A stretch of DNA of 64,000 nt from Winogradskyella vincentii (GTDB taxonomy: Bacteria; Bacteroidota; Bacteroidia; Flavobacteriales; Flavobacteriaceae): contig NZ_JAIUJS010000005.1 in the NCBI RefSeq assembly GCF_020166345.1, positions 1 through 64,000 of the forward strand. Reading direction: 5' to 3'. Under the pieces are notes generated by a model. That model worked only from the letters and a program-made list of their open reading frames with translations. It did not search any database and had not been told where the DNA came from. The position numbers were made by a program, and so were the translations under genes. The stretch's first letter is position 1, and every line of letters begins with the position of its first letter. Of this stretch, positions 1 to 64,000 are shown piece by piece.

Positions 1-837
1 AGGTACATCCCAGTTGGGCAAGGATTCTTCGTCGTGGGTGAAAACTCGGGTACGATAAATTTTAACAACGGTCAGCGTGTATTCCAGAAAGAAGGCGGCG
101 CATCGTCGGTATTCGTAAGAAACATGACTGCACAGAACTCTGGTGACAACCAAGCCTCTGACGAAAGAATGAAGTTCAGGATTGGATTTAACTCGGTTAA
201 TACCATTCACAGACAGTTGTTGTTGACAATCGACGAGAACACAACGGAAGGTGTGGATTGGGCCTATGATGCCGTTCTTAACGAAGAACAGGTGGACGAC
301 ATGTACTGGAGGATTGACGATGGAAATTATACAATCCAAGGATATAATGAAATTATTGATGAAACAGTGCTCCCTTTAGGATTACATACATCAACCGAAG
401 GCAATAATGAAATTACAATTGATGCCCTCGAAAATGTACCAGATGATTTAAATATTTATTTGCATGACAAGGTATTGGATATATACCATGATTTAAGAGC
501 ATCAAGTTATCAAATAAACTTAGATGCAGGCGCATATTTAGATAGATTTGAAATTGCATTTTCATTGCCTCAGTCACTTTCAATCGATGATTCAATTGAA
601 AACGGAATTTATCTCTATTATGCTTTTAACAGAAATACGATAGTGATTTTAAATCCTAATCAATTAAATCTTCAACATCTAGAAATATTTGATATTACAG
701 GTAAAAAGGTTTATAATATCGAAGCAAGAAAGGAATCTTATAGCGAATATTTACTTAAACAATTAAGCCAAGGCGTTTATGTTATTCAGCTTCATCATGA
801 TGGAGGTATCGAAACAAAGAAATTTATCGTTGATTAA
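1..837 (+). CDS. T9SS type A sorting domain protein, C-terminal part (5' end outside window)
   Basis: The reading frame is open at the left edge (it reads RYIPVGQGFFVVG from position 1), so this is the last 278 codons of a larger secreted protein. The final ~60 residues (IFDITGKKVYNI, then GVYVIQL and a terminal KKFIVD) have the form of a type A T9SS C-terminal sorting domain, which directs export through the outer membrane and is normally cleaved. The YIPVGQGFFV stretch is common just before the tail of large flavobacterial surface proteins. The catalytic or binding part lies upstream of the window, so the function is unknown. The first ~320 bases are clearly richer in G+C than the rest. The GTG at 34 is not the real start. 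Confidence 0.85.
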   Translation, partial: RYIPVGQGFFVVGENSGTINFNNGQRVFQKEGGASSVFVRNMTAQNSGDNQASDERMKFRIGFNSVNTIHRQLLLTIDENTTEGVDWAYDAVLNEEQVDDMYWRIDDGNYTIQGYNEIIDETVLPLGLHTSTEGNNEITIDALENVPDDLNIYLHDKVLDIYHDLRASSYQINLDAGAYLDRFEIAFSLPQSLSIDDSIENGIYLYYAFNRNTIVILNPNQLNLQHLEIFDITGKKVYNIEARKESYSEYLLKQLSQGVYVIQLHHDGGIETKKFIVD

Positions 838-880
838 ACCTAAGATATAATTGTATCAGGTTATAAGAGTTGTAGATTAA

Positions 881-2251
881 TTATTTCAATTTGTTCAGTA
901 ATTCATTATAGGAAACAACATTTTGATTTCCAGATACCATATCTTTTAATGTGAAGCTTTCTGTTTTTAACTCCTCATCACCTACTAAAACAACAAATGG
1001 TATATTTCTGCGATTAGCATAATTCATCTGTTTTTTCATTTTAGCTTTATCAGGATACAACTCGGCTTTAATACCAGATTCTCTCAGTTTTGTAACAGCC
1101 TTTAGACAAGCAATGGCTTCCGTCTCACCAAAGTTTATAAATAATACTTTTGTCGATGCTGTTATAGTATCAGGAAATAGGCCCAATTCTTCAAGTACCA
1201 AATAAATACGATCCAATCCAAAACTAATACCAACACCACTCATATCCTTCAGTCCAAAAATGCCTGTAAGATCATCATAGCGACCTCCTCCTCCTATCGA
1301 GCCCATCTTTACTCCTTCTGGTGCAGAAACCTCAAATATGGCGCCTGTATAGTAATTGAGACCACGTGCCAGCGTCACATCAAGTTCTAGATTGGCAGAT
1401 TTCAGTTTGAATTCGGTAATGGCTTTATTGATAAACTCAAGTTCTTCAATACCCTTTAAGCCCTCTTCTGAATTACTTAAAATAGCTTTTAAACTTTTAA
1501 TTTGGCCTCCAAAGTCACCAGATAGTTCAAACAATGGCTGAAGTTTTGCAATTCCCTCCTCAGAAATTCCCTTGCCTAACATTTCTGCTTTCACCTTCTC
1601 CTCACCTATTTTGTCTAGTTTATCTAGAGCAACCGTAAAATCAATAAGTTTATCTTTTGCACCAATAACCTCAGCTATACCAGATAAAACTTTGCGGTTA
1701 TTTATTTTAATGGTTACACCTTTAAGGTTTAAAGCGTCAAATACTGCATCATAAAGCTGGATAAACTCAATCTCTTGAAATAATGATTTAGATCCAACAA
1801 CATCAGCATCACACTGGTAAAACTCTCTAAAACGTCCTTTCTGTGGTCTGTCTGCCCTCCAAACAGGTTGAATTTGATAGCGTTTAAAAGGAAACTCTAT
1901 TTCATTTTGGTGTTGTACTACATACCTTGCAAACGGTACAGTTAGATCATACCTAAGTGCCTTTTCTGAAATTCTCGGCGTTAGTTTTTGCTCTGATTTT
2001 AAAGCATAATCATCATCTGATATTTTTTTGAGGTATTCTCCTGAATTTAAAATCTTAAAAATCAATCGATCACCTTCATCTCCATATTTTCCCATTAAGG
2101 TATCGGAATTCTCAAAGCTAGGAGTCTCAATTGGTTGAAACCCAAAAACCTCAAACTTACTCTTAATCGTATCTACGATATAAGTTCGCTTTGCTACCTC
2201 AGCTGCATTAAAATCTCTTGTTCCTTTAGGAATACTTGGTTTTTGAGCCAT
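881..2251 (-). CDS. hisS: Histidine--tRNA ligase
   Basis: Class II aminoacyl-tRNA synthetase that charges tRNA-His in the cytoplasm. The 456-residue length fits the family. Visible motifs are RYDLTVPFARYV (100-111), the motif 2 region with WRADRPQKGRFREFYQCDAD (131-150), the histidine-specific LARGLNYYTGAIFEV (near 293-307) and GGGGRYDDLTG (near 320). An anticodon-binding domain fills roughly 360-456. Residues 60-95 carry a longer loop than in E. coli HisS. The gene is transcribed alone, away from the ABC permease, and a TATTTTTG -7 element lies 19 bases upstream of the ATG. Confidence 0.97.
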   Translation of the reverse strand: MAQKPSIPKGTRDFNAAEVAKRTYIVDTIKSKFEVFGFQPIETPSFENSDTLMGKYGDEGDRLIFKILNSGEYLKKISDDDYALKSEQKLTPRISEKALRYDLTVPFARYVVQHQNEIEFPFKRYQIQPVWRADRPQKGRFREFYQCDADVVGSKSLFQEIEFIQLYDAVFDALNLKGVTIKINNRKVLSGIAEVIGAKDKLIDFTVALDKLDKIGEEKVKAEMLGKGISEEGIAKLQPLFELSGDFGGQIKSLKAILSNSEEGLKGIEELEFINKAITEFKLKSANLELDVTLARGLNYYTGAIFEVSAPEGVKMGSIGGGGRYDDLTGIFGLKDMSGVGISFGLDRIYLVLEELGLFPDTITASTKVLFINFGETEAIACLKAVTKLRESGIKAELYPDKAKMKKQMNYANRRNIPFVVLVGDEELKTESFTLKDMVSGNQNVVSYNELLNKLK

Positions 2252-2270
2252 ATTCTCAATTAATTTTTCA

Positions 2271-2278
2271 CAAAAATA
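2271..2278 (-). promoter_or_regulatory. Candidate -7 promoter element of hisS
   Basis: On the minus strand the sequence is TATTTTTG, an exact match to the Bacteroidota -7 consensus TAnnTTTG, 19 bases before the hisS ATG. The nearest TTG (complement of 2301-2303) is at 22 nt rather than the usual 19-20, so the -33 element is weak. Confidence 0.45.
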
Positions 2279-2382
2279 TTATAAATTTTAAAGGCATAAC
2301 CAAGATATTTTGATTTTATAGTAACTTTATGCTGTTTCAGTAGTCTTATACTTTTAAACAACCCAACTATTAGAGAAATTCT

Positions 2383-3624
2383 ATGTTTTCATTAGCAAGA
2401 GAAAATGTTAAGATCGCTTTTGGCTCGATAAAAAGTCAACTTTTAAGAACCATCTTAACTGTATTAATTATTGCCATTGGTATTATGGCCCTTGTTGGTA
2501 TTTTAAGTGGTGTATCAGCATTAGAAAATACAATTTCTAGTAATTTCTCATCAATGGGTTCTAACACGTTTAACATTCAACGCTACGAGTTTACAGCGCA
2601 ACGTCAAAGCAGTAGAGAGCGCCAGAAAATAAACCCTGTTATCAGTTATAGAAATGTAAAGGAATTTGAAGATAACTATAACTATCCGTTTACAAAGGTT
2701 GCTGTTGTTTTTACTGGTACCATTTCAGCAGAGGTTAAATATGGAAATATTAAGACTGATCCCGAAGTAACTATTTTAGGTGCGAACGAAAACTTTATAG
2801 AAAACTCTGGGCTTGAAGTAGAGAACGGTCGGTCACTTAATGTTTTTGATATTGAAAATAGTAATGCAGTTACAGTTATTGGAAGCGACTTGCAAAAAGC
2901 ATTATTTCCTGAAGAAAACCCTATTGATAAGGTAATTAGTGTTAGAGGTTCAAAATTCAGAGTCATAGGAGTCTTAAAGGAAAAAGGTGCCACATTTGGA
3001 AACAATCAAGATTTAAGAGCTATTATACCTATACAAAAGGCGAGATCAATTTTTACCAACCCTAGAATAAATTATGGTCTGAGCATCAAGGTTGATAAGC
3101 AAGATATGATTGAAGCGGCACAAGATGATGCAATCTTAACCTTTAGGAATATACGTGGGCTAAACCCAGTAGAAGAGAATGATTTTGGGATAGAACGCAG
3201 TGACGATCTTCTTAATCGAGTTGCTGAAAACACGGCTGCACTTTATATAGCCGCTTGGATAATTAGTATTATCACCATTTTTGGTTCGACCATAGCCTTA
3301 ATGAACATCATGCTAGTTTCAGTTACTGAGAGAACTAGAGAAATCGGGGTTCGCAAAGCTTTAGGTGCAAAAAGCAGAACAATTGCTTTCCAGTTCTTTA
3401 TGGAAACCATTATTATTGGTCAATTAGGTGGTTTATTAGGAATATTGCTAGGTATCTTAATCGGCTGGGCAGTTGCATCTGGATTTAGTTTGCAGTTCTC
3501 AACACCATGGGTTGCCATGATTTGGGCTACCAGTATAGCGTTTATCGTGGCTGTTATTTCTGGGCTTTATCCTGCCACTAAAGCAGCTAAATTAGATCCA
3601 ATTGAGTCTTTACGCTACGAGTAA
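2383..3624 (+). CDS. ABC transporter permease, MacB/FtsX family
   Basis: Inner-membrane permease of the MacB type (413 aa). One transmembrane segment lies at residues ~20-43, followed by a large periplasmic MacB_PCD domain (~50-240) and three C-terminal transmembrane segments (~283-310, 335-360, 375-395). RTREIGVRKALGA after the second segment is the coupling motif that contacts the ATPase. Family members export peptides, lipoproteins or drugs, or transmit mechanical force. The partner ATPase gene is not next to it: hisS lies upstream in the opposite direction and a convergent gene lies downstream. The substrate is unknown. Confidence 0.9.
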   Translation: MFSLARENVKIAFGSIKSQLLRTILTVLIIAIGIMALVGILSGVSALENTISSNFSSMGSNTFNIQRYEFTAQRQSSRERQKINPVISYRNVKEFEDNYNYPFTKVAVVFTGTISAEVKYGNIKTDPEVTILGANENFIENSGLEVENGRSLNVFDIENSNAVTVIGSDLQKALFPEENPIDKVISVRGSKFRVIGVLKEKGATFGNNQDLRAIIPIQKARSIFTNPRINYGLSIKVDKQDMIEAAQDDAILTFRNIRGLNPVEENDFGIERSDDLLNRVAENTAALYIAAWIISIITIFGSTIALMNIMLVSVTERTREIGVRKALGAKSRTIAFQFFMETIIIGQLGGLLGILLGILIGWAVASGFSLQFSTPWVAMIWATSIAFIVAVISGLYPATKAAKLDPIESLRYE

Positions 3625-3629
3625 AACAA

Positions 3630-4106
3630 TTACTGACCTATTAATTTTTCGAAATACTGAAACAATTCACCTTTAGTGATATTGGCACCTGATTGAATAA
3701 GCTTGAAAATATCTAAGTGCTTGTCGTCAGAATAATCTTTGTTAGCATTGAAAAATTCAATATCATCAGATAACAAATTATCACGTAACCATTCAAACCC
3801 TTCTTTTGTTGTTAAGTCCACCTGGTCATGTTTTAATTTCAGAGCAATAAGGTGCATGTTTTTTTCTTTACACTTAAATAAATGTATGTGTTGAGGTGAG
3901 ATATGCTCTAAATATTCAACTTTACTCAACACACCAAACCAAACTAAGTCACTAAACACATCTAACTCCTGCTCTGCAGTTTCGGGCTTGTTTTTCTTTA
4001 AGTCTTCCCACTCATCAGCAGTAATGGACTGTGTCGCCAAAAAATTGATAAATTCTTGGTGCAATTCTTCAAACTGTTCTTTTGTTAATCTAGAATATTT
4101 CATCAT
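3630..4106 (-). CDS. Conserved hypothetical protein, DUF6495-like
   Basis: This 158-residue acidic, soluble protein has no signal peptide or membrane segment. It resembles a family of small proteins found in Bacteroidota that I recall as DUF6495, starting with KYSRLTKEQFEELHQEFINF and having a conserved tryptophan-rich segment (DLVWFGVLSKVEYLEHISP). The function is unknown. It is convergent with the ABC permease (5 bases between stop codons) and lies 8 bases downstream of the phosphodiesterase gene, so it is probably co-transcribed with it. The family name is from memory. Confidence 0.7.
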   Translation of the reverse strand: MMKYSRLTKEQFEELHQEFINFLATQSITADEWEDLKKNKPETAEQELDVFSDLVWFGVLSKVEYLEHISPQHIHLFKCKEKNMHLIALKLKHDQVDLTTKEGFEWLRDNLLSDDIEFFNANKDYSDDKHLDIFKLIQSGANITKGELFQYFEKLIGQ

Positions 4107-4114
4107 TAATACAA

Positions 4115-4975
4115 TTAATTAATGGCCTTATATGCCTCAAAAGGTCTATCTGTTGCTATAATGTCAATACCATTGGCTTTCCAGGTCTCATATAATTGAT
4201 CTCCCCTTGCCTTAGCCTGTCTATCTAAGTTGCCCAGTGTACCGAGCATACAAACTATATCATTTTGATGTAGGCGTTTATATAAGGATTGAGGCGACAA
4301 ACGCGTCCCTGTAAATGCCAGCATGTTTTCTGTTGGGATTTTGGATTGCAACAATCGATCAAATTCATCATTATTTCGTGCAGAAACAGACAATAATAGC
4401 TCAGGTGCATTCTTGAAAGCTGATTTAGCTTGAGCCACATCATACGTAATCAAGACACAAATATCCTGAGCATTAGCCTCTTTAATAGCTTTTATAACAT
4501 CAATCTGTTTTACACTGCGCTTAATATCAACAGTAAGAATTACATTATTGGTTTTGCACCATTTTAACACATCCTTAAACAAAGGAATCTTATACGAGGT
4601 TACGTTGCCAAAATCATCTATTAAATTAAATTTAGAAAGCTCCTTATATGTCATTTTTCTAACCAATCCGCTACCTGTTGTAGTTCTGTTGATAGAATTA
4701 TCGTGCATTAGCACCAATTTATCATCCTTTGTTTGCGCTATATCAATCTCAAAAATTGCTGAAATACTATCGTTGATATATTGTATAGTTTCCAAACAGT
4801 TCTCCGGATAATTAAAAATATCCTTTCCACCACGATGGACACTGATATTAGGATAATTCTTGTTAGATGCCCTAAAGACTTCGACAAGTTTAGATTTAGC
4901 TACTGTTTCACTTTTGTTGGATTTGCATGAAATCACAACAAATGATAAAACGAAAATGAGAATGTACTTTTTCAT
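4115..4975 (-). CDS. Glycerophosphodiester phosphodiesterase family lipoprotein
   Basis: Envelope lipoprotein of 286 residues. A short signal peptide ends in the lipobox VVISC, with Cys17 as the lipidated residue. The GDPD TIM-barrel signature is present: VHRGG (His47, Arg48), PENCLE (Glu58, Asn59), FEIDIAQTKDDKLVLMHD (Glu76, Asp78, His91). These residues bind the divalent metal and carry out catalysis. The family hydrolyses glycerophosphodiesters to sn-glycerol-3-phosphate and an alcohol. The closing segment IIATDRPFEA is also typical. Here it probably acts in the periplasm on phospholipid head-group products; the substrate is inferred. Confidence 0.9.
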   Translation of the reverse strand: MKKYILIFVLSFVVISCKSNKSETVAKSKLVEVFRASNKNYPNISVHRGGKDIFNYPENCLETIQYINDSISAIFEIDIAQTKDDKLVLMHDNSINRTTTGSGLVRKMTYKELSKFNLIDDFGNVTSYKIPLFKDVLKWCKTNNVILTVDIKRSVKQIDVIKAIKEANAQDICVLITYDVAQAKSAFKNAPELLLSVSARNNDEFDRLLQSKIPTENMLAFTGTRLSPQSLYKRLHQNDIVCMLGTLGNLDRQAKARGDQLYETWKANGIDIIATDRPFEAYKAIN

Positions 4976-4988
4976 TAATGAGGTATAA

Positions 4989-5018
4989 AAAAACCGCTTA
5001 GAAAACTAAACGGTTTTT
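4989..5018 (-). terminator. Rho-independent terminator of the rpsF-rpsR-rplI operon
   Basis: A hairpin with arms AAAAACCGCTTAG and CTAAACGGTTTTT (one C-A mismatch, AAAA loop as read on the plus strand) lies 20 bases after the rplI stop. On the minus strand it ends in a run of seven T. It sits between rplI and the lipoprotein gene and fits an intrinsic terminator. Confidence 0.85.
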
Positions 5019-5037
5019 AATTATAATAGTGTTAAGA

Positions 5038-5487
5038 TTAAGCTTCTGCAACTACCTCAAACGGTAAATCTACAGTTACTTCTCTATGTAATCTAATAAC
5101 AGCATCGTATTTTCCTAAACGCTTTACATTACCACCAATTACATTGATGTATCTTTTGTCAATTTCATGACCTTCTTTTTGTAAAGCTGCAGCTAAGTCA
5201 ATATTGTTAACAGATCCGAATAACTTATCGCCAGCACCTACCTTTGATGCAATCTTGATTTCTAATCCAGATAACGCTTCTGCAGTTGTATTAGCTTCAT
5301 CGATAACTTTCTTTTCTTTAAAAGCTCTTTGTTTTAAAGTTTCTGCTAAAACTTTTTTAGCTGAAGGTGTTGCCATTACAGCCTGACCTTGTGGAATTAA
5401 ATAGTTTCTACCATAACCGTTCTTAACTGTTACAATATCGTCTTTAAATCCTAAATTCTCAACGTCTTGTTTTAATATAAGTTCCAT
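5038..5487 (-). CDS. rplI: 50S ribosomal protein L9
   Basis: Large-subunit protein L9 (149 aa). The N-terminal rRNA-binding domain contains the conserved VKNGYGRNYLIPQGQAV (residues 22-38), followed by a long connecting helix (~45-75) and a C-terminal domain (~80-149). Length and motifs are standard. It is the last gene of the rpsF-rpsR-rplI operon, 12 bases after rpsR, and is followed by an intrinsic terminator. Confidence 0.97.
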   Translation of the reverse strand: MELILKQDVENLGFKDDIVTVKNGYGRNYLIPQGQAVMATPSAKKVLAETLKQRAFKEKKVIDEANTTAEALSGLEIKIASKVGAGDKLFGSVNNIDLAAALQKEGHEIDKRYINVIGGNVKRLGKYDAVIRLHREVTVDLPFEVVAEA

Positions 5488-5499
5488 TGTTATGATATT

Positions 5500-5796
5500 T
5501 TATTTTAATAAATCAGCAACATATGGCATTAAGGCTAAATGTCTAGCTCTTTTTACTGCCACTGATACTTTTCTTTGATACTTTAAAGAAGTTCCTGTTA
5601 AACGTCTTGGTAAAAGTTTACCTTGTTCGTTTACAAAACTTAATAAGAAATCTGCATCTTTATAATCAATATACTTGATACCAGACTTTTTAAAACGACA
5701 GTACTTCTTAGCTTTTGTAGTTTCTATGTTTAATGGTGTAAGATATCTAATCTCACTATCTTTTTTTCCTTTTGCTTGTTGTTCTATTGATGACAT
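5500..5796 (-). CDS. rpsR: 30S ribosomal protein S18
   Basis: Small-subunit protein S18 (98 aa). [21 protein letters not shown] is the start of the conserved domain and the C-terminal half holds [20 protein letters not shown] and [10 protein letters not shown]. The ~25 extra N-terminal residues ([20 protein letters not shown]) are usual for flavobacterial S18. S18 pairs with S6 on the platform of the 30S subunit. It lies 3 bases after rpsF and 12 bases before rplI. Confidence 0.97.
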
Positions 5797-5799
5797 AGT

Positions 5800-6138
5800 T
5801 TACGCTTTTTGTTTGTTTCTTTCTCTTCTTTTTTCAGCCCAAGCAATTGCATGCTTGTCTAATTTTACAGTTAAGTAACGCATAAAACGCTCGTCACGTC
5901 TAAATTCTAACTCTAAAGGTTCAATAGCTTCACCATTTACTTGGTACTCAAATAAGTGATAAAAACCACTTTTTTTGTTTTGGATTGGATAAGCCAGCTT
6001 TTTTAAGCCCCAATCTTCTTTGGCTATCATCTTAGCACCTTTAGAAATAAGAAAATCTTCGTATTTCTTCACTGTTTCCTTTATCTGATCATCAGATAAA
6101 ACGGGATTTAAGATGAAAACAGTTTCATAATTGTTCAT
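5800..6138 (-). CDS. rpsF: 30S ribosomal protein S6
   Basis: Small-subunit protein S6 (112 aa), starting MNNYETVFILNPVLSDDQ, with KEDWGLKKLAYPIQNKKSGFY (residues 40-60) and RRDERFMRYLTVKLDKHA near the end. The lysine/arginine-rich tail (EKRRERNKQKA) is normal. It is the first gene of a three-gene ribosomal operon with a good Bacteroidota promoter upstream. The single-strand DNA-binding protein gene found in this operon in E. coli-type arrangements is absent. Confidence 0.97.
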   Translation of the reverse strand: MNNYETVFILNPVLSDDQIKETVKKYEDFLISKGAKMIAKEDWGLKKLAYPIQNKKSGFYHLFEYQVNGEAIEPLELEFRRDERFMRYLTVKLDKHAIAWAEKRRERNKQKA

Positions 6139-6170
6139 AATAATTTATTTGTTTGTTATTAAAACGGGTG

Positions 6171-6201
6171 CAAAAATACACATTTATTCTAATTCTGGCA
6201 A
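6171..6201 (-). promoter_or_regulatory. Promoter of the rpsF-rpsR-rplI operon
   Basis: On the minus strand TTG (complement of 6199-6201) is followed after 20 nt by TATTTTTG (complement of 6171-6178). This matches the Bacteroidota primary sigma consensus TTG-N19-TAnnTTTG. It lies 32 bases upstream of the rpsF ATG. Confidence 0.7.
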
Positions 6202-6337
6202 CGTTTTTGATACTAAAATATTGCAATTTTATGCACTAAAAAATTTGTTAAATATTACACTTTGTCGGTATTATTTGTTTTTTAACCGAAAATATTGTAC
6301 TATTGTCGATATCTTAACCTAATAAAATATTAATGTT

Positions 6338-7033
6338 ATGACTTTAAACTGTGTAGTTGTTGATGATTCTGCGATTCAGCGCCTCTCTATAGTAAAGTTA
6401 ATCGAGAATCATTCCTCGCTTAATCTTATTGCAGAGTACAGCAGTGCGTTAGAAACTAAAAACGGTCTTAATACACATAAAGTTGATCTTATCTTTTTAG
6501 ATATAGAGATGCCTGTATTAAACGGTTTTGAGCTATTAGATGTACTCAACAACAAACCCCAAATTATTTTTGTTACTGGTAAAACCGAATATGCTTTTAA
6601 AGCATTTAATTACGACGCTACCGACTATCTTCAAAAACCAATTACTAAAGAAAGATTTAATACTGCCGTAGAAAAAGCTATTGAGCAGCATAAATTAAAA
6701 TTAGACTTTAACGAAACAGATGGCGAACACATTTTTGTGAAGAGTAATCTTAAAAAACGTAAAGTTTATATTAAAGATATTAAATGGATTGAAGCATTAG
6801 GCGATTATGTAAAAGTCGTAACTGAAGAAAATAGCCTAGTCGTTTTATCTACAATGAAAGCATTTGAAAAAGAATTACCAGAAGGTAAATTCTTAAGAAT
6901 TCACAAATCTTATATTGTGAATCTAGACAAAATAGATCGCTTTAACAGTAAAAATGTTGAAGTAGGAGCTTATGAGATTCCATTGAGTAGAAATAAAAAG
7001 ACTCAATTGGTAGATGCTTTAAATAATATGTAA
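6338..7033 (+). CDS. LytTR family response regulator
   Basis: Two-domain response regulator (231 aa). The receiver domain (residues 4-120) has the acidic pair Asp9/Asp10, phospho-acceptor Asp55 in LIFLDIEMPVLNG, Thr80 and Lys100 (YLQKPI). The LytTR DNA-binding domain (~130-230) contains KVYIKDIKWIEALGDYVKV and FLRIHKSYIVNLDKIDRF. It would bind direct repeats at target promoters when phosphorylated. No histidine kinase of the usual LytS/YehU type lies next to it, so it is an orphan in this window and its signal and targets are unknown. Confidence 0.93.
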   Translation: MTLNCVVVDDSAIQRLSIVKLIENHSSLNLIAEYSSALETKNGLNTHKVDLIFLDIEMPVLNGFELLDVLNNKPQIIFVTGKTEYAFKAFNYDATDYLQKPITKERFNTAVEKAIEQHKLKLDFNETDGEHIFVKSNLKKRKVYIKDIKWIEALGDYVKVVTEENSLVVLSTMKAFEKELPEGKFLRIHKSYIVNLDKIDRFNSKNVEVGAYEIPLSRNKKTQLVDALNNM

Positions 7034-7036
7034 CTA

Positions 7037-9490
7037 TTAGTAGTTATCTATATTTAAAATTACTCTAACAGGCCTAAAATCTTTTACAGCATTGAAGCTA
7101 TTATGTATTTTCATAATGGCTTCTTTTGTTTTGTTTAAGGATTGATTTTGTGGAATTTTTACAAGAATGTTCTTATTGTATAAATTTCTAATTCTAGAGA
7201 TTGGTGGAAACTCTGGACCTAATACATTAGCTTTAAACACTTGTCTTAACGATTTTGCAAACCAATCTGAAGCTAAATTCACTTTGTTATAATCCTTATG
7301 CTTAAATGTTATTTTAATTAATCTATAAATTGGTGGATAATGATAGTTATATCTATCATTCATTTGCTCTTTAAACATCTCTTTATAGGCATTTACAGAA
7401 ACTTGCTGTAATATGTTATGGTGTGGATTATACGTTTGTATTAACACCTTACCTCTTAGATCTGTACGGCCTGCCCTTCCTGCAACTTGAGACATTAATT
7501 GATAACTTCGTTCATGAGCTCTAAAATCTGGAAAATTGAGCAAGTTATCAGCATTCATTATCCCAACGAGCTTAACATTTCTAAAGTCTAAGCCTTTAGT
7601 AAGCATTTGAGTACCAACTAGTACATCTATTTCTCCTTGTTCAAAATTATTTATCAGTTTTTCAAAACCAAATTTACCTCGTGTGGTATCCAAATCCATA
7701 CGAGCTACCTTATGGTCAGGGAATAACACCTTCACCTCCTCCTCTATCTGTTCCGTACCAAATCCCTTAGTATCTAATGAAGCATTACCGCAAGCTTCGC
7801 AATTATTCATCATGGCAGAATTATAACCACAGTAATGACATCGTAACTGATTTCTAAATTGATGATAGGTTAAGCTCACATCACAATTAGGACATTGTGG
7901 TGAGTGCCCACAGGTAACACATTCGACTATTGGAGAAAAACCACGTCTATTTTGAAATAATATAATTTGCTGTCCATCATCTAATGCCACAGTCATTTCC
8001 TCAATAAGTCGGTCACTGAAATGACCTTTCATACGCTTCCGCTTGTACTTATCTGCTAAATCTACCAATTCAATATCTGGCATTAGAACATTATTGTATC
8101 GTGTTGTCAGCTCTACTAGTCCATATTTACCGTTAATTGCGTTAAAATAACTCTCTAAACTTGGTGTAGCAGAACCCAGTAATATTTTAGCCTTATGATA
8201 ATTTGCCAATACAATTGCCGCATCTCTTGCGTGATATCTTGGTGCAGGATCAAACTGTTTGAAGGATTGCTCATGTTCTTCATCTACTATGATTAAACCT
8301 AAGTCAGAAAAAGGAAGTAATAAAGCAGATCTCGCTCCAATTACAATTTGTGCCTTGCTCTTTTGGGTAAGTAAATTGTTCCAAACCTCAACACGTTCAT
8401 TGCTAGAGTATCTCGAATGAAATACTGAAACTTGCTCACCAAAATAATTCTGTAAACGCTCTACCAATTGCGTAGTTAAGGCAATTTCAGGCAACAAGTA
8501 AAGCACCTGTTTTCCTTGTTCTAGTTGTTTTTTAATCAAGTTGACATATATCTCGGTTTTACCTGAAGAGGTCACACCATGAAGCAGCGTAACGGATTTA
8601 TCCTGAAAATTGCTTTCAATAGCTATTAAAGCCTCATTTTGAACCTCACTAAGGGCTTTAACTTCAGAATTGTCTTCACCTTTGTATTGTACTCTATCCG
8701 TCTGAATATGATATTCTTCTAAAATAGATTTTTCTATCAATGCCTTTACAATTGCAGTAGATGCGCCACTGGCTTTGGTAAGCTCCGAAACCTTAATGGG
8801 TTTATTATTCTGAGCTTGGAGTGTAAACAAGGATAAAACAACCTCTCGTTGTTTTAGAGCTCTACTCAAAATATCCAACAACTCCTGTAATTTCGTTTCG
8901 GATTTAAAGGCATCGTCCAGTTTGACGTATCTTACTAATTTTGGCCTATATTTTTCGTATAGTTCTTCGTGTAGGTGAAGTATGTTTTTCTCAACCATAC
9001 CCTTAATTACAGGAAGTACGCGCTTTTTATCCAATATGGAAATGACATCCTGAATTTTCAAAGAAGACTGATACTGTAATGCTTCAAATATTAAAAACTC
9101 ATCATCCTTAAGTTCAACATCATTTACTGTAATATTTTCATTTCTTGAGATAATGGTTTCACTCTCAAGTATTAATGCATTTGGTAACGAAGCACGCATA
9201 ACTTCACCTAAACTACACATGTAATAGTTGGCAATCCATTCCCAATGCTTTAATTGCAATTCGGTAATGATAGGAGTATCATCCAGGATTTGATGAATCG
9301 TCTTTGGTTCGTAGGCTGTGGGAGGATTATTATGAATTTTATAAGCTAGCGCAGTATAGATCTTGTTCTTACCAAAAGGTACCGCAACACGCATTCCTGT
9401 TTTAATAAAATCGGCTTCTGCCTCAGTGATATGGTAGGTAAAGGCTTTTTGAAGCGGTATTGGTAGTATGACGTCTATGAAGTAGTTCAT
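7037..9490 (-). CDS. priA: Primosomal protein N' (replication restart helicase)
   Basis: Superfamily 2 3'-5' DNA helicase (817 aa) that reloads the replisome at stalled forks. An N-terminal 3'-end-binding domain (1-~100) and winged-helix region precede Walker A GVTSSGKTE (305-313), the DEEH box (403-406) and GSATPSLES (439-447). Eight zinc-binding cysteines (524, 527, 533, 536, 551, 554, 564, 567) are all present. Helicase motifs V-VI are in VGTQMLTKGLDF and QVAGRAGR. It starts 1 base after the stop of the downstream-reading YihY gene, suggesting one transcript with it. Confidence 0.96.
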   Translation of the reverse strand: MNYFIDVILPIPLQKAFTYHITEAEADFIKTGMRVAVPFGKNKIYTALAYKIHNNPPTAYEPKTIHQILDDTPIITELQLKHWEWIANYYMCSLGEVMRASLPNALILESETIISRNENITVNDVELKDDEFLIFEALQYQSSLKIQDVISILDKKRVLPVIKGMVEKNILHLHEELYEKYRPKLVRYVKLDDAFKSETKLQELLDILSRALKQREVVLSLFTLQAQNNKPIKVSELTKASGASTAIVKALIEKSILEEYHIQTDRVQYKGEDNSEVKALSEVQNEALIAIESNFQDKSVTLLHGVTSSGKTEIYVNLIKKQLEQGKQVLYLLPEIALTTQLVERLQNYFGEQVSVFHSRYSSNERVEVWNNLLTQKSKAQIVIGARSALLLPFSDLGLIIVDEEHEQSFKQFDPAPRYHARDAAIVLANYHKAKILLGSATPSLESYFNAINGKYGLVELTTRYNNVLMPDIELVDLADKYKRKRMKGHFSDRLIEEMTVALDDGQQIILFQNRRGFSPIVECVTCGHSPQCPNCDVSLTYHQFRNQLRCHYCGYNSAMMNNCEACGNASLDTKGFGTEQIEEEVKVLFPDHKVARMDLDTTRGKFGFEKLINNFEQGEIDVLVGTQMLTKGLDFRNVKLVGIMNADNLLNFPDFRAHERSYQLMSQVAGRAGRTDLRGKVLIQTYNPHHNILQQVSVNAYKEMFKEQMNDRYNYHYPPIYRLIKITFKHKDYNKVNLASDWFAKSLRQVFKANVLGPEFPPISRIRNLYNKNILVKIPQNQSLNKTKEAIMKIHNSFNAVKDFRPVRVILNIDNY

Positions 9491-9491
9491 A

Positions 9492-10451
9492 CTAACTTAC
9501 AATATTATCTCCTGAGCTCTTCCTTAAATTTCTTAAGGTAGCATTTAGCTCATAACCAAGCAATAAGATGTTAGAATTGAGCCACAGATATAACAGCAAT
9601 ATCAATAAGGCTCCAATAGAACCATATAGTTTGTTATACTGTGAAAAGTTTTCAATATAGACACCAAACAAATACGACGTGAGTATAATCAATAAGGTGG
9701 TCAATAATGCTCCAATGGAAAAGAAACGTGTATGCCTACCTTCTTTGGTACCGAAATAGTATAAGGTTGCAGTGGCGATATACACCATCACCACAAAGAA
9801 TAAATACTTAGCAAAGACAATCCAACCCAATCCGGAATCGGTTTTCAAGGCATCCTGACCTGTAAGACTCTCATAAATAGGTTGAATTATATAAATCTGA
9901 AAATACCCAAATACCGCAACGGTCAATAGAACCAAGAATACCAAAATCAAGGATACACCAAATGCATAGAGGTATTGTTGTACTACATTACGGGTTAATT
10001 GCTCATGGTACGAATATTCAAACCCAGAAAAGACCGCACTTACACCATTTGCCATTAATATCATGGACAGTAAAAAGATGGTAGATATCAGCCCAGCTCC
10101 TCCACTACCACTGATATTCTCAAAAATATTGGAGAAGAAAAAATCAGAGGTTTGAGGTGGTAAAAATGAATTTAGAAAATCTAAAAACTCAGTTTCAAAG
10201 CCATCAATAGGTATATAAGGCATTATGATGATAACGAATAACAAAAAAGGGAATATGGCCGTGAAAAAACTAAAAGCAATAGCACTAGCCCTTGTGGTTA
10301 GTGCTCCATTGACTATACCCATTATATATAGTTCCAAGAGATCATAAATTGACAAACCTTCAAATCCTGGTAATTTTATCCTCTTAAAAAATCTAACAAT
10401 AAGATTGAGGACGGGAATTTTATCGAGTTTATCTTCTATAGGCTTGGTCAT
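9492..10451 (-). CDS. YihY/virulence factor BrkB family inner-membrane protein
   Basis: Integral membrane protein (319 aa) with about six hydrophobic segments (residues ~60-85, 115-140, 165-190, 210-235, 245-268, 280-303). The family feature ASAIAFSFFTAIFPFLLF (57-74) is visible, and GALLILLLYLWLNSNILLLG lies near the end. Family members were once called ribonuclease BN but are membrane proteins without a proven enzymatic role. It lies between nadC (9 bases upstream) and priA (1 base downstream), on the same strand, so nadC-yihY-priA is likely one transcription unit. Confidence 0.9.
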   Translation of the reverse strand: MTKPIEDKLDKIPVLNLIVRFFKRIKLPGFEGLSIYDLLELYIMGIVNGALTTRASAIAFSFFTAIFPFLLFVIIIMPYIPIDGFETEFLDFLNSFLPPQTSDFFFSNIFENISGSGGAGLISTIFLLSMILMANGVSAVFSGFEYSYHEQLTRNVVQQYLYAFGVSLILVFLVLLTVAVFGYFQIYIIQPIYESLTGQDALKTDSGLGWIVFAKYLFFVVMVYIATATLYYFGTKEGRHTRFFSIGALLTTLLIILTSYLFGVYIENFSQYNKLYGSIGALLILLLYLWLNSNILLLGYELNATLRNLRKSSGDNIVS

Positions 10452-10460
10452 AGCAGTATA

Positions 10461-11318
10461 TTAAACGGCTTTAAGGCTTAAATCCATATTATAAACCGAA
10501 TGTGTTAAGGCACCAGATGAAATATAATCTACACCACACTCTGCATATTTTCTTACGGTATGCTCATTAATACCACCTGAGGATTCTGTTAAGCACTGAT
10601 CACCAATTAGTTTTACAGCCTTACGTGTATCTTCATAATTAAAGTTGTCAATTAATATACGATAGACTCCTCCACAGTCTAGTATCTCTTTTATTTCCTC
10701 AAGATTGCGAGCTTCAACTATAATTTTTAGGTCGCGCTCAGTATCCTTTAAGTATTGTTTGGTAAGATTAATAGCTTTGGCAACACCATCAGCAAAATCA
10801 ATATGGTTATCCTTAAGCATTATCATATCGTAAAGTGCAAACCTGTGGTTTTCTCCACCTCCAATTTTAACGGCCCACTTTTCTAAAGCTCTAATTCCTG
10901 GAGTGGTTTTACGTGTGTCTAATATTTTAGTACCTGTACCTTCTAGTAGATCCACAAACTTCTTGGTTTTTGTGGCAATTGCACTCATACGTTGCATGGC
11001 ATTTAAGACCAATCGTTCTGCTTTTAAAATAGATTGCGAGGCGCCTTCTACATAAAATGCAATATCACCATATTTTACATCGCTTCCATCCTCTATTAAG
11101 GTTTCAACAACCATGTCTTCATCAACATAAGCAAATACTTTTTTTGCAAATTCCACACCTGCAATTACACCATCATCTTTTACCAAAAGTTTTGCCTTTC
11201 CCTTTGCTGTTTCTGGTATACAGGCTAATGAACTATGATCGCCATCACCAACATCTTCGCGGATAGCATTAGAGATTATGAGTTCTATTTCCTTATCAAA
11301 TTGTTCTTTTGAAATCAT
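10461..11318 (-). CDS. nadC: Nicotinate-nucleotide diphosphorylase (carboxylating)
   Basis: Quinolinate phosphoribosyltransferase (285 aa), which makes nicotinic acid mononucleotide from quinolinate and PRPP in NAD synthesis. Conserved elements are LNAMQRMSAIAT (106-117), TRKTTPG (135-141), KIGGGENHR (151-159) and KDNH (169-172), which bind quinolinate and phosphate. ISSGALTHS near the C-terminus completes the barrel. nadA and nadB are not in the window. It heads the probable nadC-yihY-priA operon. Confidence 0.96.
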   Translation of the reverse strand: MISKEQFDKEIELIISNAIREDVGDGDHSSLACIPETAKGKAKLLVKDDGVIAGVEFAKKVFAYVDEDMVVETLIEDGSDVKYGDIAFYVEGASQSILKAERLVLNAMQRMSAIATKTKKFVDLLEGTGTKILDTRKTTPGIRALEKWAVKIGGGENHRFALYDMIMLKDNHIDFADGVAKAINLTKQYLKDTERDLKIIVEARNLEEIKEILDCGGVYRILIDNFNYEDTRKAVKLIGDQCLTESSGGINEHTVRKYAECGVDYISSGALTHSVYNMDLSLKAV

Positions 11319-11395
11319 ATATGCGTATTTAATGTAAAAATAGGAATTGAAAGATTAAAAATTTTAAAAAGAGAATATCAATTTCTAAAAAAGTA

Positions 11396-11403
11396 TAACT
11401 TTG
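11396..11403 (+). promoter_or_regulatory. Candidate -7 element of rlmH
   Basis: TAACTTTG matches TAnnTTTG exactly and ends only 5 bases before the rlmH ATG at 11409. Transcription from it would start at or next to the start codon, giving a leaderless or nearly leaderless message. No TTG -33 element is present at the right distance. Confidence 0.4.
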
Positions 11404-11408
11404 AAATT

Positions 11409-11882
11409 ATGACCATTAAACTCCTCGCCATCGGTAAAACCGACAACAACAATCTGCAATCACTAATTGCAGATTACCAGAAACGTCTAGGACATTACAT
11501 TAGGTTTGAGTTTGAGATTATTCCAGATCTTAAAAAGGTGAAACACCTAAGCGAAGCCCAACAAAAGGAAAAGGAAGGAGAACTTATCCTTTCTAAAACC
11601 CAGAAGTCTGACGTGCTGATATTATTAGATGAAAAAGGGAAGCAAATGGACTCAGTTGCTTTTGCAAACTACCTGCAAAAACATCTTAACTCTGGTATAA
11701 AAAACTTAATATTTGTTATTGGTGGACCTTACGGTTTCTCGGAAGCGGTTTACCAACGTGCCAATGGCAAACTAGGACTGTCTAAAATGACATTTTCGCA
11801 CCAGATGGTACGCTTATTCTTTATAGAACAATTATACAGAGGGTTTACTATTTTAAAGAACGAACCCTATCATCATAGATAG
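11409..11882 (+). CDS. rlmH: 23S rRNA (pseudouridine(1915)-N3)-methyltransferase
   Basis: SPOUT-class methyltransferase (157 aa), which methylates pseudouridine 1915 in helix 69 of 23S rRNA on the assembled 70S ribosome. Features are LLDEKGKQMDSVAFA (77-91), the AdoMet-binding knot FVIGGPYGFSEAVYQRA (~101-117) and the conserved C-terminal end LYRGFTILKNEPYHHR, where the last His/Arg residues contribute to catalysis. Length is standard. It stands alone between the divergent nadC and convergent HPF genes. Confidence 0.96.
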   Translation: MTIKLLAIGKTDNNNLQSLIADYQKRLGHYIRFEFEIIPDLKKVKHLSEAQQKEKEGELILSKTQKSDVLILLDEKGKQMDSVAFANYLQKHLNSGIKNLIFVIGGPYGFSEAVYQRANGKLGLSKMTFSHQMVRLFFIEQLYRGFTILKNEPYHHR

Positions 11883-11904
11883 ATAGCAAACCCTCCGGTA
11901 TAAT

Positions 11905-11922
11905 TAAACGCCAGTGCGTTTA
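11905..11922. terminator. Possible bidirectional terminator between rlmH and the HPF gene
   Basis: A perfect 7-bp stem TAAACGC/GCGTTTA with a CAGT loop lies between the two convergent stop codons. There is no clear T run on either side, so an intrinsic terminator is only a guess. Confidence 0.35.
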
Positions 11923-11932
11923 TAGATAATAA

Positions 11933-12232
11933 TTAATGTGTTTTAAAAATCTCTTTGCGTTTTTTTAATTGACGTGATAAATCACTTATCGTTTGATTTA
12001 CTGCCAATTCATAATTTTTTTCATTCGATGTGGCAAAAAGTCTAGGACCAGGTAAACTCAATTCTATATTACAAATTTTTCCAGCCTGGTGGTCTTTGTC
12101 ATCATGTTTAATATAAACTTGAGCAGAAATAATGAACTCAAATCTATTTGCTAATTTCTCTAGTTTTTCCGTCGCAAACGCTGATAAAGTCTCGCTAACA
12201 TCAGTATTTACATATTGAAAATTCACCGTCAT
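11933..12232 (-). CDS. hpf: Short ribosome hibernation-promoting factor, HPF/RaiA family
   Basis: Small basic protein (99 aa) of the HPF/YfiA family. Members bind the 30S decoding region and inactivate ribosomes in stationary phase. The fold is visible as VNFQYVNTDVSETLSAFATEKLEKLANRF (3-31) followed by strands with LELSLPGPRLFA-like spacing (IELSLPGPRLFATSNEKNYE) and the final helix with DLSRQLKKRKE. It is the short form, lacking the C-terminal dimerisation domain of long HPF. It is monocistronic and convergent with rlmH. Confidence 0.88.
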   Translation of the reverse strand: MTVNFQYVNTDVSETLSAFATEKLEKLANRFEFIISAQVYIKHDDKDHQAGKICNIELSLPGPRLFATSNEKNYELAVNQTISDLSRQLKKRKEIFKTH

Positions 12233-12384
12233 ATATGTACTTGTTTTAATTAATAATTCCTAACTCTAATATACAACTATTAATAAGGTATATTACTGAT
12301 AATTATCATAAATAATCGCTAAAAATTCTAATGCTGAAAGTTTAAAACCAAGTTTACGTCTATTGTTTTATAAACTAGCGAATT

Positions 12385-12771
12385 ATGAATCAGCACATTT
12401 CTATGGACACAATTATTTTTGATGGCGAATGCAACCTATGTAATGGTGTTGTTGGCTGGCTATTAAAATTTGCACCTGAAGATTTGTTTCAGTTTGTGGC
12501 TTTTCAATCTAGTTATGGGCAAGAATTGTTGTTAGAACATGGATTTCCAACCCAGCAATTAGACACGGTTATATTGATTGATGAAAATGGTGCTAACACG
12601 CATTCCGATGGTTTTCTAAGCATTGTATCTAAAATCCCTAAATGGAAACCTGTTGCCATGCTCCTTGCGTTTATACCACGAATGATACGAGATTATATTT
12701 ACAAGACAGCATCAAAAAATAGGGTGAAATGGTTTGGCAAGTCTAAAAGCTGTACCATTGATTTTAACTAA
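12385..12771 (+). CDS. DCC family thiol-disulfide oxidoreductase-like protein (DUF393)
   Basis: Small protein (128 aa) of the DUF393/YuxK family, defined by DxxCxxC near the N-terminus; here FDGECNLCNG has Asp13, Cys16 and Cys19. The family is related to thioredoxin-fold proteins, and a redox role is predicted rather than shown. MDTIIFDGECN at codon 7 (12403) is an equally good start. The stop codon overlaps that of the convergent zinc-ribbon gene by 4 bases. Confidence 0.88.
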   Translation: MNQHISMDTIIFDGECNLCNGVVGWLLKFAPEDLFQFVAFQSSYGQELLLEHGFPTQQLDTVILIDENGANTHSDGFLSIVSKIPKWKPVAMLLAFIPRMIRDYIYKTASKNRVKWFGKSKSCTIDFN

Positions 12772-13577
12772 TCTCTAGGCAGCGTATAACCACATTGCGA
12801 ACAATACTTAGCCTCGGTACTATTGTATTTCCCACAATTAGTACATTCAATCTTTTGCTTAGTTATCGGTTTTGAAACTGTGGCCTTTGGTTCTTTTTTC
12901 GTTTTAGGTTTCAATGCCTTAATTATGAAATAGAATATCAAAATGGCAATGATGACCAGAAAAACCCAAAAGGCAATTCTACCAATGACATAGCCAATTT
13001 CATAACCTTTTCTAAAGGCATCCTTTTCAGCATTTGCACCATCTAAGACCATGGAAGGTCCTAATGCACTGACATCTAATTGCAATGTGTTAAAGAATCT
13101 ATCCTTTAATGCAGTGAACTCAAGCTCATCGGTTTTTTTAGGTCTGAATTCTGCACTAACATTAAAGGAATTTACATATACAAATCGTTTAAAAAGTAAA
13201 CTTGGCAATTCAGGATTTGCAACACCCGAAATCCGTGCATCAATGGCACTTACACCATCAATACCAATATCTTGTTTAAAGGTTACCGTACCTCCTGAAG
13301 CTTCTTCTACACCTTCTAAATGACCTTCGTAATAGTCTTCTAAATTTGCAGTTATCTCGTCATTATAGCTTGGGTCAATTTGAGTGATGGACACCAAATA
13401 AAAGGCATCCTCATTTTCAACCTTATATATTAAAACACCACTTTGGTCAAATATTTCAGGATCTGAAGGAAATTCAATACTTCCAATACCAGAAATTAGT
13501 GTTTGTACCCAGTCTTGTGCTAGGCAAAAGCTTGTTATAATGAGAAATAGAAATGTTGCTTTTAATCTAAAACGCAT
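12768..13577 (-). CDS. Exported/membrane protein with C-terminal zinc ribbon
   Basis: Unrecognised 269-residue protein. It has an N-terminal signal peptide (MRFRLKATFLFLIITSFCLA), an extracytoplasmic domain of ~150 residues, a transmembrane segment (~193-217, GRIAFWVFLVIIAILIFYFI), and a cytoplasmic tail ending in a four-cysteine zinc ribbon (Cys245, 248, 259, 262). The tail also has a lysine-rich linker. The middle domain resembles flavobacterial proteins that start with a short beta-rich region, but I cannot name it. It is the third gene of a probable operon with the two upstream exported proteins (4-base gap). Confidence 0.75.
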   Translation of the reverse strand: MRFRLKATFLFLIITSFCLAQDWVQTLISGIGSIEFPSDPEIFDQSGVLIYKVENEDAFYLVSITQIDPSYNDEITANLEDYYEGHLEGVEEASGGTVTFKQDIGIDGVSAIDARISGVANPELPSLLFKRFVYVNSFNVSAEFRPKKTDELEFTALKDRFFNTLQLDVSALGPSMVLDGANAEKDAFRKGYEIGYVIGRIAFWVFLVIIAILIFYFIIKALKPKTKKEPKATVSKPITKQKIECTNCGKYNSTEAKYCSQCGYTLPRD

Positions 13578-13581
13578 ACGA

Positions 13582-14256
13582 TTAGTTTAATTGTTCACAA
13601 TTATCCGGAATTTGAAATACTTTTTTGACTTTTTTTACATTCACCAACTTATACTTTCTAAGACCATGTCTCTTGTCAAAGGCACCATATTCATCAATAA
13701 TTCCATTTAAAAATGGTTTGTCCCTTACCCACAATTCATAATTAAGAGGTGGTTCAAAAAAGGGCATTTGATGTTCTATAGTTTCATCTAATATATAATA
13801 ACTATAGGCTGATTTATCCTTAACTCCTCTGCCTTTCCGTAAGGTCTCAATTTTATATTGGGACAACTGCTTTTTGTTTAACAGTGTATCCTTAATTGAC
13901 TTAAACACGTAGCGCTCAGCAGATTTCTTATAACGTTTTCCATCCCATTTTGTAACACCTTCGCAATTGTTGTTTATAACATAAGCCTTATTGAAATCGT
14001 CTTTAGGCATTTGAATTATTATTGTAAATAATTTATTATCACGAACATATACCCTATAATTATTACTATCTATTTCTCTTACAGCCATAAAGTAATCATT
14101 AGTCTTTGAATTCGTATAGTAAGTTACCTTATGATTACGGGTTGATTCCTGCTCTTGAAAATAGTCATATTCCAAAGCATAGTCAAACTCATATTTAATC
14201 TGACTCTGAGAAAGAAAACAAGATACCAGACAAAGCGATAACACGAATCTCTTCAT
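13582..14256 (-). CDS. Hypothetical exported protein
   Basis: Unrecognised 224-residue protein. I place the start at the ATG at 14256, because MKRFVLSLCLVSCFLSQSQ is a good signal peptide; a longer frame would overlap the upstream hydrolase gene by about 68 bases. The mature part is basic and beta-rich, with pieces such as YEFDYALEYDY and YNYELWVRDKPF-like strand patterns that recall the flavobacterial GLPGLI-type exported proteins. That resemblance is weak. It starts 1 base after the hydrolase stop and is followed 4 bases later by the zinc-ribbon gene. Confidence 0.7.
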   Translation of the reverse strand: MKRFVLSLCLVSCFLSQSQIKYEFDYALEYDYFQEQESTRNHKVTYYTNSKTNDYFMAVREIDSNNYRVYVRDNKLFTIIIQMPKDDFNKAYVINNNCEGVTKWDGKRYKKSAERYVFKSIKDTLLNKKQLSQYKIETLRKGRGVKDKSAYSYYILDETIEHQMPFFEPPLNYELWVRDKPFLNGIIDEYGAFDKRHGLRKYKLVNVKKVKKVFQIPDNCEQLN

Positions 14257-14257
14257 A

Positions 14258-16054
14258 CTACTCAAACACAATATCATCAATATAAATTTTATGAGGCGAA
14301 CCATAAGCATTGGCAAATAGTACAAAGCCTGACCGAATGCAACTTAAATCCGATTTCTTGAGCTTAATAGTAAATTTGCGCCATTTAGAATCCAATGGAA
14401 TTTCCTTAGCCTCAATGGCCGAATCTGGATAGGTCTTATCCTTACCAATTAAACCAAAGCCGATCTTGGCACTGACACCTCCAAAATCTGACTTTGCCCA
14501 AAAACTAAAGGTCTTCGCACCACTAATGTCATAACCTCCCAAAATATCGCCCCAATCATTGGCTGGATCTACCAAACCAATACCATACCAACCGCTACGT
14601 TCTTTATAATGAATGAGCATCGAAGTTTTACCAGAGTGCTTTTCGCGTGTGTGGTTCATATCAATTTCCAAGGCATTATAATTACCCATGTAAGCCGAAG
14701 GGAAATATGGCATCTCTATATCATCTTTATACACATAAAACGGTAGCTCTACTTTGGGTACCAAGAATTTATTGGCGCTGGCAATAGCATCTTGTACCAC
14801 AATAGACGAAGAAGCAATACCCAAATTGTTGTAGGAGTCCTTCACCATGGCATAGACCTTTATGCTACCATTAACCTTGGGCAATTGTATTTCAAAACCA
14901 TCATTAGCATTTCCTCTATGATTTAATGGTAAAATCTGATTTCTATAACGTCTACTCCCAACACGATGGTTATAGGCAAAACTTACGTCTAAAGTTTCGT
15001 TTTCCTTATCTGAAGTTTCTAAACCTACGGTAACCCATTCACCACTGCCTAGGGCTTTATCTGGCAAACTTAAGTTGGTGATTTCTGGTACAAAATTTTC
15101 TGGTTTGTTCCCTATATAGGCATCACGTATGGCCCAATATTGTGGTCTGTAACTGCCATTAAAATGTGTCATTAGCCACACACCACCAAAATCTTTCCCA
15201 TCACTATAGTGAAATACATAAACACCTAAACAATTGCTTTTATTTGTTATCCAATCCTTATAGCCCTTGGCAATGGCATCATATTTTTGCGTATCGTTAG
15301 GCTCTATTTTTATACCATTCTTGTCTTCTGTGGCATCCCATTCACCCATAACGCCAAACTCAGTGACAATGTAAGGCTTATCAATATAGCGTTTCTCCAT
15401 TTCTTCCTGCAAGAAATTGGCACCAGCACCATAGGCGTTTAGGCCATAAATATCTAAAGATGGCACGTATTTGCTCCACCAATCCATACCAAAGGTCCAA
15501 GCCTCGGTTGAGGATATTGGGTGATTGGCATCTATCTTCTTTATAGCACTGCAAACACGCTCCAAAAGTTTGGAGTAAACCAACTTTTCTTCGTCAGTAG
15601 CCATATTGAGATATACTTCGTTACCAATTCCCCAAGTTAAGGTTGCAGGGTGATCCTTGTACTTGTTAACAACTTCTATGGCGTTATTGTATTGATCTTC
15701 TATGCCCTTTTTATCAGTGAGGTAGTTAAAGCTATCATCGTCTTCCATACCAGGTCTTCCATGACGCATCCAAATCCCAACCATCACCTTCATCCCATGA
15801 GCATGTGCCTTATCCATTAAAACAGGTGTGTTTTCGCCTGTAGCCCAAAGGCGCAAAGTATTGACACCTAAATATTGTAAATCCTTAAAATAGCTGTCGT
15901 AATTGGCCACATCCTTGTCGTAGCCCCAAGTAACACCCTTAATTTCAAAAGGTTCACCATCAACCTTTAAAACCCATTGATCCTCTATCTTTTCTACAGT
16001 GGTTTGTGCATATGATAAGAATGAAAAAAGCAGGCTAAAGACTATGTAACGCAT
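14258..16054 (-). CDS. Exported glycoside hydrolase, GH2-type TIM barrel with C-terminal carbohydrate-binding-like domain
   Basis: Secreted or periplasmic glycosidase of about 598 residues. The start at 16054 gives the signal peptide MRYIVFSLLFSFLSYA; the frame is open to 16087 but the added residues are polar. The catalytic TIM barrel (~20-320) shows TWGIGNEVYLN with acid/base Glu146 and YIVTEFGVMGEW with nucleophile Glu232 (numbered from 16054), the pattern of clan GH-A. It lacks the beta-sandwich N-terminal domains of classical GH2 galactosidases. A linker domain (~330-420) and a jelly-roll carbohydrate-binding-like domain (~440-598, ending KIYIDDIVFE) follow. The substrate is unknown; GH-A families acting on beta-glucans or beta-mannans are possible. 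Confidence 0.85.
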   Translation of the reverse strand: MRYIVFSLLFSFLSYAQTTVEKIEDQWVLKVDGEPFEIKGVTWGYDKDVANYDSYFKDLQYLGVNTLRLWATGENTPVLMDKAHAHGMKVMVGIWMRHGRPGMEDDDSFNYLTDKKGIEDQYNNAIEVVNKYKDHPATLTWGIGNEVYLNMATDEEKLVYSKLLERVCSAIKKIDANHPISSTEAWTFGMDWWSKYVPSLDIYGLNAYGAGANFLQEEMEKRYIDKPYIVTEFGVMGEWDATEDKNGIKIEPNDTQKYDAIAKGYKDWITNKSNCLGVYVFHYSDGKDFGGVWLMTHFNGSYRPQYWAIRDAYIGNKPENFVPEITNLSLPDKALGSGEWVTVGLETSDKENETLDVSFAYNHRVGSRRYRNQILPLNHRGNANDGFEIQLPKVNGSIKVYAMVKDSYNNLGIASSSIVVQDAIASANKFLVPKVELPFYVYKDDIEMPYFPSAYMGNYNALEIDMNHTREKHSGKTSMLIHYKERSGWYGIGLVDPANDWGDILGGYDISGAKTFSFWAKSDFGGVSAKIGFGLIGKDKTYPDSAIEAKEIPLDSKWRKFTIKLKKSDLSCIRSGFVLFANAYGSPHKIYIDDIVFE

Positions 16055-16114
16055 ATCAATTTTTTTATGAAATGTAAAGCTACCCAATTTTTAGCGCTTA
16101 ACCGAATATTAAAT

Positions 16115-16122
16115 TATCTTTG
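16115..16122 (+). promoter_or_regulatory. Candidate -7 promoter element of rdgB
   Basis: TATCTTTG matches TAnnTTTG exactly, 22 bases before the rdgB ATG. No TTG is seen at 19-20 nt upstream. Confidence 0.5.
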
Positions 16123-16144
16123 AAATCCTATTTAATACTCATTT

Positions 16145-16720
16145 ATGCAACTTGTTTTTGCCACCAATAATCCTAACAAAATAAAGGAAGTACAAGCCTT
16201 GGTACCGCAGCATATAAAACTATTAAGTTTATCTGATATTTTATGTATTGAGGACATCCCAGAAACCACAGGAACCATTGAAGGCAATGCCAAACAAAAG
16301 GCAGACCATATTAAAAACCATTACGGTTATGATTGTTTTGCAGACGACACAGGTTTGGAAGTTGAAGCCCTAAATGGTGAACCTGGCGTAGATACGGCAC
16401 ACTATGCTGGTCCACAGCGTGATGCCAATGATAATATGGACAAGCTACTGGATAATCTCAAGGACAAACCCAACAGAAATGCGCAGTTTAAAACGGTGAT
16501 TGCCCTGCATCTCAATGGCAACTACCATGAGTTTACTGGCATTTGCAAAGGCGAGATTACTTTGAAAAAACAAGGTGATCAAGGCTTTGGTTACGACCCA
16601 GTATTTAGGCCTCAAGGTTATGAGCAAACTTTTGCAGAGATTTCATTGGCTGAGAAGAATAAAATTGGCCATAGAGGCTTGGCTGTAAAACAACTCATAA
16701 ATTTTCTCCAAAATACGTAG
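16145..16720 (+). CDS. rdgB: RdgB/HAM1 family non-canonical purine NTP pyrophosphatase
   Basis: House-cleaning enzyme (191 aa) that hydrolyses dITP, ITP and XTP to monophosphates, preventing their incorporation into DNA and RNA. Visible motifs are LVFATNNPNKIKEVQ (3-17), DCFADDTGLEVEALNGEPGV (~64-83) with the substrate-binding residues and general base Asp, FGYDPVF (~147-153) and the C-terminal KNKIGHRGLAVKQL. Length is standard. It is monocistronic. Confidence 0.95.
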   Translation: MQLVFATNNPNKIKEVQALVPQHIKLLSLSDILCIEDIPETTGTIEGNAKQKADHIKNHYGYDCFADDTGLEVEALNGEPGVDTAHYAGPQRDANDNMDKLLDNLKDKPNRNAQFKTVIALHLNGNYHEFTGICKGEITLKKQGDQGFGYDPVFRPQGYEQTFAEISLAEKNKIGHRGLAVKQLINFLQNT

Positions 16721-16731
16721 GTTTACGTATT
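16712..16731 (+). terminator. Palindrome over the rdgB stop codon, possible terminator
   Basis: A perfect 8-bp stem AATACGTA/TACGTATT with a GGTT loop spans the rdgB stop codon. It has no T run after it, so termination is uncertain; it could instead mark the left border of the accessory insertion that follows. Confidence 0.35.
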
Positions 16732-16803
16732 GAAATCCTACTGAGAAAAACCTAACTTCGCTTATCATCCGATAAACTCAATTGAAACTGAACTTATCTA
16801 ACC

Positions 16804-16818
16804 GTTGGCTTTAATGCT
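16804..16818 (+). repeat. Left inverted repeat of the CPBP cassette
   Basis: GTTGGCTTTAATGCT, 16 bases before the CPBP start codon. Its inverse complement recurs at 17581-17595 with 14 of 15 bases identical, so the pair brackets the gene. Confidence 0.7.
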
Positions 16819-16833
16819 AAAAAAATAATTGCG

Positions 16834-17610
16834 ATGCCATTAAAAAAAATAAATCTCTCACCATATTTAAGCATTTTTGGAATAACAGTATTATTTCTAT
16901 TCCTGTCTGGTATACTCATGTTCTTGACATATGATTTAGAAGAAAATAATATAAAACATAGTATCCAAATAATTTCTCTCGGAGTATACGTTGCTATAAC
17001 CTATTATGTCAGTAAATTTTATTTTAAGAAAATCAATTTAAATCCACCGAAGTTAATTGGAATAAACTTTTCTTTATTTATGGCTATACTAATTGGGATT
17101 TTCTTTGCCTTGATTATACAATTACCATATCGAATTTACGCCATAATCAGAACAGGGGATTTTGTATACATTTTTTTGGCTTTTAATATTGAGAATTTTA
17201 TTAAGGCTCTAGGCGCTGGAATATTTGAAGAAATTACATTTAGAGGTACATTATTAAATTTCTTTAACCAAAAGAATAAAAAATATTTAGGGTTAATTAT
17301 TTCTTCTCTGATTTTCGGCTTAATCCATATTGGAAATTCATTCATAGGTGTAGAAATATCATTAATATACATTATTTATATTATCTTTTATGGTTTCTCA
17401 TTTGGTCTAATTTATTTAAATTTTGGACTTATTGCTTCAATTTCAGCTCATGTTGTCGGTAACTTTCTTATTGGTGGATTTATAAAACCTAACATATCTG
17501 GTTTTTATTATAATGTAGCAATAATTGTAATTTTATGTGTTTGGTTGTTTTTCAGAGATAAGAGAAAACAAGGCAGTAAAAGCACTAAAGCCAACAACGT
17601 GTATAATTAA
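16834..17610 (+). CDS. CPBP family intramembrane metalloprotease
   Basis: Integral membrane protein (258 aa) with about seven hydrophobic segments. The CPBP (CAAX protease and bacteriocin-processing) motifs are EEITFR (Glu132, Glu133, Arg137), FGLIH (His165) and HVVGN (His206, Asn210), the expected metal and catalytic residues. Substrates of bacterial members are mostly unknown; some protect against bacteriocins or process peptides. Base composition is more AT-rich than the neighbours. The last nine residues (STKANNVYN) are encoded by the right inverted repeat and adjacent element, so the C-terminus is probably a by-product of the repeat. It is alone between rdgB and a VOC gene. Confidence 0.88.
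   Translation: MPLKKINLSPYLSIFGITVLFLFLSGILMFLTYDLEENNIKHSIQIISLGVYVAITYYVSKFYFKKINLNPPKLIGINFSLFMAILIGIFFALIIQLPYRIYAIIRTGDFVYIFLAFNIENFIKALGAGIFEEITFRGTLLNFFNQKNKKYLGLIISSLIFGLIHIGNSFIGVEISLIYIIYIIFYGFSFGLIYLNFGLIASISAHVVGNFLIGGFIKPNISGFYYNVAIIVILCVWLFFRDKRKQGSKSTKANNVYN
17581..17595 (-). repeat. Right inverted repeat of the CPBP cassette
   Basis: AGCACTAAAGCCAAC, the inverse complement of the copy at 16804-16818 with one mismatch. It lies inside the 3' end of the CPBP reading frame. Confidence 0.7.
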
Positions 17611-17710
17611 TTGCTCTGGCAAGTGCTTATTTGGAAAATTCCTTCGGAATTTTCTCGCGTAAGTTTTTGTTTACTAAATTAGTTGCTAAAACACGCAACT
17701 AACCATACAC
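17596..17710 (+). repeat. Hairpin-rich non-coding element downstream of the CPBP gene
   Basis: This stretch has a 9-bp stem GAAAATTCC/GGAATTTTC with a 3-base loop (17634-17654) and an 8-bp stem TTAGTTGC/GCAACTAA (17679-17702). Its two outer edges are imperfect inverted copies: CGTGTATAAT near 17598 and ACCATACAC near 17702-17710. It has no coding capacity. The form suggests a miniature mobile or recombination element or a family of intergenic repeats; I recall similar blocks following accessory genes in other Flavobacteriaceae, but cannot verify that here. Confidence 0.55.
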
Positions 17711-17760
17711 AAGACCGATAAGCGTCACTCTAAAATTGTACTATAAATAAACTTATAAAA

Positions 17761-18111
17761 ATGCTCACAGAAATCCATCCAAAACTACCCATGCGAGATA
17801 AGGCTATAACCAAAGCCTTTTATCAGCGTTTAGGGTTTATGGAGCTTGGTGATGAGTATGCAGAATATTTAATGCTAAAAAAGGACCAGATTGAGATTCA
17901 TTTCTTTCTATTTAAAGACCTTAATCCTAAAGAAAATTATGGTATGGTGTATATAAGAACAAGCGATATTGAGGCCTTATATCAATCACTGCAAGACCAT
18001 AACATAGAAATTCACCCAAATGGGAAACTGCAACTACAACCTTGGGGACAAAAGGAATTCTCTATTCTAGACCCAGATACCAATCTTTTAACCTTTGGGC
18101 AAAAAGCCTAA
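17761..18111 (+). CDS. VOC family protein, bleomycin-resistance-like
   Basis: Small protein (116 aa) with the paired beta-alpha-beta-beta-beta modules of the vicinal oxygen chelate superfamily. The start MLTEIHPKLPMRDKAITKAF, then GFMELGDEYAEYLMLKKDQIEIHFF and the closing FSILDPDTNLLTFGQ fit the bleomycin-binding/ glyoxalase-like subgroup. Bleomycin-binding members act as dimers that sequester the drug; whether this one binds an antibiotic or another ligand is unknown. It is monocistronic and lies just after the hairpin element. Confidence 0.85.
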   Translation: MLTEIHPKLPMRDKAITKAFYQRLGFMELGDEYAEYLMLKKDQIEIHFFLFKDLNPKENYGMVYIRTSDIEALYQSLQDHNIEIHPNGKLQLQPWGQKEFSILDPDTNLLTFGQKA

Positions 18112-18183
18112 ATCAGAAAAAGGGATGTTTTAAGCTCAATTGGCAATAAAACACCTAAAAATCATACAATTAAATTAAAAGTC

Positions 18184-18191
18184 TATCTTTG
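18184..18191 (+). promoter_or_regulatory. -7 promoter element of the DEAD-box helicase gene
   Basis: TATCTTTG matches TAnnTTTG exactly. Transcription would begin near 18197, giving a leader of about 120 nt. No TTG is found at the usual -33 spacing. Confidence 0.6.
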
Positions 18192-18210
18192 CGGCATTAT
18201 TGAGCGAAAG

Positions 18211-18283
18211 GTCCTAAATGGTTTAGGACAGGTGTTATAAGAAGTTTAGGTTAAAGTATGTCGGTTCCCTTCTTATGTAACAC
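18211..18283 (+). promoter_or_regulatory. Structured 5' leader of the DEAD-box helicase mRNA
   Basis: Two hairpins follow each other. The first is a perfect 8-bp stem GTCCTAAA/TTTAGGAC with a TGG loop (18211-18229). The second pairs GTGTTATAAGAAG (18232-18244) with its complement at 18269-18283, interrupted only by a 2-nt bulge, around a 24-nt loop. There is no T run, so these are not obvious terminators. A long structured leader before an RNA helicase gene fits cold-shock or autoregulatory control, which is an inference. Confidence 0.55.
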
Positions 18284-18315
18284 TACATAATATAATCGAT
18301 TATACAACTAAACGA

Positions 18316-20136
18316 ATGAGTACATTCCAAGAATTAGGTCTTAACCAAGACCTATTAAATGCTGTATCTGACCTAGGGTTTACAAAACCTAGTGAAGTAC
18401 AAGAAAAAGCAATTCCAACCCTTTTAGCAGAAGAACGTGACCTAGTGGCACTTGCCCAAACTGGTACAGGAAAAACGGCAGCCTTTGGGTTTCCAATGCT
18501 TCAAAAAATAAATGTAGATAGCCGTACAACGCAAGGTCTTATTTTATCGCCAACACGAGAACTGTGTTTACAGATTACCAATGAGCTTAAGCTTTATGGC
18601 AAGTACTGTAAGGGCTTAAACGTGGTTGCCATTTATGGTGGCGCAAGCATAACAGAACAAGCCAGACAAGTAAAACGTGGTGCACAGATTATTGTGGCAA
18701 CGCCGGGCCGTATGAAGGATATGATTAGCCGTAATCTGGTTGATATCTCCAAAATTGAATACAGTGTATTAGACGAGGCAGATGAGATGCTTAACATGGG
18801 ATTCTATGAGGATATCACTGATATTTTATCTTACACACCAGATGAAAAAAGCACCTGGTTGTTTTCTGCAACAATGCCAAAAGAAGTAGCAACTATTGCC
18901 AGAAAATTTATGTACGATCCTATTGAAATTACAGTAGGAAACCGTAATGAGAGTACTAGCCAAGTATCGCATGAATATTATCTGGTCAATGGTAGAGATC
19001 GTTACTTGGCGCTAAAACGCTTGGCAGATGCTAATCCAGATATTTTCTCTGTCATCTTTTGTAGAACCAAACGCGATACCCAAAAAGTAGCTGAAAAGTT
19101 AATTGATGATGGGTACAGTGCTGGTGCATTGCATGGTGACCTTAGCCAGAACCAACGTGATTTGGTGATGAAATCCTTTAGAAACAAGCAAATACAAATG
19201 CTTGTTGCTACAGATGTTGCCGCACGTGGTATTGATGTAGATGATATTACACACGTTATCAATTACCAATTACCAGATGAGATAGAAACTTACACACACC
19301 GTTCTGGTAGAACTGGTAGAGCTGGTAAAACTGGTGTGTCTATGGTAATTGTTGCTAAAAGCGAGTTACGTAAGATCAATGCCATTGAGCGTATCATTAA
19401 AAAGAAGTTTGAGAAAAAGGATATTCCATCTGGTATGGAAATATGCGAAGTGCAGCTAATGAGCTTGGCTAATAAAATGCATAATACCGAGATTAACCAT
19501 GAAATAGATGCCTTTTTAGAGAGCATCAACGAATTGTTTGATGATACCAGCAAGGAAGAGTTGATAAAGAAATTCTTTTCGGTTGAGTTCACACGTTTTT
19601 ATAACTATTACCAAAAGGCCAAAGACCTTACGGTTACTGATTCTAGCGATGGTGGTGGCCGAGCTCCTTCTGCTAATGAAACCCGTTATTTTATCAATGT
19701 AGGTCGCAAAGATGGCTACGATTGGATGTCTCTTAAGGATTTCATTAAAGAGGTCTTAGACCTTGGTAGAGACGATGTGTTTAAGGTAGATGTAAAGGAT
19801 AGTTTTTCGTTCTTTAATACCGATAAAGCCATGGAGAAAAAGGTATTGGATTTCTTCACGGACTTTAAATACAACGGTAGATTTGTTAATGTTGAAGTCA
19901 CTGAGAACAAAGGCGGTGGCGGTAGACGCGATCGTGGCGGAAGAGGCAAAAGAAGAAGTGATGATAGACGCGGTAAAAACCGCTCATCTGATTCTGGATT
20001 TCGTAGTGAAAGACGTGGTAGACGTTCGGATGGTCCAAAATCTGACCGTAGACGTTCAGGATCTGGTTCGGACAGACCTAGACGTTCAGGTTCAGGATCT
20101 GGTTCAGAAAGACCAAGACGTTCTAGACGCAGATAA
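18316..20136 (+). CDS. deaD: DEAD-box ATP-dependent RNA helicase with DbpA-type RNA-binding domain
   Basis: RNA helicase of 606 residues. Motifs: Q-motif GFTKPSEVQEKAIP (21-34), Walker A AQTGTGKT (47-54), PTREL (79-83), TPGR (129-132), DEAD (153-156), SAT (184-186) and HRSGRTGRAG (~331-340). A DbpA C-terminal RNA-binding domain occupies ~455-535, and a low-complexity Arg/Gly/Ser/Asp tail (~540-606, GGGGRRDRGGRGKRR then RSGSGSD repeats) gives non-specific RNA affinity. The architecture matches DeaD/CsdA proteins of ribosome assembly and cold adaptation. The gene has its own promoter and a structured leader. Confidence 0.93.
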   Translation: MSTFQELGLNQDLLNAVSDLGFTKPSEVQEKAIPTLLAEERDLVALAQTGTGKTAAFGFPMLQKINVDSRTTQGLILSPTRELCLQITNELKLYGKYCKGLNVVAIYGGASITEQARQVKRGAQIIVATPGRMKDMISRNLVDISKIEYSVLDEADEMLNMGFYEDITDILSYTPDEKSTWLFSATMPKEVATIARKFMYDPIEITVGNRNESTSQVSHEYYLVNGRDRYLALKRLADANPDIFSVIFCRTKRDTQKVAEKLIDDGYSAGALHGDLSQNQRDLVMKSFRNKQIQMLVATDVAARGIDVDDITHVINYQLPDEIETYTHRSGRTGRAGKTGVSMVIVAKSELRKINAIERIIKKKFEKKDIPSGMEICEVQLMSLANKMHNTEINHEIDAFLESINELFDDTSKEELIKKFFSVEFTRFYNYYQKAKDLTVTDSSDGGGRAPSANETRYFINVGRKDGYDWMSLKDFIKEVLDLGRDDVFKVDVKDSFSFFNTDKAMEKKVLDFFTDFKYNGRFVNVEVTENKGGGGRRDRGGRGKRRSDDRRGKNRSSDSGFRSERRGRRSDGPKSDRRRSGSGSDRPRRSGSGSGSERPRRSRRR

Positions 20137-20141
20137 AAATA

Positions 20142-22577
20142 TTATCGCTTTAGCGTGAAATGGCCAGTTCGGATTTCATTTTTACTTGGTCGTTTTAAAA
20201 CAAACCAATAGTCTGAGGTAGGCATTAAATTCCCATTATAAGTACCATCCCAAACACTTCTTGATGCATTGAGTGTGGCTAATTGTTTACCATACCTGTC
20301 GAAAATTGATATTTCAAAGTCATTTTCGTCAGGTGGGAGTTTTATGGTCCAAAATGGATTATCACTGTCACTATTTGGTGTAAAATATTTTGGGTAACCT
20401 AATATTGAAACGGCTTGTGTAACAAAACCACAGCCATTTTTATCCCTTACAAAGAAGGTATAATCACCAAAACCTAAATTTGAAAATTCGTTAGAATCTT
20501 GGTAAATGAAATTATCGAGTGAATATTCGTAATCACCAAATCCCTCAGTAAACACGGTAATACTGTTTTGACGTTGCCATTCTTCAACCTGAACATCAGC
20601 GATAATTGGCAAGCCTGATTGTATTACATTAAACACCTTTGTAGTACTACAAGCTATGCTTGGTGTTGTGTTGTGGTTCTTAAATATTTCAACAGTATAG
20701 GTTCCGGCCGTACTAATCTCAATAGATGAAGAGAGATTTCCTATAGACCAAGAATAAGCATCAAATCCGGCATCTGCGGTTAGGACAATAGATTCATCTT
20801 CACAGATATAAAATGTTTCTTCTTCAATAATATCAGGTCTATCCAATACCTGCAGATTAAATGAAGTAATATCATAACAACTTGGATTAAAGTTGTTTTG
20901 AATTCGTGCATACACAGTTTGAAAATCTAAAATATCATAATTTAAGTCCAATGGGTTTTGACCACTAATCGCGTTTTCTTCAGAATCAAAAAATAGAACT
21001 GAAAAAACACTAGCATCTTGCGTACCCATAACTTCGTCAATTTTGGTGTCGAGGTTAAAGGTAGTTAAGCCACTGCCATCATGAGATTCACATTGATAGT
21101 AATCCGTTGCTGTGTTGGCTATTGGAATATCATAGATAATGACCTCATCGGTTAACTCTAAGGATTGCCCAGCAACTGAGGCACTTACATTAACAGTGTA
21201 GATTCCTGGACTAGTATAAGTGTGTAATGGACTTTGTAAACTTGAAGTTGTGCCATCTCCAAAATCCCAAAGTACTGAAGCGTTGTCTACTGCCGAAACT
21301 AATTCAAAAGTTGTTTCGTTGGCCAAGCATGAATTATTAATGGTGAATGTAGCATTAAAGAGTGATTGAATAAATGGTGGCAAACCTAATGTTACTAATC
21401 GTCCTCCTAAATCAACAGCACCAATCTCGTAATCACAACCTAAACCCAAAGTATCAGGATTATTAATAGCATCAAGAGCTGTTTTTCCTGAATTGCATAC
21501 ATAAATTTTACCATCGAGTGCCAGTTGTAATCCACCTAGTTCATCACCTCCTTCATAGAGCAACGTTTTTGAATTAATAATATCATTAGCGTTGTTAAAT
21601 CGTATATCAAATTGAAATAGTCTAGAACTTGCCTCGTTTGTTTGAAAATCGAAATTTTTATCCGAAACATACAACAGATCACCATTGGGCGAAAACTCTA
21701 AACCATAAGCACCAGAGGCAGATGAGCTACTATAAAACTGATCGTTAAGTGAAATAGGATTTGATACTACACCTGTATTATCATTAAAACTAAATATTTC
21801 CACATTGCTTTCTGCACCAAATTTTGCACTAGCAATGCGATTGCCATCTGGAGATACTTTTAGATAACCAATTGTATTGGCAATCTTTTGATCAAATGCA
21901 TTTGGGTTGTCAGTGCCATGAACTGTCCCTACAGCAGATATTACGGGAGTTATATTAATGCCTTGTGGTGAAATTTGGTAAGCTAAAAACTCATTGCTAC
22001 TCCAACCATGCGTAATAACCCAATAATCAATACCATTAGCGTGTTTTATAGCCGTAATTTTCTCTGTACTTGGGTATAAAAGCTCTTCATTCTTTACAGT
22101 AATGTCTCCATTTCCGTTGTTGAGACTCATATCTACAACAGAGTATCTAAATCCATGATCACCAGCAGAACTATCTACAGTAAAAATATAGTAAATGATT
22201 TCAGAGCCAGGTAATGGTATAATAATACCAGATTGCGTGCTAGATGGATCACCTAAAAGGCCAAATCCATTAGCCATTTGGTTGTGATTTTTATCCCAGA
22301 CCGAAATACCATCTGTGTAGAAAAGCAAATCACCATTGGCATCAGAAATTGAACCGCAACCCTCGTTGGTAGCAAGTTGACCATTTAAGTCTAATACAGG
22401 TGCTCCAGAACTAAAATTGAGACCAGCATTTACGCCAAAATACCAATTTGCCGCTTCACCTTGTGATAAAACACAATGCATGAAGCTAAAACTGAGCAAT
22501 AATATTAAAAGCGTCTTTTTCAATTTTTTTAAAATGGCAAGCAGATTTAATGCAATTTTCTTCAAACGAAAATACAA
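20142..22577 (-). CDS. T9SS type B sorting domain protein with PKD domain
   Basis: Large secreted protein (811 aa). A hydrophobic signal (residues ~18-38) precedes a beta-propeller-like region (~45-410) with repeated statements such as GLEFSPNGDLLYVSDKNFDF, a PKD domain (~425-485, with VLWDFGDGTTSSLQSPLHTY), Ig-like segments and a C-terminal gliding-motility type tail. The tail (YPKYFTPNSDSDNPFW, ISIFDRYGKQLA, WDGTYNGNLMPTSDYWFVL) is the type B (CHU_C) T9SS sorting domain. It probably sits on the cell surface as an adhesin-like protein. The signal begins late, so translation may start at a downstream TTG near residue 19. It is convergent with deaD (5-base gap). Confidence 0.88.
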   Translation of the reverse strand: MYFRLKKIALNLLAILKKLKKTLLILLLSFSFMHCVLSQGEAANWYFGVNAGLNFSSGAPVLDLNGQLATNEGCGSISDANGDLLFYTDGISVWDKNHNQMANGFGLLGDPSSTQSGIIIPLPGSEIIYYIFTVDSSAGDHGFRYSVVDMSLNNGNGDITVKNEELLYPSTEKITAIKHANGIDYWVITHGWSSNEFLAYQISPQGINITPVISAVGTVHGTDNPNAFDQKIANTIGYLKVSPDGNRIASAKFGAESNVEIFSFNDNTGVVSNPISLNDQFYSSSSASGAYGLEFSPNGDLLYVSDKNFDFQTNEASSRLFQFDIRFNNANDIINSKTLLYEGGDELGGLQLALDGKIYVCNSGKTALDAINNPDTLGLGCDYEIGAVDLGGRLVTLGLPPFIQSLFNATFTINNSCLANETTFELVSAVDNASVLWDFGDGTTSSLQSPLHTYTSPGIYTVNVSASVAGQSLELTDEVIIYDIPIANTATDYYQCESHDGSGLTTFNLDTKIDEVMGTQDASVFSVLFFDSEENAISGQNPLDLNYDILDFQTVYARIQNNFNPSCYDITSFNLQVLDRPDIIEEETFYICEDESIVLTADAGFDAYSWSIGNLSSSIEISTAGTYTVEIFKNHNTTPSIACSTTKVFNVIQSGLPIIADVQVEEWQRQNSITVFTEGFGDYEYSLDNFIYQDSNEFSNLGFGDYTFFVRDKNGCGFVTQAVSILGYPKYFTPNSDSDNPFWTIKLPPDENDFEISIFDRYGKQLATLNASRSVWDGTYNGNLMPTSDYWFVLKRPSKNEIRTGHFTLKR

Positions 22578-22724
22578 ACAATTGTAAAAAATAAGGTGAT
22601 TCTTAACATTAGAGGTTAATCTACAACGATAAACGGTAAAATAGACATCTTGTTAATATTAAGTCAAATCTGTAATAGTCCTACAGCAAACTGCGTTTTG
22701 TTTATTACATTTACACCGTAATAC

Positions 22725-23540
22725 ATGTGCATGCGATATTTATTGATCTTATTTCTATGTTTTACTACAGTTAATAGCTATAGCCAAGACAGCACCAATA
22801 CTAAACTACCTACACGCGTTAAGGGTACGATTATTAGTAGTTCTACTAATGCACCACTAAGCGAGGTAAATATTGTAAATATTAATCAAGTTGTTGGTAC
22901 ATCAACAAATGACGATGGTATTTTTGAAATAAAGGCTGTTGCTAATGACACATTATTACTTTCATACCTAGGCTATAAATCCATTAAAGTTAGAGTAACC
23001 AATGACTGGCTGAAATTTGGTAATACTGAAATTACCATGACGGAGCTTGCTCTCGCTCTGGAGGAAGTCACCGTAAAGCAATTACAACTGACTGGTTATC
23101 TAAAAGTTGATATGATGGCTGTACCTATTCAGTCTAATAATCGTTATAGAATATCTGGTTTACCTGGTCAAGGTTATGAAGCTGGAAGACCTAATATTGC
23201 GACTAAAGTATTAGGAGCGATTTTTAATCCTGCTGATTTTCTCTATAATATGTTTGGCAAGAAACCTAACGAAATGAGGAAACTCAAAAAAATGAAGCAA
23301 GACGATGAGATTAGAAGTCAGCTTGCTAAACGTTTTGATCGTGAAATGCTACTCGTGTTATTGCAGGTGAATAAGTACGATTTAGATGAAATTGTGAACC
23401 AATGTAACTACTCCAAAGATTTTATCAATACGGCAAATGATCTTCAGATACTAGACGCTATTAGTGAATGTTACGAAGAATACAAGGTAATAAGTCGTAA
23501 CAACAAACGTAACAAGGGTAAAAAGAAAGGCAGAGCCTAA
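22725..23540 (+). CDS. Exported carboxypeptidase-like regulatory domain protein
   Basis: 271-residue protein with a signal peptide (MRYLLILFLCFTTVNSYS; the third codon Met may be the start). Residues ~32-110 form a CarboxypepD_reg-like (transthyretin-fold) domain: VKGTIISSSTNAPLSEVNIV, GIFEIKA, SYLGYKSIKV. The C-terminal half (~115-271) is basic, ends in KRNKGKKKGRA and has no domain I recognise. In TonB-dependent receptors this domain is N-terminal to the plug; here it stands alone without a barrel. The role is unknown. It is monocistronic. Confidence 0.8.
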   Translation: MCMRYLLILFLCFTTVNSYSQDSTNTKLPTRVKGTIISSSTNAPLSEVNIVNINQVVGTSTNDDGIFEIKAVANDTLLLSYLGYKSIKVRVTNDWLKFGNTEITMTELALALEEVTVKQLQLTGYLKVDMMAVPIQSNNRYRISGLPGQGYEAGRPNIATKVLGAIFNPADFLYNMFGKKPNEMRKLKKMKQDDEIRSQLAKRFDREMLLVLLQVNKYDLDEIVNQCNYSKDFINTANDLQILDAISECYEEYKVISRNNKRNKGKKKGRA

Positions 23541-23543
23541 GGT

Positions 23544-23906
23544 TTAAGCACTAGAATGGAGTGCCACCCTATTCCCTTCCGTATCTATAAAGACACCCAT
23601 AAATCCGTGCTCGTCCGATATTTTAGTTTTAGGTTGATAGATTTTTCCACCAGCACCTTCTACTCTATCCAGTTCATTTTGAAGGTCCTCTGACATAAAA
23701 TAAACCAATGTTCCCTCTTGACTAGGTATGTAAGTGTCTTGCTTAATTAATGTCCCTGAAGCACCAGAGCCACTATTATGAGCTGGAAACCATCCCATTA
23801 TCAATCCACCAAGGTCTACTTCCTTAATTTCTACCTTAAAAACAGTTTCATAAAACTGTTTAGCTCTTCCCATATCACTAACAGGAATTTCAAACCAACC
23901 TACCAT
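23544..23906 (-). CDS. VOC family (glyoxalase-like) protein
   Basis: 120-residue vicinal oxygen chelate protein: MVGWFEIPVSDMGRAKQFYE starts the first module, and FMGVFIDTEGNRVALHSSA closes the second. The form is close to small flavobacterial VOC proteins of unknown substrate. It is the last of a probable two-gene unit with the SRPBCC gene 10 bases upstream, and both belong to families of small ligand-binding proteins. Confidence 0.88.
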   Translation of the reverse strand: MVGWFEIPVSDMGRAKQFYETVFKVEIKEVDLGGLIMGWFPAHNSGSGASGTLIKQDTYIPSQEGTLVYFMSEDLQNELDRVEGAGGKIYQPKTKISDEHGFMGVFIDTEGNRVALHSSA

Positions 23907-23916
23907 AATTCAATAT

Positions 23917-24444
23917 TTAAGATTCTAAAATTGTTTTTAACTGACTTAAACCATCCTCAAAATCTTTCCCCACGGTTTTATCCATATTAAAGAATAAGAA
24001 GAAAATGTTTGTTGGTGGTTTATTAACCCCTGAAAATCCCCAAGTTACTTTGGTGGTTGTTGCATCAATTGCATCTACGGTTATATAGGCATCAGACTGC
24101 GATTTCCACGGTTTAAAGAAGCGTAACTGGCTTTCTAAGGTTTCATTTTCCACTACTCGCGTAATCTCTTGTTCTCCCGTACCTACTTCTTTATTGCCTT
24201 CCCATCGTGAAATAAAACCAACCTCGCCGTCAGTTCCCTCAAACTCCTGTTTCATATTAGGGTCTTTCTTTTTCCAAGGTGACCAATCGTTCTGTTTTTT
24301 TACATATTTAATGTAATTAAACACCTCTTCAAGTGGTTTATTCACTTGTACACTTCTGCTTACGTTGTATTTTTTTGGTGCAATTAAGGCAAGTAATACG
24401 ATTATACCAATAATGGCCAGCACCACATATAATGCGATCATCAT
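23917..24444 (-). CDS. SRPBCC family protein (polyketide cyclase-like) with N-terminal membrane anchor
   Basis: 175 residues: one transmembrane helix (2-22, MIALYVVLAIIGIIVLLALI) then a START/Bet v1-like domain from ~30 (YNVSRSVQVNKPLEEVFNYI) to the end. The helix-grip fold binds hydrophobic ligands. WSPWKKKDPNMKQEFEGTDG and TTKVTWGFSGVNKPP are typical of this Bacteroidota subgroup. The ligand is unknown. Confidence 0.88.
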   Translation of the reverse strand: MMIALYVVLAIIGIIVLLALIAPKKYNVSRSVQVNKPLEEVFNYIKYVKKQNDWSPWKKKDPNMKQEFEGTDGEVGFISRWEGNKEVGTGEQEITRVVENETLESQLRFFKPWKSQSDAYITVDAIDATTTKVTWGFSGVNKPPTNIFFLFFNMDKTVGKDFEDGLSQLKTILES

Positions 24445-24486
24445 AATTTCTTGATTTTATAGTTAGTTCTTTAAAGTTACGAAAAA

Positions 24487-25143
24487 TTACGATTCGGATT
24501 TAAATCGCTCAACGATGGCATCGTAGTTTTTAATGGTTTTTTTAATCCAGTCGAAACGTTTTGCAATACGTTCCTCTTCCGTTAATTGCCATAGAATATC
24601 AGAATTTCGGAGCTTGGAAGTTACATGTTGTAAAATAATTGCAGCAGAGACCGAAATATTAAGACTCTCCGTAAAACCAAACATTGGAATTTTAAGAAAA
24701 CAGTCGGCTTGGTCTAAGACCTGCTGTGAGAGACCTTCGGTTTCTCTTCCAAAAAAGAAGCAAGATTTTTTAGAGATATCAAAGTCAATTAAATCGCAAT
24801 CTTCCGCATGCGGTGTTGTAGCCACTATTTGATAACCTTTAGTTTTTAAATCCTTGATGCATTGGTTGACTGTGTTATATCTGTTAAGGTCTACCCATTT
24901 CTGTGAACCCATTGCAATTTCTCTATCAATACGCTTAGTATTTACCTCTTCAATAATATTGATTTCTTGAATACCAAACACATCACAAGAACGAATAACA
25001 GCACTAGTATTGTGCAATTGGTAAACATCTTCTGTAGCAACAGTAAAAAATTTGGTACGTTGTTCTAAAACTGTAGCAAATCGCTCTCTTCTATGCTCAG
25101 TGAGATAAGATTCTAGATATTCGAGAAGTTTTAAATCTGCCAT
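24487..25143 (-). CDS. trmH: TrmH family tRNA/rRNA 2'-O-ribose methyltransferase
   Basis: SPOUT-class RNA methyltransferase (218 aa), probably tRNA (Gm18) methyltransferase. Evidence is the N-terminal RERFATVLEQRTKFFTVATED, NTSAVIRSCDVFGIQEINII (motif 1 with the catalytic Arg, ~44-63), FFFGRETEGLS (motif 2) and IPMFGFTESLNISVSAAIIL (motif 3, ~152-171) forming the AdoMet knot. A basic C-terminal helix follows. A TATTTTTG -7 element ends just 4 bases before the ATG, so the message may be nearly leaderless. Confidence 0.92.
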   Translation of the reverse strand: MADLKLLEYLESYLTEHRRERFATVLEQRTKFFTVATEDVYQLHNTSAVIRSCDVFGIQEINIIEEVNTKRIDREIAMGSQKWVDLNRYNTVNQCIKDLKTKGYQIVATTPHAEDCDLIDFDISKKSCFFFGRETEGLSQQVLDQADCFLKIPMFGFTESLNISVSAAIILQHVTSKLRNSDILWQLTEEERIAKRFDWIKKTIKNYDAIVERFKSES

Positions 25144-25147
25144 TTAT

Positions 25148-25155
25148 CAAAAATA
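25148..25155 (-). promoter_or_regulatory. Candidate -7 element of trmH
   Basis: On the minus strand TATTTTTG matches TAnnTTTG exactly and ends 4 bases from the trmH ATG. No TTG lies at the expected -33 distance. Confidence 0.4.
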
Positions 25156-25168
25156 GTATTTTTACATT

Positions 25169-25840
25169 ATGAAACATATTGTTGTTTTAACAGGAGCTGG
25201 TATGAGTGCCGAAAGTGGTGTAAAAACTTTTAGAGACCATGCTGGTCTTTGGGAAGGCCATGACGTAATGCAGGTTGCTTCACCTCAAGGATTTAGGACA
25301 AATCCAGAACTCGTTTTAGATTTTTACAACCAAAGAAGACGCCAGCTCAAAGAGGTGGAACCTAATGACGCTCATAAGGCAATTGCAAATCTGGAGTCAA
25401 AATATAGAGTTACTGTTGTTACTCAAAATGTAGACGACCTCCATGAACGTGCCGGCAGTAATAATATTGTGCATTTACATGGTGAGCTTTATAAAATTAG
25501 AAGTACGGGTAACCCTAAGGATATCAGATATTGGACAGAAGATATAAAGCTTGGTGATACCTGCGATAAAGGCTACCAATTGAGACCACATATTGTATGG
25601 TTTGGAGAAGATGTACCAATGATTGAAAAGGCAGTAGAAATTTGCCTGACGGCAGATATACTTCTTATAATAGGAACCAGTATGCAGGTTTACCCAGCAA
25701 ATGGGTTAATACACTATGTAAGCTCTAACGTCCCAATCTATTATATAGATCCGAAACCTGCCATGGTCAATCACCCAAATATCAAGGTTATTGCAAAAAC
25801 AGCAACAGAAGGCATGAAGGAATTAACCAATATCCTATAA
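25169..25840 (+). CDS. cobB: Sir2 family NAD-dependent protein deacylase
   Basis: Sirtuin of 223 residues, which removes acyl groups from lysines using NAD. NAD-binding motifs are GAGMSAESGVKTFRD (9-23) and QNVDDLH (86-92); the catalytic base is His104 in VHLHGE. Tyr53 and Arg56 in FYNQRRRQ match the YxxR pair of class III sirtuins, which favour succinyl- and malonyl-lysine. The four zinc cysteines of E. coli CobB are absent, leaving only Cys131-region residue TCDKGYQLRPHIVWFGE. It is divergent from trmH with a 25-base gap. Confidence 0.93.
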   Translation: MKHIVVLTGAGMSAESGVKTFRDHAGLWEGHDVMQVASPQGFRTNPELVLDFYNQRRRQLKEVEPNDAHKAIANLESKYRVTVVTQNVDDLHERAGSNNIVHLHGELYKIRSTGNPKDIRYWTEDIKLGDTCDKGYQLRPHIVWFGEDVPMIEKAVEICLTADILLIIGTSMQVYPANGLIHYVSSNVPIYYIDPKPAMVNHPNIKVIAKTATEGMKELTNIL

Positions 25841-25841
25841 A

Positions 25842-26042
25842 TTAATCCTCGGCGCTTAGCTTAAAAAAATCGTTTACAGGTTTATTAAACAGTTCTGAAA
25901 GTTTCAACGCTAAAACAGTTGAAGGTACATATCTATTAGCTTCTATTGAATTAATAGTCTGACGGGAAACACCTATTTTTTTAGCAAGTTCGTCTTGAGT
26001 AATATTTAATATGGCACGTTCTACCTTTATAGTATTCTCCAT
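25842..26042 (-). CDS. XRE family transcriptional regulator, short
   Basis: 66-residue helix-turn-helix protein of the Cro/CI (XRE) type: RAILNITQDELAKKIGVSRQ then TINSIEANRYVPSTVLALKL carry helices 2-4. It ends with NDFFKLSAED and has no ligand domain. Its start overlaps the upstream stop by one base (TAATG), so it is translationally coupled to the membrane protein gene. Such small regulators often repress their own operon, and an inverted repeat over the promoter is a candidate operator. Confidence 0.92.
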   Translation of the reverse strand: MENTIKVERAILNITQDELAKKIGVSRQTINSIEANRYVPSTVLALKLSELFNKPVNDFFKLSAED

Positions 26043-26491
26043 TATCTATAGCGTTTTAATGTATGGTAAAACATTAATTGAATCATTAACATAAAAAGCA
26101 ATACCTGAAAATCACCTAGGTCCTTATAAGCTTCACCTCCCGAATGAACAACATTTGAAACTCCATACTCAACATAAGGCATTACAAGTGCATATATAAC
26201 ACCCACGATAAATGCTATTGCATAAGACTGCGCTCTTAAACTAATGGTCATCTCGTCTTCAATTTTATCCTTAGATAAAGACATGACTAACATACCAATG
26301 AGTAATGTTTTTTGGAGAAGTAACTTCAGCCATACCGTTTCTCCATCCATGGCAAAAGCTCTAACAAACATCATTAGTATAGAGGCCAATGCAATCAATA
26401 AACCAATTGTTATAAATTGATTTGGCAATCTAAACCGAGTAATTTTGTTAAGCCGTTTTCTTTCACAATCCATTATTTTATCAGTATCCAT
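26042..26491 (-). CDS. Four-helix membrane protein paired with an XRE regulator
   Basis: 149 residues with four hydrophobic segments (~26-46, 52-74, 87-107, 128-143) after a basic N-terminus (DCERKRLNKITRF). I do not recognise a family; its pairing with a 66-residue XRE regulator is a common arrangement in Bacteroidota and Firmicutes, whose purpose is unknown. The MTISLRAQSYAIAFIVGVIY region suggests a small polytopic protein without a clear catalytic motif. It is the first gene of the two-gene operon. Confidence 0.8.
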   Translation of the reverse strand: MDTDKIMDCERKRLNKITRFRLPNQFITIGLLIALASILMMFVRAFAMDGETVWLKLLLQKTLLIGMLVMSLSKDKIEDEMTISLRAQSYAIAFIVGVIYALVMPYVEYGVSNVVHSGGEAYKDLGDFQVLLFMLMIQLMFYHTLKRYR

Positions 26492-26495
26492 ATTA

Positions 26496-26553
26496 GTAAA
26501 GTCTATTTTATATTATGTCTTATTTATTTTACTATATGACAAATATACTTTAC
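26496..26553. promoter_or_regulatory. Inverted repeat at the XRE operon promoter, candidate operator
   Basis: GTAAAGTCTATTT (26496-26508) and AAATATACTTTAC (26541-26553) are inverse complements with 12 of 13 bases matching. One arm covers the -7 element and the other lies next to the start codon of the membrane protein gene. The arrangement fits cooperative binding by the operon's own XRE protein. Confidence 0.5.
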
Positions 26554-26570
26554 ATTATTGAATTTTCCAA
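26540..26570 (-). promoter_or_regulatory. Promoter of the membrane protein-XRE operon
   Basis: On the minus strand TTG (complement of 26568-26570), 20 nt, then TATATTTG (complement of 26540-26547), matching the Bacteroidota consensus. It lies 48 bases before the ATG at 26491. Confidence 0.65.
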
Positions 26571-26608
26571 ATATTAATCCTTTAACTGATTAAAACATGT
26601 ACTAAAAA

Positions 26609-27316
26609 CTAATGGATAGAATCTTTAGGCTTGTATGTGTTAATATAATTTAACGCCCTTTTATTATCAGAATTACGATTATAAGCCTCTTTATAATTGT
26701 TATAGGCATTAAGGCTATCACCACTTCTCAAATAAGCCTCAGCCAAACTATCATAGACATTTGCACTACTTGGATGCAATGCAATATTAATTTTAAAAAC
26801 AGCAATGGCCTTGTCGTATTCTTTTTTACGGATATGTGCATAGCCCTTACTATTAAACTCCCATTCTCTAATATAAGAACTTGTTGAGTCCTTTTCCTTA
26901 ATTTTCATGTAGCCAGCTAGAGCTTCTTCATAATTCCCTTCTCTTAAATGTGTACTTGGTGTTTTATATGAATCTGGGACTTTTAAATAATCATAGGAAA
27001 TAGAATCTGGGTTTTCTTCTGAGACTATAGACAAATAACGATCATTGGTTCCTGGTTTAGTTACAAATCGAAGCTTCTTATACATGTCAGCAACAAATAT
27101 TTCATTTGTATCGGTTACGACAGGTTTAAAAACACCTTCCTTCCAATTTAATATAAGCTTGTCATCTTTGTAATACACTAATATGAGTTCGTCTTCATTG
27201 TATTGGTACTTACCTGCTGTTTCTTTCTTAAAAGTCTCGCTGAACTCTACGCCTCCAGAACAACTGATAACAAAAAGCCCTACTACCAAAAAATAGCCTA
27301 TTACCTTAAAATTCAT
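26609..27316 (-). CDS. Tetratricopeptide repeat lipoprotein
   Basis: 235-residue lipoprotein: signal peptide ending LFVISC with Cys19 as the lipidated residue. Residues ~30-120 are a beta-rich domain of unknown type. From ~128 on there are TPR-like helix pairs (YEEALAGYMKIKEKD, KEYDKAIAVFKINIALHPSS, VYDSLAEAYLRSGDSLNAYNNY). TPRs mediate protein contacts, so an envelope scaffold role is possible. Located downstream of the cyclophilin-FKBP gene but separated from it by a terminator. Confidence 0.85.
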   Translation of the reverse strand: MNFKVIGYFLVVGLFVISCSGGVEFSETFKKETAGKYQYNEDELILVYYKDDKLILNWKEGVFKPVVTDTNEIFVADMYKKLRFVTKPGTNDRYLSIVSEENPDSISYDYLKVPDSYKTPSTHLREGNYEEALAGYMKIKEKDSTSSYIREWEFNSKGYAHIRKKEYDKAIAVFKINIALHPSSANVYDSLAEAYLRSGDSLNAYNNYKEAYNRNSDNKRALNYINTYKPKDSIH

Positions 27317-27349
27317 TTGATTATTGATTTGATTGGTTAAAATAAAAAA

Positions 27350-27369
27350 GTCTCACTATAAAGTGAGAC
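27350..27369 (-). terminator. Rho-independent terminator of the cyclophilin-FKBP gene
   Basis: A perfect 8-bp stem GTCTCACT/AGTGAGAC with an ATAA loop is followed on the minus strand by six T residues. It lies 31 bases after the stop codon. Confidence 0.85.
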
Positions 27370-27399
27370 GATTCTATTATAAAAATGTTACGGAAGATA

Positions 27400-28332
27400 T
27401 TATTTCACTCCCATTAATTCTACATCAAATACCAAAGTAGCATTTGGAGGAATAACACCACCTGCTCCAGCAGCACCATAACCCAAATCACTTGGAATCA
27501 CCAAACGTGCTTTATCACCTACATTTAAAAGGCATATTCCTTCATCCCAACCAGGTATAACTTGACCAACACCAACTTGGAAATCTAATGGTTGATTTCG
27601 CTTATATGATGAATCAAAAACAGTTCCATCAGCTAACTGACCTTTATAGTGTACAGACACCATATTACCTTTTTCTGCCTTTTTACCATCCCCTTTTTGA
27701 ATGACTTTATATCTTAATCCTGAAGCTGTTTCGTCAAACCCTGCTGCTAATTTATCTAATTCAGCTCTTGCTGCTTCTCGCTCAGCTGCAACGCGCTTTT
27801 CTCTTTCTCCTTCAAAAGTTCTAAAAGCTTCAATAGCATTGAAATTTTCTGCTGCTTCACCTACTCTTACGATTTCAACAGCCTCCATAGTATCGTCTTG
27901 AGCTACAGCATCTACAACATCTTGACCTTCTACAACACTACCAAATACAGTATGCTTACCATCTAACCACGGAGTTTCAACATGGGTAATAAAAAATTGA
28001 CTTCCATTTGTTCCAGGACCTGCATTTGCCATAGACAATTTACCTGGAGCATCATGTTTTAAATCTGGATGTATCTCATCATCAAACTTATATCCAGGAT
28101 TTCCTGTTCCAGTTCCCTGAGGACAACCACCTTGAATCATAAAATCTGGGATAACTCTGTGAAATTTTAATCCGTCATAGTATGGCTTTCCTTGCGGTCT
28201 TGCTGAATTTTCTAAATTACCTTCAGCCAAGGCAACAAAGTTACCTACTGTTCCAGGAGTTTTTTCAAACTCAAGATTTACTAATATCTCTCCTTTTGTT
28301 GTTTTAAATTTTGCGTATAAACCGTCTTGCAT
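27400..28332 (-). CDS. Cyclophilin-FKBP fusion peptidyl-prolyl isomerase
   Basis: 310-residue protein joining two prolyl isomerase folds. Residues 1-~160 are a cyclophilin: [13 protein letters not shown] (57-69), [10 protein letters not shown] (107-116) and Trp122 in [12 protein letters not shown] charged helical linker (~165-200, [20 protein letters not shown]) leads to an FKBP domain (205-310): VHYKG (227-231), GTVFDSS (236-242), VIPGWDEG (258-265) and [13 protein letters not shown] (294-306). No signal peptide is present, so it is cytoplasmic. Such dual-family immunophilins (CFBP order) have been described in Flavobacteria and spirochaetes. Confidence 0.94.
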
Positions 28333-28356
28333 TGTTTTGTCTTTTATTTAAGGGTG

Positions 28357-28364
28357 CAAAGATA
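28357..28364 (-). promoter_or_regulatory. -7 promoter element of the cyclophilin-FKBP gene
   Basis: On the minus strand TATCTTTG, exact for TAnnTTTG, 24 bases before the ATG. The following TTTGCACCC is also seen at the rpsF promoter. No clear -33 TTG. Confidence 0.5.
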
Positions 28365-28401
28365 ATCAATGATTTATGATTTACGAATTAAGTCTGAATA
28401 T

Positions 28402-28431
28402 TTGAGAAGTCGGTTATTAAAGTTAGTTTTG
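28402..28431 (+). promoter_or_regulatory. Consensus promoter of the 151-residue hypothetical gene
   Basis: TTG (28402-28404), exactly 19 nt, then TAGTTTTG (28424-28431): a perfect match to TTG-N19-TAnnTTTG. It lies 14 bases before the ATG at 28446. Confidence 0.7.
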
Positions 28432-28445
28432 CCAAAACTTAATTA

Positions 28446-28901
28446 ATGGGATTTTCATTATCAAAATTAAAGTCGGCTTTTGGAGGTAATTCTAAACCAA
28501 CCAAACCTGTTGATTCTATAGAACGTATAATTTCAGAGGTTGAAAACACACCATTTGGAGTATCTGATTCTAATGTACTTTTTGCTGGATTGAATGAACT
28601 TGGAGGCTATTATTTCTTTCAGACTGTCGTTGTTGGCTCATTTAAGTACAAAACATTTGATGGTGCAAAGTTGATTATGAAGTCTGATGATTTTGAATTG
28701 GAACTAGAATCGGACACACTAGAGTTAGAATCTGAGCCATCTCAAGTTGCAAAACGTTTTATTACTAAAATTGATTTTCAGATTGAAGAATCTGATATTG
28801 AAAATTTACAAAGCCAGAGAATTACGGAACTGACATTAAAAACTAAAAAAGGAGATTTAAGTTTCACAAAGTATGTGGGAACACAAGACGAGGAAGAATA
28901 A
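28446..28901 (+). CDS. Hypothetical protein
   Basis: Unrecognised 151-residue soluble, acidic protein with no signal peptide or membrane segment. It starts MGFSLSKLKSAFGG and has an alternating strand region with the run FELELESDTLELESEPSQ (residues ~81-98), rich in Glu/Leu/Ser. It has an unusually good consensus promoter and its stop is adjacent to the convergent recQ stop. No function can be given. Confidence 0.75.
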   Translation: MGFSLSKLKSAFGGNSKPTKPVDSIERIISEVENTPFGVSDSNVLFAGLNELGGYYFFQTVVVGSFKYKTFDGAKLIMKSDDFELELESDTLELESEPSQVAKRFITKIDFQIEESDIENLQSQRITELTLKTKKGDLSFTKYVGTQDEEE

Positions 28902-31103
28902 TTAATTTGCTACTTCGCTAATAAATTTAATACGATATAAACGGAGCTCTTCATCTTCATAATCACCATCAAATTCTTCAACAGCATCTGAGATTTTATC
29001 GCTTTCAGATTCCATAAAGTACTCGTGAATTTCTTCTTGTTGATCTTCATCCAAAATCTCATCAATCCAATAACTTATATTGAGTTTTGTGCCAGAATAC
29101 ACTATAGATTCCATTTCCTTAATAAAATCTGGCATCTCCATACCCTTTGCAGATGCAATATCATCTAAACGCAATTTCCTATCCACATTTTGAATAATGT
29201 AAAGTTTTAAGGCAGAATTTGAACCTGTGGATTTAACAACCATATCATCAGGTCTTACTATCTCATTTTCTTCAACATAATCTGCTATTAAAGCCACAAA
29301 GTCTCTACCATATTTTTTGGCCTTGCTCTCACCTACACCATGTACATTATTCAATTCTTCAATCGTAATAGGATACTTTAATGCCATATCCTCCAAAGAA
29401 GGATCTTGAAAAATAACAAATGGTGGTACACCTAAACGTTTTGCATTTCGCTTACGCAAGTCTTTTAGCATGGTCATCAGTTTTTCATCTGCTGAAACGC
29501 CACTACTCTTTGCATTAGTTATTATGCCGTCATTAGATTCTTCGTCATATACATGATCTTCTGCCATCATAAACGAAACTGGTTTCGCAATGAACATCTT
29601 TCCTTCTTCGCTTAGTCTTAAAACACCGTAGGTTTCAATATCTTTCTTTAAATAACCTGCAACCAGAACTTGACGTATTAACGCCATCCAAAAACGCGGT
29701 TCTTTATCCTTACCAATTCCAAAAAATGGTTGAGTATCTGTTTTATGTGAAGAAATTAACGCATTAGATTTACCGACTATGACTTGTACTAAATCCTTAG
29801 ACTTATATTTCTCATTAGTACTATTTACGGTTTCTAATAAGATTTTAACCTCATTTTTTGATTCTACCTGTTTTTTAGGGTTTCTCACATTATCATCCAT
29901 GTCTCCACCTTCACCAGTCTCAGTATCAAACTCCTCACCAAAATAATGTAAAATAAACTTACGCCTAGATATGGATGTTTCTGCAAAAGCGACAACTTCC
30001 TGTAATAATGCATGCCCAATTTCTTGTTCGGCAACAGGCTTACCAGACATAAATTTCTCGAGCTTCTCAATATCCTTGTAGGCATAGAATGCCAAGCAAT
30101 GACCTTCACCTCCATCACGACCAGCTCTACCAGTTTCTTGATAATAACTCTCTATACTTTTAGGAATATCATGATGAATCACAAATCTCACATCTGGTTT
30201 GTCAATCCCCATTCCAAAAGCAATGGTTGCCACTACAACATCAGCATCTTCCATGAGAAACATATCCTGATGCTTTACACGAGTCTTGGCATCTAATCCT
30301 GCATGATATGGGACAGCTTTAACGCCATTTACTTGTAAAACTTGTGCTAACTCTTCAACACGCTTTCTGCTTAAACAATAAACGATACCAGATTTACCTT
30401 CATTTTGTTTTACAAAACGAATAATATCTGCATCTACATTTTTTGTTTTAGGTCTTACTTCATAGTATAAATTAGGTCTATTAAAAGATGCTTTAAATGT
30501 TACCGCATCTGTCATTCCTAAACTCTTCAGAATATCCTCCTGAACCTTTGGTGTGGCAGTTGCAGTTAACCCAACTATTGGAATATTATCTCCAATACGC
30601 TTAAGTATATGTCTTAAATTGCGGTATTCAGGTCTAAAATCATGTCCCCATTCACTTATACAGTGAGCTTCATCAACTGCCATAAATGAAACTTGAACGG
30701 ATCTAAGAAAATCTACATATTCCTCTTTTGTTAATGACTCTGGTGCTACGTAAAGTAGCTTTGTAATACCATTAACTATATCATCTTTTACACGCCTAAC
30801 TTCTGTTTTGTTCAATGAAGAATTCAATACATGTGCTACTCCTTCATTTTCAGAAACAGCTCTTATAGCATCAACTTGATTTTTCATTAATGCAATAAGT
30901 GGAGACACGACAATTGCTGTGCCATCTTTTATAAGTGCTGGTAATTGATAACATAAAGATTTACCTCCACCTGTGGGCATTATAACAAAGGTATTGTTAC
31001 CTTCTATCACATTTTTAATTACCTCTTCTTGAAGACCCTTAAACCCAGAAAAACCAAAGTATTTTTTTAGCGCGGAGTGTAAGTCAATTTCTGCAATACT
31101 CAT
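28902..31103 (-). CDS. recQ: ATP-dependent DNA helicase RecQ
   Basis: 3'-5' DNA helicase of 733 residues acting in recombination and repair. Motifs: MPTGGGKS (42-49), DEAH (144-147) followed by the aromatic-rich loop CISEWGHDFRPEY, GLTATATPKV, FGMGIDKPDVRF and QETGRAGRDG. Winged-helix (~410-520) and HRDC (~535-615) domains follow, with an extra C-terminal ~110 residues. The zinc site of E. coli RecQ has lost its cysteines: the equivalent stretch reads SRRKFILHYFGEEFDTETG with no Cys. It is monocistronic, divergent from kpsF. Confidence 0.95.
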   Translation of the reverse strand: MSIAEIDLHSALKKYFGFSGFKGLQEEVIKNVIEGNNTFVIMPTGGGKSLCYQLPALIKDGTAIVVSPLIALMKNQVDAIRAVSENEGVAHVLNSSLNKTEVRRVKDDIVNGITKLLYVAPESLTKEEYVDFLRSVQVSFMAVDEAHCISEWGHDFRPEYRNLRHILKRIGDNIPIVGLTATATPKVQEDILKSLGMTDAVTFKASFNRPNLYYEVRPKTKNVDADIIRFVKQNEGKSGIVYCLSRKRVEELAQVLQVNGVKAVPYHAGLDAKTRVKHQDMFLMEDADVVVATIAFGMGIDKPDVRFVIHHDIPKSIESYYQETGRAGRDGGEGHCLAFYAYKDIEKLEKFMSGKPVAEQEIGHALLQEVVAFAETSISRRKFILHYFGEEFDTETGEGGDMDDNVRNPKKQVESKNEVKILLETVNSTNEKYKSKDLVQVIVGKSNALISSHKTDTQPFFGIGKDKEPRFWMALIRQVLVAGYLKKDIETYGVLRLSEEGKMFIAKPVSFMMAEDHVYDEESNDGIITNAKSSGVSADEKLMTMLKDLRKRNAKRLGVPPFVIFQDPSLEDMALKYPITIEELNNVHGVGESKAKKYGRDFVALIADYVEENEIVRPDDMVVKSTGSNSALKLYIIQNVDRKLRLDDIASAKGMEMPDFIKEMESIVYSGTKLNISYWIDEILDEDQQEEIHEYFMESESDKISDAVEEFDGDYEDEELRLYRIKFISEVAN

Positions 31104-31191
31104 TAATCCCTATTAGTATTTTATATACATTTGCAATAAGTTTAAAGATAACATATTTCTTTAAATCTAAAAAAAGCCATAAAAATTAGTT

Positions 31192-32157
31192 TTGAACACT
31201 AAACAATCCATTTTAAGTACTGCAAAAAGTACTATAAAATTAGAAAGTGATGCCATTGAGCATTTATCAGAATTATTAACCGATGAATTTGCAGAAGCTG
31301 TAGAATTAATCTATAATTCTAAAGGAAGAGTCATCATAACTGGCATCGGAAAAAGTGCCATTATAGCAACAAAAATTGTCGCGACATTAAATTCAACTGG
31401 AACTCCAGCTGTTTTTATGCATGCTGCTGATGCCATTCACGGTGATTTAGGTTTAATACTTAAAGATGATGTAGTAATCTGTATTTCTAAAAGTGGAAAT
31501 ACTCCAGAAATTAAAGTACTGGTGCCACTTATTAAAAATGCTGAGAATAAAATGATTGCTATCACGGGGAATAAAGATTCCTATCTAGGCCAACAAGCAG
31601 ATTATGTATTAAATGCCTATGTTGAACAAGAAGCCTGCCCGAATAACTTAGCACCTACAACAAGTACAACCGCACAATTGGTAATCGGAGATGCACTTGC
31701 CATTTGTTTACTTGAATTGAGAGGGTTTTCTAGTAATGATTTTGCTAAGTATCATCCAGGAGGAGCTTTAGGCAAACGTCTTTATCTAAGGGTTAACGAC
31801 CTTTCTTCGCAAAATTTAAAACCAGAAGTTGGGCTTGATGCAACCCTTAAAGAAGTCATTGTTGAAATAACTGAAAAAATGCTGGGAGTTACAGCCGTTG
31901 TTGATAAGGACGTAATTATTGGTATTATCACGGATGGCGATTTAAGACGAATGTTAAGTAAAAGCAATGATATTTCTAATTTGACAGCAAAAGATATAAT
32001 GAGCAAAAATCCAAGACGAATTTCTGAGGATGCAATGGCCGTTGATGCAAAAGAACTAATGGAAGAATTTGAGATTTCTCAACTGCTTGTAGAACATAAT
32101 GGTAAATATGCAGGTGTTGTACATCTTCATGATTTAATCAAAGAGGGCATTATATAA
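31192..32157 (+). CDS. kdsD: KpsF/GutQ family sugar-phosphate isomerase (arabinose-5-phosphate isomerase)
   Basis: 321 residues: an SIS domain (~40-170, IITGIGKSAIIATKIVATLNS and CISKSGNTPEIKVLVPLI) and two CBS domains (~205-262 and ~268-321). It interconverts ribulose-5-phosphate and arabinose-5-phosphate, the first step to KDO in lipopolysaccharide. The frame opens with TTG at 31192 just 12 bases after an in-frame stop, and NTKQSILSTAKSTI aligns with the usual N-terminus, so TTG is the likely start. Its stop overlaps the tatC start by one base. It heads the kdsD-tatC-AhpD-like-lptB run. Confidence 0.93.
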   Translation: MNTKQSILSTAKSTIKLESDAIEHLSELLTDEFAEAVELIYNSKGRVIITGIGKSAIIATKIVATLNSTGTPAVFMHAADAIHGDLGLILKDDVVICISKSGNTPEIKVLVPLIKNAENKMIAITGNKDSYLGQQADYVLNAYVEQEACPNNLAPTTSTTAQLVIGDALAICLLELRGFSSNDFAKYHPGGALGKRLYLRVNDLSSQNLKPEVGLDATLKEVIVEITEKMLGVTAVVDKDVIIGIITDGDLRRMLSKSNDISNLTAKDIMSKNPRRISEDAMAVDAKELMEEFEISQLLVEHNGKYAGVVHLHDLIKEGII

Positions 32158-32981
32158 TGGCGACAAAGAATATTGACGAAATGTCTTTTTTAGACCATCT
32201 CGAAGAATTAAGATGGCATTTAATTAGAGCTACATTAGGTATTTTAATAGCGGCAACTTTAGCTTTTATATTCAAGAAATTTATTTTTGATGTTATCATA
32301 TTTGGACCAACAAATATGGATTTCCCAACTTATGAAGGGCTTTGTAAAATGTCTCAGTTGATTGGAATTAACGACACAACATTTTGCGCAGATAAGTTTC
32401 CATTTATAATTCAAAACAGAACTGTTGCTGGCCAATTTTCAGCACATATATGGACCTCTATTTATGCCGGATTTATCATAGCGTTTCCATATGTAATTTA
32501 TCAACTATGGAGCTTTATTAGTCCAGGATTAAAAGAGAATGAACGTAGAAATTCAAGAGGCTTTTTATTTACAGCATCTGTTTTGTTTTTTCTAGGTGTA
32601 CTTTTCGGATATTACATTGTTACACCGTTATCACTTAATTTCTTGGCAAATTATCAGATAAGTGAAATGATATCAAATGAGTTTGATGTAAGCTCAGTTA
32701 TAGCCATTGTGAGATCATCAGCAATAGCATCTGGTTTTGTTTTTGAATTGCCAATAATCATCTACTTTTTAACAAAAGCCGGATTGGTAACACCTGCCTT
32801 TTTGAAGAAGTACAGAAAGTTTGCCCTAGTAATCGTATTAATTTTAGCGGCAGTAATTACACCTCCAGATATTGCAAGCCAGGTTATAGTGGCTATTCCT
32901 ATTTTAATATTATATCAAGTTAGTATTTATATTTCTGCAGTAGTTGTTAGAAATCAGAAAAGAAAAATGAAAAATGTCTGA
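32157..32981 (+). CDS. tatC: Sec-independent protein translocase TatC
   Basis: Multi-spanning inner-membrane receptor of the twin-arginine pathway (274 aa). The signature MSFLDHLEELRWHLIRA (9-25) is present, and six hydrophobic segments occupy ~24-48, 98-120, 138-165, 178-200, 216-238 and 243-262. The conserved YQLWSFISPGLKENE lies in the loop after helix 2. A longer first periplasmic loop (~50-90) with two cysteines is typical of Bacteroidota. tatA/tatB are not in the window. Confidence 0.96.
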   Translation: MATKNIDEMSFLDHLEELRWHLIRATLGILIAATLAFIFKKFIFDVIIFGPTNMDFPTYEGLCKMSQLIGINDTTFCADKFPFIIQNRTVAGQFSAHIWTSIYAGFIIAFPYVIYQLWSFISPGLKENERRNSRGFLFTASVLFFLGVLFGYYIVTPLSLNFLANYQISEMISNEFDVSSVIAIVRSSAIASGFVFELPIIIYFLTKAGLVTPAFLKKYRKFALVIVLILAAVITPPDIASQVIVAIPILILYQVSIYISAVVVRNQKRKMKNV

Positions 32982-33321
32982 CATAGTAAAAGAATTTAAT
33001 GAGTATCGGTCTAAGATGAACGACAAGATCTTAGCTGATAACAATAAGGTAGTTAAACGAATTTTTAACTTGGATACTAATGCCTTTCAAGAAGGTGCAT
33101 TAGATAAAAAAACTAAGGAGCTTCTCGGTTTGGTTGCTTCTGCAGTCTTGCGTTGCGATGATTGTGTTAAGTATCATTTAGAATCTTCCTATAAAGAAGG
33201 TGTTTCAAAAGCAGAAGTGAGTGAAGCGTTAGGAATAGCGACCTTAATTGGCGGAACTATTGTAATACCTCATTTACGTAGAGCTCATGAATATTGGGAA
33301 GCTATTGAAAATCAAGGTTAA
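32974..33321 (+). CDS. Carboxymuconolactone decarboxylase family (AhpD-like) protein
   Basis: 115 residues. The helical CMD fold has the AhpD-type redox motif VLRCDDCVKYH, with Cys61, Cys64 and His68. Members act as thiol peroxidases or disulfide reductants; decarboxylase activity is not implied. KKTKELLGLVASAVL and VSEALGIATLIGGTIVIPHL are typical. It overlaps the tatC end by 8 bases, so it belongs to the same transcript. Confidence 0.92.
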   Translation: MSDIVKEFNEYRSKMNDKILADNNKVVKRIFNLDTNAFQEGALDKKTKELLGLVASAVLRCDDCVKYHLESSYKEGVSKAEVSEALGIATLIGGTIVIPHLRRAHEYWEAIENQG

Positions 33322-33394
33322 ACTTTTAATAAATCTTTGCTACTAGCAGAATTGTCTATATGATTTTGTTATTTTTAGCGTTGTTGAATAGATT

Positions 33395-34135
33395 ATGAAA
33401 TTAAGAGCCGAAAATTTAATGAAGTCCTACGGAGGACGAAAAGTAGTTAAGGATGTTTCTCTTGAAGTGAACCAAGGCGAGATTGTTGGTTTATTGGGAC
33501 CTAATGGTGCAGGAAAAACAACATCTTTCTACATGATAGTTGGTATCATTAAACCAAATGGCGGTAATATTTATTTAGACAATACAGACATTACAAAATA
33601 TCCTATGTACAAACGTGCTCAGAACGGGATTGGATATTTAGCTCAAGAGGCTTCGGTTTTTAGAAAACTGAGTATAGAGGATAATATTCTAAGTGTTTTA
33701 CAACTTACTAAATTGAGTAAAAAGGAACAGCACGATAAAATGGAATCATTAATTGAGGAATTTGGATTAGGGCATATTAGGACCAATAGAGGTGATTTAC
33801 TCTCTGGTGGAGAACGCAGAAGAACAGAAATTGCACGAGCTCTAGCCACAGATCCAAATTTTATATTATTAGATGAACCATTTGCAGGTGTTGACCCTGT
33901 GGCAGTTGAAGATATTCAGCGAATAGTAGCTAAACTGACCAAAAAGAATATTGGCATCTTAATTACAGACCATAACGTACAAGAAACACTTGCAATTACA
34001 GATAGAACCTATCTTATGTTTGAAGGTGGAATATTAAAAGCTGGTGTTCCAGAGGAACTTGCTAGTGATGAGATGGTTCGTAAGGTTTACCTAGGTCAAA
34101 ATTTTGAACTTAGAAAAAAGAAGTTAGAGTTTTAA
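33395..34135 (+). CDS. lptB: LPS export ABC transporter ATP-binding protein LptB
   Basis: Cytoplasmic ATPase (246 aa) of the LptB2FG complex that extracts lipopolysaccharide from the inner membrane. Walker [10 protein letters not shown] (35-43), signature [15 protein letters not shown], Walker [14 protein letters not shown] and the switch [10 protein letters not shown] are complete. The C-terminus ([16 protein letters not shown]) matches the LptB type. Its location downstream of kdsD places two LPS genes in one neighbourhood. It ends in a 4-base overlap with the convergent TerC gene. Confidence 0.95.
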
Positions 34136-34947
34136 ACTTTGTCTTGACTAGGAACTTCTGCCTGCAAAAGTTTCTTTTGATAACGACCTTGAACGACATC
34201 AACCACTACTAATACAGCAATTACAAAATAAAAGGTGGTTTTACTCATTGGTACGATTTCATTTCCAAATATTTTTAAATGTGCTAAATGACCTCCTTCA
34301 GTTACTAGCATTATACCAACAATAAAAAGTATAAACAAACCTAAAACTTCATACATTCTATTTTTAGCTAAAAAAGTAGAAATTCTATTCGCTAGAAGCA
34401 ACATTAAAAGTCCACTCGCAACAATTGCAATAGCCATTACAATAAAGGCTGTATTTGAATTTTCAATCTCGCTAGTAAGACCAATTGCTGCCAAAATGGA
34501 ATCAAAAGAAAATACAAGATTCATAATTACAATACTAAAAATAGCAGCATTAGCAGATTTCATTCTGCCATTATTTTCTCCCTCAACATCAACATCTAAA
34601 TCTTTCACAGATATCATATGCCATATTTCTTTTAGTGCCGTGTAAATGATAAATCCTCCACCAGCTAATACAATAATGCTATGCCCATTAAAAGCAAAGT
34701 CCAATACATTCTCAATATGACCAGTCAAGAAAGAAAATGGTTCTTGAAAATAGTCTATGATGGATACTAAAACAAAAAGAAGAACAATTCTCAATACTAT
34801 AGCAATTAAAATACCAACCTTTCTAACTCTTTTTTGTTCTTGTTCAGGTGCTTTCTTAGATTCTAACGATATATATAATAAATTATCAAAACCAAGTACT
34901 GCTTGCAACATAACAAGCATGAGTAGGGTGAAAATGATTTCTGCCAT
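34132..34947 (-). CDS. TerC family integral membrane protein
   Basis: 271 residues with seven to eight hydrophobic segments. The N-terminal [21 protein letters not shown] carries the acidic residue of the TerC/LysE-like fold, and [17 protein letters not shown] repeats it in the second half (Asp in FD). Family members are linked to tellurite resistance or manganese export; the acidic residues in each repeat are thought to bind metal. Transport of Mn2+ or calcium here is inferred. It is 21 bases downstream of the phosphatidyltransferase gene. Confidence 0.9.
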
Positions 34948-34968
34948 AATAATATTTAGATTATAATT

Positions 34969-35727
34969 TTAGTGTATGTTCTTTTGGTCGGAAAGTGATA
35001 GGACTATGTATAAAATGATAATGAGTGGAATAGCCGCAAATTGAAAAATAATTAATGTCACAATACTTAATACCAAGAAAATATATCGCATAGTATTGGC
35101 TCTAAAGCTCCAATCCTTAAACTTTAAAGCAAATAATTTGATTTTTGAATTCAACAAATAACAACTTATCAAAGTAATACCAATTAAAAACCACTTATTT
35201 ATAATAATTGAATTCATGATGTCATTATTTTGAAATTCTAAAATTAATGGAAATGACAAGATTAATAGAGTATTTGCAGGTACAGGAAGTCCTTTAAAAT
35301 AAGTTTGCTGGTCTTCATCTAGATTAAATTTGGCTAATCTATATGCTGAGGCCAATGGAATTAAAAAACCTATTAATGGCAACACAGATAATTTAAATCC
35401 TTGCCAATGAAACACAGAATTCCAACTGTCATTATAAGACGCAAAATCTGGAGCATCTACAGTTAACGATATTAGTTTAAACATGATTATACCCGGAACA
35501 ACTCCACTAGTTACCAAATCTGCTAATGAATCCAATTGTATTCCTAGTGGACTCTGCACATTAAGTTTTCGTGCTAAAAGCCCGTCAAAAAAGTCAAAAA
35601 ATATACCAGCAAAAACAAAAATTGCTGCTACTATAAAATTACCATAAACAGCAAATATTACAGCAATACAGCCCGAGAAAAGATTAAGTAGAGTTACAAA
35701 ATTAGGAATGTGTTTCTTTATATTCAT
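34969..35727 (-). CDS. pssA: CDP-alcohol phosphatidyltransferase (phosphatidylserine synthase-like)
   Basis: Integral membrane enzyme (252 aa). The full CDP-alcohol signature is visible: Asp45, Asp48-Gly49, Ala52-Arg53, Gly62, Asp66 and Asp70 (DxxDGxxAR...G...D...D). Length and N-terminus (HIPNFVTLLNLFSGCIAV) fit the bacterial PssA type that makes phosphatidylserine from CDP-diacylglycerol and serine, although the alcohol substrate cannot be read from sequence. The C-terminus has several further transmembrane helices. Confidence 0.92.
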   Translation of the reverse strand: MNIKKHIPNFVTLLNLFSGCIAVIFAVYGNFIVAAIFVFAGIFFDFFDGLLARKLNVQSPLGIQLDSLADLVTSGVVPGIIMFKLISLTVDAPDFASYNDSWNSVFHWQGFKLSVLPLIGFLIPLASAYRLAKFNLDEDQQTYFKGLPVPANTLLILSFPLILEFQNNDIMNSIIINKWFLIGITLISCYLLNSKIKLFALKFKDWSFRANTMRYIFLVLSIVTLIIFQFAAIPLIIILYIVLSLSDQKNIH

Positions 35728-35869
35728 TCTTCAACTTTCCGTAAAAATAAAAAACTATTTAACTCCTATCTCAATAAATCGGCAAATTATGGCTGACACA
35801 CAATAAGAACTGGTATTTGAAGTTTATTAGATAGAAAATATTGTGCATCTTTGTAAAAAATTATTGCTG

Positions 35870-36940
35870 TTGAAAAATTACCTTGTAATTCTCTTAACAC
35901 TTACCTCGCTTGCCACTATAGCACAAACCACAAGGAAATATTCTAATGAATTTATGAATATTGGTGTTGACGCGGCATCCTTAGGTATGAGTAATGCGGT
36001 TGTATCCCATACTGCCGATGTAAATTCTGGATATTGGAATCCAGCAGGACTCGTACACATTGAAGATAAGCAGGTAGCATTAATGCATTCTAGTTATTTT
36101 GCTAATATTGCCAACTACAACTATATAGCCTTCGCAATGCCTCTTGATGATAGAAGTGCTGTTGGTATTTCACTTATAAGATTTGGTGTAGATGACATTT
36201 TAGATACTACGCAATTAATTGACGATCAAGGCAATATCAATTATGACAGAATCAGCACCTTTTCCACAGCAGATTACGGTCTTACCTTTTCTTATGCTAG
36301 AAAACTGCCATTAGATGGGCTGAATTTTGGTGTAAACGCAAAAATCATAAGGCGAATTATTGGTGATTTTGCTTCCTCTTGGGGATTTGGACTTGATGCA
36401 GGTATACAATTTGAAACTGATAACGATTGGAAATTTGGTCTTATGGCTAGAGACATTACCACAACTTATAATGCTTGGGCCATTGATGAAGATAAGTTTG
36501 AGGAAATTAGTAGCGCTGTTGATGGACAAAACCAAGAATTACCTGAAACTACTGAAATAACCATCCCGAAACTTCAATTTGGAGTATCCAAAAAATGGAT
36601 TTTCAATTATGACTATTCATTACTTGCGGCTACTAATCTTATTGTAAGATTTGAAGAAAATAATGATATCATATCAACCTCTTTTGCAAGTATAAATCCA
36701 GCCTTAGGGTTTGAATTTGGATATACAGATCTTGTTTTTTTACGAGGAGGCGTTGGTAATTTTCAGAATGAATTACAAATTGACAATTCTGAGTCCTTAA
36801 CATTTCAACCAAATTTTGGCGTAGGTTTTAAATATAAGGGTATACAAATAGACTACGCCTTTACTGATATTGGTGATCAAAGCGCAGCCTTATACTCTAA
36901 TGTCTTTTCATTAAAAATAGACTTTGGTATCTTTAGATAA
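35870..36940 (+). CDS. PorV/PorQ-like outer-membrane protein (PorV2 type)
   Basis: Beta-barrel outer-membrane protein of 356 residues from the chosen start. The signal peptide KNYLVILLTLTSLATIA begins at a TTG (35870). An in-frame GTG at 35843 lies on a CATCTTTG -7-like element, so it is probably untranslated. The sequence NIGVDAASLGMSNAVVSHTA and SGYWNPAGLVH near the mature N-terminus is typical of the UPF0164/PorV family, of which PorV helps T9SS cargo attach to the surface. Residues 40-350 are alternating strands ending FSLKIDFGIFR. It is followed after 2 bases by the Lnb-like gene. Confidence 0.85.
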   Translation: MKNYLVILLTLTSLATIAQTTRKYSNEFMNIGVDAASLGMSNAVVSHTADVNSGYWNPAGLVHIEDKQVALMHSSYFANIANYNYIAFAMPLDDRSAVGISLIRFGVDDILDTTQLIDDQGNINYDRISTFSTADYGLTFSYARKLPLDGLNFGVNAKIIRRIIGDFASSWGFGLDAGIQFETDNDWKFGLMARDITTTYNAWAIDEDKFEEISSAVDGQNQELPETTEITIPKLQFGVSKKWIFNYDYSLLAATNLIVRFEENNDIISTSFASINPALGFEFGYTDLVFLRGGVGNFQNELQIDNSESLTFQPNFGVGFKYKGIQIDYAFTDIGDQSAALYSNVFSLKIDFGIFR

Positions 36941-36942
36941 TT

Positions 36943-38106
36943 ATGAGATTATTTTTTACCCTATTCATTTTTATTTTTTCAATTGGATCTGTTGTAGCGC
37001 AACAAATTAAATTATCTTCAAATGCAGAAGTATCCATACTAACTGTTGGACCTGGTAAATCGTTAAATGATGCTTTTGGTCATAACGCTTTTAGGGTAAC
37101 AGACAAGTCTCTTGGCATTGACGTCACTTATGGCTATGGAGAATATGATTTTGATGCTCCCAATTTTTATTTAAAGTTTGCGCGAGGAAAGCTGAATTAC
37201 CTTATCAGTAGACATAATTATTCTGATTTTTACAATCATTACGTGCATTATAATCGTACTGTTAAAGAACAAGTTTTAAATTTCTCTCAAACAGAAAAAC
37301 AGGCTTTATTTGATTTCTTAGAAAATAATTATAAACCGGAAAACAGAAGATATCTTTATGATTTCTTTTTTGACAACTGTGCTACAAGAATCAGAGATGT
37401 TTCTCAATCGGTTACAGCGAATCCAATAACTTTTAATAAACCCGAAATTTTCGAACCAAAAACGTTTAGAGAATTGATCTATGAACATGTAGACAAAAAT
37501 AGTTGGGGAAGTTTTGGTATTGACCTAGCCTTGGGTTCTGTAATCGATCAAAATGCATCTTCTAACGAGTTCATGTTCTTACCAAAATATATCCATCAAT
37601 TTTTCCTAAACGCCTCTTATAACGGATCTGATTCAATTGTAAAACGCTCATCAATTGTATATAATAAAAAACCAGAGAAAGACACTTTAAATTTTTTATT
37701 AAGCCCATTATTTATCAATAGCCTTTTTGGATTTATTATAATATTTATAACGTTTAAAAACCATAAAAACAATTCTAGAAGTAAGTGGTTAGATATTGCA
37801 TTATTTAGTGCAACTAGTATTGTGGGTATTTTACTTTTCTTACTTTGGTTTGCTACAGACCATAGTGCCACCGCCAACAATTACAATCTACTTTGGGCAT
37901 TTCCATTAAATTTCATAATAATTGGTCAATTAGCAAAAAACACCATGAAAAATTGGGTAAAGGGATATTTAAAATTCTTAATTATTATGCTTTGCTTAAT
38001 GACACTTCATTGGTTAATTGGAGTTCAAGTATTCGCTGTAGGACTTTTGCCAATAGTAATTGCATTGTCTGTGAGGTACATTTACCTAGTTAGAAACTTC
38101 AATTAA
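36943..38106 (+). CDS. DUF4105/Lnb-type protein with C-terminal membrane domain
   Basis: 387 residues: signal peptide (MRLFFTLFIFIFSIGSVVA), a periplasmic DUF4105 domain (~25-240) and four or five C-terminal transmembrane helices (~245-385). The DUF4105 active-site residues are visible as His47 in FGHNAFRV and Cys146 in FFFDNCATRIRD. This family includes the Bacteroides lipoprotein N-acyltransferase Lnb, a papain-like Cys/His enzyme that adds the third acyl chain to lipoproteins. I infer the same role but the substrate is unproven. It is adjacent (2 bases) to the PorV2-type gene and convergent with the polysaccharide locus. Confidence 0.88.
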   Translation: MRLFFTLFIFIFSIGSVVAQQIKLSSNAEVSILTVGPGKSLNDAFGHNAFRVTDKSLGIDVTYGYGEYDFDAPNFYLKFARGKLNYLISRHNYSDFYNHYVHYNRTVKEQVLNFSQTEKQALFDFLENNYKPENRRYLYDFFFDNCATRIRDVSQSVTANPITFNKPEIFEPKTFRELIYEHVDKNSWGSFGIDLALGSVIDQNASSNEFMFLPKYIHQFFLNASYNGSDSIVKRSSIVYNKKPEKDTLNFLLSPLFINSLFGFIIIFITFKNHKNNSRSKWLDIALFSATSIVGILLFLLWFATDHSATANNYNLLWAFPLNFIIIGQLAKNTMKNWVKGYLKFLIIMLCLMTLHWLIGVQVFAVGLLPIVIALSVRYIYLVRNFN

Positions 38107-38109
38107 TAT

Positions 38110-39504
38110 TTACTGACCTCTATAATATAAAACTGTACTCAAGGTTTTGATTATTATACTAAAATCTATAAATAAACTCCGATGCTTAATATAATATAGA
38201 TCGTATTGAAGTTTGGTTAGGCTATCATCTATTGAAGAGCCATATCTTGCATTTACCTGGGCCCAACCAGTTAGACCAGGTTTAATGATATGTCGCATCT
38301 CATAAAAAGGAATAATACGAGATAGTTCATTAACGAAAAAAGGTCGTTCAGGGCGCGGACCAATAATACTCATATCTCCTTTTAAAACATTATAGAATTG
38401 AGGGATTTCATCTAGTCTAGATCTACGTAAAAACCGTCCAAATTTAGTAATTCTTTTATCACCTTTTTCTGCCCATTTAACACCATCCTCCTCAGCATTA
38501 ATAACCATAGTTCTCAGCTTGATGATTCTAAACGATTTACTATTTCTGCCAATACGCTCTTGTATATAAAATAACGGTCCCTTGTTTCCGATTAAATTGC
38601 CTATAACAACAAATGGCAATATTAGAATTCCAAAGAGTAAGCCTAAAATCGAGAAGACTATATCAAAAGTCCGTTGAAAAAACCTATAAAGTTTGTTCTC
38701 GTTACTTCTACTATACGGGAAGTACTTATAAAAATCCTTACCTACAAATTGAATAGGAACACGCTGCAATAATTCTTCATAAACTTGTGTGTAATCGCGA
38801 ATTTTAAATCCCCTTTCAAGAAGCAAAATCAAATCATGATATACCTGAGACACCATTGCTTCAGTATTAAAACTAGCAACTAAAACTTCTGATATGCTTT
38901 CTCTTTGAATTACTTCTAAAAAATCCTTTGCTGGAAACTCTTTTAAACCTTTGTATTTTATCGATTCGGAATCAGAATCTTCACTATTCAAAAATCCAAC
39001 AATTTTATAATTCGGATCTTGTGTATCTAATGATTTAACCAAACCTTCAATATTTGAAACATCTCCGACCAACAAAATACGTTTGTAAAATCGAGGTGAC
39101 TCAATAAGTTGTGTATATGCTACTCTCCATAGAAAAATGGACACTATTAAAATAAGATAAAAATATAGTATCTGAACTCTTTGTTCTGGCAGTACTGGCG
39201 AGAGGAAGGGAGTTAATAAATAAAACAGCACTAGTACTGATATTGCTAAAGTAATATTTCGAGCAGTTACATCTAATTTACTCGCTTGCTGAAGATCATA
39301 TAATTCAAAAACAGTCCCAAATATACTTACATAAACACCTAGTAAGATTAATGGAATAATATTTTCCTCGCTAAATAATAAATAATCAAAATCTGTAAAA
39401 AGGTTAAGTGCATAAATACCCAAGAAAACCACAACTAAGTCCATGATTCTTAATAGAACCTTACGTTCGGATACTTCAAAGTGTATTCCTTTTTTATGTT
39501 TCAT
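38110..39504 (-). CDS. Exopolysaccharide polyprenyl glycosylphosphotransferase, long (WbaP/WcaJ-type)
   Basis: Initiating enzyme (464 aa) that transfers a sugar-1-phosphate to undecaprenyl phosphate. Four N-terminal transmembrane segments (~16-120), a Rossmann-like middle domain (~135-240, KRILLVGDVSNIEGL) and a fifth helix (~273-300) precede the catalytic domain with FRIIKLRTM, KFGRFLRRSRLDEIPQFYNV and GDMSIIGPRPERPFFV. It is the most distal gene of the long minus-strand polysaccharide locus, 53 bases after the GT4 gene. A second, short transferase of the same family sits at the proximal end. Confidence 0.93.
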   Translation of the reverse strand: MKHKKGIHFEVSERKVLLRIMDLVVVFLGIYALNLFTDFDYLLFSEENIIPLILLGVYVSIFGTVFELYDLQQASKLDVTARNITLAISVLVLFYLLTPFLSPVLPEQRVQILYFYLILIVSIFLWRVAYTQLIESPRFYKRILLVGDVSNIEGLVKSLDTQDPNYKIVGFLNSEDSDSESIKYKGLKEFPAKDFLEVIQRESISEVLVASFNTEAMVSQVYHDLILLLERGFKIRDYTQVYEELLQRVPIQFVGKDFYKYFPYSRSNENKLYRFFQRTFDIVFSILGLLFGILILPFVVIGNLIGNKGPLFYIQERIGRNSKSFRIIKLRTMVINAEEDGVKWAEKGDKRITKFGRFLRRSRLDEIPQFYNVLKGDMSIIGPRPERPFFVNELSRIIPFYEMRHIIKPGLTGWAQVNARYGSSIDDSLTKLQYDLYYIKHRSLFIDFSIIIKTLSTVLYYRGQ

Positions 39505-39557
39505 TATTAATTCTGGCGGGTTACGTAAAGATATAAAGTATAAAGTACATTACAATT

Positions 39558-40565
39558 TTATTGTAGAATAAGTTCCCATAGAGGCCTTACTTCATCCCAA
39601 TCGAAGCGTTCTACCTTTGTTCTTGCGGCATTGACTAGCAAATTTCTATTGTTATTATTATTTACTATTTCAATTATGGCTTTACTCATAGCTTCAGCAT
39701 TATTAGGTGGCACTAATAACCCCTCTTTCTTGTCCTCGATTAAATAGGGTATGCCACCAACATTCGTTGAAACTACAGGTAGACCAAGTGCCATGGCTTC
39801 AATAACACTTACGGGAGTATTATCAATATTTGTGGTATTTATAAATACATTATGAGACTTGGATAGATTGATCCAATCTTTTTTTGATAGTTTACCGGTA
39901 AACTTAACATCTAATTTTTTTTCTTTAACAATCTTCTTAGCTTTTGCCATTGAACCATCAATTTCTGGACCAACCATGGTAAGATTAGAATTTAACCCCT
40001 TACTCTTCAATTCTTCTAATACCAACAAAGCCAATTCTGGATTATACAAGGATGAAAAAGATCTAACCCAAAGCAAGTTTATGTCATCTATATCATTCGA
40101 TATGAAATTATAATCTTTGATTTCAATAAAATTGGGTATATAGTTTAAATTTTTATAGCCATATTTAGTAAATACAGATTCTAAAAATTTTGAAGGTGCT
40201 ACTAATTTATGTGCATTACCAAACAATAATTTGCTTAATCTAGAATTATGGATTAGTCTTTTCTCCAAATTTCCTCCATGCAATATTGGTATATATTTTA
40301 ATCGCAACAGTCTACAAAATTGACTAACAACCACAGCATAATAAAAATTACTTGTACTATAGGTGTCGATTAAAACGTAATCTGTTGACCTGTTGTGCTT
40401 TAATACGGACCAAACCATATCAATTAATCTCAACACCTTGTTAGATTTTTTTGAGGCAACTTTAACTGTACAAAATTCACTCAATTTTGCTCCAAGAGTT
40501 TCTATTGTAGTACTTGTTTTACCCTTTTTTGATAATGCGTTTCCTATGTATAGGACGTTTGTCAT
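39558..40565 (-). CDS. Glycosyltransferase family 4
   Basis: GT-B retaining glycosyltransferase (335 aa). The N-terminal TNVLYIGNALSKKGKTSTTIETL is the acceptor domain, and the sugar-nucleotide domain has VGPEIDGSMAKAKKI and the E-x7-E motif NTPVSVIEAMALGLPVVST. The donor and acceptor are unknown. Its start lies inside the upstream polymerase gene, a 47-base overlap, which implies tight coupling. It is cytoplasmic and membrane-associated by family. Confidence 0.9.
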   Translation of the reverse strand: MTNVLYIGNALSKKGKTSTTIETLGAKLSEFCTVKVASKKSNKVLRLIDMVWSVLKHNRSTDYVLIDTYSTSNFYYAVVVSQFCRLLRLKYIPILHGGNLEKRLIHNSRLSKLLFGNAHKLVAPSKFLESVFTKYGYKNLNYIPNFIEIKDYNFISNDIDDINLLWVRSFSSLYNPELALLVLEELKSKGLNSNLTMVGPEIDGSMAKAKKIVKEKKLDVKFTGKLSKKDWINLSKSHNVFINTTNIDNTPVSVIEAMALGLPVVSTNVGGIPYLIEDKKEGLLVPPNNAEAMSKAIIEIVNNNNNRNLLVNAARTKVERFDWDEVRPLWELILQ

Positions 40566-41913
40566 ATTGAACGTTTAAAAGCGCTAAAGCATATATAAAA
40601 CCTGGTGCAGCAATTCGCATAGCAGAGTGGTTTATTGTAGCAAACCAAAATCCAAGCATGGAATAGAAAAAAATATTTCTTCTATTTTCTAATCTGTAAA
40701 GCAACGGAATAAAGATTAATATTAATAAAATAAAAAATGCAAACATACCATGCTCAGAAAACAATCTACTTAATTCATTGTGAGAAGCTTTTATACCTAG
40801 TCCTTTTTTTAATCTTAGCTCCTTGGCACCATTGGCTCCGACACCAAGTATGGGATTCTCTATAAATCCTTGTAAATCGTCCATAAAGAGGGTAACCCTA
40901 CCGGTAGATAAATCTTCTTTTGCTTTACCTGAGACATCTTGATTTGCATATCTCTTATCAATTAAACCCATGGTTTGATTAGAACTAATTAGCCAAACTC
41001 CTGCTCCTAAGATGCCAAATAGAACAAACGTATAAAAAATCCGACCTTTCATTTTCTGTGTGGATTTACTGTACAATAAGAATAAAAAGGCGAAAATTAT
41101 AATTACGGCTGTAACAATACCACCTCTACTAAAAGTAACTATTCCTCTAAAACTTATGATACCCAATAAAATCCCATTAAAAATCTTCAGGATCATGGTT
41201 GGTGATTTCATAAATAATCTAACAGTTAGTGCAAACATGCCTAGACCTAAAATGGTAGCTACTTGATTAGGCCCGAAACCACCAGAGGTAGCAAAATTTG
41301 ACTGCGTCCCTCGTAATACGTCTTTTATACTTGGATTATATAAAAACAAGTATACAGACATTGTAATTATAGGCAAACTGATGTATAGCAAAGCCTGAAT
41401 AAAATCACTCATGGTCAGCTTTTTATCCAGCACATAAATAGCAGAAATCCCTAGACAAACCGGTCCGCTTAATACAAATGCAATATTAGTTCTAAAGTTA
41501 GAATCAAAACCTATCGTGAGGTATGCGACAATAATTGATGGTACGAGTAAAACCAAATAAATTAAATACGGGTAGGCTTTACTTGATAAGCCATTATTTA
41601 CTAATCCAATTAAACCAAAAAGAATAACTAAGTATTTTGAACCTTCATAGAAAAAAGAACCAGAAGTCATCCTGAATAAAACCTCAGAGCCCACAACGTA
41701 ACAACAAGCCAATATTACTTCTTTTGGTTTATCTACATCATTTGCTGAAAAAATTCTATATAAAAAATAAAGAACAACAGCAACAAAATAAACCTTTGAG
41801 AATCCAGGAATAAACAATATTAGAAAAGCCAACAAAACGTGGATTAGTACTAAGGTAAGATAGTTCTCCTTATTACTTTTTTTGTATTTGTTTTTTATTG
41901 ACTTATATCTCAA
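40519..41913 (-). CDS. O-antigen ligase/polymerase family membrane protein (Wzy/WaaL-like)
   Basis: Polytopic inner-membrane protein (464 aa) with about eleven to twelve hydrophobic segments. The family Wzy_C region is visible: GGFGPNQVATILGLGM, FSRGGIVTAVIIIFAF, ILGVGANGAKELRLKKGLGI and ASHNELSRLFSEHGMFAFF, the last with the conserved periplasmic His. Members either polymerise repeat units (Wzy) or ligate finished chains to lipid A core (WaaL); sequence alone does not decide. No Wzx flippase is seen nearby. Confidence 0.88.
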   Translation of the reverse strand: MRYKSIKNKYKKSNKENYLTLVLIHVLLAFLILFIPGFSKVYFVAVVLYFLYRIFSANDVDKPKEVILACCYVVGSEVLFRMTSGSFFYEGSKYLVILFGLIGLVNNGLSSKAYPYLIYLVLLVPSIIVAYLTIGFDSNFRTNIAFVLSGPVCLGISAIYVLDKKLTMSDFIQALLYISLPIITMSVYLFLYNPSIKDVLRGTQSNFATSGGFGPNQVATILGLGMFALTVRLFMKSPTMILKIFNGILLGIISFRGIVTFSRGGIVTAVIIIFAFLFLLYSKSTQKMKGRIFYTFVLFGILGAGVWLISSNQTMGLIDKRYANQDVSGKAKEDLSTGRVTLFMDDLQGFIENPILGVGANGAKELRLKKGLGIKASHNELSRLFSEHGMFAFFILLILIFIPLLYRLENRRNIFFYSMLGFWFATINHSAMRIAAPGFIYALALLNVQYDKRPIHRKRIIKKG

Positions 41914-41920
41914 TTTACTT

Positions 41921-42994
41921 CTATTTTGTACTATAAACCTTGATGAGTTTTTGTACTACTGCATCCTTTGAATAATCTTCAATTACCTTTTTCTTTAAAT
42001 TACTTGATGTTTTCTGTCTTTGTAATGGATTATCAATATAATAGACCAATGCTTTGGAAAGTGCAACATCGTTTTCTGATTTAACAATCAGCCCAAGTTC
42101 ATTGGAATCTATTACAAGATTGCAATCTCCAACATTAGTCACAACCGTAGCCAATTCTCCTAATCCATATTCCAACAAAGCTAATGGCAACCCTTCTGAT
42201 TTGGACGACAACACACCTATCTCACATTGTGACATTATATTTTTAACATCCGATTTACTCCCATAAAAATAAATAGAATTATGCAGTTTATTTCTAACTA
42301 AGAATTGCTTCACAGTCTGTGAATAATTATCTTCAAAATCCTTACCAACACAATGAAGTGTCCATTCCGAATGTTTCACTAATACTCTCTGAAAAGCCTT
42401 AAACAAGTTTATATGGTCCTTTTGTGGTCTTAAGTTGGCTAAGCATAACACTCTTTTGCCTTCTGTCCCTTTAAGTTGAGTTGACGCTTCTACTCCGTCG
42501 AGGGCTACAATATTGCGAAGGTAGTCAACATCATTGCACCACAATTGATTTTTGGCCCAATCAAACAGCCTTTGATTAACACTGAAAATTTGATTGAAAA
42601 ACAGTGAACAAAACTTTAAGATCCATTTTGGTCTCTTATTTAACTGTTCACTATCCCCATAGTGATCATGCCATATAATCTTTAGTTTTGGATTAAGACA
42701 CTTTGCTAATGTTGCAAAAAAGAACGATGTTGCATGAGCATGCACCACTTTAATATTATTCTTTTTTAAGTACTTGTTGAATTGTTTTAGAGCATTATAA
42801 TCTAAACTAGATTTTTTATTCAGAAATAAAAACCCAACCTCATCCTTTATTGTAGATTTCAACAAACCTTCTTTTCGTGTCGCACATAGATATGAACCGT
42901 CAATTTTATTTGTTAAAATATTGGCATATGTTACTGCCAGGCGCTCAGCACCGCCTGCATCGAGTGAGTCAATAAGTTGAATCACCTTGGTCAT
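41921..42994 (-). CDS. Glycosyltransferase family 4
   Basis: 357-residue GT-B enzyme. It opens VIQLIDSLDAGGAERLAVTYAN, the GGAER form common in GT4, and holds VLCLANLRPQKDHINLFKAF and the E-x7-E region KSEGLPLALLEYGLGELATV. Substrates are unknown. It starts with a 4-base overlap (ATGA type) after the upstream GT4 gene and ends 7 bases before the polymerase gene. Confidence 0.9.
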   Translation of the reverse strand: MTKVIQLIDSLDAGGAERLAVTYANILTNKIDGSYLCATRKEGLLKSTIKDEVGFLFLNKKSSLDYNALKQFNKYLKKNNIKVVHAHATSFFFATLAKCLNPKLKIIWHDHYGDSEQLNKRPKWILKFCSLFFNQIFSVNQRLFDWAKNQLWCNDVDYLRNIVALDGVEASTQLKGTEGKRVLCLANLRPQKDHINLFKAFQRVLVKHSEWTLHCVGKDFEDNYSQTVKQFLVRNKLHNSIYFYGSKSDVKNIMSQCEIGVLSSKSEGLPLALLEYGLGELATVVTNVGDCNLVIDSNELGLIVKSENDVALSKALVYYIDNPLQRQKTSSNLKKKVIEDYSKDAVVQKLIKVYSTK

Positions 42995-44109
42995 ATTGAT
43001 AGTATATCTTTAATTTCTTCCTCTTGCCTTTCTACAGTATATTCCTGCGACCAACTCAAAGCTTTTCCAGCCATAGTATTCAAATCTTTCGATGATATGG
43101 CAGTATAAATTTCTTGAACGGCATCATCAATATTATCGTTTATTAATATTCCTCGTTCACCAAATTTAAGCATCCATGGAACACATGAAATTTTTGTTGC
43201 AATAGGAATAACTCCATAAAACATTCCTTCAGCAATAGATTTTGGCCATCCTTCGCTTTTAGAAGGTAATATATTGAAGTGACTTTGTTTCAATCTTTGT
43301 TTTATCACTTCTTTAGAAACGTTTCCATTTAAATAAACTATATCGCTCAAGGAATTAATTTCAATGTAATTCTCTATTTGAGGTTTTAATTCTCCATCTC
43401 CAAAAATTTCTAATTGGCATTTCAATCCACGATTGTTGAGTCCTTCAATTATTTTAATGGCTTTTAAAGGTTGTTTCCCTGGCACTAAAGCACCAATAAA
43501 TGTGAATTTCAATATTTTTGAATAATCTCTATATGAATACTCTTCTTTCTCATCTTCACTGAAAGTTGCTGCAAAAAAAGATCTTATATTTTTGGTTTTA
43601 TTTTTCCATTCTCCATAAACCAATGCCGTCATATTCTTTGACCAAATGGGACTCGAAAATATTTTTTTCTGAAATCTATATCCTATTGGTTGCGAACTTC
43701 TAGGATCCCAGTTACCAGCATATCGCATGGATTTTTTCTTTTTTGGAAAAAATACCTGAATCAATGCCGCAATTGCTGATATGTTACTAGGGGATCTAAA
43801 ATGTAAATGATCAGCTTTTCGCATTACTCTGAACATTTTGTAAACTATGCTTGGCAAGTTTAACAGTAACCTAAAAATACCTGTAATTGATTTAACATTA
43901 AAAACAGGAATCTTAACTAAATTAACATTAGGGTGAGCATAAGGAGCAGTTATTTCATCTATATCATCAATAGCAGACAATGGTGCAACAACAATAATAC
44001 CGTCAAAATGAGAATTCCAAATATCCATTTCTCTCATATAAGGTGCATAACCATAGTATTTACCTTGGCTTTCTAAATGCTGTACTAATGTAAAAATTGC
44101 TAAGGTCAT
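42991..44109 (-). CDS. Glycosyltransferase family 4
   Basis: 372-residue GT4-like protein. The acceptor half includes REMDIWNSHFDGIIVVAPLS and DHLHFRSPSNISAIAALIQV; the donor half has FTFIGALVPGKQPLKAIKII and KSEGWPKSIAEGMFYGVIPI, the E-x7-E motif. The N-terminus (MTLAIFTLVQHLESQGKYYG) is unusual for GT4 but matches a subgroup in marine Bacteroidota polysaccharide loci. Its start is directly at the end of the upstream gene. Confidence 0.88.
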   Translation of the reverse strand: MTLAIFTLVQHLESQGKYYGYAPYMREMDIWNSHFDGIIVVAPLSAIDDIDEITAPYAHPNVNLVKIPVFNVKSITGIFRLLLNLPSIVYKMFRVMRKADHLHFRSPSNISAIAALIQVFFPKKKKSMRYAGNWDPRSSQPIGYRFQKKIFSSPIWSKNMTALVYGEWKNKTKNIRSFFAATFSEDEKEEYSYRDYSKILKFTFIGALVPGKQPLKAIKIIEGLNNRGLKCQLEIFGDGELKPQIENYIEINSLSDIVYLNGNVSKEVIKQRLKQSHFNILPSKSEGWPKSIAEGMFYGVIPIATKISCVPWMLKFGERGILINDNIDDAVQEIYTAISSKDLNTMAGKALSWSQEYTVERQEEEIKDILSI

Positions 44110-45240
44110 TTAGTACTCAATTAAACTTTTATAAAAACTAATATTCTTGTAAATACTTGAATTCACATTAAAGGTATCCAAAACAAACTTTCTAGCATTT
44201 GTACCTATAGTTAAATGCTTATCTTCATTATCTAAATACCAAATTATCTTTTCAGCAATGTCATTAATGTCATATGGATTGCACAACAAGCCTGTTTCAT
44301 AATCTCTAATGGTTTCTTTACCTGGTCCAAGTTTTGTAAAAACTACAGGTTTTTCCATTGCCATAGCTTCTTGAGCAACTAAACCTTGCGTTTCCATATG
44401 AGATGGAAAAGCACAAACATTGGCTAAGGCATACTTCTCAGGTAATTTTTCAAATGGTATAACACCATGAAAAATAACGTGTTTTTCTATAAGCTCTTTG
44501 TACTTGTCTTGTAGCATTTTTGTATATGACCTACCATCTTTATAAAACCATTCTCGACCAAAAATATTTAACTTAATATTTGGGTACTTTTTCGCCACGA
44601 GCTCCAAAGCCAAAATAAGTTGTCTAATTCCTTTCTTCTCACAAATGGTACCGACAAATGTTATATTATCGGCATCCTTTTTAATTGAATCCATAGGTGA
44701 AAATAAATCAGTGTTAATGGGACTATAAATAACCTCAACCCTCTTGTTGTTGTAACTTAAATATTTTGCAGTATATTCTTTAACAAACATTGAGACGGCA
44801 ATGAAACCATCTGCTTTTTTAAATGACAATTTTTCTTTTAAACCTTGCCACCAATGTATTTTTCTGTTCTCGCTTTCGGCAAAGAAATGGTGTCCACCAT
44901 GTAAGCGAATTACATATTTTATAGATGGATTTTTAATTAAAAATGCCAATCCTAACTCTGCCGATTCAACAATATCAATTTTTGCGTCCTTGTTTAATTC
45001 ATTTATCTTTTTTGATATAGCATTTGTGTTGAATAAGAATTTACCAATTGGCACCTTTGAAACTGGTAACCTATATATTTGAACACCTTTGTCATCTAAT
45101 TGCTCTTCTTTATTTCCTATTCCAACTATAGAAACCATATGCCCTTCCTTAACCAATGCACGACCTAAAGTTTGAAGAAAACTACCAACGCCTCCAGATT
45201 TCCACAATGGGTATTCACTTGAAATAAAACATATGTGCAT
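44110..45240 (-). CDS. Glycosyltransferase family 4
   Basis: 376-residue GT-B enzyme: HICFISSEYPLWKSGGVGSF at the N-terminus, ITFVGTICEKKGIRQLILAL starting the donor domain, and METQGLVAQEAMAMEKPVVF with the E-x7-E motif. Substrates unknown. The stop of the preceding 461-residue gene overlaps its start by one base. Confidence 0.9.
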   Translation of the reverse strand: MHICFISSEYPLWKSGGVGSFLQTLGRALVKEGHMVSIVGIGNKEEQLDDKGVQIYRLPVSKVPIGKFLFNTNAISKKINELNKDAKIDIVESAELGLAFLIKNPSIKYVIRLHGGHHFFAESENRKIHWWQGLKEKLSFKKADGFIAVSMFVKEYTAKYLSYNNKRVEVIYSPINTDLFSPMDSIKKDADNITFVGTICEKKGIRQLILALELVAKKYPNIKLNIFGREWFYKDGRSYTKMLQDKYKELIEKHVIFHGVIPFEKLPEKYALANVCAFPSHMETQGLVAQEAMAMEKPVVFTKLGPGKETIRDYETGLLCNPYDINDIAEKIIWYLDNEDKHLTIGTNARKFVLDTFNVNSSIYKNISFYKSLIEY

Positions 45241-46625
45241 TACACTAAAAGTTTTGAAAGTTTTTTGGAGTTTTCATCGATTGGAAACTGAACTATTCTT
45301 TCCATCCATTTTTGGCTTTCTAATAATCTTTTTTGAGATCCATTTAAAATTGATGAGATAGCAGAGGCAATTTCATCTTTACCATTTATCCAACCAACTG
45401 GATCCAATCCATTAAGTGAACCAAAATGATGATATTTATAAATAAAATTAGTACTCCAATTAGCATCTATTTCAGTATCATAATTTAGATAAAAACATGG
45501 TTTATTCAAGGATGCAAAATCCAAGGCCATTGTGCTACCTAAATTAATTACACCTTCACAATGATGTGCCAAATTAACCTGTAGATCTATATCCTTATAC
45601 TTTGAAAAATAGCCCACCCATGAACTTGATTCTGTATGCCAAATCGGATCAATAGAGATTATTACATCCTTAAACTCTTCAAGTACTACATTATAACGTT
45701 CAGAAAAATCTACTGGACACCGTCTAAATAAAATTTGAACATCTTCATTATACTGTGCAATAACTTCCGCAATATTTCTTAAATAATTTGGGTCATAGGG
45801 CGATGTTAGCTCATCATCACCACTAAAACAAATCCATTTTTTATCATAATCTAGCCCATAAGTATTTGCAAAAGTTTTCCGATCTATAAGTCTATATTCC
45901 TGTGTATAAAACTCAAACTGAGGCGTACCAACAACTTTGAGTTGTTCTTGCCCTATTTCTGGGTAAAATAACCTCATATCTTCAGCCATTAAATTGCTCC
46001 ATAACGCATAGTAATCAGTAGATACACATAGTCGAGCTTTTGGTAAATTATCCCACGAAAAAATAGCTGAAACAGACTTTATATCCATTTCTTTTGATGC
46101 CAAACATATTGGCATTAAACCAGCAACCCGCTGATGGGTTATAAACACACTGCTGGCTTTTAAATCTTTTAATTGTGACTTATAAAATTTTATTATGCTA
46201 TCAGACCAGTATTTCTTACTTAACTGCTCTAACTTTAGTATTTTTTTATAATCAGATTTTGCCCAATTGCCAACTAATTCTGCAATTCCATATAATAGTT
46301 TTTGTTTAAAACTTTTTGGCTTGCGCCAATTAAGCAGTAAGGTTTCATTTTCTGTTTTGTTTTTGAAAAAATGAAGTCTTGCATAAGTAGCACTTTCTCT
46401 AAAAACTCGTGTTAAAATTGATTCTTTATGTATTTGAAGTGGCTTGTAGTTTAACCTAATCTCAGAATGCACTTGCTTTACTTCTTCAAATGCTTGTTCT
46501 GGTAGTGGAGACCACAATGTTATTTCTGAATGCTCACTTAATAATCGCAATAAATCAGAATACAGATAGTTTTTAATACCAACACCATCTGGGACTATTA
46601 TTGCAACATGAGTTTTACGCGCCAT
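45240..46625 (-). CDS. Unassigned GT-B-like protein next to neuC
   Basis: 461-residue soluble protein I cannot place in a named family. It begins THVAIIVPDGVGIKNYLYSD and has two Rossmann-like halves: residues ~150-230 (FITHQRVAGLMPICLASKEM) and ~250-420 (KWICFSGDDELTSPYDPNYL, then GVINLGSTMALDFASLNKPC). The last piece resembles the nucleotide-binding region of UDP-HexNAc 2-epimerases and glycerophosphotransferase-type GT-B enzymes. It overlaps the neuC end by 11 bases, which suggests it may transfer the sugar made by the neu genes. That is inference. Confidence 0.65.
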   Translation of the reverse strand: MARKTHVAIIVPDGVGIKNYLYSDLLRLLSEHSEITLWSPLPEQAFEEVKQVHSEIRLNYKPLQIHKESILTRVFRESATYARLHFFKNKTENETLLLNWRKPKSFKQKLLYGIAELVGNWAKSDYKKILKLEQLSKKYWSDSIIKFYKSQLKDLKASSVFITHQRVAGLMPICLASKEMDIKSVSAIFSWDNLPKARLCVSTDYYALWSNLMAEDMRLFYPEIGQEQLKVVGTPQFEFYTQEYRLIDRKTFANTYGLDYDKKWICFSGDDELTSPYDPNYLRNIAEVIAQYNEDVQILFRRCPVDFSERYNVVLEEFKDVIISIDPIWHTESSSWVGYFSKYKDIDLQVNLAHHCEGVINLGSTMALDFASLNKPCFYLNYDTEIDANWSTNFIYKYHHFGSLNGLDPVGWINGKDEIASAISSILNGSQKRLLESQKWMERIVQFPIDENSKKLSKLLV

Positions 46626-47748
46626 CTATATCTTTAAATTGTTTTTGATGGTCTATACTCCAAATATCATTAGATTCTAAACTTTGTAAGAATAAAGAAG
46701 CACTGTCACCAAAACCAAATATCTGCATTTTTTTCAATTCTAATGAATCTATATTATTGATAGCATTAACAATGTTATCTACAATGCAGTCACAGTTTAT
46801 AACGCTAGACAATTTGACCCTATTTTTTTGTCTTGAACCAATATCTATACTAGGAATACCATAATATGGTGCTTCTCTTACACCAGCACTACTATTACCT
46901 ATCATAAAATTAGAATGTTTAAGAAGTGTGAGGAAATATTCAAATCTAATTGAAGGGAATATTCTAAAATTAGAGTTCTGCTTTAATTCTGAATAAGCAT
47001 CAATTATAAATTGACTCCCAAGATCATTATTTGGAAATATGAGCACATAATTTTTATCGCTTTGTTTAAGTGCTTCAACAAAACTATTCGCATCATCTTT
47101 AATATTATCAATTTCTGTAGTTACAGGATGATACATCGCTACAGCATAAGACTCAAAGGGAATTTCATAATATCGTTTTACTTCCACAATAGAAGGTAAA
47201 GTATCAGAAAACATCACATCAATATCAGGTGAACCAATCGTATAAATAGATTCTGGTAATTCACCCATTTGAATTAATCTTTTTTTAGCTTCATCATTTG
47301 ATGTGTAATGAATATGGCTCAATTTTGAAACTGAATGTCTAATAAGCTCATCAATTGTCCCTGAAATTTCACCACCTTCAATATGTGCAACTAATATATT
47401 ATTTAAACTCCCAACTATTGCTCCTGCGAGGGCTTCTACTCTATCTCCATGCACTACAATAAGGTCCGGATTGATTTCTTTTACATATTCTGAGAATCCC
47501 TCTATCGTTTTTGCCAAAGTGAGATCCATAGTTGTCTCATGAGTATGATTGCTGAAGGTATGGATGTGCTCATAACCACAGCGTTCTACCTCAAGTAAAG
47601 TGTAACCATATTCATGCATTAAATGCATGCCTGTAACAAATATGTATGGATGGAAGTGGTTTTTATCTTCAATAGCAGAAATAAGGCCTTTAATTTTACC
47701 AAAATCTGCCCTAGTTCCAGTTAAGAAGACTATTTTTCTATCCATCAT
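46615..47748 (-). CDS. neuC: UDP-N-acetylglucosamine 2-epimerase (hydrolysing), NeuC type
   Basis: 377-residue enzyme that converts UDP-GlcNAc to ManNAc and UDP, the first step of bacterial sialic acid synthesis. Motifs: FLTGTRADFGKIKGLI (8-23), VHGDRVEALAGAIVG, IEGGEISGTIDELIRHSVSK, GSPDIDVMFSDTLPS and GNSSAGVREAPYYGIP. From memory this is closer to Campylobacter jejuni NeuC1 than to E. coli WecB. It lies 11 bases after neuB. No LegB/LegC-type genes occur in the window, so a Neu5Ac route is more likely than legionaminic acid. Confidence 0.9.
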   Translation of the reverse strand: MMDRKIVFLTGTRADFGKIKGLISAIEDKNHFHPYIFVTGMHLMHEYGYTLLEVERCGYEHIHTFSNHTHETTMDLTLAKTIEGFSEYVKEINPDLIVVHGDRVEALAGAIVGSLNNILVAHIEGGEISGTIDELIRHSVSKLSHIHYTSNDEAKKRLIQMGELPESIYTIGSPDIDVMFSDTLPSIVEVKRYYEIPFESYAVAMYHPVTTEIDNIKDDANSFVEALKQSDKNYVLIFPNNDLGSQFIIDAYSELKQNSNFRIFPSIRFEYFLTLLKHSNFMIGNSSAGVREAPYYGIPSIDIGSRQKNRVKLSSVINCDCIVDNIVNAINNIDSLELKKMQIFGFGDSASLFLQSLESNDIWSIDHQKQFKDIDGA

Positions 47749-47759
47749 ATATTGAAATA

Positions 47760-48815
47760 TTACTTATTAACATCATTCCAAGAAATCTGCTCATCTTTTT
47801 TAATTGTCCTGGAGGCCGTTCTTCCAATGATTTCATTATAATGTTCAGCCAGAATTTCACCTGTACCAGGTCGTTTCACCCAAATATTTTCTTCCGTGAA
47901 GACATCACCTTTCTTTATTTCGTCTATTGAACAAACTGTAGCAAATGCAAAATCAATAGTAACCTGCTCTTCCTTTGCAGGTTCTTTGGTACCGCCTCTC
48001 ATGCTCCAAACTTCATTGCTTGCAACAACTAAATTTCTACTTTCCTGTTCATCCATGCTACAGACTATATCTGGTCCCGTTCGTTGCATATGGTCAGTAA
48101 AATGACGTTCTAAAATTGATGCACCTAATGCAACCGCGCCAATACAGGCATTGTTATTTAAGGTATGGTCACTCAATCCAAACACCTTATTTGGAAATGC
48201 TTGATGTAGCTCCATCATAGCACCAAATCGTACTAAATGGCTTGGAGTTGGATAAAGATTTGTAGTATGCAATAAAGCTACTGGCACATTATATTTATCA
48301 AAAACAGCAACAGCTTTAGAAACACTTTCTATTGTATTCATCCCAGTACTCATAATTACCGGTTTTCCAAATTTTGCAATATGCTCTAACAACGGATAAT
48401 TGTTACATTCTCCTGAGCCAATTTTATAAGCCTGAACATTCATACTTTGCAAACGATTTGCTGCCGCGCGAGAAAATGGCGTAGAAATAAAAATCATACC
48501 CTTTTCTTCGACATAATCTTTCAACGCTTTTTCATCTTCTTCATTTAATGAACAACGTTCCATAATGTCGTAAATAGAAACATCTGCATTTCCTGGTATT
48601 ACTTTTTTTGCTGCACCACTCATTTCATCTTCAACAATATGGGTTTGGTGTTTTACAACCTCAATTCCTGCTCTTTTGGCAGCATCAACCATTTGTTTGG
48701 CGACTTCCAAAGAACCTTCATGATTTATACCAATTTCAGCAATAACTAATGGTGGATAATCTAGACCAATCTTTCTACCTGCAATTGTTATAAAGGGTTT
48801 TTTACTCATCTGCAT
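47760..48815 (-). CDS. neuB: N-acetylneuraminate synthase NeuB
   Basis: 351-residue sialic acid synthase that condenses ManNAc with phosphoenolpyruvate. The TIM barrel (1-~285) contains [55 protein letters not shown] and [22 protein letters not shown]-terminal SAF/antifreeze-like domain (~290-351) has the typical [11 protein letters not shown]. The order [12 protein letters not shown] and GECNNYP recalls C. jejuni NeuB1. It overlaps neuA by 14 bases (8 if the Met at codon 3 is the start). Confidence 0.94.
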
Positions 48816-49479
48816 AATTATTAACTATAAATTCTGCGTATTTCAAATCATCTAGTGTATCAATATCAACAGTTGTGTATGGGTGTTCTACTATATATGG
48901 AAAATTATTATCTCCCAGTATCCTATCGTTTAGTATTAGGTCTGCTTTTGAAATATATAGAAGGCCATTTTCAAAATAAAGTGGTTCTAAATCCTGACTA
49001 CGTTGACCCATTTTATATGTAAATGGTATAAACTTACCGTTCTTAATTTTACCCAATTTTTTTTCATTAAGACTTACAGTCATTAAACTATCAGAATTAC
49101 TATCTATAAATTTTTTGAATGCGTTTTTTAAAAGCTCTTTTGGCCGTAATGGGTTTGTTGGTTGCAATAAAATAACGACCTCATACTTTCTATTTGACTG
49201 TTCAAGTACGTGTTTTAATGCAGAGACTGTCGTTGAGTCATCTTTTGATATAGCCTCTGGTCTATCAAATACTTGAACACCTTTCTTTAAAGCAAAGGTT
49301 TTTATTTCTTCATTATCAGTTGTTACAATAATATGCGGAGTAATATCTGAGTTTTGTTTTGCAAAATTTATACTATGCTCAATAAGTGGCAAAGCATTTA
49401 ACTCAATTAAATTTTTCCCAGGAAGACGCTTAGACCCTCCTCTTGCTGGTATAATAAATACTGAATTACCCATTACCAT
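48802..49479 (-). CDS. neuA: CMP-N-acylneuraminate cytidylyltransferase NeuA
   Basis: 225-residue enzyme that activates sialic acid with CTP to CMP-sialic acid. The nucleotide motif [18 protein letters not shown] (8-25), [40 protein letters not shown] and [16 protein letters not shown] are all present; the Arg/Gln and the acidic pair bind CTP-Mg. Codon 3 (Met) is an alternative start with less overlap. The order neuA-neuB-neuC in one overlapping block supplies the complete path from UDP-GlcNAc to CMP-sialic acid. Confidence 0.93.
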
Positions 49480-50461
49480 ATATTAGTTTAAAAAGTCTAT
49501 GAACAATTCTTTTCTTTAGTTTATACAATTTAAAATTAATAACCCTTGGTTTAAAATTAGGCAATCTTAATTTCTTATTTTCATTTGAAACCGCGTTACT
49601 TACTTCCAAATTTTTTCTTTGAATCTCTTTCATCCATTCTTCAACATTATTACCCATGTGATAGGCAAAATTATTATAGGTTGAAAGTCTCATCCCACCC
49701 GAATAATTTATTGGTTGATCACAATACAAAAACTCTGAATTATTTCCTACAAGAATCAGTGATGGATCAACTGGTACAGTAGAAAAGAAAAGTTCTCGAC
49801 GCATACTTAAAATTTGGTGACCACTTCCAACTATAGCTTTAATTCCACTTGATTCTATTACTGGCCATTTGATGTTTTCATCTTTATCTAAATCCCAGTG
49901 GAAACTTTCTAAATATTTATTGTGAGGTTCAAAGTTTTCAGGAACTGGCTCATATTTAAATTTCACCTTTTTAAATAAAATCTTACTTAAGGTTGAAGAT
50001 GTTTCATAATTTTTAAAATTTCTGCATGGTATAGGCGAAACAGATGCTACATTTTTAATATTTGAAAATATTTTTTCGACTTCATTTTGCCAACCATATT
50101 TAAATAATATATCAACATCTACAAGAGTAATTATTGGCTCTCTGCTAGATCTTGCTGCACCAATTAACGCATCTATTTTCCCAATATTTTTATTATGATG
50201 TATAATACTGTTTATACTGTTATCCTTTAGTTTTTCATCTAGAATTTGAGCAACTTCAGTACAAGATGCATTATTTACAACTGTTATTGCACAATTAGAA
50301 TTAGTAGTCGCAATAGCCGAATCTAGGCAAAGTTTAAAAACCTCAAGAACATTTTTGTAATACCCTTTTAAGGATGGAATAAATACCACAATAATGAGAC
50401 GATGTTGAAACTCTAGTTCAATCTTCTTTGACTGCTTTTGAGGATTCATTCCTACTCTCAT
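49466..50461 (-). CDS. GT-A glycosyltransferase (GT2-like)
   Basis: 331-residue protein with a GT-A Rossmann fold: RLIIVVFIPSLKGYYKNVLE, NSNCAITVVNNAS and the DxD motif PIITLVDVDILF (Asp-Val-Asp). It has no transmembrane helix and a basic C-terminal tail ([19 protein letters not shown]) that could bind the membrane. The acceptor is unknown. It overlaps the start of neuA by 14 bases. Met at codon 5 is an alternative start. Confidence 0.8.
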   Translation of the reverse strand: MRVGMNPQKQSKKIELEFQHRLIIVVFIPSLKGYYKNVLEVFKLCLDSAIATTNSNCAITVVNNASCTEVAQILDEKLKDNSINSIIHHNKNIGKIDALIGAARSSREPIITLVDVDILFKYGWQNEVEKIFSNIKNVASVSPIPCRNFKNYETSSTLSKILFKKVKFKYEPVPENFEPHNKYLESFHWDLDKDENIKWPVIESSGIKAIVGSGHQILSMRRELFFSTVPVDPSLILVGNNSEFLYCDQPINYSGGMRLSTYNNFAYHMGNNVEEWMKEIQRKNLEVSNAVSNENKKLRLPNFKPRVINFKLYKLKKRIVHRLFKLIYGNG

Positions 50462-50466
50462 TGCCT

Positions 50467-51591
50467 CTAACTTAACAGTTTTTGTTTTGCTTCCTCAATA
50501 AATTGGTTCATCGTATTACACCAATTATCTAGACTATATAAATCTTCCGGTATTCTGCTACTAAATTTATTGCCCTTGTTATTTATTTCTATCATTCCAT
50601 TATTCATTGCACTAATCCATTCTGAAACTATGTTAGGATGATCAATCAAAACTCCATACTCACCGTTACCAAGCACCTCTCTAACTCCACCTTGATCAGA
50701 AGCAATTATATAAGAACCACAGTGCATAGCTTCCGCCAACACAATACCAAATCCTTCTTTCCATAGTGTTGGAAACAGATAAATATCGGACATTTGATAG
50801 TACTTTGGCAAGTCTACGTTTGGTACTCTTTTAAGATTTATTACACCCTTCTGATTTATTTCCCTATTAACGCCAGCAACCAACAATTTGGTTTTTGGGT
50901 TCTTGACATGTACTTCCTTGAATGCTTCCAGTATTATATGCAAGCCTTTTTTAGGCCTATCCTGAGAACACCACATAAAAACAATTTCATCATTTGAAAG
51001 ACCTTCTCGTAGTCTGAGAGCCTCTTTTTGATCGTTATTAACACTCTTAAACCTCATTAAATCAATTCCATTATGGATAATCCTAGCTTTAAATGGACAC
51101 TCATCGTAAAACTTCAAAAATTCCTTATAAGCCAATCGTGTTAAGAATAACAACTCGTCAATACTACCCAAGAACTTCTTACCTCTTTTACTTGGTACTA
51201 TAGGCGCAAATCCATGGAAATAATATTGTATATAAAAATCTGTCCTATTATAAGTTTTACATATGTGATTATGAATTGGAGTTATTATCCCACTATTATC
51301 AATAATCTGTAAAACATATTTTTTATCAGGCTGAATAATTTTATCCATGGCCTCGAGGTAGTTACTATATTTACTTTTAGACGGTATTTTATTCTTTAGT
51401 TTGTCTAAAACATTAATCTTTCTTAAAAATTGATAGGATATACCATTTAGTTGTTCTTTTGGCTCAGGACAAATTATGTAGTTGAAATGGTGCGTTTTTT
51501 CTTTGAACAAATAGTGGTACATATTTGTCCAACTCGCTACTTTATGAAATGGCAAGGGTAATTCAGAAATTAATATTACTTCAACGTCCAT
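50467..51591 (-). CDS. Glycosyltransferase family 4
   Basis: 374-residue GT-B enzyme: EVILISELPLPFHKVASWTN at the start, FMWCSQDRPKKGLHIILEAF opening the donor domain, and the E-x7-E motif WKEGFGIVLAEAMHCGSYII. Substrates unknown. It lies 5 bases before the next GT gene and 58 bases after the previous one. Confidence 0.9.
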   Translation of the reverse strand: MDVEVILISELPLPFHKVASWTNMYHYLFKEKTHHFNYIICPEPKEQLNGISYQFLRKINVLDKLKNKIPSKSKYSNYLEAMDKIIQPDKKYVLQIIDNSGIITPIHNHICKTYNRTDFYIQYYFHGFAPIVPSKRGKKFLGSIDELLFLTRLAYKEFLKFYDECPFKARIIHNGIDLMRFKSVNNDQKEALRLREGLSNDEIVFMWCSQDRPKKGLHIILEAFKEVHVKNPKTKLLVAGVNREINQKGVINLKRVPNVDLPKYYQMSDIYLFPTLWKEGFGIVLAEAMHCGSYIIASDQGGVREVLGNGEYGVLIDHPNIVSEWISAMNNGMIEINNKGNKFSSRIPEDLYSLDNWCNTMNQFIEEAKQKLLS

Positions 51592-51649
51592 AAAAATCCA
51601 ATGCTAATCAAAATTCTCAAGATTTTATAGGGTAATAGATTGACTAGCT

Positions 51650-52801
51650 TTAAAGCTTAAAAATAGCATTTTTATATTGACTTTCTATCTTGTCCATTTG
51701 ATAATTATCAAGATATCTTAATCTATTTTCTTCCGCAATATTCTTAATCTGTTGATTGCTTAATTTTTTAATGTCACCAAGTACCTTAATTAGTGAATTA
51801 GAGTCACTAACATTAAACCAAAATTGATTTTTCAATCCTTTTAATCTCTCAGGCATTGCGCCAACCTTGGTTGAAATTATTAATCTAGCTGAAGCCATGG
51901 CTTCTAAACCAACAAAAGGTCCCGATTCTTCATAAGATGGAATAATTATTGCGTGGGTATCTTGAAATTGCTTAACTATTTCATCTTGATTTAAAAAGCC
52001 TAACAATTCAATATTTTTATTAGACTCTGACTTAACTCTCAATTCTTTCATTTGCTCACCGTCACCTACAATTTTAAGTGTTAGGTCAGTCTCTAACTTA
52101 TTAAATAATTCAACAAAATCCACTATACCTTTTTCTTCAGATATTCTACCAACATAAAGAAGGTTTTTGAAGGTCTCAACTGACTTTATCTGAAGCATCT
52201 CCTCCTCTTTGAATGTACACTGATCTATTAAGGTATAATTGTAGTTTTCTATGAATTCTAACTTTTTTGCATTAGACTCTGAATGATGAATAAACAATGT
52301 TATTTCTTTTAACCAATCCTTCTCTGTAATATCCGATTCTTTAATAGTAGTAGATGTTCTTAAAACTGTTGGCTTTTGTAAACCATGTGAATACTCAACT
52401 ATTTCTTTTAGATAATTACTAGTAAGTTGCATACAAAGAATAATAATGTCAAAATTGTTAATTTTAATCCTTAATTGATTTAATGCAAAATCTCGGTAAC
52501 CTAAACGTTTTGCTAGCGTATTACTTACGAATGAATATTTGTCCTTTTTTTGATTTGATTTAATTCGACTTAAATATGATAATATACGAAACCGAAAACT
52601 GTTTTTATAAATACACTCATTCAATGTTTGAACGATTTCGGTAGGGACAAAATCAAAAATCTGAGAAATTAAGGTAAGATTACCCGTAGATAATATTTCA
52701 ACATCGAAATCCTTAGATAAACTTTTGGCCATAAAACCCGTTTCTAATTCTCTCCCACCAAAATCGCCTATTGGACCAATGAATAATATCTTTTTTTTCA
52801 T
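51650..52801 (-). CDS. Glycosyltransferase family 4
   Basis: 383-residue GT-B enzyme: ILFIGPIGDFGGRELETGFM at the start, NLLYVGRISEEKGIVDFVEL in the donor domain and the E-x7-E motif EESGPFVGLEAMASARLIIS. Substrates unknown. Its start overlaps the upstream GT2 stop by 4 bases. Confidence 0.9.
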   Translation of the reverse strand: MKKKILFIGPIGDFGGRELETGFMAKSLSKDFDVEILSTGNLTLISQIFDFVPTEIVQTLNECIYKNSFRFRILSYLSRIKSNQKKDKYSFVSNTLAKRLGYRDFALNQLRIKINNFDIIILCMQLTSNYLKEIVEYSHGLQKPTVLRTSTTIKESDITEKDWLKEITLFIHHSESNAKKLEFIENYNYTLIDQCTFKEEEMLQIKSVETFKNLLYVGRISEEKGIVDFVELFNKLETDLTLKIVGDGEQMKELRVKSESNKNIELLGFLNQDEIVKQFQDTHAIIIPSYEESGPFVGLEAMASARLIISTKVGAMPERLKGLKNQFWFNVSDSNSLIKVLGDIKKLSNQQIKNIAEENRLRYLDNYQMDKIESQYKNAIFKL

Positions 52802-53643
52802 TTTGATTTACCAAATAATTTCAAAAGTTTGGCACTTATCCCAAGCTGAAGTGTTGCAAGTTTTCTAAAAAACGGTGATTTATCTATCACTTTCAAATAT
52901 CTAAACCTTTTATTGGTTTTTAAAAATTTCTCAAAAATATAGGTGTCATGTTCGTTATTAAATACACGAGGAAAATAAGCTCCTAAAACCCGTCTACGTT
53001 CGGCATAAACTTCTTTGTAGTTGTTCTCGTTTGAGGAAACACCCTTAGTATCAAAAACCGAAACAGTAACAGGCAATTTTAAAAATGACTCATTGTTTAG
53101 ACCCAATACTTTAACAAAAAATGCCCAATCTGAAACTATTTTGTACGACTCATCATAAAGTCCGTATGTTTTGAACAGACTCCTTTTGATGAAGCTTGAT
53201 GGGTGCGAAATTGCATTGCCTACCAAATAAGAAAAAGTAATTTTTTCTGGATGTTCGCGCAATCTAGGGCCAGCGTCTTCATCGAAAATAATATTGCCTG
53301 ACAAAACTGAATAATCTTTCTTTAAATAAGGCCTAACCATAGATACCACGTCCTTATTTTTAAGATAATCTCCACTATTAAGAAACAAAAGATATTTTCC
53401 ACTAGCCATTTTTATGCCTTTATTCATAGCATTATAAATACCTGAATCTGGCTCACTGATATAGTTCAATTTGCCATAGTTAAAGGATTTGATTACTTCA
53501 AGACTCTCATCTGTTGAGTTACCATCAATAATAATATGCTCAAATTCCTTAAGGTTTTGTGCATTTACACTATCCATTGTTATTTTAAGGCCAACAGCAT
53601 CGTTATAATTAATAGTGATTATTGATAATAGAAGTCGGGTCAT
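52798..53643 (-). CDS. Glycosyltransferase family 2, WcaA-like
   Basis: 281-residue GT-A enzyme: LLSIITINYNDAVGLKITMD, FEHIIIDGNSTDESLEVIKS, EPDSGIYNAMNKGIKMASGK and LLFLNSGDYL, where the SGD stands for the metal-binding DxD. It resembles WcaA-type galactosyl/glucosyl transferases. Substrates are inferred only. It is 10 bases after the sialyltransferase-like gene. Confidence 0.9.
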   Translation of the reverse strand: MTRLLLSIITINYNDAVGLKITMDSVNAQNLKEFEHIIIDGNSTDESLEVIKSFNYGKLNYISEPDSGIYNAMNKGIKMASGKYLLFLNSGDYLKNKDVVSMVRPYLKKDYSVLSGNIIFDEDAGPRLREHPEKITFSYLVGNAISHPSSFIKRSLFKTYGLYDESYKIVSDWAFFVKVLGLNNESFLKLPVTVSVFDTKGVSSNENNYKEVYAERRRVLGAYFPRVFNNEHDTYIFEKFLKTNKRFRYLKVIDKSPFFRKLATLQLGISAKLLKLFGKSK

Positions 53644-53653
53644 TCTGAATCAG

Positions 53654-54448
53654 TTATTTAATAAGTTGTGTTTGGGGATTTTTTTCAAATACATCAAAAT
53701 CTGAAAATGGATCATAATTAAAAATATTAAGTCCTTCTTGTTCAGCTTCTGTTTTTAATTTTTCATATTGCTGGTATAACTCGTACTCCTTATACAATCG
53801 CTCTTTTGGAAATGGTTGCTTTTGCTTTTCATAAGCAATTTCAATTCCGGCCTTATCCAGATAATACTCCAATGAAGGCCTATCATGACTATAAAAATGA
53901 GTGTATGGTTTTATGCATTGCCAATCATGATTTACACCAAAAATACCAGTGACTGGTATTCTGCAATAAATGGCTAATTGTAAGGCTACAATTGTGACAC
54001 TCCAAGGTGACAATATCGGTTTTGTGAAATCAACAGGGATTTCACCTCCATACGAATATAAATAAACCTCTCTTTCTTTAAATACCTCGTCAGCTACGTC
54101 TTTATCTCGTTTCTCAACTAAAAGAGGCACATCCTTTGGTAATACCTTATCACATCTCCTCCACCATTCTATCAAAACTTCATTCGTAATTGGCGGGTGT
54201 GACGCAGCAAATATGTGAATTTTCGGATTGATTAATTTTATTTCAGGATGCTCAAAAAAATTACCCACAGAAATTACCATATCATTAGAAAATCCTGATA
54301 AATCAAGTCGATTTATAGTTGAAGCTGATCCTAAAATTACTGCTTGTTCATAACTGGAAAAAATTGATTTCAATTCAATATTCCTACTATATAATTTATA
54401 TGGATTATTTACAATTCTTCTTATTCTTCTTTTAATTCGGGAAATCAT
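53654..54448 (-). CDS. Sialyltransferase-like protein, candidate nonulosonate transferase
   Basis: 264-residue protein without a standard GT2 or GT4 signature. A basic N-terminal segment (MISRIKRRIRRIVNNPYKLY) precedes QAVILGSASTINRLDLSGFS, LSPWSVTIVALQLAIYCRIP, VTGIFGVNH and THFYSHDRPSLEYY. From memory the order matches Campylobacter Cst-II (GT42): a Gly-rich CMP loop, a helix with a following Gly-Ile/Val-Asp/Asn stretch, and a late SHY/YSH-type histidine segment. DUF115/Maf proteins share this fold. Its place in the locus with neuABC supports a sialyl transfer role. It is unproven. Confidence 0.55.
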   Translation of the reverse strand: MISRIKRRIRRIVNNPYKLYSRNIELKSIFSSYEQAVILGSASTINRLDLSGFSNDMVISVGNFFEHPEIKLINPKIHIFAASHPPITNEVLIEWWRRCDKVLPKDVPLLVEKRDKDVADEVFKEREVYLYSYGGEIPVDFTKPILSPWSVTIVALQLAIYCRIPVTGIFGVNHDWQCIKPYTHFYSHDRPSLEYYLDKAGIEIAYEKQKQPFPKERLYKEYELYQQYEKLKTEAEQEGLNIFNYDPFSDFDVFEKNPQTQLIK

Positions 54449-54468
54449 TTCAAATGCTACTTTTCTAT

Positions 54469-55473
54469 TTAATTAGCTGATGGTGTTGTTCTGTAATTAT
54501 ACTGTGGATAATAAAATAAATCATATCCCTTTTTAAAAAATAGTATTAATCCTATACCAAGAATAATTTTAACTATATGATTTTTCAACTTTTTTGTACT
54601 TAACGTATAACCAACAAGATAATGGGAATGACTAAAAAATAACTTAAGTCTTTCAAAAAAATTGGGTTTTAATAAATTTAAGTTATAATAATTTACAGCT
54701 TGTCTGTAAAAAACATATTCCATTAATCTGTTTTCATCCTTTTTATTCTTCAGCACATTAAAAACAGTGTTGAAGTATTTAAAAACTGAATTTTGGGCTA
54801 AAAAAGATTTATCCGCACCTTTTGTAATGCTCTCTTGCCCAACTCTTACATAAAATAAAGCATCCTCCAGATATAAATAATTTGGGTTTAAAGACAACAT
54901 CCTAAAATGAAAATCACTTTCTTGGGCGCGTTGCATCGTTTCATCAAATAATTCTTTACCTAATAGAAACCTTTTTCTCCATAATGGGGCTGGTGTATAA
55001 AAAAACAAGCCATTAAGTAGATAATCTTCAAGATAATTATTTGAGATTAACACATGAGGTTTAATTGTCAATGCATCTACTTCAATTCCTTTTACAAACT
55101 TTCTTCCTAAGCAAGCGCAAAAATCAAGAGAATCTTCTTCTATTAGTTTTGATATCCTAGTCTGTAGAAATTCTGGATGCATGATATCATCACTATCAAA
55201 CCAATTAATAAAATCGCCTTTTGATATCTCAAATCCATAATTGCGACATGCATTTGCGCCCTTTGGTTTATCTTTTGGTCTTTTAATATACTGAAACCTT
55301 GAATCTGATTTTGCGTATGTGTTTAATAAATCATCAGTATTATCTGTACTACCGTCATCTACAACAATACACTCCCACATCTCATAGGATTGAGATAAAA
55401 TACTATCCAACGTTTCTGGCAAAATTTGCGCTCGATTAAAGGTCGGTATTATTATAGATATTAATCCCTTCAT
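54469..55473 (-). CDS. Glycosyltransferase family 2
   Basis: 334-residue GT-A enzyme: LISIIIPTFNRAQILPETLD, WECIVVDDGSTDNTDDLLNT and INWFDSDDIMHPEF with the Asp-Ser-Asp metal motif. An N-terminal half holds the catalytic fold; the C-terminal ~100 residues include basic and hydrophobic stretches (ILGIGLILFFKKGYD) that may anchor it. Substrates unknown. It is 4 bases after the next GT4 gene in the same strand. Confidence 0.9.
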   Translation of the reverse strand: MKGLISIIIPTFNRAQILPETLDSILSQSYEMWECIVVDDGSTDNTDDLLNTYAKSDSRFQYIKRPKDKPKGANACRNYGFEISKGDFINWFDSDDIMHPEFLQTRISKLIEEDSLDFCACLGRKFVKGIEVDALTIKPHVLISNNYLEDYLLNGLFFYTPAPLWRKRFLLGKELFDETMQRAQESDFHFRMLSLNPNYLYLEDALFYVRVGQESITKGADKSFLAQNSVFKYFNTVFNVLKNKKDENRLMEYVFYRQAVNYYNLNLLKPNFFERLKLFFSHSHYLVGYTLSTKKLKNHIVKIILGIGLILFFKKGYDLFYYPQYNYRTTPSAN

Positions 55474-55477
55474 TATA

Positions 55478-56713
55478 CTAAATCAAATTGTATAGATCTA
55501 TTATTTTCTTACTCTGAATCTTGCTGTTAAATTCTTTTACTACATATTCTCTGCCTGCTATTCCCATTTTATTAATTAAAGTAATATCAGTTATGAACAT
55601 CTCAATCTTGTTTACCAATTCTTCGATCTGCCCTTCCTCAACGATATAGCCCGTAATATTATTCTGAATAGTTTCTGGTATTCCACCACAATTAAAACCG
55701 ATAGCTGGTATACCAGTAGATTGAGCTTCAGCAGTAACCAAACCTTGACCTTCTGCTCTTCCATTTTCATCAGTTATTGATGTCATCAAAAATAAATGAC
55801 TATTGTTTAAAATTTCAATAACTTCTTTTTGAGTTTTAGTTTCAATTAGAGAAACATAATTTTCAATTCTTAATTCTGAAATAAGATTTTTAAGATTTTT
55901 ATACTCATCACCATAACCAACAATTGAATAATCAACTTGATGTCCTTTTTCTATTAGAGACTTTACTGCTTTGATACCAATGTGCTGACCTTTTAATTTT
56001 ATCAAACGTCCAACCGTAACTAATTTCAATGGGAAATGAACTTTTCTATCAATGAATTTAAACTTATCAACATCAACACCTACAGGATTTACAATTATTT
56101 TATCTTCTGGAACATTTAACAATCTAAGGTTATTTGCCAAATAGTTTGAACTTGTAATTATTAAGTCTGAATACTTAAATATTCCTCTATAATCAAACTT
56201 TAGTTTTAACCTGTTTTCTTCCGTTGAAAAAGTGTCATAACCATAAAAGGTGGTTACAATAGCTCCTTTGATTGCACCTATTTCCTTCATTTGAGCCAAT
56301 ACTTGACCACACACTGCAAAATGGCCATGAAATAAATCAAAATTGTGATATTTAATAAAAGTAGCGACCTGAAACCACATTTTTAGTGATTTAGCCTTAG
56401 TACCATATTTTCTTGAATTTAAGGTTTTAAAAAACACATGAGCATACCGAATATTTGTAAGCAGTACAAATATTGCCTTGAACAACCTTGATATTTTATT
56501 TTTAGGAATTTGCATATTGTAAGATGTTGCAATTTCATAAAGGTTGTATTTATTAAACAGATGTAATTGCGAAGTTGCTTCCTTTGGCGCTAAATTATTC
56601 ACCACTATATGAGGTTCAACACCCTCTTTAATAGTTTCTACAATATGATTAACTATAAATGTCTCAGATTTTGAAGGGAAATCATTTATTACATGAACTA
56701 TTTTTTGACTCAT
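55478..56713 (-). CDS. Glycosyltransferase family 4, colanic acid WcaL-like
   Basis: 411-residue GT-B enzyme. KIVHVINDFPSKSETFIVNH at the start is the form found in WcaL/AmsK-type transferases. The donor domain has LKLVTVGRLIKLKGQHIGIK and the motif GQGLVTAEAQSTGIPAIGFN. Substrates unknown. It is 4 bases after the GT2 gene at 56718. Confidence 0.9.
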   Translation of the reverse strand: MSQKIVHVINDFPSKSETFIVNHIVETIKEGVEPHIVVNNLAPKEATSQLHLFNKYNLYEIATSYNMQIPKNKISRLFKAIFVLLTNIRYAHVFFKTLNSRKYGTKAKSLKMWFQVATFIKYHNFDLFHGHFAVCGQVLAQMKEIGAIKGAIVTTFYGYDTFSTEENRLKLKFDYRGIFKYSDLIITSSNYLANNLRLLNVPEDKIIVNPVGVDVDKFKFIDRKVHFPLKLVTVGRLIKLKGQHIGIKAVKSLIEKGHQVDYSIVGYGDEYKNLKNLISELRIENYVSLIETKTQKEVIEILNNSHLFLMTSITDENGRAEGQGLVTAEAQSTGIPAIGFNCGGIPETIQNNITGYIVEEGQIEELVNKIEMFITDITLINKMGIAGREYVVKEFNSKIQSKKIIDLYNLI

Positions 56714-56717
56714 TAAT

Positions 56718-57674
56718 TCAAAGATTTAAATAATGACTTCCTTTTTCCTTGTTTACTGCCCTACTTTTTTGACATTCTAGCATTATTTCATTTAGGAGAC
56801 TTGTCTCTTTAAAACCATTTTTGACATGTTTAAAATTTAAACGTAAAAATGCAAACAGCAATTCTTTTCTAACTTGATTCTTTGCATACCTTATTTTCTC
56901 ACGCCAATTTTCAATATTAATGTCAGCAAATTTCATTTTACTTCTATAATCCAACTTGTAAAAATATGTTTCAGAATATTTTTCAACCTTGATATCTTTT
57001 CTATTACCAGTGTCATGCTTAACAATACAATTCGGAATTATGCCAACTTTGAAACCATGATATTTGAATCTTTGTACAAGATTAACATCTTCACCTAAGT
57101 GATTAAAAATCGGATCGAAACCTCCAACAATTAAAAATTTTTTTGCTTGTATAAACCAACATGCGGCTGCTACAAAGGGAACTTGATAGATTGGTTTCTT
57201 TTGTTTTCCTAGCACAAAATCCGAATAGAATTCGTTGTTATCATTTTGTGCAAGGTATTTTGAAAATGAAGTTTCAAGATTACCTCTATTCCAGTCGCAA
57301 TGAATTGGACTAATAATACCAAAATCCTCAAATTTATTAGATCCTTCAACAAGTTTCGAAATAGACCCATTTTCCATCTTGGCATCTTGATTAAGCAATA
57401 AGATATAATCTGCGTTTTCTTTTAAGGCATAAGATATACCAATGTTATTTGCTTTCCCGAATCCAAGATTTTCATTTTGCTTCAGTATAACAACATCTTC
57501 AAATTGCTCTTCTACTACATCTAAGGTTTCATCTGAAGATTGGTTGTCTACAACAATGACAGTTGTATCAGAAATAACTGAAGTAATGCATTCTTTTATC
57601 CATTGTGTCCCATTATATGTAACAATAACTGTAAAAACCTTTTTTTTAAAATCATTGTTCTTTACAGTTCCCAT
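56718..57674 (-). CDS. Glycosyltransferase family 2, rhamnosyltransferase-like
   Basis: 318-residue GT-A enzyme: FTVIVTYNGTQWIKECITSV, TTVIVVDNQSSDETLDVVEE, YILLLNQDAKM (with the metal-binding NQDA) and FVAAACWFIQAKKFLIVGGF. This form is typical of rhamnosyl- and related transferases. Substrates are inferred. It follows the methyltransferase gene by 7 bases. Confidence 0.88.
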   Translation of the reverse strand: MGTVKNNDFKKKVFTVIVTYNGTQWIKECITSVISDTTVIVVDNQSSDETLDVVEEQFEDVVILKQNENLGFGKANNIGISYALKENADYILLLNQDAKMENGSISKLVEGSNKFEDFGIISPIHCDWNRGNLETSFSKYLAQNDNNEFYSDFVLGKQKKPIYQVPFVAAACWFIQAKKFLIVGGFDPIFNHLGEDVNLVQRFKYHGFKVGIIPNCIVKHDTGNRKDIKVEKYSETYFYKLDYRSKMKFADINIENWREKIRYAKNQVRKELLFAFLRLNFKHVKNGFKETSLLNEIMLECQKSRAVNKEKGSHYLNL

Positions 57675-57681
57675 AAATTAA

Positions 57682-58380
57682 TTATAGCAGTTCATTTACT
57701 TTACTTTTATCAACCAAATTGATAAGACTAGTATCCTTCAATAAATCATCATATTTCAATTTGTTAACTCTATTAAAAATAGATTCATCTATATGTAATG
57801 CTTCGATAGGCACGTTGGTTTCAATATAGCCCAAACCATAATCGGTATCCAAAACATATAACTTCAATTTGTCCCCGTATTTTTCCTTTAGGTATACAAT
57901 TGTTTTCCAGACATCACCAGTCCACTCACCTGTCCACCCTTCAAGTTTCATGTCAATTGCCTCTTTAAAAGAATTAGCGAATGCAGATGCTGCTCTATTT
58001 GGAGGCATACAATCATGCATTACAATTACACCATTCTCATCCAAATGTCTTAATGAATTTAAAACATCTAATAAACTTGCCTTAAACGTGTGCAAACCAT
58101 CCACAAAAACAACTTGCGGTTTAAATTTAGATACGAATTTTTCGTGTTTGTCAAAAAAACTATCACTTGTGTGTTCAAAGAATCTATTGAATACATTATT
58201 TGCATTTTTAACAATCCACTTAATCTTTCGTTTTATTGGAATGTTAAATTGAGGATCAACTGCAACTTTATACTTACAGTTAATTGGGAAGAAAGATTCT
58301 CCTTTATAAGTACCAATTTCTAGATATCTTTTAAATCCTTTTTTATCAATTATTTCTTGTATTAAATCTACTCTATTCAT
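57682..58380 (-). CDS. Class I SAM-dependent methyltransferase
   Basis: 232-residue protein with the AdoMet-binding motif FKRYLEIGTYKGESF (residues ~16-30) and the acidic loop PQVVFVDGLHTFKASLLDVL (~89-108), followed by HDCMPPNR, characteristic of the Methyltransf_24 group. Its start overlaps the wzt end by 8 bases. In ABC-exported O-polysaccharides a methyl or phosphate cap often ends the chain and is recognised by Wzt, so chain termination is a plausible role. Confidence 0.88.
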   Translation of the reverse strand: MNRVDLIQEIIDKKGFKRYLEIGTYKGESFFPINCKYKVAVDPQFNIPIKRKIKWIVKNANNVFNRFFEHTSDSFFDKHEKFVSKFKPQVVFVDGLHTFKASLLDVLNSLRHLDENGVIVMHDCMPPNRAASAFANSFKEAIDMKLEGWTGEWTGDVWKTIVYLKEKYGDKLKLYVLDTDYGLGYIETNVPIEALHIDESIFNRVNKLKYDDLLKDTSLINLVDKSKVNELL

Positions 58381-59701
58381 CAGTAAACTTCTTGTCAGTT
58401 ATTTCTATAGTCCAATCTAACATAGGTCTCATCAAACCTGGCCACTTTCCTATATACGGCCCTCTAACACCTTCACCTTGAGTTGAATCATAAATTTCAA
58501 ATGTTAACAAATCTTTTTCTATTAAATGTATCATTTCAGGGTTATAGTTGCCCACAGCAACTAAAATACTAAAGCTTCCTTCAGCAAGTAAATTACCTGG
58601 AATCTTACAGGTTGAAGCAAATATTAAATCTGATTGCTTATGCTTTTGAATCCAATCCTTTGCAACAAACTCATTTGAGGCAAAGAGGGTTTGTTTTCTT
58701 TCATTTAAAATATGGAATATAGCAGTATTATTAAATTTCTTATTACTATCATAGTATTCTATAGTTAAAAAAAGATTTTCAGTAATATTAAATCTATTTC
58801 TTAGGTTGCCATCTTCATCCTTTAAATAAACCGATTTTAGTCTCACATAATCATTACCTGGTGCACTATTAATATCTGTCCAATTTATAAATGGCGCTCT
58901 ATTTTCGAAGTTTTTTAGATAAAAATTAATGGCCTCCGAGGTTTTTCCATTATAAGCGACTTTACCATTTATTAGAACTATAGTTCTATTAGTTAATTTC
59001 TCTATTGCATTCATATCATGACTTACAAATAACACCGTTCTTCCCTCACCTTGGCTTATATCCTGCATTTTGCCAATTGCCTTTTTCTGGAATTCAGCAT
59101 CTCCAACTGCTAAAACCTCATCTACAACCAATATATCTGGTTCTAAATGAGCCGCCACAGCAAAAGCCAGGCGTACCTTCATACCAGAAGAGTATCGCTT
59201 AACTGGTGTATCTATAAATCTTTCACAACCTGAAAAATCAATTATCTCGTCAATTCTCTCTTTAATTTCTGCTCTAGTCATACCAAGGATAGCACCATTG
59301 AGATAAACATTCTCTCGTCCAGTCATTTCAGGATGAAATCCAGTTCCTACCTCTAATAACGAAGCTATTCTGCCTTTAGTTTTAATTACTCCTTGTGTTG
59401 GTAACGTTACTCGAGAAAGAATTTTTAAAAGTGTAGACTTTCCTGCTCCATTTTTACCAATAATTCCTAGTACTTCTCCCTTATCAACCTCAAATGAAAT
59501 ATCATTTAAAGCCCAGATATAATCGGATTTCCCTTTGGTACTGCGAACATTAGTTTCAACAACTTTTAAATACGGATCTTCCTTACCTCTTACTTTGGAC
59601 CACCATCGATTTAAATCATGACTAATTGTACCAGTACCAACAAGTCCCAATCGGTATATTTTACCAACATTTTCAGCCCTTAAAATAACATTAGATTGCA
59701 T
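58373..59701 (-). CDS. wzt: Polysaccharide ABC transporter ATP-binding protein Wzt, extended C-terminal domain
   Basis: 442-residue exporter ATPase. Walker A GKNGAGKST (82-90), signature YSSGMKVRLAFAVAAHLEPD (170-189) and Walker B LVVDEVLAVGD (191-201) are complete. Residues ~290-442 form the additional Wzt C-terminal domain (VRLKSVYLKDEDGNLRNRFN, then GVRGPYIGKWPGLMRPM), a jelly-roll that in E. coli O9a recognises the capped polysaccharide. The N-terminal ~55 residues (LNRWWSKVRGKEDPYLKVVE) are typical. It overlaps wzm by one base. Confidence 0.94.
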   Translation of the reverse strand: MQSNVILRAENVGKIYRLGLVGTGTISHDLNRWWSKVRGKEDPYLKVVETNVRSTKGKSDYIWALNDISFEVDKGEVLGIIGKNGAGKSTLLKILSRVTLPTQGVIKTKGRIASLLEVGTGFHPEMTGRENVYLNGAILGMTRAEIKERIDEIIDFSGCERFIDTPVKRYSSGMKVRLAFAVAAHLEPDILVVDEVLAVGDAEFQKKAIGKMQDISQGEGRTVLFVSHDMNAIEKLTNRTIVLINGKVAYNGKTSEAINFYLKNFENRAPFINWTDINSAPGNDYVRLKSVYLKDEDGNLRNRFNITENLFLTIEYYDSNKKFNNTAIFHILNERKQTLFASNEFVAKDWIQKHKQSDLIFASTCKIPGNLLAEGSFSILVAVGNYNPEMIHLIEKDLLTFEIYDSTQGEGVRGPYIGKWPGLMRPMLDWTIEITDKKFTDE

Positions 59702-60573
59702 TAAATAGTATCTATAAAACTTTTTTCCGTTCTGTTAAAAATAACTAATCCAAACAAGAAAATTAAACAACTTATAATTGATGCGTAAACCAGCATGGCC
59801 GTGTTAATTTCTGTATTATCAAATACCATGGTTCTAAAGGCCTCAACAATTATTGCTATAGGGTTCCACTCAATAAGCCAATAATAATCAGGTAATTTGT
59901 CCTTGAAATAAGACATAGGATACATTACTGCTGAACCATACATTAATAATTGGACACCAAACTGAATTAGAAATTTCAAATCCCTGTATTTTGTAGTCAT
60001 TGATGTAATTATCATACCAAATCCTAATCCGAGCATTGCCATAAGTAAAACCAAAACAGGAAATAAGAATACCCTTAGCTGTGGCATTAAATTATAGCCA
60101 TCATCAGAGAGTATTTTAAAGTATAGATAAAACCCAACAAACAACACAAGCTGGATAGTATATTTCAATAAATTTGAAACAACAACAGACATTGGCATAA
60201 TAACTCTAGGGAAATATACTTTCCCAAATATATTTTCATTTTTCTTGAAGGTATCACTTGTACCAATAAGACAATCTTTAAAATAGTTCCACGTTGTTAC
60301 ACCAGCTAGATTAAACAAAAAATTAGGAATACCATCTCCTGTGGGTATATCTGCAAGATTATTAAAAATTAATGTAAATATTAAGGATGTAAAAAGTGGT
60401 TGCAAAAAGTACCAGAGCGGACCAAGAATAGTCTGCTTATATAAAGTAATTACATCTCTTTTAACAAATAGAACTAGTAAATCTCGATATCGCCAAATCT
60501 CCTTAAAATTAAAATCAATTAATTTTTTCTTTGAGGAAATAGTATATAACCAATTTTCTTCGGTCGTTTTCAA
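59701..60573 (-). CDS. wzm: Polysaccharide ABC transporter permease Wzm
   Basis: 290-residue permease of the ABC-2 polysaccharide export type with six transmembrane segments (~55-80, 90-110, 130-155, 165-190, 200-220, 258-280). The signature DVITLYKQTILGPLWYFLQP (~39-58) is present. The frame starts at TTG (60573), six bases after an in-frame TGA; the ATG at 60580 is in another frame, so TTG is the likely start. With wzt it moves the undecaprenyl-linked glycan across the inner membrane. It is 131 bases after the epimerase gene, possibly a new promoter. Confidence 0.93.
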   Translation of the reverse strand: MKTTEENWLYTISSKKKLIDFNFKEIWRYRDLLVLFVKRDVITLYKQTILGPLWYFLQPLFTSLIFTLIFNNLADIPTGDGIPNFLFNLAGVTTWNYFKDCLIGTSDTFKKNENIFGKVYFPRVIMPMSVVVSNLLKYTIQLVLFVGFYLYFKILSDDGYNLMPQLRVFLFPVLVLLMAMLGLGFGMIITSMTTKYRDLKFLIQFGVQLLMYGSAVMYPMSYFKDKLPDYYWLIEWNPIAIIVEAFRTMVFDNTEINTAMLVYASIISCLIFLFGLVIFNRTEKSFIDTI

Positions 60574-60704
60574 AAATCATATTTTATTAAGAGCGAATAT
60601 AATAAATGAAACCTTGCGAATTAATGAATTATAATTCCACTTATTAAGGTGATTTTAACAATTTAAAAATCTAGGAAAAGAGTTTTGAAAATTTAAAGCA
60701 CTAG

Positions 60705-61682
60705 CTAATTAAAAGAATCCCAAGTTATCTTTAGTCCTTCCCTTACAGTGTATCTTGGCTTGTATCCTAAAAGACGTTCTGCTTTGGATATATCTGCTAA
60801 TGAATCTCTTACATCACCTTGTCTCGGTGGACCATAAATAGCATCGAGCTTGGAACCAGCAGCTACCCTCAGTGAATCCCATAGGTAATTAATGGTAATA
60901 CGCTCGCCACAAGCAACATTAAACACTTCATTTTTAGCCTCATTAGACGCAAAAAAACCTTTAACATTTGCCTGCACCACATTGTCAATAAATGTAAAAT
61001 CACGTGTTTGCTCACCATCACCATTGATCTTAGATGGATTGTTATCCTTTAGTGCTTGCATAAATAATGGAATGACTGCGGCATATGCACCATTTGGACT
61101 TTGTTTAGGCCCAAAAACATTAAAATATCTTAGTCCAATTACATCAGTATCATAAGTAGTCCCAAATACATCGGCATACAATTCATTAACATACTTTGTT
61201 ACTGCATATGGAGATAACGGTTTTCCAATTTTTTCTTCAATCTTTGGTAAAGATTTACTGTCGCCATAAGTAGAACTTGATGCAGCATAAATCATTCGCT
61301 TCACGGTCTTACTATCCTTAAGCGCAATCATCATATTTAAAAACCCAGAAATATTTACTTCATTGGTGGTTGCTGGATCATTTATCGAACGTGGTACGGA
61401 GCCCAATGCAGCCTGATGAGATACATAATCCATACCATCCATTGCTTTTTTACAAGTGTCCAAATCACGAATATCGCCTTCAATCAATTCAAATGATGGA
61501 TTTTGCACAAACTCTTCAAGATTTTCACGGTAACCGTTAGAAAAGTTGTCTAAAACCCTAACTTTTTTAGCATTATACTTTAAAAGATATTCTACTAGGT
61601 TAGAACCGATAAATCCGCCGCCACCTGTAACTAGAAAACTTAACTGGGAAATATCTTGGGTATGATGTGGGTTTGAATACAT
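60705..61682 (-). CDS. tviC: UDP-N-acetylglucosamine(uronate) 4-epimerase, WbpP/TviC-like
   Basis: Extended SDR epimerase of about 325 residues. I place the start at the Met at 61682; the longer frame runs 50 bases into the dehydrogenase gene. Motifs: FLVTGGGGFIGSNLVEYLLK, HQAALGSVPRSINDPATTN, YAASSSTYGDSKSLPKIEE and SPYAVTKYVNELYADVF (YxxxK). The Ser/Asn pattern matches Pseudomonas WbpP and Salmonella TviC, which interconvert UDP-GlcNAc(A) and UDP-GalNAc(A). With the upstream dehydrogenase it would make UDP-GalNAcA. Confidence 0.9.
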   Translation of the reverse strand: MYSNPHHTQDISQLSFLVTGGGGFIGSNLVEYLLKYNAKKVRVLDNFSNGYRENLEEFVQNPSFELIEGDIRDLDTCKKAMDGMDYVSHQAALGSVPRSINDPATTNEVNISGFLNMMIALKDSKTVKRMIYAASSSTYGDSKSLPKIEEKIGKPLSPYAVTKYVNELYADVFGTTYDTDVIGLRYFNVFGPKQSPNGAYAAVIPLFMQALKDNNPSKINGDGEQTRDFTFIDNVVQANVKGFFASNEAKNEVFNVACGERITINYLWDSLRVAAGSKLDAIYGPPRQGDVRDSLADISKAERLLGYKPRYTVREGLKITWDSFN

Positions 61683-61698
61683 ATAATTGTAATAATTG

Positions 61699-62994
61699 TT
61701 AGAGACGAGCATCAATTGTATCAACTGGTAATAATGATTTAACATCAAAAGTTACGCATCCTGTGGCTTTTAAATTCTCTAAATTTAATTCTAAAAACTC
61801 TTTATGAGATACTGCAAGAATAATAGAATCATAATCCGACCCGATATTATCTTTATCAGTAATTAAATCCAACCCGTACTCATGTTTTACTTCTGCTTTT
61901 GATGCCCATGGATCATAAACATCAACATTTACGTGGTAGGATTGCAATTCTTCTATAATGTCAATTACTCTTGAATTTCTGATATCAGGACAATTTTCTT
62001 TAAATGTAATACCTAATACTAATGCTTTAGAGCCTTTAATCGTGGCTCCTTTATTAATCATCATTTTCACAGTCTCAGTTGCTACATAACTACCCATGCT
62101 ATCATTCATCTTACGTCCAGCAAGAATAATTTCAGGATTATATCCTGACTCGATAGCCTTTTGAGCTAAATAATATGGATCTACTCCAATACAATGACCT
62201 CCAACCAATCCAGGTGTAAACTTCAAGAAATTCCACTTAGTCCCTGCAGCTTCTAACACTGCTTTTGTATCAATGTCTAAAAGTCGAAATATCTTAGAAA
62301 GTTCATTCACGAAAGCAATATTTATGTCTCGCTGTGAATTTTCAATCACCTTCGCTGCCTCAGCAACTTTAATTGATGGGGCTAAATGAGTTCCTGCAGT
62401 TATTACTTTTTTATAAAGATTATCTATTTTCTCAGCAATCTCAGGCGTTGAACCAGACGTAACTTTTAAAATCTTGGTTACGGTATGTTTTTTATCTCCA
62501 GGATTAATCCTTTCTGGTGAGTATCCTGCGTAAAAATCTGTGTTATATACTAAATTAGAATTCTTCTCTAGCACAGGAATACAAATGTCTTCAGTTGCGC
62601 CTGGATAAACAGTAGACTCATATACCACAATATCATTCTTCGCCAAAACTTTACCAACAGTCTCACTAGCCTTAATCAAGGGAGTAAAAACGGGCTTATT
62701 CAAAGCATCAGTTGGCGTAGGTACCGTTACGATATAAATATTAGTTTCTGTTAAGGCATTGGCGTCATCAGTAATGTACAATCCCTTGTCTGCATCTAAA
62801 TTATTAACAAGTACAGATTGAAGATTTGCATCTTCAACTTCTAGTGTTTTATCAACACCAGAATTTAATTCATTGATACGTTGTTTATTTATATCAAATC
62901 CAACAACTAAGAATTGTTTTGCAAATTCAACGGCAAGTGGCAAACCGACATAACCTAAACCAATTATAGCAATTTTATCGTTTGTGTAAGTCAT
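61699..62994 (-). CDS. tviB: UDP-N-acetyl-hexosamine 6-dehydrogenase, TviB/WbpO-like
   Basis: 431-residue nucleotide-sugar dehydrogenase that oxidises UDP-GlcNAc or UDP-GalNAc to the uronate with two NAD. NAD motif IAIIGLGYVGLPLAVEFAKQ (8-27), VPTPTDALNKPVFTPL, YESTVYPGATEDICIPVL, and the catalytic Cys in GLVGGHCIGVDPYYLAQKA are present. ITFKENCPDIRNSRVIDIIE is close to Salmonella TviB from memory. It is 16 bases before the epimerase start and overlaps the sugar transferase gene by 4 bases, forming a Vi-like pair. Confidence 0.92.
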   Translation of the reverse strand: MTYTNDKIAIIGLGYVGLPLAVEFAKQFLVVGFDINKQRINELNSGVDKTLEVEDANLQSVLVNNLDADKGLYITDDANALTETNIYIVTVPTPTDALNKPVFTPLIKASETVGKVLAKNDIVVYESTVYPGATEDICIPVLEKNSNLVYNTDFYAGYSPERINPGDKKHTVTKILKVTSGSTPEIAEKIDNLYKKVITAGTHLAPSIKVAEAAKVIENSQRDINIAFVNELSKIFRLLDIDTKAVLEAAGTKWNFLKFTPGLVGGHCIGVDPYYLAQKAIESGYNPEIILAGRKMNDSMGSYVATETVKMMINKGATIKGSKALVLGITFKENCPDIRNSRVIDIIEELQSYHVNVDVYDPWASKAEVKHEYGLDLITDKDNIGSDYDSIILAVSHKEFLELNLENLKATGCVTFDVKSLLPVDTIDARL

Positions 62995-63581
62995 TTGTTA
63001 AAAGTAGATTTTATAATGAATTTCAAATCTAAATAAAAACTGTAATTCTCAACATACTTTTTATTGATTTTCACTTTATCTACCCAAATAATCGTTCTGT
63101 TGTAATGATCGGGATCTTTTTGCCGTTCTAATACACGTTCCTCATCCTTATATTTCAATGTTGCTGGACCAGTTATCCCGGGTTTTACTATTAAAATTTT
63201 TCTATCATCACCTTTCAACTCATCTGCAAAACCTTGTAAATCAGGCCTTGGCCCAACAAAACTCATATCTCCTTTTAATACGTTAAAAATTTGAGGCAAC
63301 TCATCTAATTTAGTTTTTCTCAATAACTTTCCAAGTTTAGTTGCGCTTCTGTCTAACTTTCCTAAAATATGTTTTTCTTCCTTTAAGGTTCTTAATTTAT
63401 AAATCTTAAATAGCTTAGCATTTTGCCCAACCCTTAACTGTGAGAATACTCCCCATGTCCTTGTATCAAGTGTACAAAATAATACTAAAATAATTATTGG
63501 CAGAATAAGAATTGGCAGAAGAACAAGTGCCAATATGAAATCGAAATAACGTTTTACTCGAAGTTGAGAAGGTGTTATCAA
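62991..63581 (-). CDS. Initiating sugar-phosphate transferase, short
   Basis: 196-residue monotopic enzyme of the bacterial sugar transferase family, catalytic domain only. One re-entrant membrane helix (~13-35), then FKIYKLRTLKEEKHI, LRKTKLDELPQIFNVL and KGDMSFVGPRPDLQGF, and a C-terminal membrane-binding tail. It would add the first sugar-phosphate to undecaprenyl phosphate. It is 7 bases after the Wzc-type gene. A long enzyme with the same activity lies at the other end of the locus. Confidence 0.93.
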   Translation of the reverse strand: MITPSQLRVKRYFDFILALVLLPILILPIIILVLFCTLDTRTWGVFSQLRVGQNAKLFKIYKLRTLKEEKHILGKLDRSATKLGKLLRKTKLDELPQIFNVLKGDMSFVGPRPDLQGFADELKGDDRKILIVKPGITGPATLKYKDEERVLERQKDPDHYNRTIIWVDKVKINKKYVENYSFYLDLKFIIKSTFNK

Positions 63582-63588
63582 ACTTAAT

Positions 63589-64000
63589 TTATTTCTTATT
63601 TCCTGAAATCAATTTTTTAGCCTTAGACCAAATTGATTGTTTTTCATTTTTGTGATATGCATTTCCATAACTTCCATAACCGTAACCATAACCATAACCG
63701 TAACCGTAACCATATCTGGCTTTATATTTGTAAAAATTGAGAACAAAACTGATGTTCTTAACTTCTCCATTTTTATACTTGGCATTCACTAATTGAAGCA
63801 TACCTTTCTTGGTGTAATCAAACCGTATCATGTAAATGGTAGCATCAGCATAATGTGACAATTCAAGTGCATCCGCAACCAACCCAAGAGGTGGTGTATC
63901 CAAAACTATAAAATCATAAGAATCCCTTAGTTTATCAATAGCATCTTTAAGTTTCTTACTCATTAATAATTCAGAAGGATTGGGTGGTATAGGTCCTGAG
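63589..64000 (-). CDS. wzc: Polysaccharide biosynthesis tyrosine autokinase (Wzc), C-terminal part, cut by window edge
   Basis: The frame continues to the right edge (SGPIPPNPSELLMSKKLKDA), so this is the last ~136 residues of a larger co-polymerase and autokinase. SGPIPPNPSELL is the BY-kinase signature upstream of Walker B, and DSYDFIVLDTPPLGLVADAL is Walker B-like. The tail carries YGYGYGYGYGYGYGSYGNAY, a tyrosine cluster that is the autophosphorylation site in this family. Translated from an imperfect hexamer repeat, it is longer than most. Phosphorylation state controls polymer length or export. Confidence 0.92.
   Translation of the reverse strand, partial: SGPIPPNPSELLMSKKLKDAIDKLRDSYDFIVLDTPPLGLVADALELSHYADATIYMIRFDYTKKGMLQLVNAKYKNGEVKNISFVLNFYKYKARYGYGYGYGYGYGYGSYGNAYHKNEKQSIWSKAKKLISGNKK
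63675..63713 (-). repeat. Imperfect hexanucleotide repeat in the wzc tyrosine tail
   Basis: About six tandem units of CATAAC or CGTAAC (plus-strand reading) that encode repeated Gly-Tyr pairs on the minus strand. The repeat is in frame with the tyrosine cluster. Slippage would change its length by two residues per unit without breaking the frame. Confidence 0.75.

Follow-up and report, generated by a model that had tools for sequence, protein, structure and literature searches.

Sedentary chromosomal integrons of the Vibrio type, in which an IntI integrase and an attI site accompany arrays of attC-bearing cassettes, are the closest described counterparts of the locus studied here. In classical integron sites, extrahelical bases mark the recombining strand, and the secondary sites of integrons show a G-A/T-T preference. 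Xer proteins, for their part, resolve replicons at dif and are not known to run cassette arrays. According to the respective papers, classical attC sites are used as bottom strands (PMC2727003), integrons also have secondary sites (PMC2426708), and the IntI-specific additional domain serves as a marker of the family (PMC2426708; PMC9668308). PMC4792948 further describes integration of the CTXphi type by host XerCD, where a folded single strand without extrahelical bases is handled by enzymes without an I2 domain. As for the phylum, two reviews list Bacteroidota among integron-bearing phyla (PMC8618304; PMC9668308), and the IntegronFinder 2.0 paper states that only In0 elements had been found in Bacteroidetes before, to which it adds one complete integron, in Salinibacter ruber (PMC9024848).

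Here, we analyzed a stretch of 64,000 nucleotides from Winogradskyella vincentii (the window), in which a gene for a CPBP/Rce1-like membrane protease very probably constitutes one mobile cassette of a system that resembles integrons but has a recombinase other than IntI and marks its strand in a different way (table 1). The initial annotation had described this gene as lying within an inverted repeat, with the right arm inside the reading frame, two hairpins in the block that follows and no transposase inside, and each of these descriptions is borne out: the CPBP gene is the sole ORF of at least 80 aa inside the flagged unit, and the folding of the block after the right arm beats that of shuffled sequences (z −2.7, with 2 of 200 shuffles equally good). 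The arms had also been taken for the boundaries of the unit, which comparison with other copies contradicts, the unit extending about 122 bp past the right arm. By its sequence, the left crossover probably falls between G16804 and T16805 and the right one after G17717. Taken alone, the inverted pair is only modestly unusual, as 0.17 matches are expected in a window scan allowing up to two mismatches, two or more occur in 1 of 100 shuffles, and a repeat search returned 21 inverted pairs in the same 4-kb stretch. We hold the feature to be real because the block has homologues elsewhere in its own genome and, by DNA similarity search, in 36 of the 37 genus genomes, its own included.

Table 1. The CPBP cassette and its insertion site, in coordinates of the window
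Feature	Position	Strand	Remarks
rdgB/Ham1-like gene, left flank	16145-16720	+	Pfam PF01725; DNA match in 57 of 60 genus genomes
Left half of presumed target	16793-16803		CTTATCTAACC; palindrome together with GATAAG at 17717-17722
R' half of attC-like site	16804-16818	+	GTTGGCTTTAATGCT; 14 of 15 bases complementary to 17581-17595
Integrated cassette, 913 bp	16805-17717	+	Ends inferred from comparison with other cassettes and the empty site
CPBP/Rce1-like membrane protease gene (cargo)	16834-17610	+	ORF; Pfam PF02517, E 1.1e-15; C-terminus STKANNVYN
R'' half	17581-17595	+	Inverse complement of GTTGGCTTTAATGCT with one mismatch; within the 3' end of the CPBP frame
attC-like site as integrated, about 137 bp	17581-17717	+	From R'' to the G of the right crossover; profile match 1.4e-29, to a profile that had been seeded with this very copy
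L'' box	17599-17614	+	GTGTATAATTAATTGC; pairs with 17695-17710 over 16 positions, no bulge, wobbles at L6, L7 and L11
Hairpin in variable inner part	17634-17654	+	Fold prediction
Second hairpin	17679-17702	+	TTAGTTGC / GCAACTAA; centroid fold; overlaps L'
L' box	17695-17710	+	GCAACTAACCATACAC; pairs with L'' at 17599-17614
Right half of presumed target	17717-17722		GATAAG; unbroken counterpart in G036

To judge from the cassettes compared, the inverted repeat is a pair of halves, R' and R'', of one attC-like recombination site. The halves stand apart because the cassette is integrated, and since they lie at opposite cassette ends, own halves would meet only in the excised circle. For each cassette, the opening bases (R') were set against those that precede its own site (R''), read as inverse complement, with the physically preceding site as control. 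Over positions 3–13 of 110 cassettes, with near-copies kept in, R' is identical to its own R'' at a rate of 0.783, against 0.421 for the physically adjacent R'' and 0.394 for shuffled partners (largest of 1,000 shuffles, 0.443); the own half is the better match in 95 of the 110 cassettes, equal in 6 and worse in 9. A Vibrio array was adopted as the yardstick for classical attC sites because a bulge-free finder, applied to ten loci of the phylum that surround a true IntI gene, returned at most one site per locus and strand. In this array, the same own-half matching is seen (56 cassettes, own identity 0.89–1.00 over positions 0–8). The sites of the genus thus resemble those of Vibrio in having AAC/GTT R''/R' boxes complementary within their own cassette, a spacer, L''/L' boxes, and a variable inner part. 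They differ in that the match between their R boxes extends to about position 13 and is interrupted by a fixed mismatch at position 10. This is the single mismatch of the CPBP arms; in 96 of the 110 cassettes, R' has A there and the inverse complement of R'' has G. The 15-mer, initially regarded as a shared repeat, is not one: the arms are cassette-specific, most cassettes having a matched pair of their own, and it is the hairpin block that recurs, so that further copies of the 15-mer are the wrong thing to look for.

The recurrence of the block is extensive. A probe covering 17570–17715 found six places in the genome of W. vincentii, itself included, on four contigs (C55, C44, C8, and C64), and a second probe found further copies, also on contig C10. 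The block was surveyed in 60 relatives, comprising the 37 genomes of the genus and 23 genomes from other families of the order; none of these 23 yielded it at the same DNA similarity. It was scored at least 10 times in 23 of the 37 genus genomes, with about 14 candidates scored per genome, and in one of them (G011) it recurs across most of a 60-kb stretch. Contigs C64 and C8 (L009 and L008) carry gene arrays in which most genes have such a block behind them. Further genes enclosed by similar sites, which the cassette reading of the initial annotation had called for, are thus present in these arrays. Long runs of DUF6090-like genes (MIKFFRKIR...) stand there as successive cassettes, and the two contigs end in identical sequence, the assembly being broken there at a repeat. 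Ten cassette proteins were drawn; among the seven compared with Pfam, a single one exceeded the cut-off, as DUF6090. Searching with an iterated profile, we obtained 140 site rows from 16 sequences (the genus loci fetched, with adjoining stretches joined, plus the window); 127 rows were anchored at both ends and the 13 without an anchor were dropped. Within each of the 16 sequences, all site rows lie on one strand, which corresponds to arrays running head-to-tail in one direction, as in Vibrio integrons. A forward ORF of at least 60 aa is present in 96 of 109 cassettes and absent from 13, counts that use the first anchoring of the right crossover, later moved in 20 of the 127 sites. Phage records contained no match to the block. 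Three further observations concern the surroundings of such sites: a sub-threshold match to the Rfam DUF805b motif near a cassette start (L002, 1661–1693; 29.6 bits, gathering threshold 35.6), an interval of the G034 array, around position 30253 of the joined L082 and L083, with an ORF that resembles by eye an IS3-type transposase, and block-like sites at 73–76% identity on two plasmids.

A tyrosine recombinase, 355–377 aa long in the examples read, adjoins the arrays. Its catalytic columns R, K, H-x-x-R, H, and Y are invariant in alignments of 18 and 17 sequences. Six IntI proteins, taken from the other classes of this phylum, have a stretch of about 50 aa that is absent from all 11 recombinases aligned, of which eight are array-linked (L010 presumably among them); the IntI-specific additional (I2) domain around patch III is missing from them. 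In a quick tree of 117 rows, computed without bootstrap after dropping the 7 of 80 named loci that had no usable ORF, 12 IntI rows and the ungrouped L232 share one branch (SH-aLRT 99) with no array-linked row, which places the array-linked recombinases, as far as their sequences tell, outside the IntI branch. The recombinase of W. vincentii itself sits at the end of contig C61, with an apparent cassette start on its outward side; as the arrays lie on other contigs (C64 and C8), its linkage to them can only be presumed. It has matches in 32 of the 37 genus genomes (E 1e-30). With the same query and threshold, the block occurs without a recombinase in five genomes (G007, G021, G023, G035, and G036), among which G035 has 14 scored block copies, and one genome (G013) has the recombinase without the block. 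Two layouts are seen, the recombinase being either divergent from the array (the L010-like type) or in the same direction (L085 and L086 vs. L075, L078, and L079); unlike in Vibrio integrons, it points in many loci the same way as the cassettes.

The recombinase further differs from IntI by an N-terminal region of its own, about 85 aa long, for which the six array-linked proteins scanned gave no Pfam match over the cut-off. Predicted models reached a mean pLDDT of 84.3 and a pTM of 0.55 for the whole protein, and 83.5 and 0.70 for the N-terminal region. The catalytic part of the model matches the structures of XerA and of the integron integrase IntI4, the best PDB sequence match for L061 being 4a8e, an archaeal Xer, and the best Foldseek match for the L155 model being XerA (5hxy). 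The likeness to archaeal Xer and to XerC/XerD thus concerns catalytic fold and residues, whereas the Bacteroidia recombinase is tied to cassette arrays and the structure matches, which span the model from about residue 100 on, leave out the N-terminal region. For the latter, VIA-align placed XPB rows on top (Z 6.3–6.7, 54–57 residues, rmsd 1.8–2.4), tied with eIF1/aIF1 (Z 6.0–6.1); the HARP domain of SMARCAL1 followed at Z 4.2, and the best Foldseek match had E 0.07. A resemblance to the XPB/HARP fold is a weak lead from these models.

Relatives of the recombinase are present in 147 of 295 genomes of the class (E 1e-45), and the block is recognized as DNA in only 9 of the 295. We used a detector that relies on AAC/GTT, own-half matching and L-box pairing, with no other sequence motif. 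In 20 recombinase loci from 11 other families, it found 46 cassette signatures 3' of the gene on the same strand (112 kb), against 3 in the 160 kb upstream, again on its strand, and 5 + 5 on the opposite strand; scoring top-strand instead of bottom-strand wobbles gave 41 downstream signatures. Fifteen of the 20 loci were positive, and among the five negatives, four had less than 2.7 kb downstream and the fifth had a block match by DNA. These regions were hand-picked from a ranked list for the presence of the N-terminal region and for room downstream, and at least three qualifying regions (in G402, G524, and G565) were omitted before any was read. A similar detector applied to 45 of the 80 named loci gave 63 forward and 14 reverse signatures, against 3 in shuffled sequence. 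Sites 3' of the recombinase occur in Winogradskyella ursingii, Seonamhaeicola, Algibacter, Algoriphagus, Rufibacter, Flavobacterium aciduliphilum, Aquiflexum, and others, and to this extent an integron-like system appears to be found widely in Bacteroidia. Directly after the recombinase stop, five related loci carry a palindrome, ATAAYGTGGATATA...TATATCCARTTG^TTG, presumed to be an attI-like site. A recombinase and an attI-like site thus adjoin the array at one end, as in Vibrio integrons, with the attI-like sequence clear in only these 5 of 18 junctions inspected.

These data bear on the possibility that the arrays belong to classical integrons whose IntI is encoded elsewhere in the genome or has since been lost, and that the neighboring recombinase is a bystander. 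The sites are indeed of the same kind as in Vibrio, with AAC/GTT boxes, L boxes and own-half matching, and a true IntI over the NCBIfam integron integrase cut-off of 265 bits occurs commonly in the phylum (84 of 296 genomes). However, only 1 of 295 genomes of the class has one, none was found in the genome of W. vincentii, whose recombinase scores 197.8 bits, cassette signatures lie 3' of a non-IntI recombinase in most of the other-family loci, and extrahelical bases, on which IntI relies, are few in these sites. We accordingly regard this explanation as improbable, in favor of an integron-like system served by its own recombinase.

The insertion site of the CPBP cassette, between rdgB and the genes for a glyoxalase and a DEAD-box helicase, can be compared with its counterparts in relatives. 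The presumed target is a palindrome, CTTATC-TAACC-GATAAG, which is unbroken in G036 (L098) and uninterrupted, with a diverged left half, in G021 (L118), while in G073 (L094), rdgB is followed straight by the helicase leader, with neither the CPBP nor the glyoxalase gene in between. The CPBP gene is present in a single one of 68 genus genomes (E 1e-20), to be set against the rdgB matches of table 1. The empty sites anticipated in relatives thus exist, the CPBP gene being missing and the target uninterrupted there, and no target duplication is visible by comparison with them. An insertion of this kind, at G^AT and away from any array, is similar to the use of secondary sites by integrons. The same neighborhood shows other changes. 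In G025 (L122, C7:269000-277000), another gene and a partial rdgB duplication occupy the place of the CPBP cassette; this insertion starts with GTTGTAAAC and, when checked as a sister cassette, showed no recognizable attC end. In G060 (L105, 2680–2820), the rdgB-side flank is followed by a sequence like the presumed attI (GTGGATATA...CATATCCA...GTTGTGC), which is perhaps another cassette. Independently, positions 18199–18315 of the window form a conserved leader before the helicase gene, with similar sequences near rdgB in 10 aligned relatives, among which the identity of the downstream gene was checked in L094 alone. A GTGTTA...TAACAC pairing is suggested by eye, the consensus fold is weak, with double changes in 3 of its 16 pairs and a covariation term of −0.14, and Rfam gave no match in this stretch.

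The initial annotation had offered two origins for the unit, and if its gene cassette of a recombination system has stood up, its mini-transposon has not, the arms being the R' and R'' halves of one site. A mini-transposon or MITE-like element that captured the CPBP gene between terminal inverted repeats would account for an inverted repeat around a gene without a transposase. It is nevertheless very unlikely, as the arms vary between cassettes yet match within each, the recurring block extends beyond the right arm, and the copies form head-to-tail arrays near a recombinase gene. In particular, a transposon with constant terminal repeats and target duplication is contradicted by the cassette-specific arms and by the lack of a visible duplication.

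The sites also carry an asymmetry between strands. L boxes were aligned by Watson–Crick pairs only, and 6 of the 127 sites had no scorable one. In the remaining 121, the 16 pairs of the box comprise 1,580 Watson–Crick pairs, 324 G-T pairs on the bottom strand (each an A-C on the top strand), 6 G-T pairs on the top strand, and 26 others. The wobbles are concentrated at L6, L7, and L11, and the other positions covary, L2 for instance being GC in 72 cases, AT in 32, TA in 9, and CG in 6. Own R boxes show 137 bottom-strand against 17 top-strand G-T pairs, mostly at position 10, along with 192 other mismatches. In 123 of 127 integrated forms and 110 of 111 circle forms, the bottom strand is predicted to fold better than the top strand, with mean energies of −27.0 against −22.4 kcal/mol in the circle forms; such folding suggests that the Bacteroidia sites are used as bottom strands. 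With a common aligner, the left arms of the 59 Vibrio sites contain 176 extra bases in total, and these sites show 5 bottom-strand and 1 top-strand G-T pairs along with 64 other mismatches, whereas the 127 genus sites have only 7 + 14 extra bases (21 over both arms of the folded bottom strand), 319 bottom-strand and 6 top-strand G-T pairs, and 80 other mismatches. Because the wobbles make the bottom strand fold better, fixed G-T wobbles could mark this strand instead of extrahelical bases. In other families, the bias is weaker: among sites found through Watson–Crick pairs in the 80 named loci, the 81 forward ones, chance hits included, have 126 bottom-strand against 28 top-strand G-T pairs, and the 32 reverse ones, mostly background, have 27 against 29. 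The word "wobble" was not found in the literature matching attC, bottom strand, integron integrase, and extrahelical bases.

Hairpins and single-strand bias are features of IS91-like and IS200/IS605-like elements, and it could be asked whether rolling-circle or similar single-strand transposition moved these genes, all the more so as a plasmid of Tenacibaculum finnmarkense (CP116296.1, L235) carries a block-like site beside an IS91-family transposase with a tyrosine recombinase. We consider this hardly probable, given that the gene before the arrays in the 20-locus set is a tyrosine recombinase and that own-half matching is the integron pattern. Least probable of all, the repeats might be transcription terminators or other RNA elements, as strong hairpins 3' of genes would allow, but folding favors the bottom strand, whereas the mRNA of the cassette genes has the sequence of the top strand, R' is located at the gene's opposite end and finds its match in the circle form, and a comparison of the block in four loci with Rfam gave no family (E 1).

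We thus retain the integron-like reading of the CPBP cassette. Own-half matching, arrays, linkage of recombinase and arrays, an uninterrupted target in a relative, a missing domain, and wobble asymmetry are all legible in the sequences, and that the system works like an integron is well supported, even if, by their defining domain, it is not a member of the IntI integrons. From this, we infer a circular intermediate and recombination of a single strand. A cassette would be a short unit, usually with a forward gene, ending in an attC-like hairpin site; in the free circle, R' would adjoin R'' and, together with L' and L'', let the bottom strand fold into a long stem. The tyrosine recombinase encoded beside the attI-like site would presumably be the enzyme that performs the reaction and joins the folded site to attI, or alternatively to another attC-like site or a secondary G-A-T target, the CPBP cassette being the secondary-target case. 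The choice of strand could be set by the G-T wobbles, which favor the bottom-strand fold and so may mark the strand in place of extrahelical bases. With CTXphi and XerCD, this scheme, known here from sequence, shares a folded single strand and a recombinase without I2, and it has few extrahelical bases where CTXphi has none; there, however, a phage genome is integrated by host Xer proteins, whereas here, cassettes have a recombinase of their own. No such system appeared in the titles and abstract openings found by our literature search, which did not reach preprints and most subscription papers, and an earlier description may exist.

Surveys identify an integron from the domain specific to IntI and with models of attC, and a cassette system without the IntI domain would escape a search for integrases, in a class where relatives of its recombinase occur in about half of the sampled genomes. 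More speculatively, and at somewhat less than even odds, Bacteroidia may hold a second solution to cassette recombination, in which single-strand hairpin cassettes are moved by a Xer-like enzyme that never had or has lost I2, and strand identity is written as G-T wobbles perhaps read by the N-terminal domain, whose weak fold matches include the XPB damage-recognition domain and HARP, both readers of DNA structure; this could represent a pre-IntI stage or an independent origin. PMC4792948 asks how I2 could have been selected in a world without attC sites, and attC sites in one without I2. Cassettes with folded sites, few extrahelical bases, and a recombinase without I2 would make this question of the origin of I2 and attC testable, and the linked difference of both hairpin sites and recombinase from those of classical integrons bears on the evolution of integrons.
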